The translations under genes and the position numbers were made by a program. Below, piece by piece: positions 1 through 62,942 of a stretch of 62,942 bases of DNA (its first letter is position 1; each line of letters opens with the position of its first letter). The DNA lies in assembly GCA_020845895.1 (NCBI GenBank), contig JADLEX010000122.1:1-62942 (forward strand). Direction: 5' to 3'. The notes below the pieces were generated by a model. The model was not told the DNA's origin, ran no database searches, and was given only the letters and a program-made list of their open reading frames with translations. The stretch is from Deltaproteobacteria bacterium. GTDB lineage: Bacteria > Lernaellota > Lernaellaia > JACKCT01.

Positions 1-1269
1 CTCGCGTATGTCGGCGCACTTGCCTTCGACGACCATCTTTTCAACATGGCGATCACGACGTTTGCCGTCGCACTGCTCGTCGCCTCACACGGAATGCGTC
101 GATGGCCGCTTGCGATGGCGGCGGGCGCGGCCTGCGGCATCACGTTCCGCTACGCCTTCGTGCCCTCGAACGGCCTGCTCGCGCTCGGCACGGCGCTCGG
201 CGCGTCGTCCGGTTTCGCACTTCAGACGCTCGCCGAGCATCAATGGCGACCTCTTCACGCGTGGCGGCGCGTCCGTTTGCGCTGGACGACGCCCGAGGCC
301 GTCGCGACGCGGCGGGGCGCGGTCGCGTGGCTCGCGGCACTTGGCGCGAGCGCGTTTGCCTTCACGCGCTACAACTTCGTCGATCTCCACTATTACACGT
401 CGGAAATCGAGCACGGACCGGCGGCGACGCTCTCCGACTGGTTCACGCAGATTCCGGCCTACGCCGCGATCCTCGTCGCGCATTTGCTCGGACCCGTAGT
501 GGCGCTCGCCGTCGCGCTCGGGTTTTGGCGGCTCTTTCGCGACCGCCACGATTCGCGCTGGGTGATGGCGGCATGGTTCGCCGTTCCGCTCGTCGTGCTC
601 TCGCTCGTCGTGAAGAAAAACGCGTACTACATTTATTATGCGGCGGTCGCGGCTGTTCCCGTGGCGGGTTACGGCCTCGCGCGGTTCGGAAACGGGCGCT
701 GGGCATCGGGAGCGCGCGCGGCGGTCGCGTTGCTGCTCGTCGCGTCGATCGGGCGTGCGTTACTGGCCGACGCGCCCCGGCCCGGCGAGGGGATCTGGGC
801 GAACGTGTTTCAGGAGGCGAGCGCGCACGTGCTGCAAAGCCCCAGATCATTCGATGCCCGCGAGTCGCACCTGCCCGTGCCGGGACTCGTGCGGGCGATG
901 CGCCGCGCTCACCCCGAACTTTCGCATCCCACGTTGCTCGTCCTGGGTTCGGCCGATCTGATGGAGCGGATGCGTTACGGGATCCTCGCCGAAGACCCGC
1001 GCGTGGCCGTGCGCAATCCGATGCTCACGCCCGAGCCGGTGGAACTCGCTTCGGTGGCCGCGATCATGACGCCGTGCGGACTCGGTGAACTCGGCAGTCT
1101 CGCGTCGGCGCTCGCGGCGCTTCCCCGCGAGAACGATCTGGCGTCCATCGATGAAACGCGCGGCGCGGCTTATCGCGCGATGGTCGACGGGCTGCGCCCT
1201 TTCGCCGACCGATTCGCACCGTTCGCCCGCTCGGGCTACGGGTGTTTTCATGTCCGAACGCCCGACTGA
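1..1269 (+). CDS. GT-C-like membrane glycosyltransferase, array copy 1 (5' truncated)
   Basis: The frame is open from base 1, so the gene begins outside the window; an internal ATG at 46 is not the start, because the family motif FDDHLFN lies upstream of it (residues 9-15 of the visible part). The visible 422 residues hold several hydrophobic segments, an Arg-Tyr-Ala-Phe-x-x-Ser-Asn-Gly motif near residue 50, a Tyr-Tyr-x-x-Glu loop, and a KKNAYY motif near 205 directly after a hydrophobic stretch. The last one resembles the Lys-x-x-Tyr-Tyr motif of ArnT/PMT-type GT-C enzymes, which move sugars from lipid carriers across the membrane. A soluble C-terminal part carries MERMRY, the copy's version of the family's ELRYFL motif. 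It overlaps the next gene by 20 bases. Substrate and acceptor are unknown; the GT-C assignment is inferred from motifs and topology. Confidence 0.72.
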   Translation, partial: LAYVGALAFDDHLFNMAITTFAVALLVASHGMRRWPLAMAAGAACGITFRYAFVPSNGLLALGTALGASSGFALQTLAEHQWRPLHAWRRVRLRWTTPEAVATRRGAVAWLAALGASAFAFTRYNFVDLHYYTSEIEHGPAATLSDWFTQIPAYAAILVAHLLGPVVALAVALGFWRLFRDRHDSRWVMAAWFAVPLVVLSLVVKKNAYYIYYAAVAAVPVAGYGLARFGNGRWASGARAAVALLLVASIGRALLADAPRPGEGIWANVFQEASAHVLQSPRSFDARESHLPVPGLVRAMRRAHPELSHPTLLVLGSADLMERMRYGILAEDPRVAVRNPMLTPEPVELASVAAIMTPCGLGELGSLASALAALPRENDLASIDETRGAAYRAMVDGLRPFADRFAPFARSGYGCFHVRTPD

Positions 1270-2938
1270 GCCCGCCGGCGAATCGCGTCGCGCCCACATG
1301 ATCGCGGCGGCGGTCACGATCGCGTCCATCTTCGTCGCAGCCGGGGGCGTGACGTGGTGGAACGCGCAAACGCAGCCCGTCTTCGCCGCGCGCCCGCACT
1401 CGGTGCTCGGTTTCGTCGCGCAAAACGCGACGTGGCCCGACTACGCCACGCAGCAACACGCGCCGCGCAACGCGCCCATCATGCGCGCAGCCGCGCGTGG
1501 CGCTCGCGCGTTCGGCGGTTCGTATGCGGCGCAGATGCTGCCGCAGACCGCGCTGCTCGCGGTCCTCATCGCCGTTTGCGCATGGATCGCGGCCCGCGTC
1601 GCAGGGCCATTTGCGGCAGGCCTCGCCGCGATCGTCTGCGCCGTCACGCCCGCCAATCTGCTCGCCGCGCTCGCGTTCGACGACCAGCTCTTCAACATGA
1701 CGGCGACGGCGATCGTCGTCGCGCTCCTCGTCGAGGCGACGCGCACCGGTCGCGCGTGGATCGCACTGGTCGCCGGCGGCATCGGCGCGATCGTGTGGCG
1801 ATTCGCGTTCGTGCCGTCGAACGGCGTGCTCGCGCTGGGGTGCGTCGCGTGCGCGTGCACGGGGATGTTCGCGGATCTCGCGGTCGCGCGGCGCGCGGGC
1901 GCGGCGTCGGCTTCGACGAAGGCGCGGCTGGCGCGTCCGTGGGTCGTCGCGATGGCCGCGTTTGTCGCCGCGCTCGCGGGCGGGATCGCGCTCGGCGAAT
2001 TCGCGCGCGAATTGCCGCTCGACTACTACTCGCGCGAAGCGATCAACGTGCCCGCCGCGGCGAGCGGAGCGGCGGATACGGCGCGGGGTCTTGCGCTCTA
2101 CGCCGCGCGGATGTGGCGCACCGATCTCGGCCCCGTGCTTTGCGCGGCGCTCGTGCTCGGCGCGATCGGTCTCGCGCGCTCCGGATCGCCGCACCGATTC
2201 GGATTGCTGGCATGGCTCGTCGTGCCGCTGGTCGTGCTCTCCGCGATTCCAAAAAAGAATGCGTACTACATTCTACCCGCGCTGGCGGCGGTCCCGATCG
2301 TCATCGGCGCGGGAATCGCGGCCTGGCCACGTGTGCTTCGCATCCTCGCGGGTGCGGCGTGCGTGCTGGGCGCGGGCGCGCTTTCCGTCGCGTGGTTCAC
2401 GGGACTCGTCGCGAACGAGCCGCTTTCGGGCGAGTGGACGCGGCACTTTCAGGAAGCGCCGAATTTTTCGCCCGGGCCGCCGCAGATCGGCGCCGCTCCC
2501 GAGGCGAAGACGGCGCGCGCGCTGGTGGACGACATCCGCCGCGCTCGGCCCGACGACTGCCCGCGCCTCGTGATCGTCGCGCCCGGCAATCAGACGCGGC
2601 ATTTCATGAACGCACTCACCTGGTTCGTGCTCGATGCCGATCCGCGCATCGCGCTCGCGGAGATCGGGCACGTGCGCCGCGTGCCGTTCGAGGACGGCGC
2701 GCCGCTCCTCGTCGCCTTCGGTCGCGACGAGATGACGGTTCCGCCGATCGGGGAATTGAACGAGTACGCGCTCGATCAGTCGCGCGGCGAATCGCCCTTC
2801 GGACGCAGCGGCGCGGCGCAGTATCTGACGGGGGTGCTTTCGTCCGGCGCGCCGCGCGAGGTCGCGCGAACGGAGCGCTACACGCTGTGGTCGCTCGGCG
2901 CGGCGGCAGTCGCGACCTGCCCGAGCGTGGTTCCGTGA
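1250..2938 (+). CDS. GT-C-like membrane glycosyltransferase, array copy 2
   Basis: A 562-residue polytopic protein paralogous to its neighbours. The ATG at 1250 lies inside the end of copy 1 and gives the family's usual N-terminus: a membrane segment followed by WNAQTQPVFAARPH from residue 37. The second motif reads FDDQLFN (residue 143), so the His found in the other copies is Gln. The WRFAFVPSNG motif and a DYYSREA loop follow, then PKKNAYY at about 334-340 after a hydrophobic segment. The C-terminal third is soluble, probably periplasmic. The family role is taken to be sugar transfer from a polyprenyl donor, by resemblance to ArnT/PMT enzymes; this is inference. The Gln substitution may change activity if the motif is catalytic. 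Confidence 0.74.
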   Translation: MSERPTEPAGESRRAHMIAAAVTIASIFVAAGGVTWWNAQTQPVFAARPHSVLGFVAQNATWPDYATQQHAPRNAPIMRAAARGARAFGGSYAAQMLPQTALLAVLIAVCAWIAARVAGPFAAGLAAIVCAVTPANLLAALAFDDQLFNMTATAIVVALLVEATRTGRAWIALVAGGIGAIVWRFAFVPSNGVLALGCVACACTGMFADLAVARRAGAASASTKARLARPWVVAMAAFVAALAGGIALGEFARELPLDYYSREAINVPAAASGAADTARGLALYAARMWRTDLGPVLCAALVLGAIGLARSGSPHRFGLLAWLVVPLVVLSAIPKKNAYYILPALAAVPIVIGAGIAAWPRVLRILAGAACVLGAGALSVAWFTGLVANEPLSGEWTRHFQEAPNFSPGPPQIGAAPEAKTARALVDDIRRARPDDCPRLVIVAPGNQTRHFMNALTWFVLDADPRIALAEIGHVRRVPFEDGAPLLVAFGRDEMTVPPIGELNEYALDQSRGESPFGRSGAAQYLTGVLSSGAPREVARTERYTLWSLGAAAVATCPSVVP

Positions 2939-2991
2939 CGCACGCACACGATCCCTTGCGTGCGGCGCGAAACGATCGGCAAGATGCCGCC

Positions 2992-4653
2992 ATGAATTTC
3001 CACGGCGCAAACGCACCCCGGCCCGAGCCGAGGCGCGCCCTCGCGGCGCTCGCCGTAGTGTTCTTTGCCGCGGGTTGCGCGGCATCGGTCGCGGTGTGGA
3101 ACGCGCGCACGCAGCCGGTCTTCGCGCACCGCCCGCACCCCGTCACGGCGCAGGCGGTGATGTTTGCGAATCCCGGCGCGGACGACGACCTGCTCGCGGC
3201 GATTCCCGCCGCGTGCCCGCTTTTCGTGATCAGCAAACTCGCGCTCGCGGGGAGCGAGGTGACGTATCCCCGCGTCGCGGCGGGTCAACCGGTGCTGCTG
3301 GCGTTGCTCGTGATCGTGCTCGCGGGAGTCGCGTGGCGCATCGGCGGTGCGCGCGCGGCGGTCGCGGCGGCGGCGATCGCGGCGGCGACACCCGTCGTCT
3401 TTCTCGCGGCCATCGGATTCGACGACCACCTCACGCTCATGTTGGCGGCGGCGACCGGGCTGCTCTTCCTCGCGGGTGACCGCCCCTTCGCGCGACTCTG
3501 GCCCGCCATCGGCGCGGGGTTCGCGATCTGCGCGGCGCTGCGTTTTGCGTTCGTATCCAGCAGCGGACTCGTCGCCGCGTCGGTCGTCGGCGCGTGCGCG
3601 GGAGCGCGATTCGTTCACGAGGTGTTTGCAACGCCGTCGGCACGGCGTGGGGCGACGCTGACGCACGCGGTCGTCGGCGTTGCCCTCATGGCGGCGGTCG
3701 TCTTCGTGGTCGCGCGTCGCGACGGCGGATTCGCGTATCTCGCGCCGTCGTATCTCGGCGCCGAAGCCGGGCACGCGCCGCCGGGGCTCGCACGCAACCT
3801 GCTCGCCTATCCGTACTTGATGGGGCGATACCACCTGGGACCGATCGTCACCGCACTCGCTCTGGTAGGCATGTGGCGGGCTGTGGATCTGTGGCGGGCT
3901 GCGCGCGAGCGCGACGCCCGGGCGATCGCCGTGGCCGTCGCATGTCTCGCGCCGCTCGCGGTGCTCGTCGCGATCCCGAAGAAAAACCCCTACTACCTCT
4001 TCGCGCTGCTCACCGCGGCGCCGGTGCTGGGCGGATTCGCGTGGTCGCGGATGGCGAATTCGCTCGCGCGCACGGTCGCAGGCGTCTTCATCGCCCTCGG
4101 CATCGGGCTCGTGCAATGGGGTCTGTGGCGCGGCGATCCCGAGGCGCGACCCGCGCCGGGATTCGAGGACTACATCCACGAGCCCTCGTCGTTCGCGCTG
4201 CATCGACCCGACGACCGCGAACACCCGGACCGCGCCGAGGCGCTGCGCATCACCGAGGCGTTCGCCGCGATCGGCGTGAAGCCACCGGCGACGATCCTCG
4301 TCCCCGGCAGCGTCGCCGTGTTCGACGAGCTTCGATATTTCCTGCTTGCCGTCGATCCGCGCTGGCGCCTTTACGTGGCGCTGCCCGCGGCGAGCCCGCC
4401 GATGCGCGAACCCGTCGCCGTTCTGCGCGAGGCGGGTGAGCGCGCCGACGCCCCGGTCGGCGATGCGATCGAAGCCACCGCGCGGATGATCGAGGAAGAC
4501 GAACGCGTCGGCACGGACCACGGCGGCCGACCCGCGTTTCTTCGGCGGCTCGCGCATGACGTTCCCGAATGGCGGCGCATCCACCGCTCGGAGCGGTACG
4601 TCGTGGATGTGCCCGAGTTCGTGGCGGCAGCGGCCGCGACGGCGGGACCATGA
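2992..4653 (+). CDS. GT-C-like membrane glycosyltransferase, array copy 3
   Basis: A 553-residue paralogue. The ATG at 2992 follows a 53-base gap, the only real gap in the array, so it could carry its own translation signal. Family motifs in order: WNARTQPVFAHRPHP at 36, GFDDH at about 142-146 (continuing LTLM instead of LFNM), RFAFVSSSG, a SYLGAEAG loop, and PKKNPYY at 329-335. The C-terminal soluble region contains FDELRYFLLAVD. The stop overlaps the start of copy 4 as ATGA, which points to translational coupling. The N-terminal segment contains a Gly-Cys-Ala sequence, but it lies within the hydrophobic core and is probably a membrane helix, not a lipobox. Exact substrate unknown. Confidence 0.74.
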   Translation: MNFHGANAPRPEPRRALAALAVVFFAAGCAASVAVWNARTQPVFAHRPHPVTAQAVMFANPGADDDLLAAIPAACPLFVISKLALAGSEVTYPRVAAGQPVLLALLVIVLAGVAWRIGGARAAVAAAAIAAATPVVFLAAIGFDDHLTLMLAAATGLLFLAGDRPFARLWPAIGAGFAICAALRFAFVSSSGLVAASVVGACAGARFVHEVFATPSARRGATLTHAVVGVALMAAVVFVVARRDGGFAYLAPSYLGAEAGHAPPGLARNLLAYPYLMGRYHLGPIVTALALVGMWRAVDLWRAARERDARAIAVAVACLAPLAVLVAIPKKNPYYLFALLTAAPVLGGFAWSRMANSLARTVAGVFIALGIGLVQWGLWRGDPEARPAPGFEDYIHEPSSFALHRPDDREHPDRAEALRITEAFAAIGVKPPATILVPGSVAVFDELRYFLLAVDPRWRLYVALPAASPPMREPVAVLREAGERADAPVGDAIEATARMIEEDERVGTDHGGRPAFLRRLAHDVPEWRRIHRSERYVVDVPEFVAAAAATAGP

Positions 4654-6329
4654 CGGCGACGACGTCGTCCCCGGAATCCGGCGTGCGCAGCAAGCGCATC
4701 GCGACGTTCGCCGCACTGGCCGTCTTTGTGCTCGCGCTCGCGGCGGCGCTTGCGTGGATCGAGCGCTGGAACGCGTGGACGAATCCGATCTTCGCCGCGC
4801 GCCCGCACCCCGCGCTGCCGCACGCGTTGCTGCACCATCACATGCAGCCCGAGTCCGATCTGCTCTACGCGCTCCCCTGGGAGTCGCCGCTCTTCGCCGT
4901 CACCGACGCGGTGATCGATCGCTTCGGCCGCACGTATTCGGCGATCATGCGTGCGCAATATCTGTTCTACGCGCTCGCCGCGCTCGGTCTCGCCGCGGCG
5001 GCCTGGGCGCGTGCCGGTGCGCGCATGGGCGCGTTCGCGGGGCTGCTCGCGCTCGCCGCGCCGGTGCCGATCGCCGCCGCGCTCGGCATGGACGACCACG
5101 CCCTCATCCTTGCATTGGCGGCCTGGAGCCTGTGCGCGATGGTCGTCTCCGAACGGATGACACGACCCGCTCCCGCCCTCGTCGCCGGTCTGCTCGCCGG
5201 GCTCGCGATGCGCTGGGCATTTGTGCCGAGCAGCGGTTTGCTCGCGGTCGCGACGATCGCCTGCGCGGCGGGGTGCGACGCGCTCGCCGGTGCGGTGGAT
5301 CGCTACGGAGGCGTGCGCGCGTGGTGGCGGATGCGAAGGCGGCCCGAGGCGTGGCGAGCGGTCATCGGCCTCGGCGCGATGATGGCGGCATTCGCCGTCG
5401 CCGCGTGGTGGCGCTCGCCCAACCCCCCGCTGCAACTCGGTTACTACTCCGCCGAGGCGGGCGAATCGGCCGCCTTCGGCGCGGGTGCGTGGCTTGCCGG
5501 CGTCCCCGCGTACGCGCTGCTCGCCGCGCGGTTCCAGCTCGGCCCCGTGCTCGCGGCCACGACGTGCGTCGCGCTGGTCGTGCTGTGGCGAACGCGCCAC
5601 GACGACCGCGCGCTCGTGACGGGGTGGATCCTCGTGCCGATCCTCGCGCTCTCGCTCGTTCCCAAGCGAAACGCGTACTACGGCTGGTGCGCGCTCCTGG
5701 CCGCGCCGTTCGCGATTTCGCTGCTGGTCGCGACGATCGAAAAAACATGGGCGCGGGTCGGTCTCGCGGTGGCAATCGCCCTTGGCGCGATGTCATGGTC
5801 CGTCGCGCGGATGCTCGCGCCCGAGCCGAACGTGCCCGGATCGGCGACATTCCGCCACTTCGAACAAAGCTCCATGTACGTGCTCACGCGGCCCGACTTC
5901 ACCATCGAGGGCGCGCGCGCCCCCGAGCGCGCCATGCTCGATGCGCTGCGCGAACGCCTCGGCGCGGACGAGCGCGTGCTCGTCGTGCTCCTCGGCACGC
6001 AGGAGCCTTTCGAGCAACTGCGCTATCATCTGCTGATGCGGGATGCCGACGCGCAGCTCCACATCCTCGCGCTTGCGGGGCGCAATCCACCGGACGACGC
6101 GCGGCCGTTTTTCGCCGAGGTCGCGCCGTCGCGCGGCGTTGCGCGGCCCTTCGCGGATGTCGTGAGTGACGCGATGGAGCGCCTGCGTCGCCAGTTCGGT
6201 TCCGAAACGCCGATCTCGCACCCGACGATGGGGTACCTGCAACGGCTGGCGGAGCACGCGGGCGAGGTTGAACCGGCGTACATCGGCGAGCGAATCGTGG
6301 TGTACGACCGGGCCGGGGGCGCGCCGTGA
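4650..6329 (+). CDS. GT-C-like membrane glycosyltransferase, array copy 4
   Basis: A 559-residue paralogue whose ATG at 4650 overlaps the preceding TGA (ATGA). The N-terminal motif is WNAWTNPIFAARPHPAL from residue 40. The second motif is degenerate: MDDHALIL at 147, keeping Asp-Asp-His but losing Leu-Phe-Asn. RWAFVPSSGLLA, GYYSAEAG and PKRNAYY (338-344, Arg in place of the second Lys) follow. The C-terminal domain has FEQLRYHLLMRD. Many hydrophobic segments alternate with Arg-rich loops, as in GT-C transferases. The most divergent of the visible copies in the Asp-Asp-His motif. Function by family resemblance only. Confidence 0.73.
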   Translation: MTATTSSPESGVRSKRIATFAALAVFVLALAAALAWIERWNAWTNPIFAARPHPALPHALLHHHMQPESDLLYALPWESPLFAVTDAVIDRFGRTYSAIMRAQYLFYALAALGLAAAAWARAGARMGAFAGLLALAAPVPIAAALGMDDHALILALAAWSLCAMVVSERMTRPAPALVAGLLAGLAMRWAFVPSSGLLAVATIACAAGCDALAGAVDRYGGVRAWWRMRRRPEAWRAVIGLGAMMAAFAVAAWWRSPNPPLQLGYYSAEAGESAAFGAGAWLAGVPAYALLAARFQLGPVLAATTCVALVVLWRTRHDDRALVTGWILVPILALSLVPKRNAYYGWCALLAAPFAISLLVATIEKTWARVGLAVAIALGAMSWSVARMLAPEPNVPGSATFRHFEQSSMYVLTRPDFTIEGARAPERAMLDALRERLGADERVLVVLLGTQEPFEQLRYHLLMRDADAQLHILALAGRNPPDDARPFFAEVAPSRGVARPFADVVSDAMERLRRQFGSETPISHPTMGYLQRLAEHAGEVEPAYIGERIVVYDRAGGAP

Positions 6330-7996
6330 CGGACGAAACGCGGGAGCGCCCAATGCGCGAGGCGGCGCTATGCGCCGTCGCGGTTGCGGTCGTCATCGTC
6401 GTCGCGCTCGTGACGTACGACGCGTGGAATCGTCGCACGCAGCCGATCTTCGCCGTGCGTCCGCACCCCATGCTCCCCGCCGCCATGCAGGAATTCATCC
6501 GGCCCGGTTACGGCGAATATTCGGCGGTGGTGCCGCGCGACAAGGCGTTGCTCGTATGGACGTCGTTCGCCCTGCGGCATTTCGGCGGCGACTACGTCGC
6601 GCTCATGCGGGCGCAACTTGCGGTGCTTGCGCTGCTCATCGCCCTCGCGGCCGTCGCCGCGTGGCCGGGCGGCGGGGCCGCCGCCGCGATCGCCGCCGGA
6701 GCGTTCGTCGCGTTCGCACCGCTCACCGCCGAACTCACCCTCGCCTTCGACGATCACCTCTTCAATGCGGCGGGCGTCTTCGTCGCGCTCGCGCTGCTCG
6801 CGTGGTCCGACGGCGGCCGGCGCCGGCTGGTCATGCTGGCGGCGGGGCTCGCGGCCGGGGCGGTGCTGCGCGGCGCGTTCATCCCGTCGAACGGCCTGAT
6901 CGCGCTCGCGACGGTTGTCTTCGGCGCACTGGGTCTCGCGGCCGAGCACCTCGTGCGCGAACGAAAGTCCATCACTCACGTGGTCGCAACGCGCCACGCC
7001 GATTCGATGCGCGACCTCATCGCGCGACCCGCCCTCGGCGCGCTCGCGATGCCGGCGGGCTTCGCGCTCGTCGCCGCGTCGATCTGGGCGTCGGGCCGCA
7101 TTCAGCCGGGCTACTACGCGGGCGAATGGTCCCGCGCGTTTCTGCCCGACGAACTCATCCCGCACACGCCCGGCGCGGTCTGGGCGTATCCATGGCTCGT
7201 GTTCCACGAGCAACTCGGACCGGTCGGCACGGCGTTCGTGCTGACGGGGCTCGCAGCGGTCGTCGCGTTTCGCCCGCGCGGAATGGGCCTGTGGATCGGC
7301 GCGTCGCTTGTCCCGTTCGCGCTCGTCGTCGCCATCGCGAAGAAGAATCCGTACTACGACGTGTATGCCGTGCTCGCGATGTTGGGGCTGGGCGGGCTCG
7401 GCCTCGCGGCGATCCCCCGTCGCGCGGTGCGCGCGGTCCTGATCATCGTCTTCGTCCTCGCGGGCGCGGCGTTCACCGGGCACCGGCTCTTCACGGGGCG
7501 GACGATCGAGGGCACGCCGCTCGTGATGTATCACTTTCAGGAGCAACCGGGTTTCTGGCTGAACACGCCGCGCACCGAGCCCTGGCCCGAGGACGACGCG
7601 GCAACGCGCATCGCCGCCGCGATTCGCGAGATCCGGCCGGCCGGCGACGCGCTCGTCCTCGTCGTGGATGAGACCGTGGTCATCGAACGCGTCGAGCGTC
7701 TGCGGTATTTTCTCGCGACGCGCGATGCGCACCTCACGCTCCTCGTCACGCAGACCGCGCAGGCGCTCCCGTGGCGCGACCCCGCGCCGCTCGTGCTGCA
7801 CATCCGCGTCGGAGACGCCGACGCACCGACGCCGCGAGCGTTGCTCACGAAGGGCGCCGATTATCACCGCAATCCGCGCAGTGCGTTCGCCGACGCGGGC
7901 GGGCTCGCGTATCTCGACGATCTCGCACTCCGGGCCGACGTGATGACGACGCTCGACGAAGGGGACTTCTGGGTACTGTACGGATTCGCGCCATGA
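6326..7996 (+). CDS. GT-C-like membrane glycosyltransferase, array copy 5
   Basis: A 556-residue paralogue starting at a GTG that overlaps the previous stop (GTGA, 6326-6329). Motifs: WNRRTQPIFAVRPHPML at 34, AFDDHLFN at 140-147, RGAFIPSNGLIA, GYYAGEWS, and a KKNPYY motif at 339 that is preceded by Ala instead of Pro. The C-terminal soluble part contains RLRYFLATRD. The coupling by overlap to both neighbours suggests the proteins are made together in similar amounts. Activity as a polyprenyl-sugar-dependent glycosyltransferase is inferred. Confidence 0.74.
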   Translation: MTDETRERPMREAALCAVAVAVVIVVALVTYDAWNRRTQPIFAVRPHPMLPAAMQEFIRPGYGEYSAVVPRDKALLVWTSFALRHFGGDYVALMRAQLAVLALLIALAAVAAWPGGGAAAAIAAGAFVAFAPLTAELTLAFDDHLFNAAGVFVALALLAWSDGGRRRLVMLAAGLAAGAVLRGAFIPSNGLIALATVVFGALGLAAEHLVRERKSITHVVATRHADSMRDLIARPALGALAMPAGFALVAASIWASGRIQPGYYAGEWSRAFLPDELIPHTPGAVWAYPWLVFHEQLGPVGTAFVLTGLAAVVAFRPRGMGLWIGASLVPFALVVAIAKKNPYYDVYAVLAMLGLGGLGLAAIPRRAVRAVLIIVFVLAGAAFTGHRLFTGRTIEGTPLVMYHFQEQPGFWLNTPRTEPWPEDDAATRIAAAIREIRPAGDALVLVVDETVVIERVERLRYFLATRDAHLTLLVTQTAQALPWRDPAPLVLHIRVGDADAPTPRALLTKGADYHRNPRSAFADAGGLAYLDDLALRADVMTTLDEGDFWVLYGFAP

Positions 7997-9696
7997 CGGA
8001 AGCGCGCGCGGATCGCACGCCCGCCTCCGGCCCGCCGATGTGGGCCGTGCTCGTCATCGTCGCGGCCATCGTCGCCGCCGCCGCCCTGTTCGCATCCTGG
8101 TGGAACGCGGCTACGCAACCCGTGTTCGCGGCGCGCGCGCACCCCGTTCTGCACCGCGCGCTGCTGCACGAAAATTCGGCCGCGCCTTACGAGCTGTCGA
8201 GCATGGTGCCGGACAATCGCCCACCGGTCCTGGAACTCGCGCGCGTCATGACGTCGCGATTCGGACGCTCGTACCGCGCGATCATGGCCGCGCAAACGAC
8301 GTGGCTGGCGCTGTGGATCATGCTCGCCGCCGCGCTCGGTTTCGTGCTCGCCGGGCGCGGGGCGGCGATCGTCGCGTCGGCGCTCGCGGCGGCGACGCCG
8401 ATGGCCTGGGTGTGCGCGCTGGGCTTCGACGATCACCTCTTCAACCTCGTGCTCACCATGGCCGCCGTGCTCGCGCTCGCGCTTTCCGATCGGCTGACAC
8501 GCCCCGTCGCGGCGCTCGCCGCCGGAGCGCTCGCCGGCCTCGCGATCCGTTACGCGTTCATCGCGTCGAACGGGATTCTGACGGCGGGCGCGGTGCTGTG
8601 CGCGGCGGGCGGATTGGTCGCGGAGGATCTCGCCGCGCGTCGCCGCCATCTCGCGGCGAGCCTGCGCGGAGGCGTCGGACGAATTCCCCGCGAACTCCGG
8701 CCGCAACTCGTGGGCACGGCGTTCCTGCTGGTCGGCCTCGTCGCGGGGCTGTGGCGCGCGGATCTCGCGTCGCAGGCGGCATTCGGCTACTACGCGGGCG
8801 AGGTCGGCAACTCACCCGCGCGCGGCGCGCTCGACTGGCTCATCGCCCTGCCGATCTATCTCGACATCAGCGCGCGGCATCTGCTCGGCCCCGCGATGTT
8901 CATCGCGACCGTCGTCGGTCTCGTCGCGCTCGTGCGATCCGCCGCGCCGGGGCGCGGGCTGCTCGTGGCGTGGTTCGCCGTGCCGGTTGTCGCGCTCTCA
9001 GTCTTTCCAAAGAAGAATCCGTATTACATCTACGCCGCGCTCGCCGCCGCACCGGTCATCGTCGCGGCGGTGCTCGCGCGCGTTCGGCCCGATGCCCGTC
9101 GGCGCGTCGTCACCGCGGTAGTGATCGCCGCGTGCTCCGCGTGGACGGCGTGGCATGCGACGCGCGGCGGCGATGCCGAAATGCCGAAACTCTTTGCGGC
9201 GTACACCTTTGAGCAGGGCGCATACGTGCTTCGCGCGCCGGTCACGAAACCGAGCCTGGAGCGGGCCGAGGCGGATGCGATCCATTCCGCCGCGCGGGCG
9301 CGCCGTGCGCCGGGCGATGCGCTGCTCTTCATCGTGCCCGGCGCGGTGGGGCCGATGGAGGAGCTTCGCTACTTTTTGCAGGAGCACGACGCGGCGGCGC
9401 GCGTGTTCGCCATCGCCCTCGCCGAGATCACGCCGCCGACGGACGTGTCGCCGTTCCTGCTCGTGCCGCGCGGCGCGTGGGACGCGGCGGGCGAGCGCGG
9501 CGCGGCGGGCGTGATCGACGACTCGGTCGCGTACGTCCTGCGCAAGGTGGAGAAGACGCACGACGCGATGGGGCAGATCGAGACCGCGGGGGATCCCGTC
9601 GCGCGGGCCGAGTATCTGCGCGCGCTCGCGGGCGCAGCTTGGGCGGTCGTGTACGAGTCGGATCGCTACGTGCTGCTCGATGGAGGCGTTTCGTGA
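7993..9696 (+). CDS. GT-C-like membrane glycosyltransferase, array copy 6
   Basis: A 567-residue paralogue; ATG at 7993 overlaps the previous TGA. It carries the full motif set: WNAATQPVFAARAHPVL at 38, ELSSMVPDN in the first long loop, GFDDHLFN at 144-151, RYAFIASNG, GYYAGEVGNS, and PKKNPYYIYAALAAAPV at 339 onwards. The last string, sitting after a hydrophobic AWFAVPVVALSV, closely resembles the conserved region of PMT_2/ArnT GT-C enzymes. The C-terminal part has MEELRYFLQEHD. Copies 6 and 7 share the ELSSMVPDN loop and the GEVGN motif and look most alike, which suggests a recent duplication. Confidence 0.76.
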   Translation: MTEARADRTPASGPPMWAVLVIVAAIVAAAALFASWWNAATQPVFAARAHPVLHRALLHENSAAPYELSSMVPDNRPPVLELARVMTSRFGRSYRAIMAAQTTWLALWIMLAAALGFVLAGRGAAIVASALAAATPMAWVCALGFDDHLFNLVLTMAAVLALALSDRLTRPVAALAAGALAGLAIRYAFIASNGILTAGAVLCAAGGLVAEDLAARRRHLAASLRGGVGRIPRELRPQLVGTAFLLVGLVAGLWRADLASQAAFGYYAGEVGNSPARGALDWLIALPIYLDISARHLLGPAMFIATVVGLVALVRSAAPGRGLLVAWFAVPVVALSVFPKKNPYYIYAALAAAPVIVAAVLARVRPDARRRVVTAVVIAACSAWTAWHATRGGDAEMPKLFAAYTFEQGAYVLRAPVTKPSLERAEADAIHSAARARRAPGDALLFIVPGAVGPMEELRYFLQEHDAAARVFAIALAEITPPTDVSPFLLVPRGAWDAAGERGAAGVIDDSVAYVLRKVEKTHDAMGQIETAGDPVARAEYLRALAGAAWAVVYESDRYVLLDGGVS

Positions 9697-11336
9697 CCGC
9701 GCCGCTCTCCCGACGTAAGCGCGAACGCGTATTTGCGTGGCTCGGCGCGGCGCTCGCGCTCGCGGCGGCGATTGCGGCGATGCACGCGTTCAATTTGCGC
9801 ACGCAGCCGGTTTTTGCGCAGCGCGCGCATCCCATCCTGCATCAGGCGGCGCTCCACGCGCATCCCGAAATCCCGCGCGAGCTTTCGAGCATGGTGCCGG
9901 ACAACGAGCCGCCGCTCTTTCGCCTCTCGAACCTCACGTCCGCGTGGCTCGGCGACAACTACGCCGCGTATATGGCGGCGCAGCTCGTTCTCTTCGCCGC
10001 GTTCGTCGGCGCGTGCGCGGCGATCGGATTTCGCGTGCGCGGCCGTCGCGGCGCGGCGTGGACGGCCGCATTCGCCGCGTGGCTGCCGGCGGCGCACTTC
10101 GCGGCGCTCGGCTACGACGACCACCTGTTCAACATGACGCTCACAGCCCTCGCCGTCGCGTGCGTGATCGGTGCGCGGGGAGCGCGGCTCGTCGCGGGTG
10201 CGTTTCTCGCGGGCGCGTTCGCGGGGATCGCCCTGCGTTACGCTTTCATCGGCTCCAACGGTCTGCTGGTCGCGGCGGCAGTGGCGAGCGCGATCGTCGG
10301 CGCTGCGGTCGATGCGTTCGGCACGCAGGACGCGGCGCCCGAACCCCGCGCGCGCACGCTGGCATTCGGCACGGGAGCGCTTGCGGTGTTCGGCATCGCG
10401 GCGGCGATCTTCGCGGCGCGCGGCGGATCGCTCGAATACCTGAGTCCCGGCTATTACGGCGGCGAGGTCGGCAACGCACCCTTCTCGGGATTCGTCCCGT
10501 GGCTGCGGTCGCTCGCCGCGTATCCGCTGTTGCTCATGCGCTTTCACTGGGGGGTGCCGCTCACGGCGTGTGTGCTCGTGGCTCTGTGGACGCACTTCGA
10601 GCGACGGCTGCCGGGTCGATTCGCGCTCGCGGCATGGCTCCTGATGGAAATCGTCGCGCTCTCGGCGATTCCCAAAAAGCATCAGTGGTACATCGACTAC
10701 GCGCTCATCGCCGCCGCGCCCATCGCGGGAGTCGCGTCGGCGTATTGGCGGGAATTGGGACGCGAGTCGCGCGCCGGGCGCGTCGCCGTGCCCACGCTGC
10801 TGGCGGCTTGCGTGGCGTGGGCGGCGTGGGGGCTTGCGCGGCCGAGCCCCGCGTGGATGCAGGCCGCGTTCATGGACATCGTGATGGACGAGCGGGGTCG
10901 ATCTCTGATGATGCCGATCACCGTGACGAGCGATGCGGCGGACGAGGCGGGTGCGCTTTCGGCGCTCACGCGCTCGCGACGCGGAGCCGACGAGCCGCGC
11001 GTGCTGGTCGTGCTCGACTGGGTCGGCCCGCTGGAGGAATTCCGCTACGAGTTCGCGCTGCGCGACCGTGCGCTGCGACTCTACGTCGTCGGCGCGGCCG
11101 TCTTGCCGCCGCCCTCCGGAAAGCCGTTTCTCGTGTATCCGCGCCGCCACGGCGAAGACGCGCCGCCGCCGCTGCCGGAACTCGTCGAGCGCACCATAGG
11201 CTACGTCGAGGCGCGTATCGCCGAGGGCGCGGCGCCCGTCGATCGTCTACCGCACCTGTACGACCTGCGTGCGAGGGCCGGCGAGTTCCGCGTCGTCCAC
11301 GAGGGACCCGACCTCGTCGTGTACGACACGCCGTGA
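9693..11336 (+). CDS. GT-C-like membrane glycosyltransferase, array copy 7 (last)
   Basis: A 547-residue paralogue and the last gene of the array; its GTG at 9693 overlaps the preceding stop. Motifs: FNLRTQPVFAQRAHPIL at 33 (Phe replaces the usual Trp), ELSSMVPDN, YDDHLFN at 141, RYAFIGSNGLL, GYYGGEVGNA, and PKKHQWYIDYALIAAAP at 327, where the usual KKNxYY is KKHQWY. The C-terminal domain has LEEFRYEFALRD. No terminator for the plus strand is obvious downstream; the hairpins there point the other way. GT-C membership is inferred as for the other copies. Confidence 0.74.
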   Translation: MTAPLSRRKRERVFAWLGAALALAAAIAAMHAFNLRTQPVFAQRAHPILHQAALHAHPEIPRELSSMVPDNEPPLFRLSNLTSAWLGDNYAAYMAAQLVLFAAFVGACAAIGFRVRGRRGAAWTAAFAAWLPAAHFAALGYDDHLFNMTLTALAVACVIGARGARLVAGAFLAGAFAGIALRYAFIGSNGLLVAAAVASAIVGAAVDAFGTQDAAPEPRARTLAFGTGALAVFGIAAAIFAARGGSLEYLSPGYYGGEVGNAPFSGFVPWLRSLAAYPLLLMRFHWGVPLTACVLVALWTHFERRLPGRFALAAWLLMEIVALSAIPKKHQWYIDYALIAAAPIAGVASAYWRELGRESRAGRVAVPTLLAACVAWAAWGLARPSPAWMQAAFMDIVMDERGRSLMMPITVTSDAADEAGALSALTRSRRGADEPRVLVVLDWVGPLEEFRYEFALRDRALRLYVVGAAVLPPPSGKPFLVYPRRHGEDAPPPLPELVERTIGYVEARIAEGAAPVDRLPHLYDLRARAGEFRVVHEGPDLVVYDTP

Positions 11337-11343
11337 CCGCTCC

Positions 11344-11378
11344 GCACGAGAAAAAACGCCCGACGCGTTGCCGTCGGG
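11344..11378 (-). terminator. Rho-independent terminator, distal duplicate copy
   Basis: On the minus strand a GC-rich hairpin (CCCGACG / CGTCGGG arms) is followed by six T. It is the second copy of a 36-base unit repeated at a 44-base period (11343-11378 and 11387-11422) and serves as a back-up stop for the Crp/Fnr gene transcript. Confidence 0.75.
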
Positions 11379-11387
11379 ACGACAGAC

Positions 11388-11424
11388 GCACGAGAAAAAA
11401 CGCCCGACGCGTTGCCGTCGGGCG
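11388..11424 (-). terminator. Rho-independent terminator, proximal copy
   Basis: Perfect 9-bp stem (11401-11409 with 11416-11424, 6-base loop) followed on the minus strand by TTTTTT. It lies about 95 bases past the stop of the Crp/Fnr-type regulator gene and is the first of two near-identical terminators. Confidence 0.82.
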
Positions 11425-11518
11425 TCAAGGAGGGAGGGATCGTTGCGTGGCGGGTCTTGGGGCTTCGGGATAGGCAACCGGCCCCGCCTGCCGGTCTGGA
11501 CTCGGTTTCGCCTTGGGG

Positions 11519-12196
11519 CTACGCCGCGCCGGCCAGCGACTGGAGCGCGGCCACGTCGATCACCATCGACTTGCGCGGGAACTGCCGGATCAGACCGTCC
11601 GTCTTGAATTTCGAGATCGTGCGGATGCAGGTCTCGACGGTGACGCCGGCCATGTCGGCGATCTCCTGTCGCGTGAGGCCGATGGGGATCTGCCCCGGCG
11701 TCTCGCCCGGCCAGCGCTCGGCCAGCGACACGAGCAGCGACGCGATGCGCTCCTGCGCGCGCCCCACCGACAGATGCTCGACGCTCCCCAGCACGCCCGC
11801 GAAGGTGTGGCCGAGGTCCTCGCCCACCGCGAACGCGAGCGCCGGGTGGCGCATGGCCAGTTCGCGCAGAGCGCGGAACGGGATCTTGGCCGTGACGACC
11901 TTGCCGCGGGCGACGGCGGTCACGAGATAGGGCGAGCCGGTCAGCACCTCGGCCGCGCCGATGGTGTCGCCCTCGCCGAAGATTCCGATCACGCGATCGC
12001 GGCCCGACGGGTCCTGCTTCACCAGGCGCACGCTGCCCTTTTTCACGACGTGAATGGAGCGGGACTCGTCGCCCTCGGAAAACAGCACTTCGCTCCGGCG
12101 GTACACGCGCGAACGCACGATGCCGAGGTAAACCTCGTGTCCGATCGCCATCAGGGTCTTGAGGATTTTCGATTCGGGCTGCGTCGATGTCTTCAT
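11519..12196 (-). CDS. Crp/Fnr-family transcription regulator
   Basis: A 225-residue regulator with an N-terminal cyclic-nucleotide-binding-type fold (VLFSEGDESRSIHVVKKGSV and VIGIFGEGDTIG, about residues 35-100), a long dimer helix, and a C-terminal winged helix (LTRQEIADMAGVTVETCIRT, about 175-195). The recognition helix keeps the Glu and Arg of the FNR-type VETxSR pattern, though Ser is Ile. The N-terminal Cys cluster of oxygen-sensing FNR is absent and the only Cys is in the recognition helix, so an iron-sulphur sensor is not expected; a haem/NO (Dnr-like) or other ligand is possible. An FNR-like box lies about 115 bases upstream, and two terminators follow. The target genes are unknown. 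Confidence 0.88.
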   Translation of the reverse strand: MKTSTQPESKILKTLMAIGHEVYLGIVRSRVYRRSEVLFSEGDESRSIHVVKKGSVRLVKQDPSGRDRVIGIFGEGDTIGAAEVLTGSPYLVTAVARGKVVTAKIPFRALRELAMRHPALAFAVGEDLGHTFAGVLGSVEHLSVGRAQERIASLLVSLAERWPGETPGQIPIGLTRQEIADMAGVTVETCIRTISKFKTDGLIRQFPRKSMVIDVAALQSLAGAA

Positions 12197-12263
12197 GGTT
12201 GTCTCCCGTGTTGGGCGGTTCGACTGACCGGAAATACGCGGGATTCTCCAGTCCCGTTACACC

Positions 12264-12322
12264 AATATAATCATTTCCGACCGGTTGGTACGATTAAACG
12301 GCGCGATGATGATCTGGATCAG
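12264..12322 (-). promoter_or_regulatory. FNR/Dnr-like operator and possible -10 upstream of the Crp/Fnr gene
   Basis: Bases 12309-12322 read ATGATCTGGATCAG, which contains the exact FNR half-site core TGAT-N4-ATCA. On the minus strand a possible -10 (TATATT, 12264-12269) would put a start near 12257, about 59 bases from the box centre, close to the class I activator position. No convincing -35 is seen, as expected for an activated promoter. An imperfect 12-bp palindrome around ACCGGT (12277-12288) lies between them. Autoregulation, or control by another Fnr-type protein, is inference. Confidence 0.45.
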
Positions 12323-12333
12323 GAAAAACGGGA

Positions 12334-12990
12334 CTAATTTCGTCCGAATTCACTCGCGGCGGTAGTTTTTCGTGAGATGACTAACCAAACAAGAACCGCC
12401 GAAGGGACCAACACCGCGCCGTGCTGAATCGTCAGATGCCAGAATCCCTGATCGGCGCAGTGGTAGTGCAACGCGATCACGGCGGTTCCGGCGACCAGTG
12501 CGCTCGTCAGCCAGAGCGCGGCGGGGCTTTGCCTCAGGTAGTCGCGCACGATCCACAAAAAGCCGGTCATGGCGACGGCATGGACGAAGCCGCCCTCGAA
12601 ACACGCCCATCCTCCGCGCGGCATTTCGGCCAGCGGCTGCGGGGAAGATGTGGCGACGAGGAAAGCGACGATCGCGGCGAGATCGACGGCGGCCATGACC
12701 GCGAGGGTGCCGCGACGCACGAGCGGCGCGCCGAAAACGAGGGCGGTTGTCGCCGCCAGCGCGAGCGCCAGCACGACGCCGAGCGCAACGAGAAACGCGG
12801 CCGACCAGGAGTCGGGCCATCCGCGCCGCGCAAGCCCCGACCACAGCGGCGCGTGCGCGGCGACGAGGGCGAATGCGGCGGTGGCGATCGCTCCGACGCG
12901 CCGGCCGCGACGCTCGTGACGCAGTCGCTCCACAATGATCGAGCGCGCGTCGACATACGACTTCGCGTCGCGCTGGGCCGTCGCCGTCAT
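12334..12990 (-). CDS. NrsF/DUF1109-like membrane anti-sigma factor
   Basis: A 218-residue protein with about six predicted membrane segments after a 30-residue basic cytoplasmic N-terminus. The pattern fits the NrsF (DUF1109) family: CFEGGF in the middle, RQSPAALWLTSALVAGTAV, and near the C-terminus an ALHYHCADQGFWHLTIQHG motif matching the family's His-Cys-x-Asp plus Trp/Gln-His. It follows the ECF sigma gene by a single base (TGA-C-ATG), the classic sigma/anti-sigma pairing. NrsF proteins hold their sigma factor at the inner membrane until a redox or metal signal arrives. No other target gene is linked. Confidence 0.75.
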   Translation of the reverse strand: MTATAQRDAKSYVDARSIIVERLRHERRGRRVGAIATAAFALVAAHAPLWSGLARRGWPDSWSAAFLVALGVVLALALAATTALVFGAPLVRRGTLAVMAAVDLAAIVAFLVATSSPQPLAEMPRGGWACFEGGFVHAVAMTGFLWIVRDYLRQSPAALWLTSALVAGTAVIALHYHCADQGFWHLTIQHGAVLVPSAVLVWLVISRKTTAASEFGRN

Positions 12991-12991
12991 G

Positions 12992-13573
12992 TCATCGGCC
13001 CTCCATCAGCGCGCCGAGCTTTTCGCGCAGCGACGCCCACGCGCGATGTTTGCGCACGCGCACGGTCGTGGGTTCGAGGCCCAGTCGCTCGGCCACCTCG
13101 TGCAGGTCGAGTCCCTCGAAGACGTGCATCACGACGACAACGCGCTGGTACTCGGGCAGCGTCTCGATGGCGGCGCGCACCGCTTCGGAGAGAAAGGGAT
13201 CGACGTGCGCATCCCACGCGCCGGGATCGGGGAGTTCGTCGGAGGGCCGCGCGGGATCGCGCCCGCGTTTGCGAAAGGCATCGATGAGCAGCCGGTCGGC
13301 GATGGTGAAGACCCAGGGCAGAACGGCGGTGCCGGTGCGATAATTCGCGCGGTGCGCGTGGAGCTTCAGAAACGTCGCCTGCACGATGTCCTCGGCCAAT
13401 TCGACGCCGGCCTTGCGCATCAGGCGGCCGGCGATCACGGGCCGCAGCTCGGCGTAGAGCGCCGCGAAGGCCGCCTCGTCGCCGTCGGCGTAGCGCTCCA
13501 TCAGCTCTTCGAGCCGGGAATCGAATTTCGAGGCGCCGTCCCGGGGCGTCATCACAATCAGCACGATGAGCAT
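12992..13573 (-). CDS. ECF-type RNA polymerase sigma factor
   Basis: A 193-residue sigma-70 family protein of the extracytoplasmic-function type. Region 2 covers about residues 35-100 (ERYADGDEAAFAALYAELRP, then DIVQATFLKLHAHR and PWVFTIADRLLIDAFRKRG) and region 4 about 130-185 (LPEYQRVVVVMHVFEGLDLH, EVAERLGLEPTTVRVRKHRA). A start seven codons further in (ATG at 13552) is equally possible, since neither has a clear ribosome site. The adjacent NrsF-like gene is its likely membrane anti-sigma factor. The regulon cannot be read from this window. Confidence 0.9.
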   Translation of the reverse strand: MLIVLIVMTPRDGASKFDSRLEELMERYADGDEAAFAALYAELRPVIAGRLMRKAGVELAEDIVQATFLKLHAHRANYRTGTAVLPWVFTIADRLLIDAFRKRGRDPARPSDELPDPGAWDAHVDPFLSEAVRAAIETLPEYQRVVVVMHVFEGLDLHEVAERLGLEPTTVRVRKHRAWASLREKLGALMEGR

Positions 13574-13824
13574 CGGGGTTGCCGTTCGCGAGCCCGGGAT
13601 CGTCGCCGGGCGGATGGAATTGGGAAGGCATAAGTGTGTGGGGAGGGTGATCGAAAATCAAGACGCTCGTCTCCGCGGACGTCTTCCATACGCCGAGGGT
13701 GCCCCGGGCGTTCCCCGCGCGGCGCGAGCCCGATCATTCTTGTCATCAATCGCGAAATCGGGTAAGCGCTAGCCCTCGATAAACGCCTCCCGATGCCGGG
13801 ACGAGTCCGCCGGCCGGAGTGATC

Positions 13825-13989
13825 ATGAAGAGTTGGTTGTGCAAGGTGTGCGGCTACCTGTACGAGCCGGAGAAGGGCGACCCCGAGGGCGGTATCGCAC
13901 CGGGCACGCCGTTCGCGGACATTCCCGACGACTGGGCCTGCCCGCTGTGCGGCGTCGGCAAGGAAATGTTCGAGGAGTACGACGACTGA
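13825..13989 (+). CDS. rubredoxin
   Basis: A 54-residue one-iron electron carrier. The four Fe ligands are in the standard CxxC pairs: Cys6/Cys9 (CKVCGYLY) and Cys39/Cys42 (CPLCGVGK), with the typical [18 protein letters not shown] and DDWACP segments between. Length and sequence are fully typical. GGAG lies six bases before the ATG. The gene stands alone, divergent from the ECF sigma operon across 251 bases; the partner reductase or oxidase is not in the window. Rubredoxins often serve oxygen or superoxide detoxification in microaerophiles and anaerobes. Confidence 0.96.
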
Positions 13990-14185
13990 TCGCGCCACGC
14001 GAACGTGCGCATCGCTGACTCCCGCCGACCGGTCCTTGCCGTCATTCCCGATATTCGAACCTCGCCACAGCTGCCGCGTCCCGCGCAAGGTCGCCGTGTG
14101 CGCATGCACATTTTTTGATCGAGGACAAGGGGGTACGCGCGTGGACACGCTCGATTTCGGCGGGAATATTTTTGGTCGATCTTCG

Positions 14186-14214
14186 TTGACAACGCGAAAA
14201 TCGGTCGATTAAAT
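14186..14214 (+). promoter_or_regulatory. sigma-70 promoter for the 14270/DksA operon
   Basis: TTGACA (14186-14191), a 17-base spacer, and TTAAAT (14209-14214) match the housekeeping consensus well in an otherwise GC-rich stretch that turns AT-rich here. Predicted start near 14221, about 50 bases before the first gene. Confidence 0.7.
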
Positions 14215-14269
14215 GACCCCTTGGGGATGCCGTCGCGCTTCGTGACGAGCACATCAACAACGCGTTTTG

Positions 14270-14605
14270 ATGAACATGAGCAAGGGCAATTCCACGAATC
14301 GAACGGCGGCCATTTCGGTCGAGCAGTCTCAAGCGCTTCTCGCGGAGCTCGAGGAAGTCGCCGTGCGTCGCGGCGTGACGGTCCGCTACGAAAAGCTCGC
14401 GCACGGTCCCGTCCGCGTCACGCACGGAACCTGCCGGGTGCACGAGCAGGACCTGATCATCATCGACTCGCGCATGGGGCCCGCGGAGCGCGTTTCGGTG
14501 CTGTCGCGCGAGCTGCGCCGTTTCGATCTGGAAAACGTTTTCGTGCCGCCGGCAGTGCGTTCGCTGCTCGACGCGGCGCCGCGAGATGAGGGGGGCGTGA
14601 CATGA
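14270..14605 (+). CDS. conserved small protein of unknown function, coupled to DksA/TraR
   Basis: A 111-residue soluble protein with no signal peptide. The middle reads VRYEKLAHGPVRVTHGTCRV then LIIIDSRMGPAERVSVLSRE and ends FDLENVFVPPAVRSLL. This resembles, from memory, a family of small uncharacterised bacterial proteins with a Gly-x-Cys-x-Val/Leu turn and a C-terminal Pro-Ala-Val-Arg motif; I cannot name a function. The ATG at 14270 is preceded by an in-frame TTG, and an ATG at 14276 is a third option. Its stop overlaps the next ATG (ATGA), so it is translationally coupled to the DksA-like protein and driven by the promoter at 14186-14214. Confidence 0.7.
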   Translation: MNMSKGNSTNRTAAISVEQSQALLAELEEVAVRRGVTVRYEKLAHGPVRVTHGTCRVHEQDLIIIDSRMGPAERVSVLSRELRRFDLENVFVPPAVRSLLDAAPRDEGGVT

Positions 14606-14979
14606 TTTCAAAGGACGAGATCGAACAGATCCGCGAAAGACTGCTCGCGGATCGGGTACGACTGCTCGAGAGCGCGAAGGGGACGCTGAGCACGATGAAC
14701 GAGCCCAACCCCGACGACCTCAACGACGAGGTCGACCACGCGACGCTCGAGCAGCACGAAACGGTGGACCTGCGCCTGCGCGACCGCGAGGCGGGCCTGC
14801 TCACGAAGATCGACGAAACGCTCCGGCGCATCGACGCGGATTCGGACGAGTTCGGATTCTGCGGAAACTGCGGCGGAGAAATCGGCTTCAAGCGCCTGCT
14901 CGCGCGGCCGGTCGCCACGCTGTGCATCCGATGCAAGGAAGAGCAGGAGGGCCTGGAGCGCGGTTACGCCGACGCGTGA
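14602..14979 (+). CDS. DksA/TraR-family zinc-finger transcription factor
   Basis: A 125-residue RNA polymerase secondary-channel protein. The N-terminal two-thirds is a coiled coil whose tip carries DEVDHA (residues 42-47), the DxxDxA motif that DksA uses to act with ppGpp at the polymerase active site. A four-Cys zinc finger follows (CGNC at 87-90, CIRC at 108-111) with the usual EIGFKRLLARPVATLCI between. It is shorter than E. coli DksA (151 residues), lacking most of the N-terminal extension. It is likely to modulate transcription in the stringent response. ATGA overlap with the upstream gene shows coupled expression. Confidence 0.92.
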   Translation: MISKDEIEQIRERLLADRVRLLESAKGTLSTMNEPNPDDLNDEVDHATLEQHETVDLRLRDREAGLLTKIDETLRRIDADSDEFGFCGNCGGEIGFKRLLARPVATLCIRCKEEQEGLERGYADA

Positions 14980-14994
14980 CGTCGCGCCCGAATC

Positions 14995-16014
14995 ATGAAT
15001 CCCGCCGAAGCCAGGCCCCGCCCGCTCCTTCATCTCATCCTGTTTGTCCTCACGATCGCGTCCGTGTACGCGTCCACGCGTCCCGGCAATCCGCTCGCCG
15101 TCTTCATCCACCCCAGCGCCCTCGACAGTTTCGTCTTCGCCCTCGCCGTCATGGCGATCCTGCTCGCGCACGAGCTCGGCCACTACTTCGCGGGACTCGC
15201 GCACCGCGTGGCGCTGACGCTGCCGTATTTCATTCCCGCCCCGTTCGCCTTCGGTACGATGGGCGCGATCATTCGCTCGAAACGCATCGCGCGGCGCGCG
15301 CACCTGCTCGACATGGGCGTGGGCGGCCCGCTGGCCGGCGCGGCGCTGGCGGTGCCGTTCGCGGTGATCGGCATTTCCCTGTCGCACGTCGAAGCCCTTC
15401 CCGCGGACGGCTTCGCGATTCTGCTCGGCGACAGCCTGCTCTTTCGCGCGATCGTCTTTTGGACGCACGGCCCCATCGCCCCCGGCGCGGACATCTACCT
15501 GCACCCGCTCGCGCTGGCGGCGTGGTTCGGCCTGCTGGTCACGGCGCTCAACCTGATGCCCGCGGGCCAGCTCGACGGCGGACACATCGTCAAGGCGCTC
15601 GCCGGGCGCGCGCACGCCACCGTGTCGCGGCTCGTGTTTCTCGGGCTGTGTTTTTGGGGAGCTTTCGGCGACGCACTGGTCGTCGATCCGCGTCTCGGCG
15701 TCTCCGGCGCGATCTACGCCGCGGCTTGCACCTACGTCGCGTTGACAAAAACGCCTCCGCCCCACGCGCGAAAAATCCTGCTCGCGCTGTTTCTCGCGCA
15801 CATGACGGTCGTCTCGTGGATCGAGGTCGAGGCCGTCAGCGCACCCTGGCTCGTGTGGACGCTCATGCTCTACGTGTTTCGGCTCGACCACCCCGACGTG
15901 GAAGACCCGGCCGCGCCGCTCGATTCGGCCCGCATCGCCGCGGGTTGGCTGAGCCTCGCGCTGTTCGTCGTGACCTTCGTGCCGGTGCCCATCCGGGTGC
16001 TGGCCGGTTCGTGA
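14995..16014 (+). CDS. site-2 protease family (M50) intramembrane metalloprotease
   Basis: A 339-residue polytopic zinc protease. The catalytic HELGH lies at 59-63 inside a membrane segment (MAILLAHELGHYFAGLAH), and the second motif NLMPAGQLDGGH puts the zinc-binding Asp at about 194. A LDMGVGGPLAGAALAVPF segment between them is typical of the family. No PDZ or CBS domain is present, so it resembles the EGY/Rip-like minimal class. Such enzymes cut membrane-bound anti-sigma factors or transcription factors. The gene follows the DksA gene by 15 bases on the same strand, so shared transcription is likely; the substrate is unknown, though the NrsF-type anti-sigma nearby is an obvious candidate to consider. 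Confidence 0.93.
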   Translation: MNPAEARPRPLLHLILFVLTIASVYASTRPGNPLAVFIHPSALDSFVFALAVMAILLAHELGHYFAGLAHRVALTLPYFIPAPFAFGTMGAIIRSKRIARRAHLLDMGVGGPLAGAALAVPFAVIGISLSHVEALPADGFAILLGDSLLFRAIVFWTHGPIAPGADIYLHPLALAAWFGLLVTALNLMPAGQLDGGHIVKALAGRAHATVSRLVFLGLCFWGAFGDALVVDPRLGVSGAIYAAACTYVALTKTPPPHARKILLALFLAHMTVVSWIEVEAVSAPWLVWTLMLYVFRLDHPDVEDPAAPLDSARIAAGWLSLALFVVTFVPVPIRVLAGS

Positions 16015-16048
16015 GCGCCCGAGATATTTTCGAGAGGAGGAGGCCGAC

Positions 16049-16474
16049 ATGCCCGGAGCGAAACGCGACATCGTCATCAACGCGAACGCGCGGAAGTGCT
16101 ACGAGGTCATCGCCGACTTCGAGCGCTATCCCGACTTCGTCGAGGAGATGAAGAAGGTGCGGGTGCTCTCGCACACCGGGGATCGCTGGCGCGTCGAGTA
16201 CACCATCCACATCGTCAAGGACATCGTCTACACGCTCGATCTCACCGGCGTGCCGGGCAAGAGCCTGACGTGGACGCTGCACTCGGGCTGGTTCAAGCGC
16301 AACGACGGCGGGTGGACCCTCGAGGAACTCGGACCGGGCAAAACGCGCGCCACCTACACGGTCGATATCGACGTGGGTCCGCTCGTCCCCAAGAAGATCC
16401 TCGACATGGCGGTGGGGCAGAATTTCCCGGCGATGCTCGAGCGCTTCAAGAAGCGCATCGAGACGGGCGTCTAG
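16049..16474 (+). CDS. SRPBCC/START-domain protein (COQ10/polyketide-cyclase-like)
   Basis: A 141-residue single-domain protein. It opens with the typical INANARKCYEVIADFERYPD helix-grip start, followed by beta strands and ending in a long helix (PAMLERFKKRIE). GAGGAGG lies a few bases before the ATG at 16049, giving a strong ribosome site. The family binds hydrophobic ligands such as quinones or lipids in a central cavity; the ligand here is unknown. It lies 34 bases after the site-2 protease gene and converges with the FmdB-type gene, leaving a two-base gap. Confidence 0.88.
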   Translation: MPGAKRDIVINANARKCYEVIADFERYPDFVEEMKKVRVLSHTGDRWRVEYTIHIVKDIVYTLDLTGVPGKSLTWTLHSGWFKRNDGGWTLEELGPGKTRATYTVDIDVGPLVPKKILDMAVGQNFPAMLERFKKRIETGV

Positions 16475-16476
16475 CG

Positions 16477-16758
16477 TCACTTCACGATCGTGTCGGGCCC
16501 TTTGCCGGCGGTCTTCTTGTACGTGCCGTCGCGCTCGCGCTTGTACTGCGTGAAGCCGTGTTTCGCGATGTTGTCCGCCGAGAGCACCGCCGAGTCCGGG
16601 CGCGTGTTGATCGCGGGCGCGCTGACGAGGCGGCGGCACGCCTGTCCGCAGCGCGGGCAGTGCGTGAGCTTGTCGTCCGAGAGTTTCTGAAACACCTCGA
16701 ATCGGCCTTTGCACTCGGCGCACTCGCCCGAAACCGGCGCGTATTCGTAAACGGGCAT
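16477..16758 (-). CDS. FmdB/CxxC-CxxC zinc-ribbon protein
   Basis: A 93-residue protein starting MPVYEYAP, the hallmark of the FmdB regulatory-protein family, with two Cys pairs (CAEC at about 13-16, CPRCG at about 34-37). A C-terminal tail of about 50 residues is Lys/Asp-rich. The FmdB name comes from a formamidase operon; most members are of unknown role and probably bind zinc or nucleic acid. The true start is the ATG at 16758; longer frames upstream are not supported. It faces the SRPBCC gene tail to tail. Confidence 0.88.
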   Translation of the reverse strand: MPVYEYAPVSGECAECKGRFEVFQKLSDDKLTHCPRCGQACRRLVSAPAINTRPDSAVLSADNIAKHGFTQYKRERDGTYKKTAGKGPDTIVK

Positions 16759-16936
16759 CGCGTTCTCCACGGTCCGAACAACGCCCAATGTAGGCGCGCC
16801 CGCGCATGGCGTAAACCGACCCCGATTGTGCGACGTCCGGGCGGCGCGCAGGCAACGATTTCGTGGACGGCGCAAGCGGCTTGACGAAGCGCACCGCGCG
16901 GCGCGAAGAGGGGCCGACCCCTCCGCGAGGTGCCCC

Positions 16937-18733
16937 ATGTCCCGCATCACCCGGCCGCTCGTCATCGCGCTTCTTCTCGCCGCCGCATCGTTCGCCGTCG
17001 CGGACCAGCTTCCGCGCGGTCGAACGGGCCAGGGCGTCATCCGCCCAGAAAATGCGAAGCCCGTGGACGAAACGCAGCTCGTGCTCGTCGCGGAGCCCGA
17101 GGTGGAGGTTGACGGGCTGAAGGCAAACATCCGCTTTCGCACCGCCGCTCCCGCGCCCGCCGCGACGGTGTACTTCGGCACCTTCGAGCCCGACCAGCAA
17201 TGGACCATCCCGCGATACCGCCGCGCGGCAAAGGAAATTCGCGCCGACATGGGGACGGAGCACGTCGTCGAGCTGAAGCTGGGTTCGCTGATGGCGCCGG
17301 AGGTCGATCTCGTCGGCGCGGCGAAGGCGGGCGGCGCGGTGGTGCCGTATCGAATCGAAGTGTACGACGCGAAATCGGCGCGCACGGTGTTTTTCGACCG
17401 CGTCTTCGCGTTTCAGGATGGGAAACGCGCGCCCACGATCGCCGAAGGTCCATTCGTCGATCTGGTGGACGCGAGTTCCGCCGTAATCTCGTGGGAAACC
17501 GACCTGCCCACGCGCGGCGAGGTGATCGCGGCCGGGAAGCGGTTTTCCGCTCCGGGCACATCGACGCACTTCGAGATCCCGATCACGGGGCTCAAATCGG
17601 GCGCGCAAACGCCGTATCGCGTGCGGATCGAATCGGGCGACTTCGCGTTCGAGAGCCGGGAGTTCGCGTTCAAGACCGACGACCCGTCGTCCGGCGAACT
17701 GGTCTTCGCGTCGTTCGGCGACAGCCGCGAGGGCGTGGGCGGCGGCGAATCGCAGTTCGGCGGCACGAACTACCGCACGCTCGCCCGGTTTTTCACGGCG
17801 GCGGCCGAGTCGGGCGCGGAGTTCATCATCCACTCGGGCGACCTGGTGAACGGCTACACGACGAGCAGCACCGACTTTGCGATGCAGCTCGCGGCCTTCA
17901 AACGCGCGTCGGGCATCGTGGGCCACTCGGTGCCGGTTTACGAGGCGATGGGCAACCACGAGATCGTGATGGACAGCTTCGACGTGGACGGCGTCGGCGT
18001 CGTGTCGTTCGACAAAACGGGCGAGGACTCGAGCGAGGCGGCGTTCGCGCGGGCGTTCGTCAATCCGCGCAACGGACCGAAAGCCGACGCGCCCGGCGCG
18101 CCGACGTACGACGAAAACGTTTACACCTTCGATCGCGGGCGTTGCCGCTTCGTCGTCTTCAACAACAACTATTGGTGGTCGAGCCACGCCGAGACGTATG
18201 GCGGCAACCTCGAAGGCTACGTGATGGACGACCAGTTCGCGTGGATGGTGCGCGTGTTCAACGAGGCGAAGAACGACTCGCGCATCGATCACGTCTTTCT
18301 CGTTGCGCAGGAAGCGATGTACCCCAACGGCGGCCATGTCGCGGATGCGATGTGGTACCACGGCGGCGACCCGGCGAAAAACGACGGCGTCGACCGTCGC
18401 TACGTAGTGGCGCGGCGCGACGAGATCTGGCGCGCGTTCGTCGGCACGGGCAAGGCGGCGGCCGCGATCTTCGGCGATGAACACAACTACAACCGCACAT
18501 GGATCGGCGACGAGCTCGATCCGTCCTACGGCGGCGGCGCGTGGCAGATCATCTCGGGTGGAGCCGGCGCGCCCTACTACGCGCGCGAAACGAACGTGCC
18601 CTGGGCGAAGTTCGTGAAGACATTCAGCGCGCGCGAAAACTGGGCGCTCTTTCGCGTGAAGGGTTCGCGCGTCGAGATCGAGGTTCGGTCGTTCGCCGGC
18701 GAACTCATCGACCGAGCGGTTCTGAAAGACTAA
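16937..18733 (+). CDS. secreted calcineurin-like metallophosphoesterase with N-terminal Fn3-like domain
   Basis: A 598-residue exported protein. Signal peptide at 1-23 (LVIALLLAAASFAVADQ). An N-terminal half of beta structure (about 40-250) looks like the fibronectin-III-like domain of purple acid phosphatases (SAVISWETDLPTRGEV). The metallophosphoesterase domain begins at about 258: GDSRE (Asp262), HSGDLVNG (Asp302), GNHE (Asn340/His341) and GDEHNY (His516). These are the metal-binding residues of the family, with Ser in place of the first motif's usual His. Substrate unknown; periplasmic or surface phosphate-ester hydrolysis is likely. It is divergent from the FmdB gene, and its stop overlaps the convergent heparinase-like gene by four bases. 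Confidence 0.86.
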   Translation: MSRITRPLVIALLLAAASFAVADQLPRGRTGQGVIRPENAKPVDETQLVLVAEPEVEVDGLKANIRFRTAAPAPAATVYFGTFEPDQQWTIPRYRRAAKEIRADMGTEHVVELKLGSLMAPEVDLVGAAKAGGAVVPYRIEVYDAKSARTVFFDRVFAFQDGKRAPTIAEGPFVDLVDASSAVISWETDLPTRGEVIAAGKRFSAPGTSTHFEIPITGLKSGAQTPYRVRIESGDFAFESREFAFKTDDPSSGELVFASFGDSREGVGGGESQFGGTNYRTLARFFTAAAESGAEFIIHSGDLVNGYTTSSTDFAMQLAAFKRASGIVGHSVPVYEAMGNHEIVMDSFDVDGVGVVSFDKTGEDSSEAAFARAFVNPRNGPKADAPGAPTYDENVYTFDRGRCRFVVFNNNYWWSSHAETYGGNLEGYVMDDQFAWMVRVFNEAKNDSRIDHVFLVAQEAMYPNGGHVADAMWYHGGDPAKNDGVDRRYVVARRDEIWRAFVGTGKAAAAIFGDEHNYNRTWIGDELDPSYGGGAWQIISGGAGAPYYARETNVPWAKFVKTFSARENWALFRVKGSRVEIEVRSFAGELIDRAVLKD

Positions 18734-21108
18734 CGCCCGTCAGGCGCGGCCAAACCGAAACGAGGCGAAACGAAGTCGTAGCGCGGCGTCGTGTCGATCG
18801 TGATCCACCCCGCGCCGGGAGCATTGATGCGCGTGCCGGTCGGCGTCGCGATCGCGCTGACGCCGCCGCCGGAGCCCGTCACCGTGCCGCCGCGATTCCA
18901 CGTAAGCGCGCCACCCGCGTCGCCGAATCGGAACGTCCAGCGCGCGCCGTTCCACTCGGCGAAGACGCGCCCGCCATCGGTCGTGAACTGGTGCGCGCCC
19001 AGCGTCATCACCGTTTTCGCGTCGATGTAAACCCCGCCGCTTTTCGCACCCGGCGCGACCTGCATAAACGCGAAGCGCCCGTTCGTGGCGAGCGCGAGCG
19101 ATCCCGTCTGCGTCTTGGTGAACGAGCGCTGAACCGAGCCGGGCTGCGCGAGGGCAAAGACCGCCGTGTCGCCGGTCACGCGCACCGCCGCCGCGCCGTC
19201 CACGGGAATCTGCGTGAAGCCGCGTGGGTCCTCGACGCCGGGAACGTAGGGCAGTCCCGCGCTGACGAAGGCCGCGACGTTGGCGGCGTAAGGCGCGCGC
19301 ACGTCGAGGGTGCGGTGCGTTTGCGTCTGGCTCCACGTCCAGCCGTGTTCGTTTTCGCGGTCCGTCACGACGAGCGATCCCTTGTCGCCCGCCACGCGCA
19401 CCTCGACCCCCGCGTCGTCCGGCTCCCATTGCGCGCCGTTCGCGAGCAGGGTGTAGGCGTCGCCCGTGTCGCCGCCGCCCACGCCGTTCCACAGTACGCC
19501 GAAGGTGCGCGGCAGGTGGTGGCGCATGTGGTCGAGCACGATCACGTAATCGTCCTCGGCGAAGAACGTCATGCGCTCGAACTGCGCGCCGTACCACGAG
19601 CTGGCGCCGCGAGCGAACGCGACCGCGCCGTCCGTCTGCGCGTCGGTGATGAAGGCGTCGGTGCCGCCGAGGATCATCCAGATCGGCGACGGCGGGCCCT
19701 CGGCGTTCACCGTCGGGACGTTGTGGTGATTGCCCTTGGCCACGCCCCACCGGCTGCTCCACTCGATGTAGCCGGGATCGATGAGCAGGTAACGCCCGCG
19801 GTTGTAGAGCGTGACTGACAGGTTGTCGCCCTGCTCGTGGCCGAGGCCGCCGAGGCGCGCGCCGCCATGTTCGGCGAGCATCATCGCCCACGCGTCGCCC
19901 GCGTCCCAGCCCGTGCGAAACACCGCGTATCCGCGCTCCGGTTCCACCACGTGCGTGAAGTCGGGCGGCGTGGGGTCGAGCGCGTCGTCGAAGAACGCGA
20001 TGAACTCCGGCGAAAGTTCGTTGATGTAGTTGGAATAAAGCGGGAAGCGGTCATTTTCGAGCCAGTCCCACGCGAGCACGCCGTCGCCCAGCGCCGCGGC
20101 AACCAGACCGTTGAAGTAGCCGTACTGGTTCGCGTCGTCCACCGGGGCGTACGCGCCGTCGGGCATGCGGATGTCGACATACCAGCGGCTCATCTCGTGC
20201 AGCAGCGGGTTGTCGAGCGGGTTGGCGACCTCGACCTCGCTCCACGTGCAGTCGGGCCCGAGCAGGCACCAATCACGCTGAAAGACCGTCTCGGTTTCGC
20301 CGACGAGGCGGTCGTATGCGAGGATGAAGGGCAGGTGCTGCAATGCGCTGTAGGTGCCGTATCCCGGGCCCTCGCCGTACGCGCCGTCGCCCGCGAGCAT
20401 CACGTCGTAGAGCCGGTGCATGCCCTCGGTCACCGCGAAACTGACCCACTTCAGGGAATCGTCGCGCTCGTTGAGCACCATGCCCGCCATGCCGAGCGCG
20501 CCGTCGATCTTGATGTGGTGATTGGAGAGCGAAAACTCGCCCCACCATGCGAGCTGGTCGCAGTAATCCGCGTAGAGGTTCGCCACCATCGTGCCGAGCC
20601 GCGCGGCAATGGCGTCGAGACGTGTGTCGTCGATATAGCCGGACCCCGCGAGGAAATCGAACGCCGCGACGTAGCCGTGCATCGCCTCGGCAATGTGGAT
20701 GTCGTCGTCGATCAGCTCGTAGCTCCACGCGCCGAAATCCGTCGCCAGCACTTCGAGAATGTCCGCGGCCTTGTCGGCCATCGCGGCGTTTTCGTCGATG
20801 ATCGCGGTGAACGCGGCGCATTTCGCCACGTCGCCGTTGGCGTTTTCGCGATTCACGTCGTAGGTGTCGGGGACCGTCGGGCTCCAGCCGCCCGCGGCCC
20901 GGGAACGCACCCGATTCATGAGCGTCGTGTAAGGCTCGCGGTCCACGCGATCGCGCAGGTCGTCCACGTCGCCGGGCTCGAAGAACAGGCGTGGGTACTC
21001 ACTGATCTCGGAGTGCCACGGGCCCGTCGGCTCGGGCAAGGCGTGCGAGACGTTCGCGAGCGAGAGGAGCGCGAGGACAGACAGGGCGACAACGCTTCGA
21101 CGCGACAT
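18730..21108 (-). CDS. secreted heparinase II/III-like polysaccharide lyase
   Basis: A 792-residue protein with a signal peptide (VVALSVLALLSLANVSHA, cut near 24). The N-terminal half is an alpha-helical toroid-like region (about 30-400), including the FSLSNHHIKIDGALGMAGMV segment. The C-terminal half has the heparinase II/III pattern: AMMLAEHGGARLGGLGHEQG, a following LYNRGRYLLIDPGYIEWSSR, and NHHNVPTVN. These hold the likely catalytic His/Tyr residues. Beta-sandwich regions complete the end. Family members cleave uronic-acid polysaccharides such as heparin or alginate by beta-elimination. No transporter or glycan-use genes flank it, so the substrate cannot be inferred. Confidence 0.82.
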   Translation of the reverse strand: MSRRSVVALSVLALLSLANVSHALPEPTGPWHSEISEYPRLFFEPGDVDDLRDRVDREPYTTLMNRVRSRAAGGWSPTVPDTYDVNRENANGDVAKCAAFTAIIDENAAMADKAADILEVLATDFGAWSYELIDDDIHIAEAMHGYVAAFDFLAGSGYIDDTRLDAIAARLGTMVANLYADYCDQLAWWGEFSLSNHHIKIDGALGMAGMVLNERDDSLKWVSFAVTEGMHRLYDVMLAGDGAYGEGPGYGTYSALQHLPFILAYDRLVGETETVFQRDWCLLGPDCTWSEVEVANPLDNPLLHEMSRWYVDIRMPDGAYAPVDDANQYGYFNGLVAAALGDGVLAWDWLENDRFPLYSNYINELSPEFIAFFDDALDPTPPDFTHVVEPERGYAVFRTGWDAGDAWAMMLAEHGGARLGGLGHEQGDNLSVTLYNRGRYLLIDPGYIEWSSRWGVAKGNHHNVPTVNAEGPPSPIWMILGGTDAFITDAQTDGAVAFARGASSWYGAQFERMTFFAEDDYVIVLDHMRHHLPRTFGVLWNGVGGGDTGDAYTLLANGAQWEPDDAGVEVRVAGDKGSLVVTDRENEHGWTWSQTQTHRTLDVRAPYAANVAAFVSAGLPYVPGVEDPRGFTQIPVDGAAAVRVTGDTAVFALAQPGSVQRSFTKTQTGSLALATNGRFAFMQVAPGAKSGGVYIDAKTVMTLGAHQFTTDGGRVFAEWNGARWTFRFGDAGGALTWNRGGTVTGSGGGVSAIATPTGTRINAPGAGWITIDTTPRYDFVSPRFGLAAPDGR

Positions 21109-21240
21109 ATCCGACTCCAGGCGAATTCAAACCGAATGCGAACGCCCGGAAATCATAACGCAGGCTCCGTCAATTGTCGCGCGGGACTTCGCCGCACGAG
21201 CCGAATTGATGCCCGCGCCTCGGTGTGCCATTTTGCACGC

Positions 21241-22980
21241 ATGTCGGCATCCGCCTGGTCCCCGCGCATCGATGTTCGGATTTTCGCCGCGCCCGCGATC
21301 GTCGCGCTCGCGTGGGCGGCGGGGCTCGCGGCGTCCGTGCTGGTCGTCCCGGCCGACGTGCGGGGCTTCGTCGCATCGGCACTCCGGGACGCCGTGCCCG
21401 CGACGACGATCCTCCTCGCCGCCCTGTGGCACGCGGCCCTCCTCGTGCTCGCACGCCCGCTCGAACTTCCGCGCACGTCGGCGCATGTGTCCGCCGCTTA
21501 TGTGTATGTGGTCGCCGCGGCGTGGGGCGACGGCGTCGCCATGGCGGTCGCCGCCGCCATCGGTCTCGCCGATCTCGTCCTCGCGTCGAAGCGGGCGCGT
21601 CGCATTTCGCCATGGCTTTTCGGCGGGTTGGCGGTCGCGCTTTTCCTGCCGCTCGCGATCGTCACCATGCGGGCGGGCATCCCTCCGGCGAATGCGTTCG
21701 GTTCGGCGCTGGTCGTCGCGCTGGTCGCGGTCGCGGTGCGTCGCGAGCCGCTCGGCGAGATCCTTCGCGATGAACTCGCCGTGCTCGCGGCGTCGGCGCT
21801 CGCGGGGTTTGCGGCGCTCGCGGCGATGCAGTTTGCGGTACACGACTTCGTCTTCGCGCCCGTCGCGGCGCTCGTCGCGTGGGGCGCTCATCACGCGCGC
21901 GGCCTGCAGCGGCGGCAAACGAATGTGCGCGCCTTTCACGCGGCGATGATCTTCACGGTGATGGCGGGCTTCGCGTCGGTCGATCTCGCGCTCGCGCCAA
22001 TGAAGATCCTGCTGCCCGAGGCGGTGCCCAACCCCGCCGCGCGCGTGGCGGACCGCCCCGAGGGCGAGCGCGTGGTGCCGCCCGGATTCTTCAACAACGA
22101 CGGCGACCCCGCCGGATGGTGGATCCAGACCGGCTTTTTCCGTTCCGGACCGCCGAGTCCGGACAAAGAGCTTGGCACGATCCGCGTCGTCGTGCAGGGT
22201 TCGTCCACCACCGCGTGCATGAACCTCGACCATATCGAGGAGGTCTGGACGCACGTGATGGAACGGAGCCTCAATGCGACGAATCCGGGGCGGCCTGTCG
22301 AGGTCGTCAACGCGGGGATTCCGGGCACCACGACGCTCGCAATGCTTCTCAACCTGCGCGCGGCGATCCTGCCGCTCGGCCCTGATTTCATCGTGCTCTA
22401 CGCGGGCGCGAACGACGCGGCTTACGGCCACGGCCCGCTCACGCAGCGCCAGATCTACGACCTCGCCCGCGCGGGAGCATTCGAGCGCGACGCCCAGGAG
22501 GACGTGCGCGTTTTCGGACGGGCGGATGATGCGCCCTCCGCAATGCGTGTCGCCGTCGCACGGCATCTGATGCGCTCGACGCTCTACCGGCTTCTCGCCG
22601 CGCGAATCTTCGCCGTGCGCGCGGCACAGCCTGCGCTCGCATCGCTCGTCCCCGCCGTGCCGGCCGTGCCGCTGGCCGACTTCGCGCGCAACCTGAACGA
22701 GTTCGCCGACGAATGCGCGCGCGCGGGCGTTCGGCTCATCTTCGTCGGCGAAGGGGTGCGCATCGACATCGACGATTACAAGGCGGTGATGAAAGACCTG
22801 GCCGCCGCGCGCGGCATCCCATACATCGACGCGCAGCCGATCTTCTCCGCATGCCCCGGCCCGCTGGAAACCTTGATCTTCGACACGGTCCACCTCACTC
22901 CGGAAGGCTCGCGCTGCCTCGGCGAGGGGCTCGCCGTTGAATTGCGGACACGCGGACTGCTCGCGGGGGACACACCGTGA
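21241..22980 (+). CDS. membrane protein with C-terminal SGNH/GDSL hydrolase domain
   Basis: A 579-residue protein. The first 260 residues hold about eight hydrophobic segments; the remainder is an extracytoplasmic SGNH-type esterase domain. Its blocks are VQGSSTTACMN (nucleophile Ser), NAGIPGTTT (Gly), YAGANDAAYG (Asn) and DTVHLTPEGS (Asp and His). Such fusions often add or remove acyl groups on surface glycans, but the membrane part is not recognisably an acyltransferase-3 domain. The next gene starts at its stop (GTGA). It is divergent from the heparinase-like gene across 132 bases. Confidence 0.78.
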   Translation: MSASAWSPRIDVRIFAAPAIVALAWAAGLAASVLVVPADVRGFVASALRDAVPATTILLAALWHAALLVLARPLELPRTSAHVSAAYVYVVAAAWGDGVAMAVAAAIGLADLVLASKRARRISPWLFGGLAVALFLPLAIVTMRAGIPPANAFGSALVVALVAVAVRREPLGEILRDELAVLAASALAGFAALAAMQFAVHDFVFAPVAALVAWGAHHARGLQRRQTNVRAFHAAMIFTVMAGFASVDLALAPMKILLPEAVPNPAARVADRPEGERVVPPGFFNNDGDPAGWWIQTGFFRSGPPSPDKELGTIRVVVQGSSTTACMNLDHIEEVWTHVMERSLNATNPGRPVEVVNAGIPGTTTLAMLLNLRAAILPLGPDFIVLYAGANDAAYGHGPLTQRQIYDLARAGAFERDAQEDVRVFGRADDAPSAMRVAVARHLMRSTLYRLLAARIFAVRAAQPALASLVPAVPAVPLADFARNLNEFADECARAGVRLIFVGEGVRIDIDDYKAVMKDLAAARGIPYIDAQPIFSACPGPLETLIFDTVHLTPEGSRCLGEGLAVELRTRGLLAGDTP

Positions 22981-23906
22981 AACTGTTCGGCCCCTGCCCG
23001 CGCGGATTGTTGGTGGCCGCCGCCTGCGGATTCGCGCTCGCCGCCATCACGGCGCTTCGCGCGAGCCCGGCCTTCGCACCGACCTCGCGGCTCGTCTCCA
23101 TGTGCGCGCAAATGGGCGGAGAGGACCGCGACGCCTGCCTGATTCACGCGTATCGCCGTTCCGGCGACGCGGACCTGCGCGAGACGCGCACCCTGTGGCC
23201 GCTCGCCGTCGGGGCGTTGCTGCGTCAGGGACGCCCGGACGACGCCCTGCGTATCGCGGGCGAACGGCTCGGTACCTCGCCGGAGCCGGCCACCATTGCC
23301 GCATACGCCGCGACGTGGGTGGATGACGCGATGCGCGCCGATCGCGAAGACGCCGCGCGCGCCGTAGCCGCATGGGTGCGCGATCGCGGCTTGAACGCGC
23401 AGGCGCTCGCTCGGCTGGACGAATCGGTCGCGTGGATCGCTCACCGGCTCGCGCTGGCGCGCGCGCTCGACCGGCGTGAATACGCGGTGCGTTATCACGA
23501 GGACGCCGACGCGCCGTTACGGGAGGTGATCGATCTCCTGCGGCGCCCGCCCGCCGTTTCGGAAGACGTGCTCCGCGATTTGACGATCCGCTTCCGCGAC
23601 GTGGACGACCGTGTGTTCACCGATCTGCTCGAACTCACCCGCGAGCGACCGGGGTTTCTGGGCGAGGCGGGCGCGGAACTCGCGTCGTTCGTCGCGCGGC
23701 GCATGGAACGCAAGGCGGCGCTCGACCTGCGTCAAACGGTCGATGCGATCGGAAACGATGCGACGCGGACGGACGAGGTGCGGGACTTCCGCGCGCGCGC
23801 CCGGCTCGAAAAGGTGCCCGACAATGACGGAGTAACCGCCGGTGGAAATGGCTCGCCGGTCGTGATAGACGAGGCGGATTCAAATGCGATTGGGATAGTG
23901 CCATGA
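22977..23906 (+). CDS. hypothetical exported or membrane-anchored helical protein
   Basis: A 309-residue protein with one N-terminal hydrophobic segment (about 10-30) and a mostly alpha-helical remainder (AVGALLRQGRPDDALRIAGE and similar), suggestive of TPR-like repeats but without clear repeat spacing. No catalytic motif seen. The GTG start overlaps the SGNH gene's stop, and its stop overlaps the glutamate dehydrogenase ATG (ATGA), so all three genes are translated from one message. Role unknown; probably works with the SGNH protein at the cell envelope. Confidence 0.65.
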   Translation: MKLFGPCPRGLLVAAACGFALAAITALRASPAFAPTSRLVSMCAQMGGEDRDACLIHAYRRSGDADLRETRTLWPLAVGALLRQGRPDDALRIAGERLGTSPEPATIAAYAATWVDDAMRADREDAARAVAAWVRDRGLNAQALARLDESVAWIAHRLALARALDRREYAVRYHEDADAPLREVIDLLRRPPAVSEDVLRDLTIRFRDVDDRVFTDLLELTRERPGFLGEAGAELASFVARRMERKAALDLRQTVDAIGNDATRTDEVRDFRARARLEKVPDNDGVTAGGNGSPVVIDEADSNAIGIVP

Positions 23907-25165
23907 CCGCAAAACGCAGCCTGTACCAGAACGTCGTCGATCAATTCGACCGCACCGCCGACCTGATCCGCCTCGACCCCGACATCCGAAAAATCCTGCG
24001 CTGCACGACGAACGAAATCGTCGTGAACTTTCCCGTGAAAATGGACGACGGGCACGTGGAGATGTTCACGGGTTATCGCGTGCAGCACAACAACGCGCTG
24101 GGCCCGTACAAGGGGGGACTGCGTTACCACCCCTCGGTGTCGATCGACGAGGTTCGCGCGCTGGCGGCGTGGATGACGTGGAAGTCGGCGATCGCCAACA
24201 TCCCGTTCGGCGGGGCCAAGGGCGGTATCCAGTTCGATCCGTCCGGCTTTTCCCGCCGCGAGATCGAGCACATCACGCGCCGTTTCGCGTTTTCGCTCGG
24301 CAACGACATCGGTCCCGATTACGACATCCCCGCGCCCGACATGAACACCAATGCGCAGATCATGGCGTGGATCATGGATACGTATCTGTCGTCGCTGCCG
24401 CCGCACGAGCGCCAGCGTTCGATCCACGTGGTGACGGGCAAACCGATCCGCTCGGGCGGGAGCCTGGGGCGCGACAAGGCGACGGGGCAGGGCGTGGTGT
24501 ACGTGCTCGAGGCGTGGGCAAAGGACCACGGCGTCGATCTGTCGAAGTCGACGTTTTTCGTTCAGGGCTTCGGCAATGTGGGGTCGTGGGCGTCGCGGAT
24601 TCTGTGCGCGCTCGGGGCGACGCTCGTCGGCGTCGAGGACGCGACGGGCGCGATCTGGCGGCGCGAGGGGCTCGATCCCGAGGCGCTCGCCGTTTACGTG
24701 GCCGAGCGGCGCGGGGTCGCCGGGTTTCCGGGCTCGACGCCGCTGGGTCACGACGATTTTCTCGCGATCGACGCCGAAATCTTCATCCCCGCCGCGATGG
24801 AGAATCAGGTCACCGCGGACAACGCCGACGCGCTGCGCGCGCGCATCGTGATCGAGGGCGCGAACGGTCCCATCGATCCCGACGCTGACCGCATGCTCGC
24901 CGCGCGCGGGGTGACCGTGATCCCGGACGTGCTCGCCAACGCGGGCGGCGTCACCGTGAGCTACTTCGAGTGGCTTCAGAATAAGCGTCTCGAGTTTTGG
25001 GATCTCGAGGAGGTCGATCACAAGCTGCACAAGATCGTCACGTCGTCGTACGCGCGCGTGTTCGCGCGGCGGCGAGAATACGACTGTGATTGGCGCACGG
25101 CCTCCTACGTCGAGGCGCTCACGCACCTCGAAACCGTTTACAAGGAACGCGGCATCTTTCCGTAA
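23903..25165 (+). CDS. gdhA: glutamate dehydrogenase (Glu/Leu/Phe/Val dehydrogenase family)
   Basis: A 420-residue enzyme of the hexameric 46-kDa class that interconverts glutamate with 2-oxoglutarate plus ammonia. The substrate domain has GPYKGGLRYHPSVS and the catalytic Lys in PFGGAKGG; the dinucleotide domain (about 190-400) has the Rossmann GFGNVGSWA. IPAAMENQVT and GANGPIDPDAD are also typical. Coenzyme preference cannot be decided by eye. It is the last gene of an overlapping three-gene run with two unrelated envelope proteins, an unusual setting for this metabolic enzyme. The strong palindrome just past its stop may end transcription. Confidence 0.95.
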   Translation: MTAKRSLYQNVVDQFDRTADLIRLDPDIRKILRCTTNEIVVNFPVKMDDGHVEMFTGYRVQHNNALGPYKGGLRYHPSVSIDEVRALAAWMTWKSAIANIPFGGAKGGIQFDPSGFSRREIEHITRRFAFSLGNDIGPDYDIPAPDMNTNAQIMAWIMDTYLSSLPPHERQRSIHVVTGKPIRSGGSLGRDKATGQGVVYVLEAWAKDHGVDLSKSTFFVQGFGNVGSWASRILCALGATLVGVEDATGAIWRREGLDPEALAVYVAERRGVAGFPGSTPLGHDDFLAIDAEIFIPAAMENQVTADNADALRARIVIEGANGPIDPDADRMLAARGVTVIPDVLANAGGVTVSYFEWLQNKRLEFWDLEEVDHKLHKIVTSSYARVFARRREYDCDWRTASYVEALTHLETVYKERGIFP

Positions 25166-25180
25166 ATCCAGCGGTGGTCA

Positions 25181-25241
25181 TGTGGCACAGCCGCCCCCGG
25201 CTGTGCACTCTTCCCGCACAGCCGGGGGCGGCTGTGCCACA
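25181..25241. repeat. 26-bp perfect palindromic intergenic repeat (nested hairpins)
   Basis: Arms 25181-25206 and 25216-25241 are perfect reverse complements around a 9-base loop. Each arm contains its own 9-bp hairpin (GCACAGCCG-CCC-CGGCTGTGC), so the unit could fold as one long stem or a clover-like pair. It lies between the convergent gdhA and M48 protease genes and could stop transcription from both sides. The sequence resembles an interspersed repeat seen in many environmental bacterial genomes (from memory), like a REP/RAYT-type element. Confidence 0.85.
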
Positions 25242-25256
25242 CGTCCCATTTTTTCC

Positions 25257-27218
25257 CTACGCGTTCACAAACGGCGGCAGCGGGCACGCCAGCGACGACG
25301 CGACGACGCGCAGCAGATCGGACTCGTTGACCGTGACGTGCCGGTCGGCGAACGCGGTGTGCGCGGCGGCGTCGATGAACGCACCGCGAATCTCGAACGA
25401 CGCCTGTGCCAGCCGGTCGAGCGCGCGCCCCACGCGGTCCCACGCGGGACGCTCGGCATGCTCGTATTTCGGTTTCGTCGCGGCGAGTTCGGCGATGCGC
25501 GCCACACCGGCCTCGAAGGCGGTTCGCGCATCATTCGCATCCGCCGGGTTGCCCGCCCGGGCGATCTGCGCGAGCAGCGCCGCCATGTCGGGGATGAGCG
25601 GTTTGACGGATTCGAACGCGACGCGCGTCGCGCGTCCCGTCTGGCGGCGGGCGCGTTTCGCGATCAACCATTGCAGGCACCACTCGAAGAGCGTGACCTG
25701 GCCGTCCGCGGCGACGAGCGCCTCGATGGTCGGACCGAGCGCGGCGATCCGCTCGGGCGCAAGCGTGCGCAGGGCCGGCGCGGCGAGGTCGACGAGCGGC
25801 AGCCGCGCGCGCGGGTCGAGACCCTGAACCGGCTCGAAGAGCCGGGCCGCATTGGCGGCGACGGCGTCGTCGAAGCGGCGGGCAAGCGTGATCTGCTCGG
25901 CCCGCATCGAGGGTTCCACCGCGAACAACAGAGCGAAGACGACCGCGCACGCGCCGTCGCCGGTCCGGGCCGCGTCGCGCAGTTCCTCGGGAATCGAGCG
26001 ATGGATCGCCTCGCCGACGCCCGCGCTCGCCGCGTCGAGCGAGCCCACGCGCGTGACGATGGTTCCCGGATCCTCCGAGACAATTTCGGCCACGGGCAGC
26101 GTGAACGCCGATCCCGCGAGCCCCGAGACGAGTCCCGATCCGCCGTGCGCCGCTTCTGCGACGTCGAACGCGCCGGGCAACTCGGGATTGAACGAGGGAT
26201 CGACGCGCTGAATTCGCTCGACGATCGGCGGATGCGTCGAAAGCAGACCCGACAGCATCGAAAACCGGATGCCCTGCCCGAAAAACAGGTGGCTCGCCTC
26301 TTCGGCCTTGGGCGAGGCGATGAGCGAACCGCCCTCGAGGCCTGCGATTTTCTTGAGCGCGCCGGCGAGACCGTACGGATTGCGCGTGAACTGCACGGCG
26401 GACGCATCGGCCAGATATTCGCGCTGGCGCGACACCGCGGACTTGATGATGCGCCCGATGAACGCGCCGAGATACCCGATGATGAGCAGGGCGAGCCCGG
26501 CGAGGAGAAACACGGGTGTGCCCTTGCTGCGCGACGAGCGCCCGCCCGATCCGGCGCGAATGAGAATACGGCCGATCACGGTGAGCGCGAGGATGCCGAA
26601 CAGCACCCCCATGAGCCGGATGTTGATGCGCATATCGCCGTTCAGGATGTGCGAGAACTCGTGCGCCATCACGCCTTGGAGTTCGTCGCGGGACAGCCGT
26701 TCCAGCGTGCCGCGCGTGACGGCGATCGCCGCGTTGTCGGGTGCGTATCCCGCGGCGAAGGCGTTGATCGCGCTCTCGTCGTCCATCACGAAGACGTCGG
26801 GCATGGGGACACCGGACGCGATGGCCATTTCCTCGATCACGTTCATGAGACGGCGTTCGTTGGGGTCGCGCGTCGCGGGGTCGATGCTGCGTCCGCCGAG
26901 CATGGCGGCGATCGACGAGCCGCCGCCGCGCAATTGCACCACGCGGATCAGGCTGGCGAGACCGATCAGGAGCACGAGCCCCGCGAAAACGGCGCCGAAG
27001 ATCACGGGGTCGAACAGCAGTTCATCGAGCGACGGCAGGCGCGCGTTCTTGGAAGCGGTTTCCGCCTGCACTGAATACACCACGCCGACCACCACCGCGT
27101 GAACGGCGACCGCCATGCCCAGCACCGCCACGACAAACAGCAGGATCAGGCGACCGGTTTTTTTCCGGGCCCGATCCTGATGCTCGAAAAAGTTCATCAC
27201 GCGCGCGTCAGCCATCAT
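25257..27218 (-). CDS. HtpX-like M48 membrane zinc protease with TerB-like C-terminal region
   Basis: A 653-residue protease. Two membrane segments (about 22-48 and 72-94) precede the catalytic domain, where HEFSH (186-190) provides the zinc-binding His pair and EYLADASAVQF the Glu ligand. Two further hydrophobic segments lie between, as in HtpX. Family members cut misfolded membrane proteins. It is more than twice HtpX length: the C-terminal 300 residues contain two stretches (AALGPTIEALVAADGQVTLF and near the end HTAFADRHVTVNESDLLRV) resembling TerB-like helical domains. Its start overlaps the preceding ATPase gene by 11 bases. LemA is in the same run, a common partner of M48 proteases. Confidence 0.88.
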   Translation of the reverse strand: MMADARVMNFFEHQDRARKKTGRLILLFVVAVLGMAVAVHAVVVGVVYSVQAETASKNARLPSLDELLFDPVIFGAVFAGLVLLIGLASLIRVVQLRGGGSSIAAMLGGRSIDPATRDPNERRLMNVIEEMAIASGVPMPDVFVMDDESAINAFAAGYAPDNAAIAVTRGTLERLSRDELQGVMAHEFSHILNGDMRINIRLMGVLFGILALTVIGRILIRAGSGGRSSRSKGTPVFLLAGLALLIIGYLGAFIGRIIKSAVSRQREYLADASAVQFTRNPYGLAGALKKIAGLEGGSLIASPKAEEASHLFFGQGIRFSMLSGLLSTHPPIVERIQRVDPSFNPELPGAFDVAEAAHGGSGLVSGLAGSAFTLPVAEIVSEDPGTIVTRVGSLDAASAGVGEAIHRSIPEELRDAARTGDGACAVVFALLFAVEPSMRAEQITLARRFDDAVAANAARLFEPVQGLDPRARLPLVDLAAPALRTLAPERIAALGPTIEALVAADGQVTLFEWCLQWLIAKRARRQTGRATRVAFESVKPLIPDMAALLAQIARAGNPADANDARTAFEAGVARIAELAATKPKYEHAERPAWDRVGRALDRLAQASFEIRGAFIDAAAHTAFADRHVTVNESDLLRVVASSLACPLPPFVNA

Positions 27219-28743
27219 TCGCCTCCGGGTATTTCAACAGGCCCTTTGCGAACATTTCGAGCAACGGTCGCTGCTCCCGAGGGTATTTCCGCAAATTGCT
27301 CATCGACTCGTCGGTCGCAATTTCGACCACCCGTTCGACGACGAGCTTCACCCACGGCACCTTTGTCCGATTCGCGACATCTCGCAAACCGGCCGCGACG
27401 GCACTGTGCAAGTGGGTTCGATTTCGTCCGAACTGAAGGATGTGAAAAATCCGAATGAGTTCGATTTGGGTTTTGCCTCCGCACGAACCGGACGGAATCA
27501 GCTGGTCGATAAATGGACGAAAATCGGCGGAACCGGAAATCCTGTATCGGGCTTCCAATTCCTGAAACGTTTTGTACGTGCTCAGGAATTTTACGAAGAG
27601 GGTGATGGGCTTGCCAAGATTCGCCTTGATCTCGAAGCAGATGCGAAACAAAGGCTCCGTGAGGTCGTAGAGCGACTCGCGTCCGACTTTCTCGGAGCGG
27701 ACGATGCGCTTGTTCGCGAGAAGGCCGAGTTGTTTTGAAACGGTCTGCTCAGTCTGAAAACAGTTGCGCGCAATCTCTTTGACCGGGACTGACGCGCCGC
27801 CGCATTTGCACAGGTACTCGACGATGCCCTGCTGCGAGCCCGTGAGCGACCCCATGCGCTCCTGATAATAGGCCGTGAGTTCCTCGACCATGGTGAGGAA
27901 AACCCGCTCGATGTCGCCGATCGTGTCGAGGTCGATGACCTGATAGAACGTCACCATGAGGCGCGGGTTGCCCTCGGTGTACGCGTGGATGGCCCGGACG
28001 CGGCCGATGCCTTCCGGTGTTCCGAGCTCTTCGCAAAGCTGAGTGCGTCCGTCCCACGCCGCGAGCGCGCGGACGAGGCCGAGCGACTCGTCTTCGGTGA
28101 GCGGATCGAGGTGGCGCGTCCGGAAAAATCCGTAGAACGGGGCTTTCTCGATCGACACGGCGGGGAAGAGTTCCTGCGTCGTCGCCACGACGAGCCAGTT
28201 TTGCGTCCGCTGAATCAAATCGCGAAACTTTTTTTGGCCCTCTGCTCCCAGCCCGGAAAAGACGTCGTCGAGATTTTCCGTGAGCAGGACGAGCATGCGC
28301 CCGCCGACGTATTCGACGAGCATCCGCTCGGCTGCGCTTTCCGCGTCGTCCAGACGCATGGTCGTGAGTTCGTCGATCTTCGCGGCGAGCGTTTGCCCGT
28401 CGGATTCGCGTCGCTCGAAGGCGCGCAGGATCTGAACGATCCAGACGAGGTACGACGAAACCCCGCGCTCTTCCTCCTTCATGTAGGCGATCGCCAGCCT
28501 CCGACGTAGAGCGCTTTTCGCGATGACCCGGTTGTAGATGACGGCCATAAGATGCGATTTTCCGCTGCCGCGCGGCCCGACGAGAAGCCATTGGTGCCCC
28601 GATCGGTTTTTCGCGCCGTCGGCGATGTCGCGCTGAATCTGATCGACCAGTTTGCCGTGCTTGACGAGCACGCGTTCCAGCAACTCGGGATCGGAGTTGC
28701 CCGGCGTGAAGCGGCTCAGAAATGGAAGTCGGTTCGTCGCCAT
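27208..28743 (-). CDS. P-loop ATPase with C-terminal winged helix (Orc1/archaeal-ATPase-like)
   Basis: A 511-residue soluble ATPase. Walker A GPRGSGKS at 56-63, a Walker B-like MLVLLTENLDDVF at 150-162, and sensor-like VVATTQEL follow. A winged-helix segment lies at about 310-360 (VPVKEIARNCFQTEQTVSKQ, then ANKRIVRSEKVGRESLYDLT). The last 150 residues are unrecognised. The layout (P-loop, lid, wHTH) is like STAND/Orc1-type ATPases that switch state on binding a partner or DNA. It follows the other ATPase by one base and overlaps the protease start. The base composition seems somewhat less GC-rich than its neighbours, especially around 27240-27740, a hint of separate origin. Confidence 0.75.
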   Translation of the reverse strand: MATNRLPFLSRFTPGNSDPELLERVLVKHGKLVDQIQRDIADGAKNRSGHQWLLVGPRGSGKSHLMAVIYNRVIAKSALRRRLAIAYMKEEERGVSSYLVWIVQILRAFERRESDGQTLAAKIDELTTMRLDDAESAAERMLVEYVGGRMLVLLTENLDDVFSGLGAEGQKKFRDLIQRTQNWLVVATTQELFPAVSIEKAPFYGFFRTRHLDPLTEDESLGLVRALAAWDGRTQLCEELGTPEGIGRVRAIHAYTEGNPRLMVTFYQVIDLDTIGDIERVFLTMVEELTAYYQERMGSLTGSQQGIVEYLCKCGGASVPVKEIARNCFQTEQTVSKQLGLLANKRIVRSEKVGRESLYDLTEPLFRICFEIKANLGKPITLFVKFLSTYKTFQELEARYRISGSADFRPFIDQLIPSGSCGGKTQIELIRIFHILQFGRNRTHLHSAVAAGLRDVANRTKVPWVKLVVERVVEIATDESMSNLRKYPREQRPLLEMFAKGLLKYPEANDG

Positions 28744-28744
28744 G

Positions 28745-29938
28745 TCAGCCCCGATTCACGCGCCACCACCGGCGGATCAAGCCGTACTTGAACGCATAGC
28801 GGCGCGGCGAGTCTTCGGCGAGCACGAGGTAGTGATCCGTAACCAGCATCTCGACGCACTTTCGGAACTCGGCCTCGGTTCCGGGGCGCACGCGCGCCGA
28901 AACGTCGTCGTGGAGATCGCCCTCGGAGACCGGCTTTTCGGCACGGGCGACCGTGTTCAGAATCTCCGTCGCGACGACCGACGCGTCGGGATGGAACGTG
29001 TAGCACTGCTCGATCCGATCCGAGTAGTGCCGGAACGAGACGTTGTCGTCCGCGTCGCGGATCAGACGGTCGACCGCGCCGCGCGCATCGCCCACCCGGA
29101 CGGCGCCCTCGATGTCGCAGAGCTTCACCGCCGCATGGCTCATGTAAAACGGCAGGCCGTCGGCTTCGTCCGCCAGCGCGCCCGCGACCTCGTCGATGGG
29201 GTCGCCGAGTTTGATGTCTTTTCCGTCGACCAGTCCTTCCAGATCCAGTCGCGCGTGGCGGATCGCGTCGTCGCGGTCGAGTCCGCCGAGCGAAAACGCG
29301 TACATGTCGTTTTGCGACGGATTTTTGTGGCCCTTCGCGCGAAGCGCCGCTTCGACGAGGTGCAGGCCGATCGAGCCGGTGAAGAGCATCCGCACGCGCC
29401 CCTTGGGGTCCTCGTGGCGGAAGTCGCGCAGCAGGTCGAGAAGTTGCATCGCCTTCGGCGCGCCGTGGTCCGCGGCGATGTTCTCGACCATGATCGGAAA
29501 CTCGTCCCAGATCAGAAGCAGGCGTTCGGCGGAGTTGTCGCGCAGATCCCGCAGGAGCGTCATGAGCAGGTTCTGCCAGTGGTCGCGGAATTCCGGCAAC
29601 TGGAAATTCAGAACGGACTTCCCGCCAAGCCGGCCATGGAGATCTTTCAGATTGGCGAAAATGTATTCCTTGACCGACGCGAGCGCGGACAATTCGGCGA
29701 CGAGCCGGGACGCGAACTCGGCGGGTGAGCGGACACCCTCGATGACGAAATAGACAGGATGCCAACCGTCGCGCGGTGCCGCTTCCATTTTCCGGACCAC
29801 GCACGTTTTACCGATGCGGCGCTCGGCCACCAGGATCGCGCTTTGGCTCTCCAGCGTGTTCCACATCCGCCGGATGATGTCGTCGCGTCCGATGATCCGG
29901 CCGGGCGGAACGGCTCCTCCGGTGATGGGTCGCGGCAT
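28745..29938 (-). CDS. P-loop ATPase (ATPase_2/archaeal-type)
   Basis: A 397-residue ATPase from the ATG at 29938, chosen because GGAGG sits four bases upstream; the frame stays open for 18 more codons but those run through the 16-bp repeats. Walker A is AERRIGKT (38-45), with the double Arg typical of ATPase_2 proteins, and Walker B is LLIWDEF (141-147). A later FTGSIGL is the likely sensor. The C-terminal 130 residues include a winged-helix-like segment (KPVSEGDLHDDVSARV). No membrane segment. It is followed one base later by a second, only distantly similar ATPase. Function unknown. Confidence 0.75.
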   Translation of the reverse strand: MPRPITGGAVPPGRIIGRDDIIRRMWNTLESQSAILVAERRIGKTCVVRKMEAAPRDGWHPVYFVIEGVRSPAEFASRLVAELSALASVKEYIFANLKDLHGRLGGKSVLNFQLPEFRDHWQNLLMTLLRDLRDNSAERLLLIWDEFPIMVENIAADHGAPKAMQLLDLLRDFRHEDPKGRVRMLFTGSIGLHLVEAALRAKGHKNPSQNDMYAFSLGGLDRDDAIRHARLDLEGLVDGKDIKLGDPIDEVAGALADEADGLPFYMSHAAVKLCDIEGAVRVGDARGAVDRLIRDADDNVSFRHYSDRIEQCYTFHPDASVVATEILNTVARAEKPVSEGDLHDDVSARVRPGTEAEFRKCVEMLVTDHYLVLAEDSPRRYAFKYGLIRRWWRVNRG

Positions 29939-29965
29939 GGGTCCTCCAGACACGCGTCGAATTCG

Positions 29966-30009
29966 ACGTACGTCAAAATCAACGTACGTCAAATTCTTCG
30001 TATGTCAAA
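29966..30009. repeat. three direct repeats at 16-bp period upstream of the ATPase pair
   Basis: ACGTACGTCAAA occurs at 29966 and 29982 and, as TCGTATGTCAAA, at 29998: three 12-base units exactly 16 bases apart. The 29966 copy sits in a palindrome GACGTACGTC (29965-29974). On the minus strand each unit reads TTTGAC(G/A)TACG, so the farthest one gives TTGACA, a -35-like hexamer. They lie between lemA and the first ATPase's ribosome site, where repressor-binding repeats would be expected. Confidence 0.7.
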
Positions 30010-30048
30010 CCGGCCCGCGCGTCAAGCCCCTCGCGGGTCGGCGGGCGA

Positions 30049-30642
30049 TCAGGAGAACGATACCTTCGGCGCCTGGCGCTCCTGCGGCGACTCGATCGAC
30101 TCCAGCAGATCGGCCTGCGAGAAATTGAACATGCCCGCCACGATGTTCGCCGGGAATTTTTCGCGGGCGATATTGTACGAGGCGACCGCATCGTTGAACG
30201 CCTGGCGCGAGAACGCGATCTTGTTCTCGGTCGAGGTCAGTTCCTCGGTCAGTTGCATCATGTTCTGATTGGCCTTGAGGTCGGGGTACGACTCGGCCAG
30301 CGCGAACATCTTGCCGAGCGCGCCCGTGAGCACGCCCTCGGCCTGCATCAATCCGGCCATGGCGGACGGGTCGCCCGGGTTCGCCGCCGCGGCCTTGCCC
30401 GCACTCACTGCGCCGCTGCGCGCGGCGATGACGGCCTCGAGCGTCTCGCGTTCGTGCTTCAGGTAACCCTTCGCCGTCTCGACGAGATTCGGGATCAGGT
30501 CGTAACGACGCTTGAGCTGCACGTCGATCTGGGCGAACGCGTTTTTGAACAGGTTCTTTTTCGTGACGAGGCCGTTGTAGATGCCGACAAAGAAAATCAC
30601 CACCACGGCGATAATGCCGAGGAGCACGAGCATCGGGATCAT
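30049..30642 (-). CDS. lemA: LemA family protein
   Basis: A 197-residue protein with an N-terminal hydrophobic segment (about 2-22, LVLLGIIAVVVIFFVGIYNG) and the LemA core: KKNLFKNAFAQIDVQLKRR, YDLIPNLVETAKGYLKHE, and near the end FNDAVASYNIAREKFPANIV. Strong GGGAGG lies before the ATG. LemA forms a helical bundle on the membrane; its exact role is unknown, but it is often next to HtpX/M48 proteases. Here two ATPase genes separate the pair, all on one strand, making a four-gene cluster. A 110-base gap with the triple repeat divides it from the ATPases, so they may also have their own promoter. Confidence 0.92.
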   Translation of the reverse strand: MIPMLVLLGIIAVVVIFFVGIYNGLVTKKNLFKNAFAQIDVQLKRRYDLIPNLVETAKGYLKHERETLEAVIAARSGAVSAGKAAAANPGDPSAMAGLMQAEGVLTGALGKMFALAESYPDLKANQNMMQLTEELTSTENKIAFSRQAFNDAVASYNIAREKFPANIVAGMFNFSQADLLESIESPQERQAPKVSFS

Positions 30643-30759
30643 GGGAACCTCCCTCTATCGGCACGAAAGGGAGCCGATCGCGCCGCGTTGTTCTGTCCGA
30701 TTGACGCGCTCATCATACGAACGCCTCGTGGGGCGAACAAGCATCAATGCGCCTCTCGT

Positions 30760-31425
30760 TTATGCACCCGCGCGCCGCGTTCGTTTCCGCCAATTGCGCC
30801 AATGATCGGCGATGACGCGCACGGCCCGCGCGGAAAGCTCCGGCGGCCAGCCCGCGATTTCGCGCTGCTCGCGCTCCGGGCGACGCGCGATGTCGGCGGT
30901 CGCGCGCGGGATGTGGAGAAAGCCGAACGGAATTCTTCGATCAGCACGGGCCAGATGGTGCGCCGCGGCGTACATCACCGCGTTGCACACGAAGGTCCCC
31001 GCCGAAACGGACAGCACGGCGGGGAGATTCGCGGCGTGCAATCGGTCGAGCAAATTGCGATCGCCGCGAAACGCGCTCCAATATGCCGCCGGTCCCCCGC
31101 GCACGATTTCCACGCCGTTCGCCACGCGCCCCGCGTTGTCGGGCCGCCCGGGCGCGTCGATCCAGTTGATCGCGATCTGCTCCAGACGCACGCACGGCGT
31201 GGGTGCGACACCCAGGCAGAGGGCCATGTCCGGTCGCGCGTTTCGCAACAGCGCCGCGATGCGCTTCGTGGCCGAGGCGTACTGCGTCGGCAGAATCTCG
31301 GTGTGGAGATCGAATTGCCCGTCCGCGAACAACCCGGGCAATAACCGCACGACCTCGGCGGAGGCATTGGGCGAAACATCGCCGAAGTCGTCGAATCCGG
31401 TGACCAGGAGCCGCGGCGCTGTCAT
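30760..31425 (-). CDS. pyroglutamyl-peptidase I family (C15) cysteine peptidase
   Basis: A 221-residue cytosolic peptidase-like protein. It opens with VTGFDDFGDVSPNASAEVV, the C15 family start. The catalytic Cys is in SVSAGTFVCNAVMY (about 145-150), the His in FGFLHIP, and an acidic residue in the ANGVEIVRGG region could complete the triad. C15 enzymes remove N-terminal pyroglutamate from peptides. Length is normal. It is alone, between lemA and the divergent MglA-like gene. Confidence 0.88.
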   Translation of the reverse strand: MTAPRLLVTGFDDFGDVSPNASAEVVRLLPGLFADGQFDLHTEILPTQYASATKRIAALLRNARPDMALCLGVAPTPCVRLEQIAINWIDAPGRPDNAGRVANGVEIVRGGPAAYWSAFRGDRNLLDRLHAANLPAVLSVSAGTFVCNAVMYAAAHHLARADRRIPFGFLHIPRATADIARRPEREQREIAGWPPELSARAVRVIADHWRNWRKRTRRAGA

Positions 31426-31510
31426 CGTTTCCCTCCGATCGAGGCAAAGACCTTTACGAGCGTGCGCCCGGAACCCTACAATGCGCCTTCAGCCGAATGC
31501 CGGGGCGTGC

Positions 31511-32104
31511 GTGGCCTTCATCAATTACAAGACGCGGGATCTGAACGCCAAGGTGGTGTACGTCGGGCCGCCGGGGTCCGGCAAGTCCACCAATCTGCGG
31601 TGCATCGGCGAGCGGACGGCCAAACAGCACGTCGGCGACCTCGTCAGCCTGAACCGCGACGCCGAGCGAACGGCTTATTTCGATTTCCTTCCGCTGTTTC
31701 TCGGGCGCATCCATGGGTTCCGTTCGCGGCTGCACCTCTACACCCTGCCCGGGCACATCCCGTTCGAGTCGTCCAAGCGGATGATCCTGTCCGGCATCGA
31801 CGCCATGGTCTTCGTGGCCGACTCCGGTCCGGACCGCGTTCAGGACAATCTGGACAGTTGGAAGCAGATCCGAGCCACGCTCGGCGACTACGGCATCGAC
31901 TGGAAGGCCCTGCCCCGGGCCGTGCAGTTCAACAAGCGGGATATCGACGGCGCGCTGGCCGAGGACGAACTGCGTCGGCTGCTGGACGTCGAGGGGGCCG
32001 GGGTTTTCGGGTGCGTCGCCCTCACCGGCCAGGGCGTCTTCGACACGCTCAAGTACGTCAGCCGCGAGATTCTTCGCCGCATGCTGCAATCGGGACGGGC
32101 CTGA
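31511..32104 (+). CDS. MglA-like Ras-family small GTPase
   Basis: A 197-residue GTPase. The GTG at 31511 gives VAFINYKTRDLNAKVVYVG, aligning with the usual MSFINY start of MglA; an ATG at 31481 would add ten residues. Motifs: P-loop GPPGSGKST, switch II YTLPGH where MglA has VPGQ (so His replaces the Gln), G4 NKRD, and ALTGQGVFDTLK. MglA sets cell polarity and controls motility in Myxococcus together with its activator MglB. No MglB or Roadblock gene is nearby. The Gln-to-His change could affect GTP hydrolysis. Related gliding genes are absent from the window. Confidence 0.88.
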   Translation: MAFINYKTRDLNAKVVYVGPPGSGKSTNLRCIGERTAKQHVGDLVSLNRDAERTAYFDFLPLFLGRIHGFRSRLHLYTLPGHIPFESSKRMILSGIDAMVFVADSGPDRVQDNLDSWKQIRATLGDYGIDWKALPRAVQFNKRDIDGALAEDELRRLLDVEGAGVFGCVALTGQGVFDTLKYVSREILRRMLQSGRA

Positions 32105-32358
32105 GCGGACTCCCCGGCGCGGACTCGACGCGGACCCGACCAGGATGTGTACGGGCGGTTCCGACGGCCCGCGGGGGATTCGACCGGCGGTCAGTTTTCG
32201 CTTGCGAAAAGCGCCCCCAGTGGTCCGACGCAAAAAGGTCTTCCGTTTGCGTCGATTTTGTGGCATATGGACGGCAATGAAGAGGGACGGCGATCGAAGT
32301 TCGAGACGATCGCGGCCCCATAACCCCTTGGAACCCGGACTTTATGGGAGGGTGACAT

Positions 32359-32976
32359 ATGACCAAACTTCTCGGCAATCGGTTCTTCCTGGTGGCGCTC
32401 GTGCTGAGCATGGTGTTCGGCATGACCGCGTTCATGGCCTGCGCCAGCGGTGACGACGACGACGACGATGACGACGATGCGGCGGACGACGACATCTTCA
32501 ACGATGACGACGCCACCGACGACGACAGCGCCGATGACGACGCGGCCGACGACGACGCGACTGACGACGACGCGACCGACGACGACACCGGCGACGATGA
32601 CGGCTCCGGCATCCCGCCCGTCCTTGGCGGCGGCATTTGGGATCCGGATCCGGCGGCGGACGACGGCACCGGCGCGATCGTCAGCACGCTCATCTGGACT
32701 GTGTGCGACGAAGACGACGACTTGGCCGGCGGACAGATTTTCGTGTGGCTGACCGGCACCCAGACCCCGGCCCTCGATGGCGACATCTTCTGGGATGACT
32801 TCTCCAGCGGCGCGCCCAGCGCTCCGGATTGCGGCGAGCCCATGGACGTGGGTATCGGCGTCGACTTCTCCCTCGCCGTTCCTTACGGCGCCGACCTTTG
32901 CGTCGATGTCGAGGCGACGGACGGCGAAGGCAACCTGAGCAACCTGCTCGAAAACATCTGCGTGTTCGTGCCCTGA
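32359..32976 (+). CDS. Asp-rich lipoprotein 1
   Basis: A 205-residue lipoprotein. Signal peptide of 27 residues with lipobox FMAC (Cys28, Ala at +2, so sorting to the outer membrane is expected if E. coli rules apply). Right after the Cys comes about 60 residues of mostly Asp with Ala/Thr, then a compact 110-residue domain of beta character (GGIWDPDPAADDGTGAIVST ... VWLTGTQTP) ending ICVFVP, Ig-like in feel but not assigned. The Asp stretch may be a flexible, Ca-binding spacer that holds the domain away from the membrane. GGGAGG before the ATG, and a strong terminator after, make it a single-gene unit. Confidence 0.82.
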   Translation: MTKLLGNRFFLVALVLSMVFGMTAFMACASGDDDDDDDDDAADDDIFNDDDATDDDSADDDAADDDATDDDATDDDTGDDDGSGIPPVLGGGIWDPDPAADDGTGAIVSTLIWTVCDEDDDLAGGQIFVWLTGTQTPALDGDIFWDDFSSGAPSAPDCGEPMDVGIGVDFSLAVPYGADLCVDVEATDGEGNLSNLLENICVFVP

Positions 32977-32997
32977 CGCACTGAATCGTGGAATCGC

Positions 32998-33034
32998 AAA
33001 CCCCGGAGTCTTCGGACTCCGGGGTTTGTTTTTT
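32998..33034 (+). terminator. Rho-independent terminator with UUCG tetraloop
   Basis: 13-bp stem (32998-33010 with 33015-33027), TTCG loop, and a T-rich tail GTTTTTT. It lies 22 bases after the stop of Asp-rich lipoprotein 1. Confidence 0.92.
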
Positions 33035-33120
33035 GGGTCGGCCGCATTCGCGGCGCGCCTTGACGGTCGTTCGACACGGGTGCTAGCGTTCCCCATGGTT
33101 TTTTCTCCGGAGGGAACGTG

Positions 33121-33828
33121 ATGAGGCTCGCAGCTTTCTGGTTGATGGCCCTGCTCGCACTCGGCTCAATCGCTTTGGCGTGCGCGGGCGACGATGACGA
33201 CGATTCGGCGGACGACGATGACGACGATGACGATTCCGACGACGATGACGACGCCGACGACGACATGGACGACGATCTGGCGGACGATGACGTCGCCGAC
33301 GACGACGCGGCCGACGATGATACCGGTGATGACGACACCGACGCCTGCCCGCCGCAGGAAGACGACGGGTCGTTCACGCACTACTACGAAAACATGACCG
33401 GCCAGACGCTGGTGGCGCTCGGCACCGTCGAGGGCTTCGATCTGCTCGCGGTTCAGACCATTCTCGCCCTGTCCGGCGGCAAGGTCGATTCGGCACAGTG
33501 GCAGTCCCCGGCCGACATCGCGGTCGGCGAATACGTTTGGGATGTGCCCGAAGGCGATGACCTGGGCGAGCAGGAGACTGCGGCGATCCTTGTCTACGGA
33601 CTCAACCTCATCACGCAGGACTACGACAGCGCCTACGCCGCCGTGCGCGGATGCGCGTCGATCGACGCGACCGGCGGGGTCGGGGACCTGTACGAAGGTC
33701 AGATCACCAACACCGAACTGCGTCCCGTCAACATCGACACCCTCGAAGTCGACTGGGACAGCGGCGACAAGGCTTACATCGGCAACTGGATGGTGAGTTC
33801 GACGATCATCGCGCTGCCGTCCAAGTAG
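33121..33828 (+). CDS. Asp-rich lipoprotein 2
   Basis: A 235-residue lipoprotein: signal peptide with lipobox ALAC (Cys21), then Asp-rich linker to about residue 77, and a globular domain of 155 residues (ENMTGQTLVALGTVEGFDLL through WMVSSTIIALPSK) that I do not recognise. GGAGGG is placed six bases before the ATG; a GTG directly in front of it is a poorer start. Same plan as its upstream neighbour but the globular parts do not look alike, so the shared feature is the lipid anchor plus Asp spacer. Its own terminator follows 23 bases after the stop. Confidence 0.82.
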   Translation: MRLAAFWLMALLALGSIALACAGDDDDDSADDDDDDDDSDDDDDADDDMDDDLADDDVADDDAADDDTGDDDTDACPPQEDDGSFTHYYENMTGQTLVALGTVEGFDLLAVQTILALSGGKVDSAQWQSPADIAVGEYVWDVPEGDDLGEQETAAILVYGLNLITQDYDSAYAAVRGCASIDATGGVGDLYEGQITNTELRPVNIDTLEVDWDSGDKAYIGNWMVSSTIIALPSK

Positions 33829-33850
33829 CGGGATCCCGAGCGTTGCGAGG

Positions 33851-33880
33851 CGCCCCGGCATCGCTGCCGGGGCGTTTTTT
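33851..33880 (+). terminator. Rho-independent terminator
   Basis: Perfect 10-bp stem CGCCCCGGCA / TGCCGGGGCG with TCGC loop, then TTTTTT, just after Asp-rich lipoprotein 2. Confidence 0.93.
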
Positions 33881-34026
33881 CGCGGAGCGCATCGCAACGC
33901 CCGCGTCTCCCCCAATTCCGCGAATAACTTTTCAAATCGAGCGACAATCCGGCGAATTTGCTATAGGAGTTCCGCATTTCGTCGAAAAACCCAACGATAG
34001 GCCGAATTGGCGGAGGTGGGTGAGAT

Positions 34027-36207
34027 TTGACGATCCGCGCGAAGACCGCGGTGGCCGTGCTGTCCGCACTGTTGTGCTCGGCGCTGGTCGCATTTTTCAT
34101 TTCGGGGATGGTCGTCTCCCGCGCGGCCGAGGAGGTCGCCCGACGCGACGCCGAGGACGCGGGTCGCCTGTTGATCCGCATCCTGAATCACGACCAGGCG
34201 GAACTGACCCGGATCGGCGAGGACTGGGCTCAATGGGATGACATGTTTGAGTATATCGCCACTCGAAATCCCGAATACATCGACAAGAATCTCGACGACG
34301 AAACACTGGCGCGAAACCGGTTCGACCTGTTCGCCCTCGTCGATCCCGACCGCCATCTCGTTTTTTCCCTCGGCTTTTCGCGTCGCGATCGCAAGCGGAT
34401 CGACCTTCCGGTGGACCTCTCCCGGCTCGCAATGACGATTCCCGCTTCCATTTTCGAGTCCGTCGAAGGGGGATTCACGGGTTTTTGGACCGCCGGTGAC
34501 AACCGGTATCTGATCGGTGTCGAGCCCGTCACACCCAGCCTGTACGACAAAGCGCCCAATGGCGCGCTCATCATCGGTAGGGAGGTCGACGACCAACTTC
34601 TACACGAATGGGAGCATCTGACCGGCCTCTCGATGCGGGCGGCGAACGCGTCCGAATTCTCGTCGCCCCAATTGCCCGAGTTCGATCGACCGCGGGTCGA
34701 GGCTGTGGAATCGGCGGAAGGCATTGTCGGAATGACCGTCATCCCGGGGGTCCTGAATACCGGACCTGTCGGATTCGCCGTCGGGTCCGGAAAAGCTTCG
34801 TCCTCCCGGTCCCGCCTCGACGTGTTGATGGTCCTCGGTCTTCTCGTGGGATCGGGGCTGCTCATCTCGCTCGTGGCCACGACCTCGATCGGGCGAATCC
34901 TCGTCCACCGGTTGGAAAACCTGCATCGATTCATCGCCGAAGTCCGAAGGACCGGCAGCTTCGATCGGCGGATCGCCCTGTCCGGCGAGGACGAGATCTC
35001 CGAGCTGGCCGCGGCGTTCAACGCGTTTCTCGACCGTATCGGCGCCGACCTGCTGCGCGTTCAGTCCGGGGCGGACGCGCTGCGCGACAGCCTGAGGATG
35101 ATCGACGACATCATCCAAAACATGCCGGTCGGCATCATCCAGTTTCGACATCCTCGCGAAACCGGGCTTCTGGCGCTCATCGACGCGAACCCCGTGGCCG
35201 AGAAATTGATCGGACTGCGTGCGAACGAGCGGGCCGGCGACGAGTTCGACGGCCTGTTCCCCGCGGCGGCGTCCGTCGGGGTGAAGGACATGTTCCTCGA
35301 TGTGATGCGCGGAGGCGCACCCATCGACGTCGACGAATTTTCGTTTCCCGACTGCCCCGACGACCGCGTCTTTCACATCTACGCCTTCGCGCTGCCGCAG
35401 GACCGCCTGTGCGTGGCGATCGAGGACATCACGCACCGCCGCGACACCGAGCACGAGCGCGCAAAGCTGGAAGAGCAGCTGCGTCAGTCTCAGAAGATGG
35501 AAGCGGTCGGGCGGCTGGCCGGCGGTATCGCGCACGACTTCAACAACATCCTGACGACGATCCGCGGATATTCGGAACTCCTGCTGGAATCGACGGAAGA
35601 GAAGAACCCGGCCCGCGAAGACCTGATGGAAATCCGAACGGCGGCGGATCGGGCCGCCCAGCTCATCGCCCAGCTTCTGGCGTTTTCGCGGCGGCAGATC
35701 TATTCGCCGCGCGACGTCGAGATCAACGATCTGTTGCTGCGTTCGTCGAAGATGCTCAGACGACTCATCGGAGAGGATATCGAGCTGTTCACGCAGGTCG
35801 CGGGAACCGATCTTCACCTGCGCGCCGATCCCACACAGATCGAGCAGATTCTGGTGAACCTCGCGGTCAACGCCCGCGACGCCATTTCGACCACCGGAAA
35901 AATCCGGATTCGGGTCGAAGCCCGGCGCGTGGACGAAGAATTCGCGGGAAAACATGCCGACGCGAAGGACGGCGACTACGTCATGATTTCCGTTTCGGAC
36001 AACGGAACGGGCATGACCGCCGACGTGCAGGCGCAGATCTTCGAGCCCTTTTTCACCACCAAGGAGCGAGGCAAGGGCACCGGCCTCGGCCTGTCCACCG
36101 TGTACGGCATCGTGCGGCAGAACGGCGGATTCCTGGTTGTCACCTCGGCAGCCGGCGAAGGCTCGACGTTCGACGTCTTTCTCCCCCGGATCGTGGACCC
36201 ACAATAG
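34027..36207 (+). CDS. CHASE4-HAMP-PAS sensor histidine kinase
   Basis: A 726-residue membrane kinase. A membrane segment (7-29) and another near 262-284 bracket a periplasmic CHASE4 domain, marked by WDDMFEYIATRNPEYIDKN. HAMP (about 285-340) and a PAS domain (about 355-470) follow. The HisKA domain has GRLAGGIAHDFNN with the phosphorylated His at about 503; HATPase boxes are NLAVNARDA, VSDNGTGM and GKGTGLGLST. The start is a TTG at 34027 with GGAGGTG nine bases upstream. No receiver domain in the protein and no free response regulator nearby, so its output partner is unknown. Signal unknown. Confidence 0.9.
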   Translation: MTIRAKTAVAVLSALLCSALVAFFISGMVVSRAAEEVARRDAEDAGRLLIRILNHDQAELTRIGEDWAQWDDMFEYIATRNPEYIDKNLDDETLARNRFDLFALVDPDRHLVFSLGFSRRDRKRIDLPVDLSRLAMTIPASIFESVEGGFTGFWTAGDNRYLIGVEPVTPSLYDKAPNGALIIGREVDDQLLHEWEHLTGLSMRAANASEFSSPQLPEFDRPRVEAVESAEGIVGMTVIPGVLNTGPVGFAVGSGKASSSRSRLDVLMVLGLLVGSGLLISLVATTSIGRILVHRLENLHRFIAEVRRTGSFDRRIALSGEDEISELAAAFNAFLDRIGADLLRVQSGADALRDSLRMIDDIIQNMPVGIIQFRHPRETGLLALIDANPVAEKLIGLRANERAGDEFDGLFPAAASVGVKDMFLDVMRGGAPIDVDEFSFPDCPDDRVFHIYAFALPQDRLCVAIEDITHRRDTEHERAKLEEQLRQSQKMEAVGRLAGGIAHDFNNILTTIRGYSELLLESTEEKNPAREDLMEIRTAADRAAQLIAQLLAFSRRQIYSPRDVEINDLLLRSSKMLRRLIGEDIELFTQVAGTDLHLRADPTQIEQILVNLAVNARDAISTTGKIRIRVEARRVDEEFAGKHADAKDGDYVMISVSDNGTGMTADVQAQIFEPFFTTKERGKGTGLGLSTVYGIVRQNGGFLVVTSAAGEGSTFDVFLPRIVDPQ

Positions 36208-36312
36208 AAAACGGAGCGGGACGAAGCCGACGATTGAGCATGGCGGCAACGTTCTGCTAACCTGAACCTCATACCTCGTCGGCGACGACAGCCGGCGCGC
36301 GTCGGGGCCATC

Positions 36313-39243
36313 TTGGAAAAAGTCGAATCGACCAAATCGGCGGGAAAGCGCGAACGCCTGCGCGTGCTCGTCGCCGACGATGATGAGCTCGTCATCAGCG
36401 AGGCCCTCGGGGCGCTCACGGCGCCGGTTCCGCCCGGCGAGGCGCGCGGTGCGCGGGGAGAGACGCGGTCGGAGCCGGGCGTCGATTTCGACGTCGCCAT
36501 CTGCCGTCGCGGCGAGGAAGCGATCCGCACGATCCGCGACGCCGCCGGGGGCAACGATCCCTTCGCGGTGGCCTTTCTCGATTATCACATGCCTCCGGGC
36601 ATCAGCGGACTGACCGCGGCGGAGGAGATCCGCGTTCACGATGCCGACGTGGAATTCGTCATCGTCGGCGCGCCCGAGGATCTTTCCACAAAGGACCTGG
36701 GGCGCACCGCGGGACCTCTGCATCGAATTCTCTTCGTCCCCGCGCCGACCCGCGCGCTGGAATGGCGGCAAACGGCGCTCGTGCTCGGCCACAAGTGGCG
36801 GGCGCAGCGCGCGCATCAGACGCAGGCGCGCAAGTGGAACACGATGCTGCGCGAGCGGGAAACCGAGCTGCGGGCCTATCGCTCGGGCCTGACCGCCGAG
36901 ATCGCGAAGCACGCGCGCACCAATCTCGAACTGCGCGACACGCAGGAGCACTACAATCGCCTGACGCAGGTCACGCGCGAGGGCGTGATCGTCTATCACC
37001 AGGGCAAGATCGTGGACGCCAACGCCGTGGCCGAATCCCTGTACGGTTTTCGAAGCGGCGAGATGATCGGACGCGAATTTTTCGACCTGTGGCCGCTCGA
37101 CGCCCACTCGCCGATTCAACAACGGATGGAGTCGGAAAACACCGCCGCGCATCCCGAGATCGGCGTGCGCAAGGACGGCTCGCGCTTCAACGCCGAGCTC
37201 GTCATCACCGCGTTCATGTACCGAAACCGATCGATGTATCTGGCGGTCGTCCAGGACGTGACCGAACGCGAAACCGCGCAGCAGGCGGTGCGCGAGACCG
37301 AGGAACGCTATCAGGGCGTGTTCGAGGCCGCCGGCGAAGGCATCGGCATTCTCGACCTCAAGGGGATTCTGCAGGACGCCAACGCGGCCTACGCCGAGAT
37401 GCTCGGGTTTGCCCGGGCCGACCTCGTCGGCAAACCCATGTCGGCCTTCGTGCGCCCGGGCGACGAACCGTTCACTCCGGCGTTTCTGGCCGAAATCCGC
37501 ACGTCGAAAACGCGCACCCCGGTCCGGCTCGAGGCCGTGTTCATGCGCAAAAACGGCGACCCGGTCGACGTCGAGGTCGCCCTCATGCCCCTGACGTTCG
37601 CGAAGCGCTCCGCGCTGATCGGCATCTTCCGCGACGTGACCGAACGCAAGAATGCCGAGCGCGCGCTGCGCGAAAGCGAAATGCGTTACCGCATGCTCGC
37701 CGACAACGCGACCGACATCATCTGGACGATGGACATGGAGCTGCGTTTCACGCACGTGAGCCCGGCGGTCACGCGCGTGTTCGGGTACTCGGTCGCCGAG
37801 GCGCTCGATCTGCCGATGGCGAACCTGATGCGCCCCGAGGACGTGGAGAATGCGCGCAGCATTCTGCGCAATGCGGTGCAGACATCGCAGGACGGCGTCC
37901 CGACGTCGGCGCCCGCGATTCTGGAACTGCGCAACATCCACAAGGACGGGCACACGATCTGGACCGAGACGACGATCGACTACATCCGCGACGAGGCGGG
38001 CAACCCGACCGGCATCATCGGCGCGACGCGCGACATCACCCGGCGCAAGGAGGCCGACGCCGAAAAAGAAACGCTGCAGGCGCAGCTCCGCCAGGCGCTC
38101 AAGATGGAGGCGATCGGGCGGCTCGCCGGCGGCGTGGCGCACGACTTCAACAACATGCTGACGGGCATCCTCGTCAACGCGCAGATCATGATCGGCGCGC
38201 TCGACGTGGGGCACCCGCTGCGCCTGGAGGCGCAGGAGATCAAGCGCGCGGCCGAGCGCGCGGCCGACCTGACGAAGCAGCTCCTCGCCTTCGGCCGAAA
38301 GCAGATCATCTCGCCCAAGGCGCTCAACCTCAACGAGATCGTCCAGATGTCGCAGAAGATGATCGGTCGCATCATCGGCGAGGACATCGAGCGCATCTAC
38401 GACCTGGGCGAGTCGCTCTGGTCCATTCACGCCGATCCGGTGCAGATGGATCAGATTCTGGTCAATCTCTCGGTCAACGCGCGCGACGCCATGCCGCAGG
38501 GCGGCACGCTGCGTTTCGTGACGCGCAACTGCCATCTCGACCGAATGTTCTGCCGGGCGCACCCCGGCTGCACCCCGGGCGAATACGTGCTGTTGCAAGT
38601 GTCCGACAACGGCCACGGCATGGACGAGGAGACGCAGAAGCTCATCTTCGAGCCGTTTTTCACGACGAAGGAAAAAGGCCAGGGAACGGGCCTCGGCCTC
38701 GCGACCGTCTTCGGCGTCGTGAAGCAAAACGAAGGATTTATTTACGTCGACTCCACGCCGGGCCAGGGCGCGACGTTCCGTATCTATTTTCCGCGCCTCG
38801 CGGCCGCCGCGGAAACGGCCGCCGCCGCGGAATCCGCCCCCATCCGGGGCGGGCGCGAGCGCGTGCTGGTGGTGGACGACGACGAGATGATCCGCGACGT
38901 CACCGCGCGCGTGCTGCGGACGAGCGGTTACGCGGTCGAGTCGGCGACGAGCGGCGCGGCGGCGATCCGGCTGTGCCGCGAGGGCGACGGCGTGCCGGAA
39001 CTGCTCATCACGGACATCGTGATGCCGGGAATGAGCGGGCGGGAACTCTACGACCGGCTGCGGGAGATTGTGCCCTCGCTGCGCGTTCTGTTCATTTCGG
39101 GATATCCCGAAGACGCCATCGCGGGACGCGGCCTGCTCGATATCCGCACGAACTACCTTCAGAAACCGTTTTCGATCGAGCGCCTCTCGCAGCTCGTCCG
39201 CGAGATCCTCGACGCGCCCGCCGCCCCGGCGCCGCCCGGCTGA
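36313..39243 (+). CDS. hybrid histidine kinase, REC-PAS3-HisKA-HATPase-REC
   Basis: A 976-residue soluble hybrid kinase. Order: N-terminal receiver (about 15-150, ADDDE and phospho-acceptor Asp90 in FLDYHMPPG, but the conserved Lys is missing at HRILFVPAP), a coiled linker, three PAS domains (about 210-570, each ended by a DVTER or DITRR motif), HisKA with His610 (GGVAHDFNN), HATPase (NLSVNARDA, VSDNGHGM, GQGTGLGLAT), and a complete C-terminal receiver with Asp901 (ITDIVMPGMSG) and Lys in LQKPFS. It starts at a TTG; no better start exists upstream. It may relay signals between its two receivers and the HK upstream (105 bases away). Confidence 0.9.
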   Translation: MEKVESTKSAGKRERLRVLVADDDELVISEALGALTAPVPPGEARGARGETRSEPGVDFDVAICRRGEEAIRTIRDAAGGNDPFAVAFLDYHMPPGISGLTAAEEIRVHDADVEFVIVGAPEDLSTKDLGRTAGPLHRILFVPAPTRALEWRQTALVLGHKWRAQRAHQTQARKWNTMLRERETELRAYRSGLTAEIAKHARTNLELRDTQEHYNRLTQVTREGVIVYHQGKIVDANAVAESLYGFRSGEMIGREFFDLWPLDAHSPIQQRMESENTAAHPEIGVRKDGSRFNAELVITAFMYRNRSMYLAVVQDVTERETAQQAVRETEERYQGVFEAAGEGIGILDLKGILQDANAAYAEMLGFARADLVGKPMSAFVRPGDEPFTPAFLAEIRTSKTRTPVRLEAVFMRKNGDPVDVEVALMPLTFAKRSALIGIFRDVTERKNAERALRESEMRYRMLADNATDIIWTMDMELRFTHVSPAVTRVFGYSVAEALDLPMANLMRPEDVENARSILRNAVQTSQDGVPTSAPAILELRNIHKDGHTIWTETTIDYIRDEAGNPTGIIGATRDITRRKEADAEKETLQAQLRQALKMEAIGRLAGGVAHDFNNMLTGILVNAQIMIGALDVGHPLRLEAQEIKRAAERAADLTKQLLAFGRKQIISPKALNLNEIVQMSQKMIGRIIGEDIERIYDLGESLWSIHADPVQMDQILVNLSVNARDAMPQGGTLRFVTRNCHLDRMFCRAHPGCTPGEYVLLQVSDNGHGMDEETQKLIFEPFFTTKEKGQGTGLGLATVFGVVKQNEGFIYVDSTPGQGATFRIYFPRLAAAAETAAAAESAPIRGGRERVLVVDDDEMIRDVTARVLRTSGYAVESATSGAAAIRLCREGDGVPELLITDIVMPGMSGRELYDRLREIVPSLRVLFISGYPEDAIAGRGLLDIRTNYLQKPFSIERLSQLVREILDAPAAPAPPG

Positions 39244-39256
39244 TTCGCGAAAAAAC

Positions 39257-39637
39257 TCAGTGCGCGGCGGCGAGTCGCCCGATCACGTCCGTCGCGATCG
39301 CCTTCGCGTCGCGGTCCGCGTCGATCCACGTCACACGGCCGGGCGTCGCGGGATGATTGGCCGGCGCGGCGACGAACAGCGGCACATCGCCCAGATCGAA
39401 TGCGTCGAGCGCCGCGCGCACCGCCGCGATCCCGTCCGCGTCCCACGCCGAATCGGGCCAGACGACGAGGGCGTCGGCGTCTTCCTGCAACGCCGCCCCC
39501 GCGATCCCCTCCGGCGCGCGACTCTCGCCCAGGTGAATGATTTCCGCGCCCGCGTCCCGCAACGCCCTCGCCACGGCCCTGTGCGCGCCGTCCGCCGACG
39601 GCGCGAGCGCGATCAGAATCCGAATCCGCCTGTCCAT
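39257..39637 (-). CDS. degenerate B12-binding-domain-like protein
   Basis: A 126-residue single-domain protein resembling the cobalamin-binding domain of methylmalonyl-CoA mutase: a first strand RILIALAPSADGAHRAVARA, then ALRDAGAEIIHLG and APEGIAGAALQEDADALVVW. The cobalt-ligating motif (Asp-x-His-x-x-Gly) is not intact: the sequence is DGAHRA, with His displaced and Gly missing. The fold is therefore probably kept but base-off B12 binding is doubtful. No mutase or methyltransferase gene is near. It lies convergent with the hybrid kinase gene, 13 bases away. Function unknown. Confidence 0.6.
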   Translation of the reverse strand: MDRRIRILIALAPSADGAHRAVARALRDAGAEIIHLGESRAPEGIAGAALQEDADALVVWPDSAWDADGIAAVRAALDAFDLGDVPLFVAAPANHPATPGRVTWIDADRDAKAIATDVIGRLAAAH

Positions 39638-39819
39638 GTCGTCCCCGAGACTTCGCCGTCGCGAGTTGTTCGCGTCGCCGCGTTTTACCGCGATGCGGCG
39701 CGCTTTCGAACCGTCGGCGACGCGCCGATCGCGAGTTCGCCGGCTTGGACAATTCCCCGGCGCGGTGGTAAAGCACGCGCACGAACGTCACGCGACCGGT
39801 GAAACATGGGGACAAGACG

Positions 39820-40377
39820 ATGACCGAAGCCGCCGAGGACCCGGCGCCGGAACTCATGGGCGAGGACGGCTGGACGGCGCTGCCGATGCCGAAAAGAATC
39901 GGACGCGGGCGTTCGTTCGTATCCGGCGACATCGACGGCGACCGGTTGCGCGTTCGGTATTTCCGGCGCGAGTCCGACGGCGCGATGGTGGGGCGCGTGT
40001 GGTTCGGACCGGGCGCCGAAGGCCCGCCGTTGCACGTCCACGGCGGCAGCATGGCCGCGGTGCTCGACGAGGTCATGGGCGGCGCGGCGTGGATGGCCGG
40101 GCACACGGTGGTCGCGGCGCAGATCACCGTCAAATTCCGCCGCATGATTCCGCTTCTGCGCGTGATGACCCTGGAGGCGTGGGTGACGAAAATAGAAGGC
40201 CGGCGCGTAGCCACCGCCGGGCGCCTGATGGGAGACGACGGCGAGGTCTACACCGAGAGCGAGGGGCTCTTCATCGAACTCGCCGCCGACCAGTTCGCCG
40301 ACCTGGCCGATCGGGCGCGCAAGGCGTGGGTCACGGCGCAGACCGTGCACCCCGCCTCCGACGAGGCGACCGGCTGA
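39820..40377 (+). CDS. hotdog-fold thioesterase (PaaI/4HBT-like)
   Basis: A 185-residue protein with one hotdog domain in the C-terminal two-thirds: GPPLHVHGGSMAAVLDEVMG contains the His-Gly-Gly and the acidic residue of the thioesterase active site; strands VVAAQITVKFRRMIPLL and VTKIEGRRVATAGRL follow. Family members hydrolyse acyl-CoA thioesters. GGGG precedes the ATG at 39820; an upstream GTG at 39799 would add seven residues. No clear operon partner; the substrate cannot be told. Confidence 0.82.
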   Translation: MTEAAEDPAPELMGEDGWTALPMPKRIGRGRSFVSGDIDGDRLRVRYFRRESDGAMVGRVWFGPGAEGPPLHVHGGSMAAVLDEVMGGAAWMAGHTVVAAQITVKFRRMIPLLRVMTLEAWVTKIEGRRVATAGRLMGDDGEVYTESEGLFIELAADQFADLADRARKAWVTAQTVHPASDEATG

Positions 40378-40417
40378 TTCCGCCGAATTTCCCGCAATTT
40401 CGCGCGCCTGGCGTTTG

Positions 40418-40447
40418 TTGACAGTCCTTTTCCCGCCTCCCTATACT
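40418..40447 (+). promoter_or_regulatory. sigma-70 promoter for the beta-propeller lipoprotein pair
   Basis: TTGACA (40418-40423), 18-base spacer, TATACT (40442-40447); predicted start near 40454, only about 18 bases before the gene's TTG start. A near-consensus housekeeping promoter. Confidence 0.75.
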
Positions 40448-40471
40448 CCGGCGTCTTTTTCGGGGAGTGCG

Positions 40472-41587
40472 TTGAACTTCTGTCGGAAATTTCCGCTCGC
40501 GGCCTTGGCCGCCTGTGTCGCGGCGTTCGCGGCGGCGTGCGGTTCACCGCCCGCGGAGTTCTCCGGCCAGGGCGGCGTCTTCGACTCCCCCGTCGGCGTG
40601 ACGGTGAACGGCGACTACGCCTACATCATGAACGCCAACTTCGATCTCTCCGACGAAAAAGAAGGCGCGATCACCGTCGTCGATATTCCGAAAAGCCTCG
40701 TCAATCGCAAGGACGGCATCGTCACCCGCGTCGTGACACCCCCCTTCATCGGCCAGATGGTCCTTTCCGCGGACCGTTCGACGGGTTATCTCGCCAACCG
40801 GCGTAAGAACTCGGTGATGCTGGTCGATCTGACCGACCCCGCGCTGCCGAAGATTCTCGATCTCGATCCCGACCGCGACGGCGATCAGGGCATCAAGGTC
40901 GGTCGCGAGCCCTACGCGCTGACGCTTTCCCCCGACGACGAGACGCTCTACGTGGCCAACCTCGGGTCGGGCGACCTGTCGATCGTCGATATCCCGAGCC
41001 AAAAACTCGTGAAGAACGAGCAGCTCCAGTGGGGCATCAACGAGATTCGCATTCCGCCGGGCGGGCGCTACGCTTACATCACCAACCGCGGACTGCAATC
41101 GGTCGTGCTCTTCGACACGGTGACGAACCGCATCAATACGGCGCTCGAAACCGGCAGCCGACGCACCGGCATCGGCGTCGATACGCGCGGCATCGACTTC
41201 ACGCCCGACGGGCGCTGGGCGTTCATCGCCGCGCGCCAGCCCGAGGCGCTGCTCGTCGTCGAGACCGCAAAGCTGCCCACGCACCCCGAGGACGCCATCG
41301 TCGATCTACTGCCCCTCGACCTGAAACCCACGGCCGTGCGCGTCACGCCCGACGGCGGCGAGGTGTGGGTCAGCAACTTCAGCGCGAACAACATCTACAT
41401 TTTCGATACGCGCTCGCGCGCGATCCTCGACGTCATCACCGTCGGCGGCGGCCCGTCGGATATCGCGTTCACCGAAGAGAACCCGCGCGACCCGGGCCAC
41501 TACTACGCGCTCGTGACGAACTTCTACACGCACAACGTCAGCCTGATCGACGCCCGCAGCAAGGAGTACATATGGGTCATTCCGTAA
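40472..41587 (+). CDS. YncE-like beta-propeller lipoprotein 1
   Basis: A 371-residue protein. The TTG at 40472 with GGGGAG five bases upstream gives a good lipoprotein signal peptide with lipobox AAAC (Cys23); a longer ORF exists but crosses the promoter. The rest is a repeated-blade propeller: PYALTLSPDDETLYVANLGS, IRIPPGGRYAYITNRGLQSV and similar, as in YVTN/YncE or NHL proteins. Such proteins usually bind partners or ligands and have no catalytic site. The next gene starts inside its last codons, with the AAGGAG ribosome site in this gene's coding sequence, so the two are co-translated. Confidence 0.84.
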   Translation: MNFCRKFPLAALAACVAAFAAACGSPPAEFSGQGGVFDSPVGVTVNGDYAYIMNANFDLSDEKEGAITVVDIPKSLVNRKDGIVTRVVTPPFIGQMVLSADRSTGYLANRRKNSVMLVDLTDPALPKILDLDPDRDGDQGIKVGREPYALTLSPDDETLYVANLGSGDLSIVDIPSQKLVKNEQLQWGINEIRIPPGGRYAYITNRGLQSVVLFDTVTNRINTALETGSRRTGIGVDTRGIDFTPDGRWAFIAARQPEALLVVETAKLPTHPEDAIVDLLPLDLKPTAVRVTPDGGEVWVSNFSANNIYIFDTRSRAILDVITVGGGPSDIAFTEENPRDPGHYYALVTNFYTHNVSLIDARSKEYIWVIP

Positions 41588-43017
41588 AGGGAATGACGCT
41601 CCGGCTGTGCGTGGCGGTGCTGGCCGCGGCGACCGCGTGGCTGGCGGCGTGCGGCGGCGGCGGGCGCGGCGTCGTCGACGAGCAGAACCGGTTCGCCGGG
41701 CCGACGACCATGGCCGTCGCGCCGAATTTTCTCGATCCCTACGGGCATTACCTGTTCGTCGCCAACAGCCAGGGCGGCACGATCAGCGTCATCAACGCGC
41801 ACAGCTATCAGGTGCTCTCGGCGCACACCGACGACGTGAACGATTACGACGTGATCCGCGTGGGGCGCGCCCCGCACCGCATCGCGCTCACCCCCGCGGG
41901 CGATCGGCTCTTCGTCACCGACGCGTGGGAAGACACCGTGCGCATCGTCTCGGGCTGGGCCGGGCGGCGGCCGGATATCTTCGACGTGAAGGTGGTCTTC
42001 GACGAGGTCGGGAACAAGTTTCTGCGTTACGAGATCGCGGTGACGGAGCTGGACACCGTCGTGCGCGCGGGCGAAATCGCCATGCCGAGCTTCCCCGATT
42101 CGGCCGGGTCCATCGTGCCGGTATTCGTCACCGACCCGGACAACGATCGCGTCGTCGTGCTCGACTCCGAAACCGGCGCGGCGATCGACGAGATCCCCCT
42201 GCCCGAAAGCCCCACGAACATCGCCGTCACCCCCACGGGCAACCTCGTATTCGTCACCGGCGACGAAGGGCGGCTCTACATCATCGACGGCGACGACTTC
42301 ACCCTGCTCGTCGACCTGACACTCGATCTGGGCGGCACGCTCGGGCGCATCGTGACGAGCGACGACGGCGACGAGCTCTACGTGCTCAACAACGATCCCC
42401 CGCGATTGCAGGTGATCGGCCTGAATCCCGTCCGCCTCATCACGGACGACGTGCGTCTACAGGCGTCCACGAACGGCATCGCGCGGTCCGGGCGCGGCGA
42501 CTGGATCTACATCGCCGGCGACGACGGCTACGTCTACGTCTTCGATCCCACCACGCGGCGCATCTGCAATTCGTGGGGCGGTCGGGTGTTTCTCGACGAC
42601 GAGTGGCCGACCTCGAACACGCGGCTCGAACGCATCGACGTCAAGGACTGCCGCGTGCTGACCGAGCAGTGGGAAGTGGTCTTCCAGCAGTTCGAGGGCG
42701 ACTGGACGGTGCGGGGTTCGCGCTCGGGATTGCAGATCGGGCGGGCGCAAAGCAACCAGTACTACGTCACCGACGACGGCGCGCTCGGATTTTTCATCCG
42801 CGACGACGATCAGCGCGCCTCGGACGAGGACACGTTCTATTTCGAGACCAATGTCGGCATCGAGCCGATCCGCGTGGGCCTCGTGCCCGACGACATCATC
42901 GCCACGCCCTACTTCCTCGATCCCGAATTCGACGTCGTGTACGTGTCGAACGCGGGCACCGACAACCTGTCGATCTTCTTCAACGAGGAAAATCAGCGCC
43001 TCGGCGCGGTCAACTGA
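41572..43017 (+). CDS. YncE-like beta-propeller lipoprotein 2
   Basis: A 481-residue lipoprotein with signal peptide and lipobox LAAC (Cys27) followed by a Gly-rich stretch. AAGGAG lies at 41561-41566, five bases before the ATG at 41572, which overlaps the upstream gene by 16 bases. Propeller blades are visible: DPYGHYLFVANSQGGTISVI, PHRIALTPAGDRLFVTDAWE, PTNIAVTPTGNLVFVTGDEG. It has a longer, less regular second half. As a co-transcribed pair with lipoprotein 1 they may form an outer-membrane complex. Function unknown. Confidence 0.83.
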   Translation: MGHSVKGMTLRLCVAVLAAATAWLAACGGGGRGVVDEQNRFAGPTTMAVAPNFLDPYGHYLFVANSQGGTISVINAHSYQVLSAHTDDVNDYDVIRVGRAPHRIALTPAGDRLFVTDAWEDTVRIVSGWAGRRPDIFDVKVVFDEVGNKFLRYEIAVTELDTVVRAGEIAMPSFPDSAGSIVPVFVTDPDNDRVVVLDSETGAAIDEIPLPESPTNIAVTPTGNLVFVTGDEGRLYIIDGDDFTLLVDLTLDLGGTLGRIVTSDDGDELYVLNNDPPRLQVIGLNPVRLITDDVRLQASTNGIARSGRGDWIYIAGDDGYVYVFDPTTRRICNSWGGRVFLDDEWPTSNTRLERIDVKDCRVLTEQWEVVFQQFEGDWTVRGSRSGLQIGRAQSNQYYVTDDGALGFFIRDDDQRASDEDTFYFETNVGIEPIRVGLVPDDIIATPYFLDPEFDVVYVSNAGTDNLSIFFNEENQRLGAVN

Positions 43018-43243
43018 CGGCGAAACGGCCCGGCGTCGTTTCCAATTCATTCATCAATTTCGACTCCGAAGCGCGTGTCGCCTGATTCGGTTTCATCCCT
43101 GATTCCGACTCCAAAAACGTCCCAAGCTGTCGAATGTCATTTTCGCGATAACTTTATTCAGATACGGCTATAAGCGGGACAATGACACAAGAGTGAGATT
43201 TTATCGCGCACGTTCGACGGCGAAACCTGTAGCCTAGGGAGCA

Positions 43244-45886
43244 ATGACGTTGCGGACGACGTTGTTTGACGCGAAACCGCCAATGGTCCAGCTGCTCGGT
43301 CTGTTCGAGGAACCCGCCGTCGCTTCCGACGCCACCGGGCGCATTCTGGCCTGGAACGACCCATTCGTCCGCGCCTTCGAAGATCAAGCCGTCTTTGCGC
43401 GGATGGAACACCGGTTCACGACCCGCGAACCCGATTCGACCTGGGACGCCGTCTGGCGGGCCATCGTCGACAAGGGTGAATGGTCCGGCGCGTTATGCCG
43501 GATTCCGCCCAGGCTCAACGGGAGTTGGAAGGCGCATGCGAGACTGATCGCGGGCGAGCGCCCGGACGTCGCCGTCGTTCTCTGGCGGATACACCGACTC
43601 CGCGACGACGCTCACGGGCATTACCGCGAAGCGTTCGCGTCGAGCCCAACCGCGATCCTGTTCGCCGATCTCGACGGGCGCGTGATCGAGGTCAACCGGG
43701 CGTTTTGCGGCTTGTGGCGGATCTCCGAGGCGCACCCGCGTCTGGCCGATTTGTCGTCCGACCTGTGGGACAACGCACCGAGCGTGGGCGAGATCGCCAA
43801 ATGCGCTGCGCAGGGCAAAAGCTGGTCGGGCGAGGTCCGCGGGCGTCGCGCGGATGGCAGCGGTTTCCCCGCCCATGTCTTCGCGGCCGCGGTTCCCGGC
43901 GCCGCCGGCGAGCCCTCGATGGTCACGATGACGGTCTTCGATCTCACGCAGTCCCGCGCAACGACCGACGAACTGCGCGCAAGCCGCGAACGCCTGCAAC
44001 TGGTGGTCAATGCCGCCCCCGTGGTCCTTTGGGCCATCGATCGGGACGGCGTGTTCACGCTCTCCGAAGGACGGGAACTGAGTTCGATCGGACTCGCGCC
44101 GGGTCAGGTCGTCGGAAGTTCCCTCTTCGAGTTGTACGCCGACGTCCCGGACACGATTCGCGAAGCGCGGTGCTGCCTGGCGGGGGAGTCGTTCTCCTCG
44201 GTGGGAACGTACGGCCCATACGCCTACGAGAGCCGTCACGAGCCGCTGCGCGATGCCGAAGGCCACGTGATCGGCGCGATGGGCGTGGCGGTCAATATCA
44301 CCGAGCGTAAACGCGCCGAGGCGGCGCTCGCCCGCGTGAAGGAAAGCCTCGACAACGCGCAGCGCATCGCGAAGCTCGGAAACTGGGATTGGAATCCCGA
44401 TTCGGATCTCGTCTGGTGGTCTGACGAGATCTATCGCCTGCTCGACCTGGACATCGGCGCCGTCACGCCGGGCCTGCGGCCCTTCATGCGCTTCGTGCCC
44501 GACGAGGATCGCGAATCGCTGAAAAAAATGATCGGCGTGGCGCTCGCCTCGGAAAAGTCGTGGCACATGGAACATCGCCTCGTCACGGCGACGGGCCGCG
44601 ACATCGTCGTCCGCCATTGGACCGAGGTCGTTCGCGACGAACGCGGCAAACCGCTGCGCCTTCGCGGCGTCATCCAGGACATCACCGAAATCCGAAAGCT
44701 GGAGCAGGAGCAGGGAGAACTGCGCGCCCTGTATGCCCAGTCCCAGAAACTCGACTCCGTCGGACGTCTCGCGGGCGGCGTCGCGCACGACTTCAACAAC
44801 CTCATCACCACGGTCCGCGGTTACACCGACCTGTTGTTGCGCGACGACGGCCTGTCCGACGACGTGCGGACCTACGTGGATGAGATTCGGCGAACGGCGG
44901 ACCGGGCGGCCTCGCTGTCGCGACGGCTTCTCACGTTCAGCCGGCGCGAAGAGGCGAATCCCCGCGTGGTCGAGATCGACACCGCCATCGAGGACGCATC
45001 GCGGATGGTGCGCCGGCTCATCGGCGAGAACATTCAGCTCGAGCTCGGCCTTGGCGCGGGTGACTCGGGGGTCCTCATCGATCCCGTGCATCTGGATCAG
45101 ATCGTCATCAATCTCGCGGTGAACGCCCGCGACGCCATGTCGCGCGGCGGCCAGATCCGTTTCGAGACCGGACGGGTGCGCCTCGACGCACCGGTCGGCG
45201 TCGTGATGCCCCATTTCGTTCCGGGCGATTATGTCCGGCTTCGCGTGGCCGACTCCGGCTCCGGCATCGCGCCCGAGCACCTCGACAAAATCTTCGAACC
45301 GTTTTTCACGACCAAGGTCGCGGGTGAAGGCACGGGGCTCGGGCTCGCGACGGTGTACGGACTGGTGACGCAGAGCCGGGGCATGATCGACGTGACCTCT
45401 CGCGTCGGTGTGGGCACCACCTTCGTGATCCATTGGCCCGTCGCGACGCATCGGGAGATCGCGGAACCCGAACCCGTCGCGGAAGCGATCCGCCCCGGCG
45501 GACGAATCCTGCTCGTCGAGGACGAGGACGGCGTCCGCCGATTGACCTCGCTGATGCTCAAGTCGCTGGGATTCTCGGTGACGGAGGCGGCGTCGGGCGT
45601 CGAGGTCCTCCATCTCGGGCCGGGCGACCTGCGGACCATCGACCTGCTGATGACGGACATCGTGTTGCCGTACATGAACGGGCGGGAGCTCTACGAGAAG
45701 CTGCGCCCCGCCCTGCCGGATCTTCGCGTGATGTACGTGTCGGGGTATCCGCTCGAAGTGGTGACGAAGTACGGCATCGTTCCGGGCGCCGACGTCTTCA
45801 TCAGCAAACCGTTCACGATGGAATCGCTGCAAAACGCCCTGTCGCGGTTTTTCCGGCCGGAGTCTCGTGTCGCCCGCGGATCGTAA
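43244..45886 (+). CDS. PAS-rich hybrid histidine kinase with C-terminal receiver
   Basis: An 880-residue soluble kinase. About four PAS-type domains occupy residues 20-490 (SSPTAILFADLDGRVIEVNR is a clear one; NITERKR and DITEIRK end others; the first is divergent). HisKA has His515 in GGVAHDFNN; HATPase boxes NLAVNARDA, VADSGSGI and GEGTGLGLAT follow; the C-terminal receiver has Asp805 in MTDIVLPYMNG and Lys in ISKPFT. GGGAG precedes the ATG. It stands 226 bases after the propeller genes and ends tail to tail, without a gap, against the ceramidase-like gene. Intracellular signal unknown. Confidence 0.9.
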   Translation: MTLRTTLFDAKPPMVQLLGLFEEPAVASDATGRILAWNDPFVRAFEDQAVFARMEHRFTTREPDSTWDAVWRAIVDKGEWSGALCRIPPRLNGSWKAHARLIAGERPDVAVVLWRIHRLRDDAHGHYREAFASSPTAILFADLDGRVIEVNRAFCGLWRISEAHPRLADLSSDLWDNAPSVGEIAKCAAQGKSWSGEVRGRRADGSGFPAHVFAAAVPGAAGEPSMVTMTVFDLTQSRATTDELRASRERLQLVVNAAPVVLWAIDRDGVFTLSEGRELSSIGLAPGQVVGSSLFELYADVPDTIREARCCLAGESFSSVGTYGPYAYESRHEPLRDAEGHVIGAMGVAVNITERKRAEAALARVKESLDNAQRIAKLGNWDWNPDSDLVWWSDEIYRLLDLDIGAVTPGLRPFMRFVPDEDRESLKKMIGVALASEKSWHMEHRLVTATGRDIVVRHWTEVVRDERGKPLRLRGVIQDITEIRKLEQEQGELRALYAQSQKLDSVGRLAGGVAHDFNNLITTVRGYTDLLLRDDGLSDDVRTYVDEIRRTADRAASLSRRLLTFSRREEANPRVVEIDTAIEDASRMVRRLIGENIQLELGLGAGDSGVLIDPVHLDQIVINLAVNARDAMSRGGQIRFETGRVRLDAPVGVVMPHFVPGDYVRLRVADSGSGIAPEHLDKIFEPFFTTKVAGEGTGLGLATVYGLVTQSRGMIDVTSRVGVGTTFVIHWPVATHREIAEPEPVAEAIRPGGRILLVEDEDGVRRLTSLMLKSLGFSVTEAASGVEVLHLGPGDLRTIDLLMTDIVLPYMNGRELYEKLRPALPDLRVMYVSGYPLEVVTKYGIVPGADVFISKPFTMESLQNALSRFFRPESRVARGS

Positions 45887-47608
45887 TCACAGCAGATCGT
45901 TCACGACCGCGTCGCGATAGATCCCCTCGACCTCCCAGCCCACGCAGTAAGTCTCCTCGTAGAAATCGGGGTGGTCGAACTCGTGCCTGTCGGCGAAGGG
46001 CACGATGTAGCCCAGCTCGTCGTTGCACAGCCCCGCGTGCATCGGGATCGTGTCGTCCAGGTGTTCCTCGTAGCCGGTCATCGCCTCGAATGAAAACACG
46101 CCCCAGTCCGGGCCGTAATCGAAGCTCGATTCCTCGCGGCCCAACAGCGTTTCGGGAAAGGTCTCGCCCGGCGCGGTGACGATCGTGAGGGGCCCGACGC
46201 GGATGCGTCCGATCACCTCGGGGATGCAGCCCACGATCCCGCACTCCCAGTAATGATCGCGGTCCAGGTTCGTCGGGCGATCGACGAGCCCCGCCAGAAA
46301 CGCCGCCATGTGCAACGGATTGCGCACGGGGATGCGGATCGTCGCGGCCGCGACGTCGAGCGCCGGGGTCGTGCGCACGGGCTCGCCGTCCAGCGCCAGC
46401 GCGGCCCAGTCGGCCACCGCGAATCCGAGCGACCACGATTTCTGCCAGCTCTGATCGTTGAGCCAGATGGGATCGCCGCCCCCGTCGGTCAGCCGGACCC
46501 CGGACTCGTCGTAGGCCGGTACGTCCACGCCGAGCGGCGTGCCGAGCCCACCCACCGCGCCCGAGAGATAGACCGACGTCCCGCCGAAGAGCGTCTCCAT
46601 CCGCTGCCGCGTCCATTGCGGGAAGTCGGCGGAGAACTCCATCGCGCTCATCGTGACCTCGGGGTGGTTGTGCCAGTTCACCAGCGTGGCCACGGTCGAA
46701 TCGTCATCGGCGACAAAACGCGCCGCGGCAACATCGGGGTACGCCAGATACGGCCGCCGCGAGTCACGAATCAGGCCGGGGTGGTTCGAGCCGGGTTCGT
46801 TGATCGTCGCGCGTCCCGCCTGCACCGATACGGGCGCGAGGTCGTCCCACGTGTCGATGACAAGTTGCGTGATCGTGTCGGTCAGGAACTGCGAATAGGT
46901 CTCGTCGCGACCGCTCGTGAGTGGGTCGGGGCCCCAGATGCCGAGCGTATCCGGCGCTTCGTGCGTGTGCGTGGCGGAGATGAAGATGTGGTCCGGCGCG
47001 AGACCGCGGACGGCGAGGGCGTCCTTGACAACCTGCGTGCGCGGCGACGGAAACCCGACAAGATCGACGCTCACGAGCACGGCATGCTCGTCGCCCTTCG
47101 CGAAGACGAGCGCCGAGGCCGTCAGGTCGTCGTGGACGCCCGTCGCGATGCGGATGCTCGACCCGCCCACGTACCAGGGGCTCGGATGGTTTTCGAGGGT
47201 CGGCGAGACGATGGCGCGACCCGCCGCGACGTAGAGTCGACCGTCGTCGGGCGGCATGGGCAGATCGTCCGAGGTGTCGTCGTCGCCGGTGTCGTCGTCG
47301 CCGGTGTCGTCATCGGATGCGTCGTCGTCGGTGTCGTCGTCCGCGTCGTCATCCGACGTATCGTCATCGGCGTCGTCATCGGGCAGCGGCGGCCACGTGT
47401 CGTCGTCCGCCGAATCGTCATCGTCGGCGTCGTCATCATAGGAATCGTCGTCGGTGTCGTCGTCCGAAGCATCATCGTCCGCGACGAGACCTCCCGGCGA
47501 ACCGTCCGAATCCGACCCATCATCGCCGCCGCCGCACGCGGCGGCAAAAATCATCAGTGCGATCGGCCAGCCCATCCGCACGCCGATCGCCAAGAATGTT
47601 CTCATCAT
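45887..47608 (-). CDS. neutral/alkaline ceramidase-like Asp-rich lipoprotein
   Basis: A 573-residue lipoprotein from the ATG at 47608 (AGGA upstream); a longer frame to 47641 would spoil the signal peptide. Lipobox AAAC (Cys25), then about 100 residues dominated by Asp with Ser/Thr, then a domain matching the neutral/alkaline ceramidase N-terminus: AGRAIVSPTLE, FAKGDEHAVLVSVDLVGFPS, and the zinc/catalytic signature IFISATHTHEAPDTLGIW. LVNWHNHPEVTMSA gives another His pair. True ceramidases hydrolyse sphingolipid amides; related bacterial proteins have other or unknown substrates. It shares the anchor-plus-Asp plan with the lipoproteins near 33 kb. Confidence 0.8.
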   Translation of the reverse strand: MMRTFLAIGVRMGWPIALMIFAAACGGGDDGSDSDGSPGGLVADDDASDDDTDDDSYDDDADDDDSADDDTWPPLPDDDADDDTSDDDADDDTDDDASDDDTGDDDTGDDDTSDDLPMPPDDGRLYVAAGRAIVSPTLENHPSPWYVGGSSIRIATGVHDDLTASALVFAKGDEHAVLVSVDLVGFPSPRTQVVKDALAVRGLAPDHIFISATHTHEAPDTLGIWGPDPLTSGRDETYSQFLTDTITQLVIDTWDDLAPVSVQAGRATINEPGSNHPGLIRDSRRPYLAYPDVAAARFVADDDSTVATLVNWHNHPEVTMSAMEFSADFPQWTRQRMETLFGGTSVYLSGAVGGLGTPLGVDVPAYDESGVRLTDGGGDPIWLNDQSWQKSWSLGFAVADWAALALDGEPVRTTPALDVAAATIRIPVRNPLHMAAFLAGLVDRPTNLDRDHYWECGIVGCIPEVIGRIRVGPLTIVTAPGETFPETLLGREESSFDYGPDWGVFSFEAMTGYEEHLDDTIPMHAGLCNDELGYIVPFADRHEFDHPDFYEETYCVGWEVEGIYRDAVVNDLL

Positions 47609-47723
47609 CGTTCCCGTCCTGACGGAATCGAATCCGATCAAAGAACGGCCCGGCTGTCAATCGGCGCCGAATCGAAGAGCCGGCGCGAGGCCGGCCCTTC
47701 GGTAATTCGCTCGGAATTTCGGA

Positions 47724-50180
47724 TCAGAAGCGCACGAAGAACACGATCGACGCCTCGTTGCCCGGCGCGGGGAACGCGATCTTCGCGAGACCTTTTTGCA
47801 GGATGTCGGCCACGTCGGAATCGCCGGTTTCGTTCTTCATGACCTCGACCTTGGTGACTTTGCCCTGGGCATCGATGGTGATCTTCACCATCGCGCTTTT
47901 GCCGCCGTGCGACTTCTGGAAGTCGGAGAGTTTCTTCGCGACCTCGTGCGTGAAGCCCTTGGTGAGCGCGTCGCGGTATGGCCCTTCGCTCGCGATGCCG
48001 AGGAATGCCACCGGATCCACGAAGGGACCGCCGGATTCGCCGCCTTCGGCTTCGTCCGCCGCCACCATGTTCGCCGACGAGCGACTCATCGCCTTGCCCT
48101 GCGCGCTGACGGACGGCATCGGTTTGCCCGGCGACATCATCTTCATCGCGGGCGGAGGTGCGGCGACGCCGCCGGACATCGAACCCGAGCCGCCGCCCAT
48201 GCCGTGACCGGAGCCCGTCGCCATGGTTGCGTCGACTTCCTCTTTGTCCTTGCCGAACACGCCCTCGTACGACACGCCCTCGGGCATCTCGACCGGCACC
48301 TGCACGGTGACCTGCTTGCCGCCCTCGTTGCGCACCTTCTCTTCGACGGCGACGAACGACGTGTATTCGGTGACCAGCCGGTAATCGAGGCCGAGTTTCG
48401 TGATCTCCTCGACGAGCTGGTTGGTGTGGCCTTTGTTCGTCATCTCCGCGGACAGCTCGCCGATCTTCGCCCGCGCCCACATCGTTCCGAGCGCGCTGTA
48501 GCCGCCGTTTTCGGCCGGGAATTTCACGGGGACCGCCATCGTCGTCAGCCCCCTCGCCGTCTTGCCGGCAATTTGCACCGTCGCCTCGCCGGGTTTCGTG
48601 AATTTCCCGTGGACGACGAGCGGCTGCCCGGCGAAAAGATCCGGCACCTTCGCCGGAATCTGCCCCGCCACCTGCAAACCGCCCCAGTCGATCTGGATGT
48701 CGGTCAGCACCGGCGCGTCGATGCGCTTGTGGAATTTTTCAACCACTTCATTCGTCGGTTCGTCCTGACGCACGAACTGCGCGAAGCCCTTGCCCTCTTC
48801 GGACATGCGATCGATGAGGTAGCGATTGACGGACGAGCCGCAGCCGAGCGTGAACAGGCGCGCATCGCCGAGGTTGCGGTGGATCTCGCCGATGATTTCG
48901 GTCTCGTTGCCGATGTAGCCGTCGGTCGTCATGAAGACGATGCGCAGGCGCTTGGGGTCCGCCGGCCAGTTGAGCGCGGTCTGGATGACCGGCAGCATTC
49001 GCGTGCCGCCTGTCGCCTGAATCTGGTCGATGAACTTCGCCGCGTCGCGCACGTTTTCGGAGGTGGCGGGCACGGGGCCCGGGGCCATCGAGGTCACGAT
49101 GTCGTTGAAGTTGAAGACCTGGAACGTGTCATCGGCGCGCAGTCCGCGCAGCGCGCGCTTGACCGCTTCCTTCGATTTCGTCAGCGGGTCACCCTGCTGG
49201 CTGCCCGACGAATCGACGACGAAGAGTATCTCGCGCGATCGGATTTCCTTGTCCTCGTAATTCGCCTTGGGCGCGAGCACGAGCAGGAAATGCCCCTCGC
49301 CGTCTTTGGTCCACGTCAGCACGCCCGACTGGGGCGCGTCGCCCAGCACCTTGTAGCGCACGATCAGATCCTTGTTGGGGATCGTGTCGCGTTCATCCAG
49401 ACGCACCTCGGCCGCCGCGTCGCCCTTCTTGTCGACCTTGATCATGTGCGATGTGGAGCGCAGCTCGTGAAACGGCACACCCGCGTTGAGGTGCACGGTG
49501 ACGTCGATGTCATGGCCCGAGCGCTCGCCGGGTTTGAGCACCGGCGGCGTGATGCGCGACGCGTCGGGCACGCGGTTGGTGTCGGGCGCCCATCCGCCGC
49601 CCTTTTTGCCGAGGACGAATTCGCCCGGGATGTAACGCGGGCCGACGACCATGGGGAACACGAATTCGTATTCGCCCTCTTCGTACCTGAGCGACTCAAC
49701 GTAGCTGATCTCGATCTTGATGTCGTCGCCGGGCATGATGTTGGCGACGGACTGCGTGAAGATGTTGGGCCGCTCCTGGTCGAGCAGCGACGCGGTCTTG
49801 CCCGCGGCCTTGGCCGCCTCGTAGATCTGCCGCGCCTCCTCGCGCTTTTTGATGACGCCTTTCACGACGCGCTTGCCGATCGTCATGGTCATGTCGTCCA
49901 CCGCGGCCTCGTGGGGCAGCGGGAAGACATACACGGCCTCGATCGGATCCTTGGACTTGTTCACGAATGTCTGCGTGACGTTCACACGCGCGACGAAGCC
50001 GCCGACGAAGGCTTCGACGCTCGTGTGCGCGAGCGGGATTTCGACCTTCTTCTGATCCTTGGTGAGGACCAGCAACTGACCCGTGCCGATCTCGTCGTCC
50101 TCCTCGGCTTCCGCGATCTGCGGCATGGCCATGGCCAGCATCCCGAGGATCAATCCCGTTCCCCAACCGATTCGACTCAT
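47724..50180 (-). CDS. VIT- and vWA-domain protein with TonB/AgmX-like C-terminus
   Basis: An 818-residue exported protein (signal peptide to about residue 25). A VIT domain (about 45-170: TSVEAFVGGFVARVNVTQTF, EAVYVFPLPHEAAVDDM) is followed by a von Willebrand A domain (about 310-480) with intact MIDAS DSSGS and a later TTDGYIGN. A second beta region and a Met/Gly-rich linker lead to a C-terminal 95-residue segment (MVKITIDAQGKVTKVEVMKN ... KIAFPAPGNEASIVFFVRF) that fits the TonB/AgmX C-terminal fold, though the usual Cys is missing. VIT-vWA proteins bind proteins through a metal. The fusion to a TonB-like end suggests contact with the outer membrane. GGATGA-type weak ribosome site. Confidence 0.84.
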   Translation of the reverse strand: MSRIGWGTGLILGMLAMAMPQIAEAEEDDEIGTGQLLVLTKDQKKVEIPLAHTSVEAFVGGFVARVNVTQTFVNKSKDPIEAVYVFPLPHEAAVDDMTMTIGKRVVKGVIKKREEARQIYEAAKAAGKTASLLDQERPNIFTQSVANIMPGDDIKIEISYVESLRYEEGEYEFVFPMVVGPRYIPGEFVLGKKGGGWAPDTNRVPDASRITPPVLKPGERSGHDIDVTVHLNAGVPFHELRSTSHMIKVDKKGDAAAEVRLDERDTIPNKDLIVRYKVLGDAPQSGVLTWTKDGEGHFLLVLAPKANYEDKEIRSREILFVVDSSGSQQGDPLTKSKEAVKRALRGLRADDTFQVFNFNDIVTSMAPGPVPATSENVRDAAKFIDQIQATGGTRMLPVIQTALNWPADPKRLRIVFMTTDGYIGNETEIIGEIHRNLGDARLFTLGCGSSVNRYLIDRMSEEGKGFAQFVRQDEPTNEVVEKFHKRIDAPVLTDIQIDWGGLQVAGQIPAKVPDLFAGQPLVVHGKFTKPGEATVQIAGKTARGLTTMAVPVKFPAENGGYSALGTMWARAKIGELSAEMTNKGHTNQLVEEITKLGLDYRLVTEYTSFVAVEEKVRNEGGKQVTVQVPVEMPEGVSYEGVFGKDKEEVDATMATGSGHGMGGGSGSMSGGVAAPPPAMKMMSPGKPMPSVSAQGKAMSRSSANMVAADEAEGGESGGPFVDPVAFLGIASEGPYRDALTKGFTHEVAKKLSDFQKSHGGKSAMVKITIDAQGKVTKVEVMKNETGDSDVADILQKGLAKIAFPAPGNEASIVFFVRF

Positions 50181-50311
50181 CCTTCATCCTCCGAAATCCG
50201 GCGGGCGCAAGTCGGCGCTCGCGACGATGAGATATCGTCGGACACACCGCATGTCCGTGCCGCTGTGATGATGCGTCAGACAACGGGCCGTGGCGAGGGG
50301 TTCCAGGGGGA

Positions 50312-50379
50312 CCCTCACCCCGCCTCGCGATGCTCAGCACCCCTCTCCCGCCCGGCGGGAGAGGGGACGGGGGTGAGAG
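50312..50379. repeat. nested inverted-repeat element between divergent genes
   Basis: Inner perfect 13-bp arms (50340-50352 and 50354-50366, CCCCTCTCCCGCC / GGCGGGAGAGGGG, one-base centre) inside imperfect outer arms (CCTCACCCCG near 50313 and CGGGGGTGAG at 50368-50377). The sequence is like a common interspersed intergenic repeat of GC-rich bacteria (from memory). It lies in the 259 bases between the VIT/vWA gene and the polytopic membrane protein gene. Confidence 0.75.
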
Positions 50380-50439
50380 CCTTGCCCGCGCCTCACGGCC
50401 CCTTTTCCGCTATAATTCGTCGCGCAACGCGCACCCCGG

Positions 50440-51954
50440 ATGTCCGATTTGACCGCGCCCCTTTCGCCCTCCCGACGCACCGTCCGCATCGCGTGCGCCG
50501 CCGCGTTTGCACTGTCGGTGTTTTACGCGCTGTCGATCTCCGGCGCGGCGGGCGAGGCGTTCTCGCTGCGTTACCTCGCGCAAAGCCTGTGGGACGATCA
50601 CCGGCTTTCGGTCAACGAATTCGCCGCGAAGGGCTGGCTCGACGATCATTCCCGCAACCGCGACGACGTCTTCGTCCACTGGCCGCCGGGACCGGCGATT
50701 GTCGGTCTGCCGTTTTACGTTGTCGGCCGCTATGCCGACGGCGCGCCCGCGTCGGATCTGCCCACGTTGATCGGCGGCGAGGCGTCGCGAACGATGGCGC
50801 TGTTTTTCAGCGTGTGCGCGGGCGGGTGCGTGGTGCTGCTGTTCTTCGTGATGGGCCGGTTTTGCGCGAGCCCGTGGATTCGCCTTGTCCTGTGCGCGAA
50901 CTTCGCCCTCGCGTTTTCTACGTGGCCGCTCGCGTCGATCTACAGCCGCCACGTGCCCACGGCCCTTCTGGTCCTGATCGGTTGTTGGGGCGCGTTGCGC
51001 GTGCGCGAAAACGCTCGTGACGGATCGGCTCTCGCGCTGTGCGCGCTCGCATCGGGTCTATTGCCGCTCTTCGATTACTCCGCCGCGATCATCGCGCCGT
51101 TTCCGTTGGTGCTCGCGTGGCCGGGATGGCGCGCCGCGCGGGCGAATCGCGCGCTCGCGTGGCCGCTGGCGCTGCTCGTCGTCGGTCCCATGCTGCTCGG
51201 CGCCTACAACACCGCGTGTTTCGGCGCGCCGTGGGTGACGAGCTACGCGCGCTCCGTGCAGCACGAATGGGCGCGCACTTTTGCCGGGACGTTTTCGGGC
51301 TCGGTCGTCGAGGGGCTGCGCTTCCTGCTCTTCAACCACGGGCCGATTCCCGACGGCATCGCGGCGCGCACCGGCTTCCCGCCCGCGTTCCTCGCGCACT
51401 ACCGCGCGGCGGAGTTCACCGGGTTGCTCTTCGTCGCGCCGATTCTTCTCCTTTCGATTCCCGGCCTCGCCTTTGGCGTGAAGGAGCGCAGAACACGCGC
51501 GGTCTTCGCCACGCTGACCGCCGTCGTCGTGCCGACCCTGCTCCTCATGAGCACGCACCGCACGCTCTTCGGCGGCGAGAGTTTCACGCCGCGATACATC
51601 TATCACGTGACGCCCATCCTTTTCGCCGCGTCGGCGTACGCGCTCGGGCGCATCGAGGCGTCGCCGCGCGTCCGCCCTATTGTCTTTCGGTTCGCTCTGG
51701 TCGCCGTGGTGGGGATCGGCGGCATCGACGACATTCGCCTGGGCGCGACCGCCATCGCCAAGACCGCCGCGCGGACGGCGCGCATCGCGGGCGGGGACGC
51801 GACGAGCCCCGCGTCGCTCGTCGCGGCCAACGCGGGGCACATGGCGATCGCGCTCGTCCTGCTCGCCGTGACGTGGGCGTGCGTGTACGCCGTGGCGATT
51901 CGGATGTTCGGTCCCGCGAATCCGGCGAGCGATTCGAACGCGACAAGGGCTTGA
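50440..51954 (+). CDS. polytopic membrane protein, GT-C glycosyltransferase-like
   Basis: A 504-residue protein with about ten to twelve hydrophobic segments. After the first membrane segment comes a long extracytoplasmic loop (SLRYLAQSLWDDHRLSVNEF, RDDVFVHWPPGPAIVGLPFY); a paired-acid, HWPPGP loop in this position is common in GT-C glycosyltransferases. Later THRTLFGGESFTPRYIYHVTP resembles the basic-aromatic loop before a late membrane helix in these enzymes. It lacks the FDDHLFN and KKNxYY motifs of the left-end array, so it is a separate family. A TATAAT lies 24 bases before the ATG, without a clear -35. Confidence 0.68.
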   Translation: MSDLTAPLSPSRRTVRIACAAAFALSVFYALSISGAAGEAFSLRYLAQSLWDDHRLSVNEFAAKGWLDDHSRNRDDVFVHWPPGPAIVGLPFYVVGRYADGAPASDLPTLIGGEASRTMALFFSVCAGGCVVLLFFVMGRFCASPWIRLVLCANFALAFSTWPLASIYSRHVPTALLVLIGCWGALRVRENARDGSALALCALASGLLPLFDYSAAIIAPFPLVLAWPGWRAARANRALAWPLALLVVGPMLLGAYNTACFGAPWVTSYARSVQHEWARTFAGTFSGSVVEGLRFLLFNHGPIPDGIAARTGFPPAFLAHYRAAEFTGLLFVAPILLLSIPGLAFGVKERRTRAVFATLTAVVVPTLLLMSTHRTLFGGESFTPRYIYHVTPILFAASAYALGRIEASPRVRPIVFRFALVAVVGIGGIDDIRLGATAIAKTAARTARIAGGDATSPASLVAANAGHMAIALVLLAVTWACVYAVAIRMFGPANPASDSNATRA

Positions 51955-51978
51955 TTTGACGGGGGCTTCGACTATGAT
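51951..51978 (+). promoter_or_regulatory. possible sigma-70 promoter for efp
   Basis: TTGATT (51951-51956), 16-base spacer, TATGAT (51973-51978), about 57 bases before the EF-P start; both hexamers match four or five of six consensus positions. Confidence 0.45.
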
Positions 51979-52034
51979 CCGCCGTCTTTCGGGGGCGAAA
52001 CTCCGCGACTCGCGCGGATGACAGGAGCGACGCG

Positions 52035-52601
52035 ATGCCGGCGATTTCGGCCATTCAGGTCCGCAAGGGAAATATTCTCGTCTACAACAAGGAGCTCTAC
52101 CGCGTGATGGTCATGCACCATCACACGCCGGGCAACCTGCGCGCCATCGTGCGAATCACGATGAAGGGCCTGAACTCGGGCACGAAGATCGAGGAGCGGT
52201 TCCGCCCGAGCGACATGCTCGAAAAGGCGACGCTCGACGTCGCGAATCTCCAGTACCTCTACCACCAGGGCGACCACTACGTCTTCATGAACACCGAGAC
52301 GTACGAGCAGCTCGAGCTCGACGAGGAAACCGTGGGCGAGGCCATGCTGTACATCGTCGAAAATGCGACGGTGAACGCGCTCATGCACGGCATGAACGTG
52401 GTGGGTATCGATCTGCCGCCCAAGGTCGACCTGCGCGTCGTCGAAACCACGCCGTATATGAAGGGCGCGACGGTTTCGAACGCGCCCAAGCCGGCCAAGC
52501 TCGAAACCGGCCTGGCGATCCAGATCCCCAGCTTCATCGAACAGGGTGAACTGGTTCGCATCGACACCGAGACCGGCAACTACATCGAGCGCGCGAAGTA
52601 A
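52035..52601 (+). CDS. efp: translation elongation factor P, Asn-tip variant
   Basis: A 188-residue, three-domain EF-P that helps ribosomes stalled at consecutive prolines. N-terminal KOW-like domain (AISAIQVRKGNILVYNKELY), OB domains with QYLYHQGDHYVFMNTETYEQ, and C-terminal LETGLAIQIPSFIEQGELV are all typical. The loop that reaches the peptidyl-transferase centre reads HHHTPGNLRA, so the tip residue is Asn34 where E. coli has the modified Lys34. The known modifications of Lys or Arg there (EpmA/B, EarP, YmfI systems) cannot apply. None of those genes is nearby. AGGAG-like signal precedes the ATG. Confidence 0.95.
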   Translation: MPAISAIQVRKGNILVYNKELYRVMVMHHHTPGNLRAIVRITMKGLNSGTKIEERFRPSDMLEKATLDVANLQYLYHQGDHYVFMNTETYEQLELDEETVGEAMLYIVENATVNALMHGMNVVGIDLPPKVDLRVVETTPYMKGATVSNAPKPAKLETGLAIQIPSFIEQGELVRIDTETGNYIERAK

Positions 52602-52617
52602 ACGCGACAAACACCGT

Positions 52618-53127
52618 TCACGCCACCAGACGCAGGCTCCACAAGAACGCCGGCGCGCTGCGCAGCCGGAAGTGCGTGATCGACTTCGAGACGAGCTTGC
52701 CGGTCGCGACCTCGGTCAGGCGCCCGTAGCAGGTCGTGTGCGTGACGTGCAGATTCCAGGGGCGAAGGTTGATCTTCTCCCCGACGAAATGGTAGCGCGC
52801 GCCCGCCGCGTCGAACTCGAACTCGTAGCGGATCTTCTGCTCCGAGAAGTACATCAGCGTCAGAGTGCCCTGAACGCCGACGTTCTCGCACAATCCATTG
52901 ATCGTGACGGTGCCCTTGAGTGGTGAACGCATGAAGTCCGCGGCCTTGGGATTCGCCCAGCGCGACACGTCGTCCGTTCCCCACGTGACGCGAAACTCCA
53001 TGAAGCGCCGTCCCGCCGGGCCGAAGCCCGGCTCGAACTCGTGTTCGCCGGTCATGACCTCGTCGATCTCGAAGCCGACGCGTTTTTCCTTCCACGCGCT
53101 CTTCACGCGTCCCATCAGATCCGACAT
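52618..53127 (-). CDS. conserved hypothetical protein (169 residues)
   Basis: A soluble, mostly beta protein: FMEFRVTWGTDDVSRWANPK, GTVTINGLCENVGVQGTLTL, RYEFEFDAAGARYHFVGEKI, then WNLHVTHTTCYGRLTEVATG. The ATG at 53127 with GGGAGG upstream is preferred over an earlier in-frame ATG at 53181. No named family recognised; the strands could form a lipocalin- or SRPBCC-like barrel that binds a lipid. It is the last gene of a minus-strand run TetR-SDR-this gene, 28 bases after the SDR stop, so it probably acts on the same lipid or steroid-like compound. Confidence 0.7.
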   Translation of the reverse strand: MSDLMGRVKSAWKEKRVGFEIDEVMTGEHEFEPGFGPAGRRFMEFRVTWGTDDVSRWANPKAADFMRSPLKGTVTINGLCENVGVQGTLTLMYFSEQKIRYEFEFDAAGARYHFVGEKINLRPWNLHVTHTTCYGRLTEVATGKLVSKSITHFRLRSAPAFLWSLRLVA

Positions 53128-53155
53128 GGCGATCCCTCCCCGGTCGGGTTTGTCC

Positions 53156-54022
53156 TTACGCGGCCGCGCCGGCTTTCGCACTCTTGTCCGCGCTCTTGTC
53201 CGCGCTCTTGTCCGCGCTTTTGGCCAGCAGCCACGTGGCGATGCGCGTGATCGCGCCCGGCGCGAGCGGCAGCGCGCGCACGTGCAGCATCACGCGATTG
53301 AGCACGCTGACCATCTCCACGCGCTTGCCGCGCGTCACGGCCTTGAAGATCATGCGCGCCACGGTCTCGGGCTTGTGCGAGTACCAGGGCACGAGCTTCA
53401 TCGACAGGCGCTGCATCATCGTCTCGGTCTTCACGTCGCTGTAAAAGCCCGTGTTGACCATGAAGGGATACACGGTGGTGACGCCCACGCCGTACTTGGC
53501 GACCTCGTACGAAAGCAGTTCCGAAACCGCGCCGAGCGCAAGCTTGATCGCCGCGTACGCGCCCCAGGTCGGCAGCCGGAAGAACGCCTGACCGCTCGAC
53601 ACGTTGACGATGCGGCCCGCGCCGCGTTCGCGCATGTGCGGCAGGAACGCCTCGATGTGGTGGATCGGCCCCCAGAAGTTGATGGCGAGCAGCCGCTCCC
53701 ACTGCGCGTGATCGGTCTCGGCGATCTCGCCCGAATAGCCGACCCCCGCGTTGTTGATGAGCACGTCGAGCCCGCCGAGATCGGCGATCACCCACGTCGC
53801 GAGATCCTGAACCGCCGCGCGATCGGAGACGTCCATCGCGCGGATCTCGACGCGCGCGCCCGTGCCCCGCAGTTCCCGTGCCGCCGCCTCGAGCGCCGCG
53901 GAGTTGATGTCGGTGAGGACGAGATCGTACCCGGCCCGCGCGAATTCGCGCGCAGTGCACAGGCCGATTCCGGCAGCGCCGCCGGTGATGAGAACGCGGC
54001 CCTTCGATGTCTTGTCCGTCAT
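53156..54022 (-). CDS. short-chain dehydrogenase/reductase
   Basis: A 288-residue NAD(P)-dependent oxidoreductase of the classical SDR type. Cofactor motif TGGAAGIG near residue 12, NNAG in DVLINNAGVGYSG, and the catalytic set Ser in IVNVSSGQ plus Tyr/Lys in YAAIK. The ATG at 54022 overlaps the TetR stop (ATGA). The C-terminus ends in three repeats of Ser-Ala-Asp-Lys or a frame of it, encoded by a 12-base tandem repeat (53181-53216). A hydrophobic stretch near 240-265 may bind membrane. Substrate unknown, probably a lipid or fatty alcohol judging by the TetR partner. Confidence 0.9.
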   Translation of the reverse strand: MTDKTSKGRVLITGGAAGIGLCTAREFARAGYDLVLTDINSAALEAAARELRGTGARVEIRAMDVSDRAAVQDLATWVIADLGGLDVLINNAGVGYSGEIAETDHAQWERLLAINFWGPIHHIEAFLPHMRERGAGRIVNVSSGQAFFRLPTWGAYAAIKLALGAVSELLSYEVAKYGVGVTTVYPFMVNTGFYSDVKTETMMQRLSMKLVPWYSHKPETVARMIFKAVTRGKRVEMVSVLNRVMLHVRALPLAPGAITRIATWLLAKSADKSADKSADKSAKAGAAA

Positions 54023-54672
54023 GTTCGCCGTCCTTTTCCGCTCGGGGGTTTGCCCACCAGGCCGTAAAACGCGAAGTCGACCATCTCGCGGATCATGTCC
54101 GCGAGCGGAATGTCGCCCGGCGTTCGCGATCCCCACAGTTCGATGGTGCGCAGTCCCATGCCGACGATCGCCTGCGCCACCACGGCGCTGTCGCAGGGCC
54201 GCGCGAAGCCGCTCGCGATGGCGTGGTCGAGATAGTGCCGCGCGAGCGACGCGAACTGCGCGAGCCCGGCGTCGATCACCATCGCCATGTCGGCGTCAAT
54301 CGTCGGTCCCTCGCGTAAAAAGACGAGAATCAGCTCGCGGTGCGCCTCGGCCATGGCGGCGATGCGCTGGATCGCCGAGAGCGACGCGTCGCGGTACTCG
54401 CGGGCATTCGCCGGCAGGCGGGCGCTCATGTCGGCGAACTGCGCCGCGCTGGCCTCGAAAACGTCCGTCATGATCGTCTCGAAGATCTCGCGCTTGCTGT
54501 CGAAGAAACGGTAGAAGGTGCCTTGGCCGACGCCCGCCTCGGCGACGATGTCGGAGATGAGCGCGCGGTGATAGCCCTTGGCCACGAAGACGCGCCCCGC
54601 CGCCTCGAGCAGCGTCTGGCGCGTGCGGTCCTTGCGCTCCTGGTCGCTGAGGATTCGTTTCGAAGTGGGCAT
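54019..54672 (-). CDS. TetR-family transcription repressor
   Basis: A 217-residue regulator. The helix-turn-helix is at about 20-60: RQTLLEAAGRVFVAKGYHRA, ISDIVAEAGVGQGTFYRFFD, SKREIF. The C-terminal ligand domain is all helical. The ATG at 54672 is chosen over one at 54690 that would overlap more of the regulatory region. A 16-base palindrome 23 bases upstream is the likely operator, so it should repress itself and the overlapping SDR gene, and possibly the divergent deacetylase gene. Confidence 0.92.
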   Translation of the reverse strand: MPTSKRILSDQERKDRTRQTLLEAAGRVFVAKGYHRALISDIVAEAGVGQGTFYRFFDSKREIFETIMTDVFEASAAQFADMSARLPANAREYRDASLSAIQRIAAMAEAHRELILVFLREGPTIDADMAMVIDAGLAQFASLARHYLDHAIASGFARPCDSAVVAQAIVGMGLRTIELWGSRTPGDIPLADMIREMVDFAFYGLVGKPPSGKGRRT

Positions 54673-54694
54673 TGGTAACCCCGGTGACATTCCA

Positions 54695-54710
54695 GACGGA
54701 CTCGTCCGTC
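54695..54710. promoter_or_regulatory. probable TetR operator palindrome
   Basis: GACGGACTCGTCCGTC: 7-bp perfect arms around a two-base centre, of the kind bound by AcrR/TetR-type repressors. Located 23 bases upstream of the TetR start and about 118 bases upstream of the divergent deacetylase. Confidence 0.6.
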
Positions 54711-54827
54711 CGTTTCGATTCGACCCTATCCGCTGCGGAAGGTCGTGTCAACATCGAAACGCGCGGTTTGGCCGATGCGCGCCGCGCCCCTCGTGATCCG
54801 GTCCGCCGGGCGCTATCATGCCCGCGC

Positions 54828-55799
54828 ATGAAAACATCGCCTGCGCGTACTTGCCGAACGATCCTCGCGTCGGTCCTTCTGGCGCTCTTGCCGGTCGTGT
54901 CCGCGCCCGCCGATCCGCCCGCCGCGTGCTGGTCGGCCGAGGCGCTGTCGGCGAAACCCGGCGAGGAACGGGCACGCCGGGTGACCGAATGGATCGAGCC
55001 GGAGATCGTCGCCTTCGCACCCGCGACGCCGCCCGCGCCGCTCGGCCCGGCACCGAGCGCGACGCGCGGCGTGGTGCGTCGGGTGTGTTTGCCGGACGGC
55101 GATCGGCGGATCGCGCTCACGTTCGACCTGTGCGAGACGTCGCGCGAAATCGCGGGGTACGACGGACGCATCGTCGATCTTCTGCGCGCCGAGGACGTGC
55201 GGGCGACGTTTTTCGCCGGCGGCCATTGGATGCGCACGCACCCCGAGCGCGCCGCGCAACTGCTCGCCGATCCGCTCTTCGAACTCGGCCAACACGGCTG
55301 GAGCCACCGCAATCTCGCCGTGCTCACGGGCGACGACCTGCGTCGCGAGATCGACGCCGCCACGGTCGAGGCCGCGCGCGTGCGATCGGATCTGCTCGCG
55401 CGGCCCTGCATGGCGGGCGTGGCCGTTCCCGCGCTGAGATATTTCCGCTACCCCTTTGGCGAGTGCGACGACGACGCGCAGGCGGCGTTGAGCGACGCGG
55501 GGCTCACGGCGATCCAGTGGGATGTCGCCCCGGGCGACCCCGCGCCGGGCATCGGAGCGAAGTCGATCGCCCGCGCGATGACCGACGGCGTGCGCCCCGG
55601 CTCGATCGTCGTGCTGCACGCCAACGGACGCGGCCGACGCACCGCCGACGCGCTCGCCATTGCCATCCCGGAACTTCGCGCGCGCGGGTATGCGTTCGCG
55701 ACAATTAGTGAGCTGCTCGCGGCGGGAGAGCCCGAAATCGAGACGCGTTGCTTCGTGAGCCGCCCCGGCGATACCCTGCGTTATCGGCGCGCGAGATGA
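54828..55799 (+). CDS. exported polysaccharide deacetylase (NodB-homology)
   Basis: A 323-residue protein with a signal peptide (TILASVLLALLPVVSAPA). NodB domain from about residue 95: ALTFDLCE in place of the usual TFDDG, so one metal-side Asp is replaced; FFAGGHWMRTHPE; LGQHGWSHRNL with the His pair; YFRYPFGECDDDA; and GSIVVLHANG. The LTFDLCE form occurs in a recognised branch of the family. These enzymes remove acetyl groups from cell-wall or exopolysaccharide sugars. The stop overlaps the GNAT gene start (ATGA). Divergent from the TetR operon. Confidence 0.88.
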   Translation: MKTSPARTCRTILASVLLALLPVVSAPADPPAACWSAEALSAKPGEERARRVTEWIEPEIVAFAPATPPAPLGPAPSATRGVVRRVCLPDGDRRIALTFDLCETSREIAGYDGRIVDLLRAEDVRATFFAGGHWMRTHPERAAQLLADPLFELGQHGWSHRNLAVLTGDDLRREIDAATVEAARVRSDLLARPCMAGVAVPALRYFRYPFGECDDDAQAALSDAGLTAIQWDVAPGDPAPGIGAKSIARAMTDGVRPGSIVVLHANGRGRRTADALAIAIPELRARGYAFATISELLAAGEPEIETRCFVSRPGDTLRYRRAR

Positions 55800-56362
55800 G
55801 GGGCAAGCGAGATCACGGCATGACGAAACCGGTGCGCGACATGCGAAAGAACCTTCGCCTGCTGGCGCGGGAGGCGGACGACGGCGGCGTGCCGTTTCGC
55901 ATCGCGCGTTTCGCGCCGCTGCGTCACGCGGATGCCATCGCCGCGATCGAGCCGATCGAGCCGTGGGCGAGCCTCGGGTATCCGGCCGGTTGGCTCGAAA
56001 CCTATCTGACCCGGCGCGACACCGCGCTCTATCGATTCACGTTGTTGCGCGAAAACGAATCGGGCGACGTCGCGCCCGCGGGGTATATGGCGGTGCGTTT
56101 CCCGTGGCTCGTGGGACCATTTCTGGAGCTGCTCGCGATCGCGCCCGAGCATCAGGGTTCGGGGCTCGGTGCGTTCGCCGTCGCGCGATTGCAGCAGGCC
56201 GCGCACCGCGCCGAGCGCCAGCTCTGGACCTCGGTGGCGTTGCACAATCCCCGCGCGGCCCGGTTTTACGAAAGACTGGGATTTGTGCCCACCGCCGACG
56301 TGCCCGATCTGCTCCGGCCCGGTTTTACCGAACGGCTGCTGCGTTACGATGCGCGCCCGTAG
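55796..56362 (+). CDS. GNAT-family N-acetyltransferase
   Basis: A 188-residue acetyltransferase. The acetyl-CoA site is in ELLAIAPEHQGSGLGAFAVA (Gln-x-Gly-x-Gly), followed by LHNPRAARFYERLGFVPTAD, the standard GNAT ending. The ATG at 55796 overlaps the deacetylase stop; an ATG at 55820 is an alternative. Acceptor unknown. Coupling to a deacetylase could mean both act on amino sugars, but this is inference. Confidence 0.85.
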   Translation: MRGKRDHGMTKPVRDMRKNLRLLAREADDGGVPFRIARFAPLRHADAIAAIEPIEPWASLGYPAGWLETYLTRRDTALYRFTLLRENESGDVAPAGYMAVRFPWLVGPFLELLAIAPEHQGSGLGAFAVARLQQAAHRAERQLWTSVALHNPRAARFYERLGFVPTADVPDLLRPGFTERLLRYDARP

Positions 56363-57011
56363 ATCCATCGCGACGCTCGCAATCGCCGCGCTGCTGGCGC
56401 TCGCCGCGCTTTCGGCTCGGGCGGACGACGCATATCCCTTCGCCATCGCGGCGGGCGCGGGACCCGTGTGGGACGACGCGAACGACTGGGGCTGGAGCCT
56501 GCGGCTCGCGGGGTTCGGGCACCCGGGCGGCCTGACGTGGCTTCAGGTCGGGATGGCGGTGGAAATGTTCGGTCGTCCCGAAGCGATCTTGCGCGACGAA
56601 ACCGAAGCGACGACGCTCGGCGACACGCGTGTGCGCGAGTGGCGCACGGACGCGGGTTCGCTGATCGGCGCACAGGTGCATTTCCCGTTCGGGTTCGGAT
56701 CGCTCGAAAGCAAACCGATGTCCCGCGACGATCTGGTACGCGGCGGTCGTCGCGAATGGGAGTTCGCACCCACGCTCGCCGGCGGGATGTATCTCGACTC
56801 GTCCACCACGTCGAGCCGCCGCGACACCGACGGCACGCGCGTGAAATCGGTGCGCGAGGGAGACGAGGGAACGACGCACAGCGCGGGCGCTTATGGCGAG
56901 ATCGGCGCGCGGGGACGCTGGCGCGTGCTGGAACTCGCGCTCGCGGCGCAAACGATCACGGACCGGCCGGTGCAAGCCGCGGCGTGGCTCGGCTTCAACG
57001 TGCCGTGGTGA
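56349..57011 (+). CDS. exported beta-barrel-like hypothetical protein
   Basis: A 220-residue protein with a signal peptide (IATLAIAALLALAALSARA, cleaved near 25). The mature part alternates short amphipathic strands (WGWSLRLAGFGHPGGLTWLQ, GAYGEIGARGRWRVLELALA) and ends with an aromatic residue (NVPW), all suggestive of a small outer-membrane barrel. No named family recognised. The ATG overlaps the GNAT gene by 14 bases, so it is the third gene of a coupled deacetylase-GNAT-barrel operon. Confidence 0.65.
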   Translation: MRARRSIATLAIAALLALAALSARADDAYPFAIAAGAGPVWDDANDWGWSLRLAGFGHPGGLTWLQVGMAVEMFGRPEAILRDETEATTLGDTRVREWRTDAGSLIGAQVHFPFGFGSLESKPMSRDDLVRGGRREWEFAPTLAGGMYLDSSTTSSRRDTDGTRVKSVREGDEGTTHSAGAYGEIGARGRWRVLELALAAQTITDRPVQAAAWLGFNVPW

Positions 57012-57035
57012 ACGACCGCATCGCGCGGCGGCGGC

Positions 57036-59282
57036 TTACTGGATGTACCCCAGCGACTTGAGGCGTTCGAGCAACGCGGCCTGATCGAAGAGTTGCTGCG
57101 GAACCGCCGCGTCCCAGATCGCGGCCGTCACGACCAGCTCCATCGAGGCGACGGTTTCAGGCGGTACCGCCACCGACAATCGCTGCCCGGCCTCGCGGTT
57201 GGTGAGATCGGCCAGCGCCCGCGAGGGCTCCATGCTGCCGGACCCGGCCACGACGATTTCGCGATCGTTCACTTTGCGTCCATCCACCTCGAGCGCGATG
57301 GACATCGCCTTGTTAGCGTCCGAGATCGGCAGCCGGATCTCCATCGGCTTGTCCGGCGTGGTGGAAAACTCGACGGTGCCCGACTGGTGGACTTCGTCTT
57401 CCTTCCACACGAGTTCCGTCGCGTGCGCCGAGATGAAGACCGGTTCGCATCGCCGGTCGGCGCGGTAGATCATCTTCCACTTGTGCGGCGCGCGACCCAT
57501 GAAACGCAGCCGCGCGACGCGCTCGCGTGCGTCGCCCTTGAGCCCGCCGTAAAACGTCGCGTGCATCTGCCGCGCTTTCGCGAGCGAACCGTTGTCGGCG
57601 GCGAGATTTTGCTTTTCCGCGGGATCGGACCGGGGATCGAAGATCTCCTCCGCTCCGTCGCCGAGCGGGAAGATGTACTTCATCTCGGCGGTTCGAAGCG
57701 AGCTGCGATGCGGACCGACGAGAATATTTTCGGAAAGAACGGGCCGATCGGCAAATCCGGATTCCGCGAACAGATCGCGGCCGACGAAGGAGTCGGGCGG
57801 CGTGAATCCGAGTGCGCGCATGAGGGTCGGCGCCACGTCAACGAGCGCCACCGTTCGCGCATCCCGCCGGCCTTCGGTCTGGCCGGGTTTCACGATGATG
57901 AGCGGCACGCGGATCTGCTCGTCGTAGAGCGCGTGGCCGTGCTCCCAGCCGCCGTGCTCGCCGAATTCCTCGCCGTGATCCGCGGTGACGACGATGTAGG
58001 TGTGATCGAGTTCGCCGTCGCGGCGCAAGATCTCCAGCACCTCGCCGACGCGCCGGTCGGCCGCCAGAATCTCGCCGTCGTAAAGGGAGATGAGTTCGGC
58101 GAGTTCCTCGGCGTTCGGCGGGTTCTCACGAATCTCATTCGCGCCCGGGAAGCGATTGCCGAGATCCCGCGCGCGGTCAGGCGAGGGATAAGGCCACGCC
58201 GTCACCCCCTCGACGTGCTCGTACACCGCGTGCGCGGCGAGCAAATGGAAGTACGCGAAGTATGGCCGCGACTTGTCGCGCTGCTCGATCCAGCGCGCGA
58301 AGTGCTGGACCGCAAAGGTGTCGTTGCCCGTTTGCTCGTATCGGTTGAATCCGCGCCCGAAGCCGAAATTGAAGTCCATCGTCGGCGCGTTGATGAAGGC
58401 GGACGTCCAGTACCCCGCGCGGCGCAGCTCGCTCGGCAACGACGGCCACTGCACGTCCACCGTGAAGTTGTCGTTGAAGCGTGTCTTGGTCGAGATCTTG
58501 TGGGGATACTGCGACATCATCATCGACGTCACCGAAGGCCGCGTCCACGGTGCGTTGCTGAACGCGTGCTCGTACAGCGTGCCCCGCGCGGCGAGCGCGT
58601 CGATGTTCGGCGATGTGGGCCGCCCGTATCCGTAGGCGGAAAGGTGATCGGCCCGCGTGGTGTCGAGCGTAATCCAAAGGACGTTTGGTCCCTTTTCTTT
58701 CGAGGGTTTTCGCGTCACCACGCGCACGTGCGACCAGACCGGCCGGCCCTCGTAGGGTGTCGTGGGCACCTCGGCGCTCTCGCGGCGCAGCGACGCCTGA
58801 AGCACGATTTCGACCGTGCGTCCGGCGTACGCGTCGAGGCCGACGCGTGCCTCGTCCCACGGCTCCTGCAGGTTGTGATCGAGCCGCTGCTCGGAGCGGT
58901 AGATGCGCTTCATACTTCCGTCGTCCTCGCGCACGAAGACGGCGAATGCCACCGAGGTCGTCGCGCGGCTCCAGTCACGGTCGGCGACGGCGTGCGCGAA
59001 ACGCAGTTCCGAATCAGGTCCAACGGACGAAAAAAAGCGCAGCGTCGCGTTTGCCGACGCGTCCACCGCCTCGCGCACCTCGCTGTGGATCTCGAAGAGC
59101 TTGATGCGATCGCTCTCGCCGCGCTGCTCGAGCGCCTCGGCGAGCGTGGTGAACGTCGTACGTTCGGGCGCGATGGGGGCGGGCTTCGAGGCATCGCGCC
59201 CGCAGCCGGCGAACGCCAGCGCGGCCATGACCATGAGCGCGACCGTTCCGACCGCGATCTGTTTTGTCGTTCGAAGATTCAT
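57036..59282 (-). CDS. sulfatase/alkaline-phosphatase-superfamily lipoprotein
   Basis: A 748-residue lipoprotein: ATG at 59282 gives signal peptide and lipobox FAGC (Cys27); a GTG at 59306 would add eight residues. An N-terminal beta domain (about 40-190) precedes the sulfatase domain: NVLWITLDTTRADHLSAYGY (metal Asp), then APWTRPSVTSMMMSQYP, VVTADHGEEFGEHGGW. The nucleophile position has Thr247 in WTRPS, where true sulfatases have Cys or Ser for formylglycine; Thr is what LtaS and phosphoethanolamine transferases use. It may be a phospho- or sulfo-ester hydrolase or a transferase. Surface or periplasmic. Convergent with the barrel gene. Confidence 0.85.
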   Translation of the reverse strand: MNLRTTKQIAVGTVALMVMAALAFAGCGRDASKPAPIAPERTTFTTLAEALEQRGESDRIKLFEIHSEVREAVDASANATLRFFSSVGPDSELRFAHAVADRDWSRATTSVAFAVFVREDDGSMKRIYRSEQRLDHNLQEPWDEARVGLDAYAGRTVEIVLQASLRRESAEVPTTPYEGRPVWSHVRVVTRKPSKEKGPNVLWITLDTTRADHLSAYGYGRPTSPNIDALAARGTLYEHAFSNAPWTRPSVTSMMMSQYPHKISTKTRFNDNFTVDVQWPSLPSELRRAGYWTSAFINAPTMDFNFGFGRGFNRYEQTGNDTFAVQHFARWIEQRDKSRPYFAYFHLLAAHAVYEHVEGVTAWPYPSPDRARDLGNRFPGANEIRENPPNAEELAELISLYDGEILAADRRVGEVLEILRRDGELDHTYIVVTADHGEEFGEHGGWEHGHALYDEQIRVPLIIVKPGQTEGRRDARTVALVDVAPTLMRALGFTPPDSFVGRDLFAESGFADRPVLSENILVGPHRSSLRTAEMKYIFPLGDGAEEIFDPRSDPAEKQNLAADNGSLAKARQMHATFYGGLKGDARERVARLRFMGRAPHKWKMIYRADRRCEPVFISAHATELVWKEDEVHQSGTVEFSTTPDKPMEIRLPISDANKAMSIALEVDGRKVNDREIVVAGSGSMEPSRALADLTNREAGQRLSVAVPPETVASMELVVTAAIWDAAVPQQLFDQAALLERLKSLGYIQ

Positions 59283-59561
59283 CCCAACATTCCCGAGTCG
59301 ACTCACACCCCTCTTCGATCACATGCAAACTTCAAACACAATGAGGGCAATTTAACTCAAAATAATTGCGTCTGTCACGATGTCCCCGCGATGATTCCGT
59401 GACGCGCGCGAGGCAGGGACGTGAAGTGACGAGCGCGACCAGGGCGGGAATTCGCGCGCGCAATCGTCCGGGCGGCCCGGATTCCGCATCCATTCGGCTT
59501 TTTCGGCGCGTTGCGATAAAATCGATTCGTCATCATCGTGTTGACCATGGGAGGGACGGCC

Positions 59562-60449
59562 ATGCTCGACGATCTGCTGGACAAACTCCGCCGCGAGTAT
59601 CTGCACGTGGAGACGAATCCCGATCTCGACGACGACCAAAAAATCGAGCGCATCATCCTGTCCACCTGCGCGGGGTGCGCCGCGCTCTCGGCGATGCCGC
59701 TGCCGCTCGCCGATCTGCTCATCCTCACGCCGATTCAGGGCTACATGGGGTGGCGGATCGCGCACGTGCGCGGGATCGAACTGTCGAAGCAGGAGGCGGT
59801 CGAAACCGTCAAAGAGATCCTGGGAACGGTCGGCCTCGGCCTCGCCGCGCGCCAGGCGGTCATCACCGCCACGCGGCTTTTGCCCGGTCTCGGCTCGGTC
59901 ATGTCGATCCCGCTCGTCTTCGGCGCGACCTACGGCATCGGGCGCGTCATGGATCTGTATTTCGTCGAACGCAAAGCCGGGCGCCGCGTGCCGGAGGAGG
60001 CGCTTCGCAAGGCGTATCTCGACGCGCGACGAATGGGCGAATCGCTCGGGCGGCGATTCGAAAAGGCGAAAACGGACGCCGCGCCGGGATCGATCACAGA
60101 GACGTTTCTGAAGGAGAAGGACGCCTTCGTCGCGAAAATGCGCGAGGCGTTCGACGCGGCCTACGCCGAATTCAAAACGGCGGTGGAAGACCTGAAGCCC
60201 GAGCCGCCCGCTTCGAAGCCTGCCGCGAAGCCCGCCGCGAAACCCGCGGAAAAACCGCGCGCGAAGACTGCGAAACCGCGGGAATCGGCGCCGCGAAAGC
60301 CCGCGAGAAAAACCGCGACGAAACCGGTGAAGGCGACGGCGAAGAGTCCGCGCGCGAAATCGACGACCGCCGCGAAGTCGCCGACCACCGCGAAGACGAG
60401 CTCAACCGCTCCGAGAAAGCCACGCGCACGCAAACCGAAATCCGCGTGA
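59562..60449 (+). CDS. DUF697-like membrane protein with Lys/Ala-rich histone-like tail
   Basis: A 295-residue protein from the ATG at 59562 with GGGAGGG upstream. Residues 25-150 fit DUF697: AALSAMPLPLADLLILTPIQ, GYMGWRIAHVRG, then LGLAARQAVITATRLLPGLG and IPLVFGATYGIGRVMDLYF, with two to three membrane-like helices. A helical linker follows, then a 75-residue tail of Lys-Pro-Ala-Ala type repeats (KPAAKPAAKPAEKPRAK and on), like histone H1 C-termini. The tail may bind nucleic acid, anionic lipid or polyphosphate. DUF697 is often fused or next to GTPases; none here. Confidence 0.75.
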   Translation: MLDDLLDKLRREYLHVETNPDLDDDQKIERIILSTCAGCAALSAMPLPLADLLILTPIQGYMGWRIAHVRGIELSKQEAVETVKEILGTVGLGLAARQAVITATRLLPGLGSVMSIPLVFGATYGIGRVMDLYFVERKAGRRVPEEALRKAYLDARRMGESLGRRFEKAKTDAAPGSITETFLKEKDAFVAKMREAFDAAYAEFKTAVEDLKPEPPASKPAAKPAAKPAEKPRAKTAKPRESAPRKPARKTATKPVKATAKSPRAKSTTAAKSPTTAKTSSTAPRKPRARKPKSA

Positions 60450-60460
60450 CGGGGATATCG

Positions 60461-62656
60461 ATGCCGATGCGAATGCGTTTCTGGGCGATGGCGGCGATCA
60501 TCTGGCTGGCGACGGCGACGAGCGCACCGGCCCGCGAGGTCTGGCTCGATTACACGGACGGTCCCGAGATCTACGCGTGCGACACGTACGGCCACGAGGA
60601 TGACGTCTATACGATGCGTTTTACGCCCGAGGCCCGCGTGACGCTCCTGCGCGTGTGGTTTCGCGCCGAGGACGCCGGCACGCTCACCGTTCACGTCTGG
60701 CCCGACGCGGACGGGCTTCCCGACACGGCGCGCGACCTGATCGAACCCTTCGACGTCGAGACCGAGGACGGCAGCAAGCCGTATTCAATCGACGTGTCGG
60801 AGGCGAATCTCACGATCGACGCGCGGCTCGAGTTCCACGTCGGCCTCGTGCGCAAGACGGACGACGGCGCGCGGCTGTGCATGGATTCGACGAAGGATGC
60901 ATTGTCGCGGGCGTGGCGGCGCATCGGCGACACGTGGCAGGACAACGAGCGCGACTGGATGCTGCGCGTACAGGCGAACTACGACGACGAACCGACGAGG
61001 TGGTACTTCGAGGACGTCACGACGTCGTCGGGTTTCGTGCCGGGTTCGCGCGTGGCGGCGGGCGACTACGACGGCGACGGCGACGCGGACCTGCTCGTCT
61101 CCGGCGTCGTGCTCTTCGCAAACGACGGCGCGGGATTCTTCACCGACGTGACGGCGGCGGCGGGACTTGGCGGCGTGGGCGGCAACGGCGGGCTCTTCGC
61201 CGACATCGACAACGACGGCGACCTCGACGTCTTCACGATGGTGAACAGTCTTTCCGAATACGACCGGATCTTCGCGAACAATGGCGACGGGACGTTCACC
61301 GACGTCACGGACGCGGCGATCGTCGAGGCCGATCGCGACCTGCTCCCCACCGAGGGTGCGACCTTCGCCGACCTGAACGGAGACGGGTTCCTGGACCTGT
61401 ACCTCGCCAACTATGAAATGCCGCAGGATGTCTCCGGCGAGCTCGCCGTCGGCACGCGTGACAAGCTCTACCTGAACAACGGCGACGGCACATTCACGGA
61501 GACCGGCGCGGCGTGGGGGATCGATCCGCTGCTCGCGACGGACGACCACCGTTGCGGGCGCGGCGTCAACGCGGCGGACTTCGACGAGGATGGCGACGCC
61601 GATATCTACGTCAGCGACTATCGCCTCGATCCGAATTTCCTATGGGTCAACAACGGCGATGGATCGGTGACGGATCGCGCCGAGGATCTCGGGGTACAGG
61701 GCAACCGCGCGTTCGGATCGTGGGGACACACAATCGGATCGGCGTGGGGCGACTTCAACAACGACGCCCATCTCGACCTGTTCACGGCGAACCTCGCGCA
61801 CCCACGCTACGCCGATTTCTCCGACGTGTCGCACTTGTACATCAACAACGGCCCGCCGACGTGGGACTTCACCGACGCCACGAACGACTGGGGCATCGTC
61901 TACATCGAGACGCACTCCGAACCCGCTCTCGGCGACTGGAACAACGACGGTTGGCTCGATCTGCTGCTCACGAATGTCTATCCGGATTTCTTCGCCCAAC
62001 TCTATCGCAATAACGGCAACGGCACGTTTACAGAGCTGTACTACTACTCCGGCCTGAATATCGAGGACGGCTGGGGCGCGGTGCTCGCCGATGTGGACGC
62101 GGACGGCTGGCTCGACGCGGTCTCCAATCGCGGGCTGTTTCGCAACACGCTGGGCGAATGGGACGAGTTCGCGGAGCACCACTGGCTCAAGGTCCGCGCG
62201 CGGTGCACGAGCGGCGATCCGTTCTGCGTCGGGGGGCGGATCGAGGTGCAGCTCGCGGCGGATTCCGGCACGCAGGCGCGCGAGATCACGGCAGGAAAGG
62301 GGACCACGAACCAGGACGACTTCACGCAGCACTTCGGCCTGAACCTGTGCAAAGAGGCGTGGCGTGTGACCGTGCGTTTTCCGGGCGGCGCCCAGACGAC
62401 GCGCTACCAGGTTTCCGCCGACGAGGTCGTCGAGTTCACGGAAGGCGATCCGTCCGATTCCGAGCCCAAAGTCCCGCCCCTGCAGGAGGAATGCGTGCTG
62501 GTGGATTACCCCGAGCCCGAGTGGCCGAACGCGGATGACGATGCGGACGACGACGCTCAGGGCGACGACGACGCGACGGATGACGACGCTTCGGATGGAA
62601 TTCCCGAAGACGCGGACGACGATGATGATTCGGATGACGGCGGCTGCGGCTGCTGA
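60461..62656 (+). CDS. secreted FG-GAP/VCBS-repeat protein with Asp-rich, Cys-ended C-terminus
   Basis: A 731-residue protein. Signal peptide (FWAMAAIIWLATATSAPA, cut near 24). An N-terminal beta domain (about 25-180) is followed by at least seven FG-GAP/VCBS blades with Ca-binding motifs: DYDGDGDADLL, DIDNDGDLDVF, DLNGDGFLDLY, DFDEDGDADIY, DFNNDAHLDLF, DWNNDGWLDLL, DVDADGWLDAV. A C-terminal ASPIC/UnbV-like strand region (GGRIEVQLAADSGTQAREIT) comes next. The end is a tail of mostly Asp, then GGCGC. Propellers of this kind bind ligands on the cell surface. The tail resembles a C-terminal sorting signal. The gene follows the DUF697 gene by 11 bases. Confidence 0.86.
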   Translation: MPMRMRFWAMAAIIWLATATSAPAREVWLDYTDGPEIYACDTYGHEDDVYTMRFTPEARVTLLRVWFRAEDAGTLTVHVWPDADGLPDTARDLIEPFDVETEDGSKPYSIDVSEANLTIDARLEFHVGLVRKTDDGARLCMDSTKDALSRAWRRIGDTWQDNERDWMLRVQANYDDEPTRWYFEDVTTSSGFVPGSRVAAGDYDGDGDADLLVSGVVLFANDGAGFFTDVTAAAGLGGVGGNGGLFADIDNDGDLDVFTMVNSLSEYDRIFANNGDGTFTDVTDAAIVEADRDLLPTEGATFADLNGDGFLDLYLANYEMPQDVSGELAVGTRDKLYLNNGDGTFTETGAAWGIDPLLATDDHRCGRGVNAADFDEDGDADIYVSDYRLDPNFLWVNNGDGSVTDRAEDLGVQGNRAFGSWGHTIGSAWGDFNNDAHLDLFTANLAHPRYADFSDVSHLYINNGPPTWDFTDATNDWGIVYIETHSEPALGDWNNDGWLDLLLTNVYPDFFAQLYRNNGNGTFTELYYYSGLNIEDGWGAVLADVDADGWLDAVSNRGLFRNTLGEWDEFAEHHWLKVRARCTSGDPFCVGGRIEVQLAADSGTQAREITAGKGTTNQDDFTQHFGLNLCKEAWRVTVRFPGGAQTTRYQVSADEVVEFTEGDPSDSEPKVPPLQEECVLVDYPEPEWPNADDDADDDAQGDDDATDDDASDGIPEDADDDDDSDDGGCGC

Positions 62657-62719
62657 CCCGACGGGGCCTCTCCCACGTCGTTTGACAATTCGCGGCGGCT
62701 TTCGCACCGTGACACGATC

Positions 62720-62942
62720 ATGGCTTTTTCGGGAAATGCGGCCGACGACGCCGTGCCCCGCATCGTCGCGTGGGTCTGCGCGCTTGCCGTCGCCCTGTCG
62801 CTTGGTGGGTCGGCGCTCTATCTGGCCCTCGACCGCTCCGACCACCTCGACGGCTACGATCACGCCAATCTGCGAATTCTGACGGCGGTGCTCGACCGCT
62901 TCGACACGCCATCCGGCGGCGCGGTGGCGGCCGCGCCCGGCC
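62720..62942 (+). CDS. membrane protein, 3' truncated by window edge (GT-C-like start)
   Basis: The frame from ATG 62720 stays open to the last base (74 complete codons). After a short cytoplasmic start there is one membrane helix (IVAWVCALAVALSLGGSALY) followed by an extracytoplasmic loop containing DHLDGYDHANLRIL, an acidic loop after helix 1 as in GT-C glycosyltransferases. Too short to classify. It lies 63 bases after the FG-GAP gene on the same strand. Confidence 0.55.
   Translation, partial: MAFSGNAADDAVPRIVAWVCALAVALSLGGSALYLALDRSDHLDGYDHANLRILTAVLDRFDTPSGGAVAAAPG

Follow-up and report, generated by a model that had tools for sequence, protein, structure and literature searches.

We found that the first 11,336 nucleotides of the window, by which we mean the whole stretch of DNA analysed (62,942 nt, the entire contig C122 of a 5.0 Mb genome in 171 contigs), are occupied by seven same-strand open reading frames of one family, all of them intact and encoding proteins of 547-567 aa. 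The best overall explanation, which we hold to be probable, is that the seven are co-translated polyprenyl-phosphate-sugar transferases of the periplasm that make up a repertoire of diversified specificities; that the copies form such a repertoire and not one assembly line or one complex is a judgement we consider about evenly balanced. The kind of enzyme is known, and it is the run of seven together with an altered external loop EL1 that is unusual.

An initial annotation of this DNA had described seven neighbouring same-strand paralogues of about 550 residues, which was confirmed. When copy 6 was used as a query against its own genome, the other six were recovered at 34-39% identity (E 5e-75 to 4.5e-35), and in alignments of the seven the pairwise identity is about 28-37%. 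Most of the junctions are indeed four-base stop/start overlaps, as had been claimed: ATGA/GTGA overlaps are certain at g3/g4, g4/g5, g5/g6 and g6/g7 (positions 4650, 6326, 7993 and 9693), a GTGA overlap is possible at 2935 for the g2/g3 junction if the GTG start of g3 is used, and g1 and g2 overlap by 20 nt. The best reading of this junction layout is that the array would be expressed as one translation-coupled operon. The genes and the element that follows them are:

g1, 5' part: contig C27 (L009:2-547, minus strand), linked through an exact 127-nt contig overlap
g1: 1..1269, plus strand, GT-C-like membrane protein, 422 of 562 aa (3' part); joined by contig overlap in a continuous frame
g2: 1250..2938, plus strand, GT-C-like membrane protein, 562 aa; NCBIfam ArnT match below threshold (E=0.003)
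g3: 2935..4653, plus strand, GT-C-like membrane protein; start at GTG 2935 or ATG 2992 (553 aa)
g4: 4650..6329, plus strand, GT-C-like membrane protein, 559 aa; gave the usable structure model
g5: 6326..7996, plus strand, GT-C-like membrane protein, 556 aa
g6: 7993..9696, plus strand, GT-C-like membrane protein, 567 aa; ArnT heads the PDB matches of a poor model
g7: 9693..11336, plus strand, GT-C-like membrane protein, 547 aa; paired with g6 in the tree (95/89)
Doubled hairpin: 11343..11422, minus strand, two exact 36-nt copies, 44 nt apart; T6 follows on the minus-strand reading

The window begins with 127 bases that are identical to the end of the C27 reverse complement, and the open frame of g1 runs across them; from this contig-end overlap we infer that C27 and C122 join. 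The initial annotation had seen the first copy cut by the window edge and had expected a longer array. The cut copy is completed on C27, but no further close copy was found beyond it, and the gene directly upstream of g1, on the same strand, is one that we take to be ftsY. Farther upstream on C27 are presumably rimM and ffh, all three names being given by sequence recognition without a family search. Because C27 completes g1 and a whole-genome search finds no further close array copy in the same genome, the array has seven members. A distant family member, which matches PMT_2, is found elsewhere in the genome (C20:6995-8494). We considered conserved synteny with ftsY and rejected it, as no family member is present in the 2.4-9 kb of sequence read downstream of ftsY in each of six relatives. 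On the other side, the downstream neighbours of the array include a Crp/Fnr-type regulator, a sigma-70 family factor, DksA and an M50 peptidase. The doubled hairpin separates the array from the convergent crp/fnr-type gene, and positions 11343-11422 resemble a doubled terminator-like element that may end transcription. The GC content of window positions 1-11336 is 70.9%, versus 65.8% in the remaining window, a difference that may come simply from membrane proteins rich in Ala.

Pfam and NCBIfam scans of the seven proteins returned nothing above cut-off, only sub-threshold matches, and for ArnT (NF009784) the best score, 16.2 bits, is below the curated equivalog cut-off of 567. PF13231 (PMT_2) matches no array copy at E up to 10, the copies are absent from the 33 PF13231 matches of their own genome, and the seven show neither a match to Emb-type Pfam domains nor the corresponding architecture of >1,100 residues (547-567 aa). 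PDB sequence-profile searches (A1, A2, A3 and a canonical GT-C of the same genome) gave no relevant chain. The GT-C-like character proposed in the initial annotation is nevertheless upheld by a fold search with g4 and by profile comparison to PMT_2-type proteins. The AlphaFold model of g4, for which the alignment consisted of the other six copies, has a pLDDT of 76 and a pTM of 0.78 and is composed of a long helix bundle and a C-terminal alpha/beta domain. In a Foldseek search of the PDB its first 22 matches all have the GT-C fold (probability 0.69-1.00), among them STT3/OST (6ezn, 7oci), AglB (3wak), ALG12 (9s6t) and ArnT (5ezm/5f15), as well as EmbA/B/C, AftB, ALG9, PimE and PIGU. The TM-scores reach moderate values (0.42-0.49 with ArnT, ALG and OST structures), which may be expected of a model built from only seven sequences. 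A fold search with copy 6, the query that the initial annotation had suggested, also places ArnT on top (5ezm/5f15, probability 1.00), although this first-made model is poor (pLDDT 57) and the support correspondingly weak.

Profile comparison with hhalign links the seven to divergent relatives in the class with a probability of 99.7 (E 2.4e-26), and one divergent relative in the class matches PF13231 (E 3.3e-14). Against canonical PMT_2 proteins of these genomes, the seven align at E 7.6e-6 and the wider family at E 1.5e-8. Since the fold search and this transitive homology agree, the GT-C reading is supported, and the array proteins are predicted with near certainty to have the GT-C fold. They are also very likely to be active glycosyltransferases, as suggested by their fold and residues.

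The initial annotation had listed six motifs shared by the copies; common motifs are real, but they are looser than stated. FDDHLFN reads FDDQLFN in g2, FDDHLTL in g3, MDDHALI in g4 and YDDHLFN in g7, and ELRYFL is intact in g3 and g6, becomes RLRYFL in g5 and takes the forms MRYGIL, LTWFVL, QLRYHL and EFRYEF in the others. In the numbering of copy 4 (g4), used for all residue positions here, the residues invariant in 7/7 copies include R51, H53, D148, D149, R188, S194, G196, Y265, E269, K339 and Y344. Invariant positions cluster in external loops, with R51 and H53 in EL1 and D148 and D149 in EL2. Mean column identity is 0.69 in the EL2 FDDH, 0.60 in RxAFxxSxG and 0.49 in KKNxYY, whereas the membrane stretches have 0.21-0.34 and the C-terminal domain has 0.23. 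That 7/7 copies are intact at ~30% identity suggests purifying selection.

Among characterised enzymes, ArnT contacts the sugar through D158 and the phosphate through K85, and an R-x-x-Y motif, to which Y345 of ArnT belongs, is located at the phosphate (PMC7801869). By hhalign, the EL2 Asp of the array pairs with the canonical HD motif, close to the position of the sugar-contacting D158 of ArnT, and the K[KR]xxYY of the array resembles the R-x-x-Y phosphate contact. The array proteins have both the EL2 acid and the basic/Tyr motif ahead of a late membrane helix that characterise GT-C_A enzymes. An EL1 Asp has been proposed to act as catalytic base in PimE and, from its position, also in ALG6, ArnT and PglB (PMC12041525). 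At the canonical EL1 DE site (e.g. PDEAYY), where GT-C_A enzymes usually have their catalytic base, all seven copies hold R-[PA]-H in MAFFT and hhalign alignments, with the register uncertain by ~3 residues; this counts against the glycosyltransferase reading. The swap in 7/7 copies would fit a GT-C fold reused for other lipid-phosphate chemistry or for a non-catalytic role, and the matches of g4 include PIGU, a GT-C-fold subunit of the GPI transamidase (PMC12041525). We consider such reuse improbable, given that the pocket loop residues are the most conserved part of the proteins and that the EL2 Asp and K[KR]xxYY are retained. Furthermore, another EL1 acid, in [DE][LY]-x4-P, is common to 7/7 copies and was paired to the DE motif in one hhalign run; it could replace the EL1 DE, the catalytic acid having been either lost or moved. 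We also entertain, as a tentative proposal, that these proteins constitute a new GT-C subfamily in which the EL1 Asp/Glu has given way to the His of R-[PA]-H, with repeated expansion into long tandem operons that would serve as a repertoire for surface-glycan diversification. Just as speculative is the accompanying suggestion that the His swap would reflect a changed catalytic mechanism, or a phosphate-type acceptor without need of a base.

The phylogeny places the seven array copies in one clade (ultrafast bootstrap 99, SH-aLRT 97), with g6 and g7 as sisters (95/89). This supports the local duplication raised in the initial annotation, and the copies, which look old and are deeply diverged, appear to have arisen by tandem duplication within the lineage. 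Since the copies are ~28-37% identical, whereas a canonical PMT_2 pair from this genome and G001 is 49% identical, either the duplications would be ancient or evolution of these genes would be rapid. Recent amplification was rejected on the same ~28-37% identity and because no long stretch of the array recurs near-exactly from copy to copy.

A sister genus of the same class carries a cluster of eight family members (G001:C35:7106-22301, L041/L042), of which seven form their own clade (100/99) and the eighth, on the minus strand, falls outside. Because the seven of the window and the seven of C35 form distinct clades, the two long clusters have separate origins. Between the first and second copies of the C35 cluster there is an unrelated gene of ~1.3-1.5 kb with a lipoprotein-like start, and a ninth copy was looked for in the gap of this cluster and not found. 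Clusters of two or three family members are present in G001, G003 and G004. In L043 (G002:C24), at 5469-6969, a family member is apparently split across two frames, possibly through a frameshift or an assembly error. Outside the class, a search of 290 genomes gave no more than weak or partial matches, and with the ~290 genomes searched the proposed subfamily has so far been clearly seen in class FEN-1099 alone. The GTDB phylum FEN-1099, in which the genome of the window is placed by way of relative G006 of the same class, corresponds to Ca. Lernaellota, alias Podoxiota (PMC13248872, PMC11382960). PMT_2 (PF13231) matches amount to 33 in the present genome and 36-76 in six relatives (~5-Mb genomes), many of them in pairs or triplets. 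As the class is GT-C rich, tandem GT-C sets are less surprising here than in most bacteria. The earlier description of the run as unusual is accordingly tempered by these 33-76 matches per genome and by the cluster of eight in the sister genus, but it stands for the length of the run, seven and eight being the longest seen.

Neither a donor synthase nor a flippase nor any other glycan gene could be recognised in or near the array, no arn genes were recognised near it, and no GtrA-type flippase was found anywhere in the genome. Donor synthases could be among the 37 GT2 genes of this genome that score above the Pfam cut-off, and, as no GtrA-type flippase was found, an exporter of another type would be needed. 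The lack of other glycan genes in or beside the array argues against an assembly line in which the seven enzymes would act successively on one glycan, adding one defined sugar each, like the GT-C arabinosyltransferases of the mycobacterial wall. Copy number also varies in relatives (7 here; 2, 3 and 8 elsewhere), which is odd for a fixed pathway. A single operon with coupled translation speaks for such a pathway, the deep divergence of the copies fits different linkages, and multiple GT-Cs working on one polymer are known (PMC11127046); on balance we regard successive action as rather unlikely. Coupled translation would likewise favour a fixed stoichiometry, in keeping with neighbouring copies forming, like EmbA and EmbB as currently viewed, mixed dimers or larger complexes, in which some members would be structural. 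The embC-embA-embB genes are co-localised GT-C paralogues, and EmbA/EmbB is a predicted heterodimer (PMC2885622). By this analogy a complex is conceivable, but we find it doubtful, as the same candidate catalytic residues occur in 7/7 copies and no copy looks like a dead structural subunit.

In the repertoire that we prefer, the array would be an operon of seven paralogous glycosyltransferases of GT-C_A type (ArnT/OST/ALG-like). Each protein would lie in the inner membrane with its small C-terminal alpha/beta domain presumably facing the periplasm, would, at the periplasmic face, accept the sugar of a polyprenyl-phosphate carrier and would pass it to a cell-envelope acceptor, be it a polysaccharide, a lipid or a protein, with the donor synthases encoded away from the array. 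Bacteria are known to modify envelope glycans in this way, with a donor synthase, a flippase and a GT-C enzyme that uses the lipid-linked donor (PMC11127046). Following the old tandem duplication, the loop residues of the likely catalytic pocket would have been kept, and changes would have accumulated in the C-terminal domain and across much of the membrane region. With the pocket retained and the rest altered, a repertoire of differing donor/acceptor specificities appears most probable, and a varied cell-surface sugar coat is probably its product. Seven co-encoded GT-C enzymes of the same family would be a natural experiment in how specificity changes on the GT-C fold, and, with the EL1 acid apparently missing from its usual place, these paralogues offer a direct test of the catalytic-base question for GT-C enzymes. 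For Ca. Lernaellota, an uncultured phylum, the 33-76 PMT_2 matches per genome indicate a heavy investment in what appears to be lipid-linked extracytoplasmic glycosylation.

When compared with known systems, the array proteins resemble ArnT (5ezm/5f15; NF009784) in their length of ~550 aa, in combining a GT-C_A membrane part with a small C-terminal domain, in their full-length Foldseek match, and in the EL2 Asp and late-loop Tyr. They differ from it in having only ~13% identity in the structural alignment, in lacking the EL1 DE at its canonical place and in the lack of recognised arn genes nearby. With GT-C proteins of the PMT_2/glycosyltransferase 39 type (PF13231) they have a common core by hhalign, whereas they are undetected by PF13231, their EL1 DE is replaced and they carry DD for the canonical EL2 HD. 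The only precedent for a tandem GT-C array that we found in the literature is mycobacterial embCAB, which likewise consists of adjacent GT-C paralogues, possibly in one operon (PMC2885622). However, embCAB comprises three genes for proteins of >1,100 residues with large C-terminal domains, belongs to another sequence family and has a known lipid-linked arabinose donor, whereas the array is made of seven genes for proteins of ~560 aa. The C35 cluster of the sister genus is of the same family, lies mostly on one strand, encodes proteins of ~545 aa and has the R-P-H motif too. Unlike the array, that cluster is a separate expansion that is not beside ftsY, has one copy on the opposite strand and carries an extra acid, mostly as W[DE], a few residues past R-P-H.
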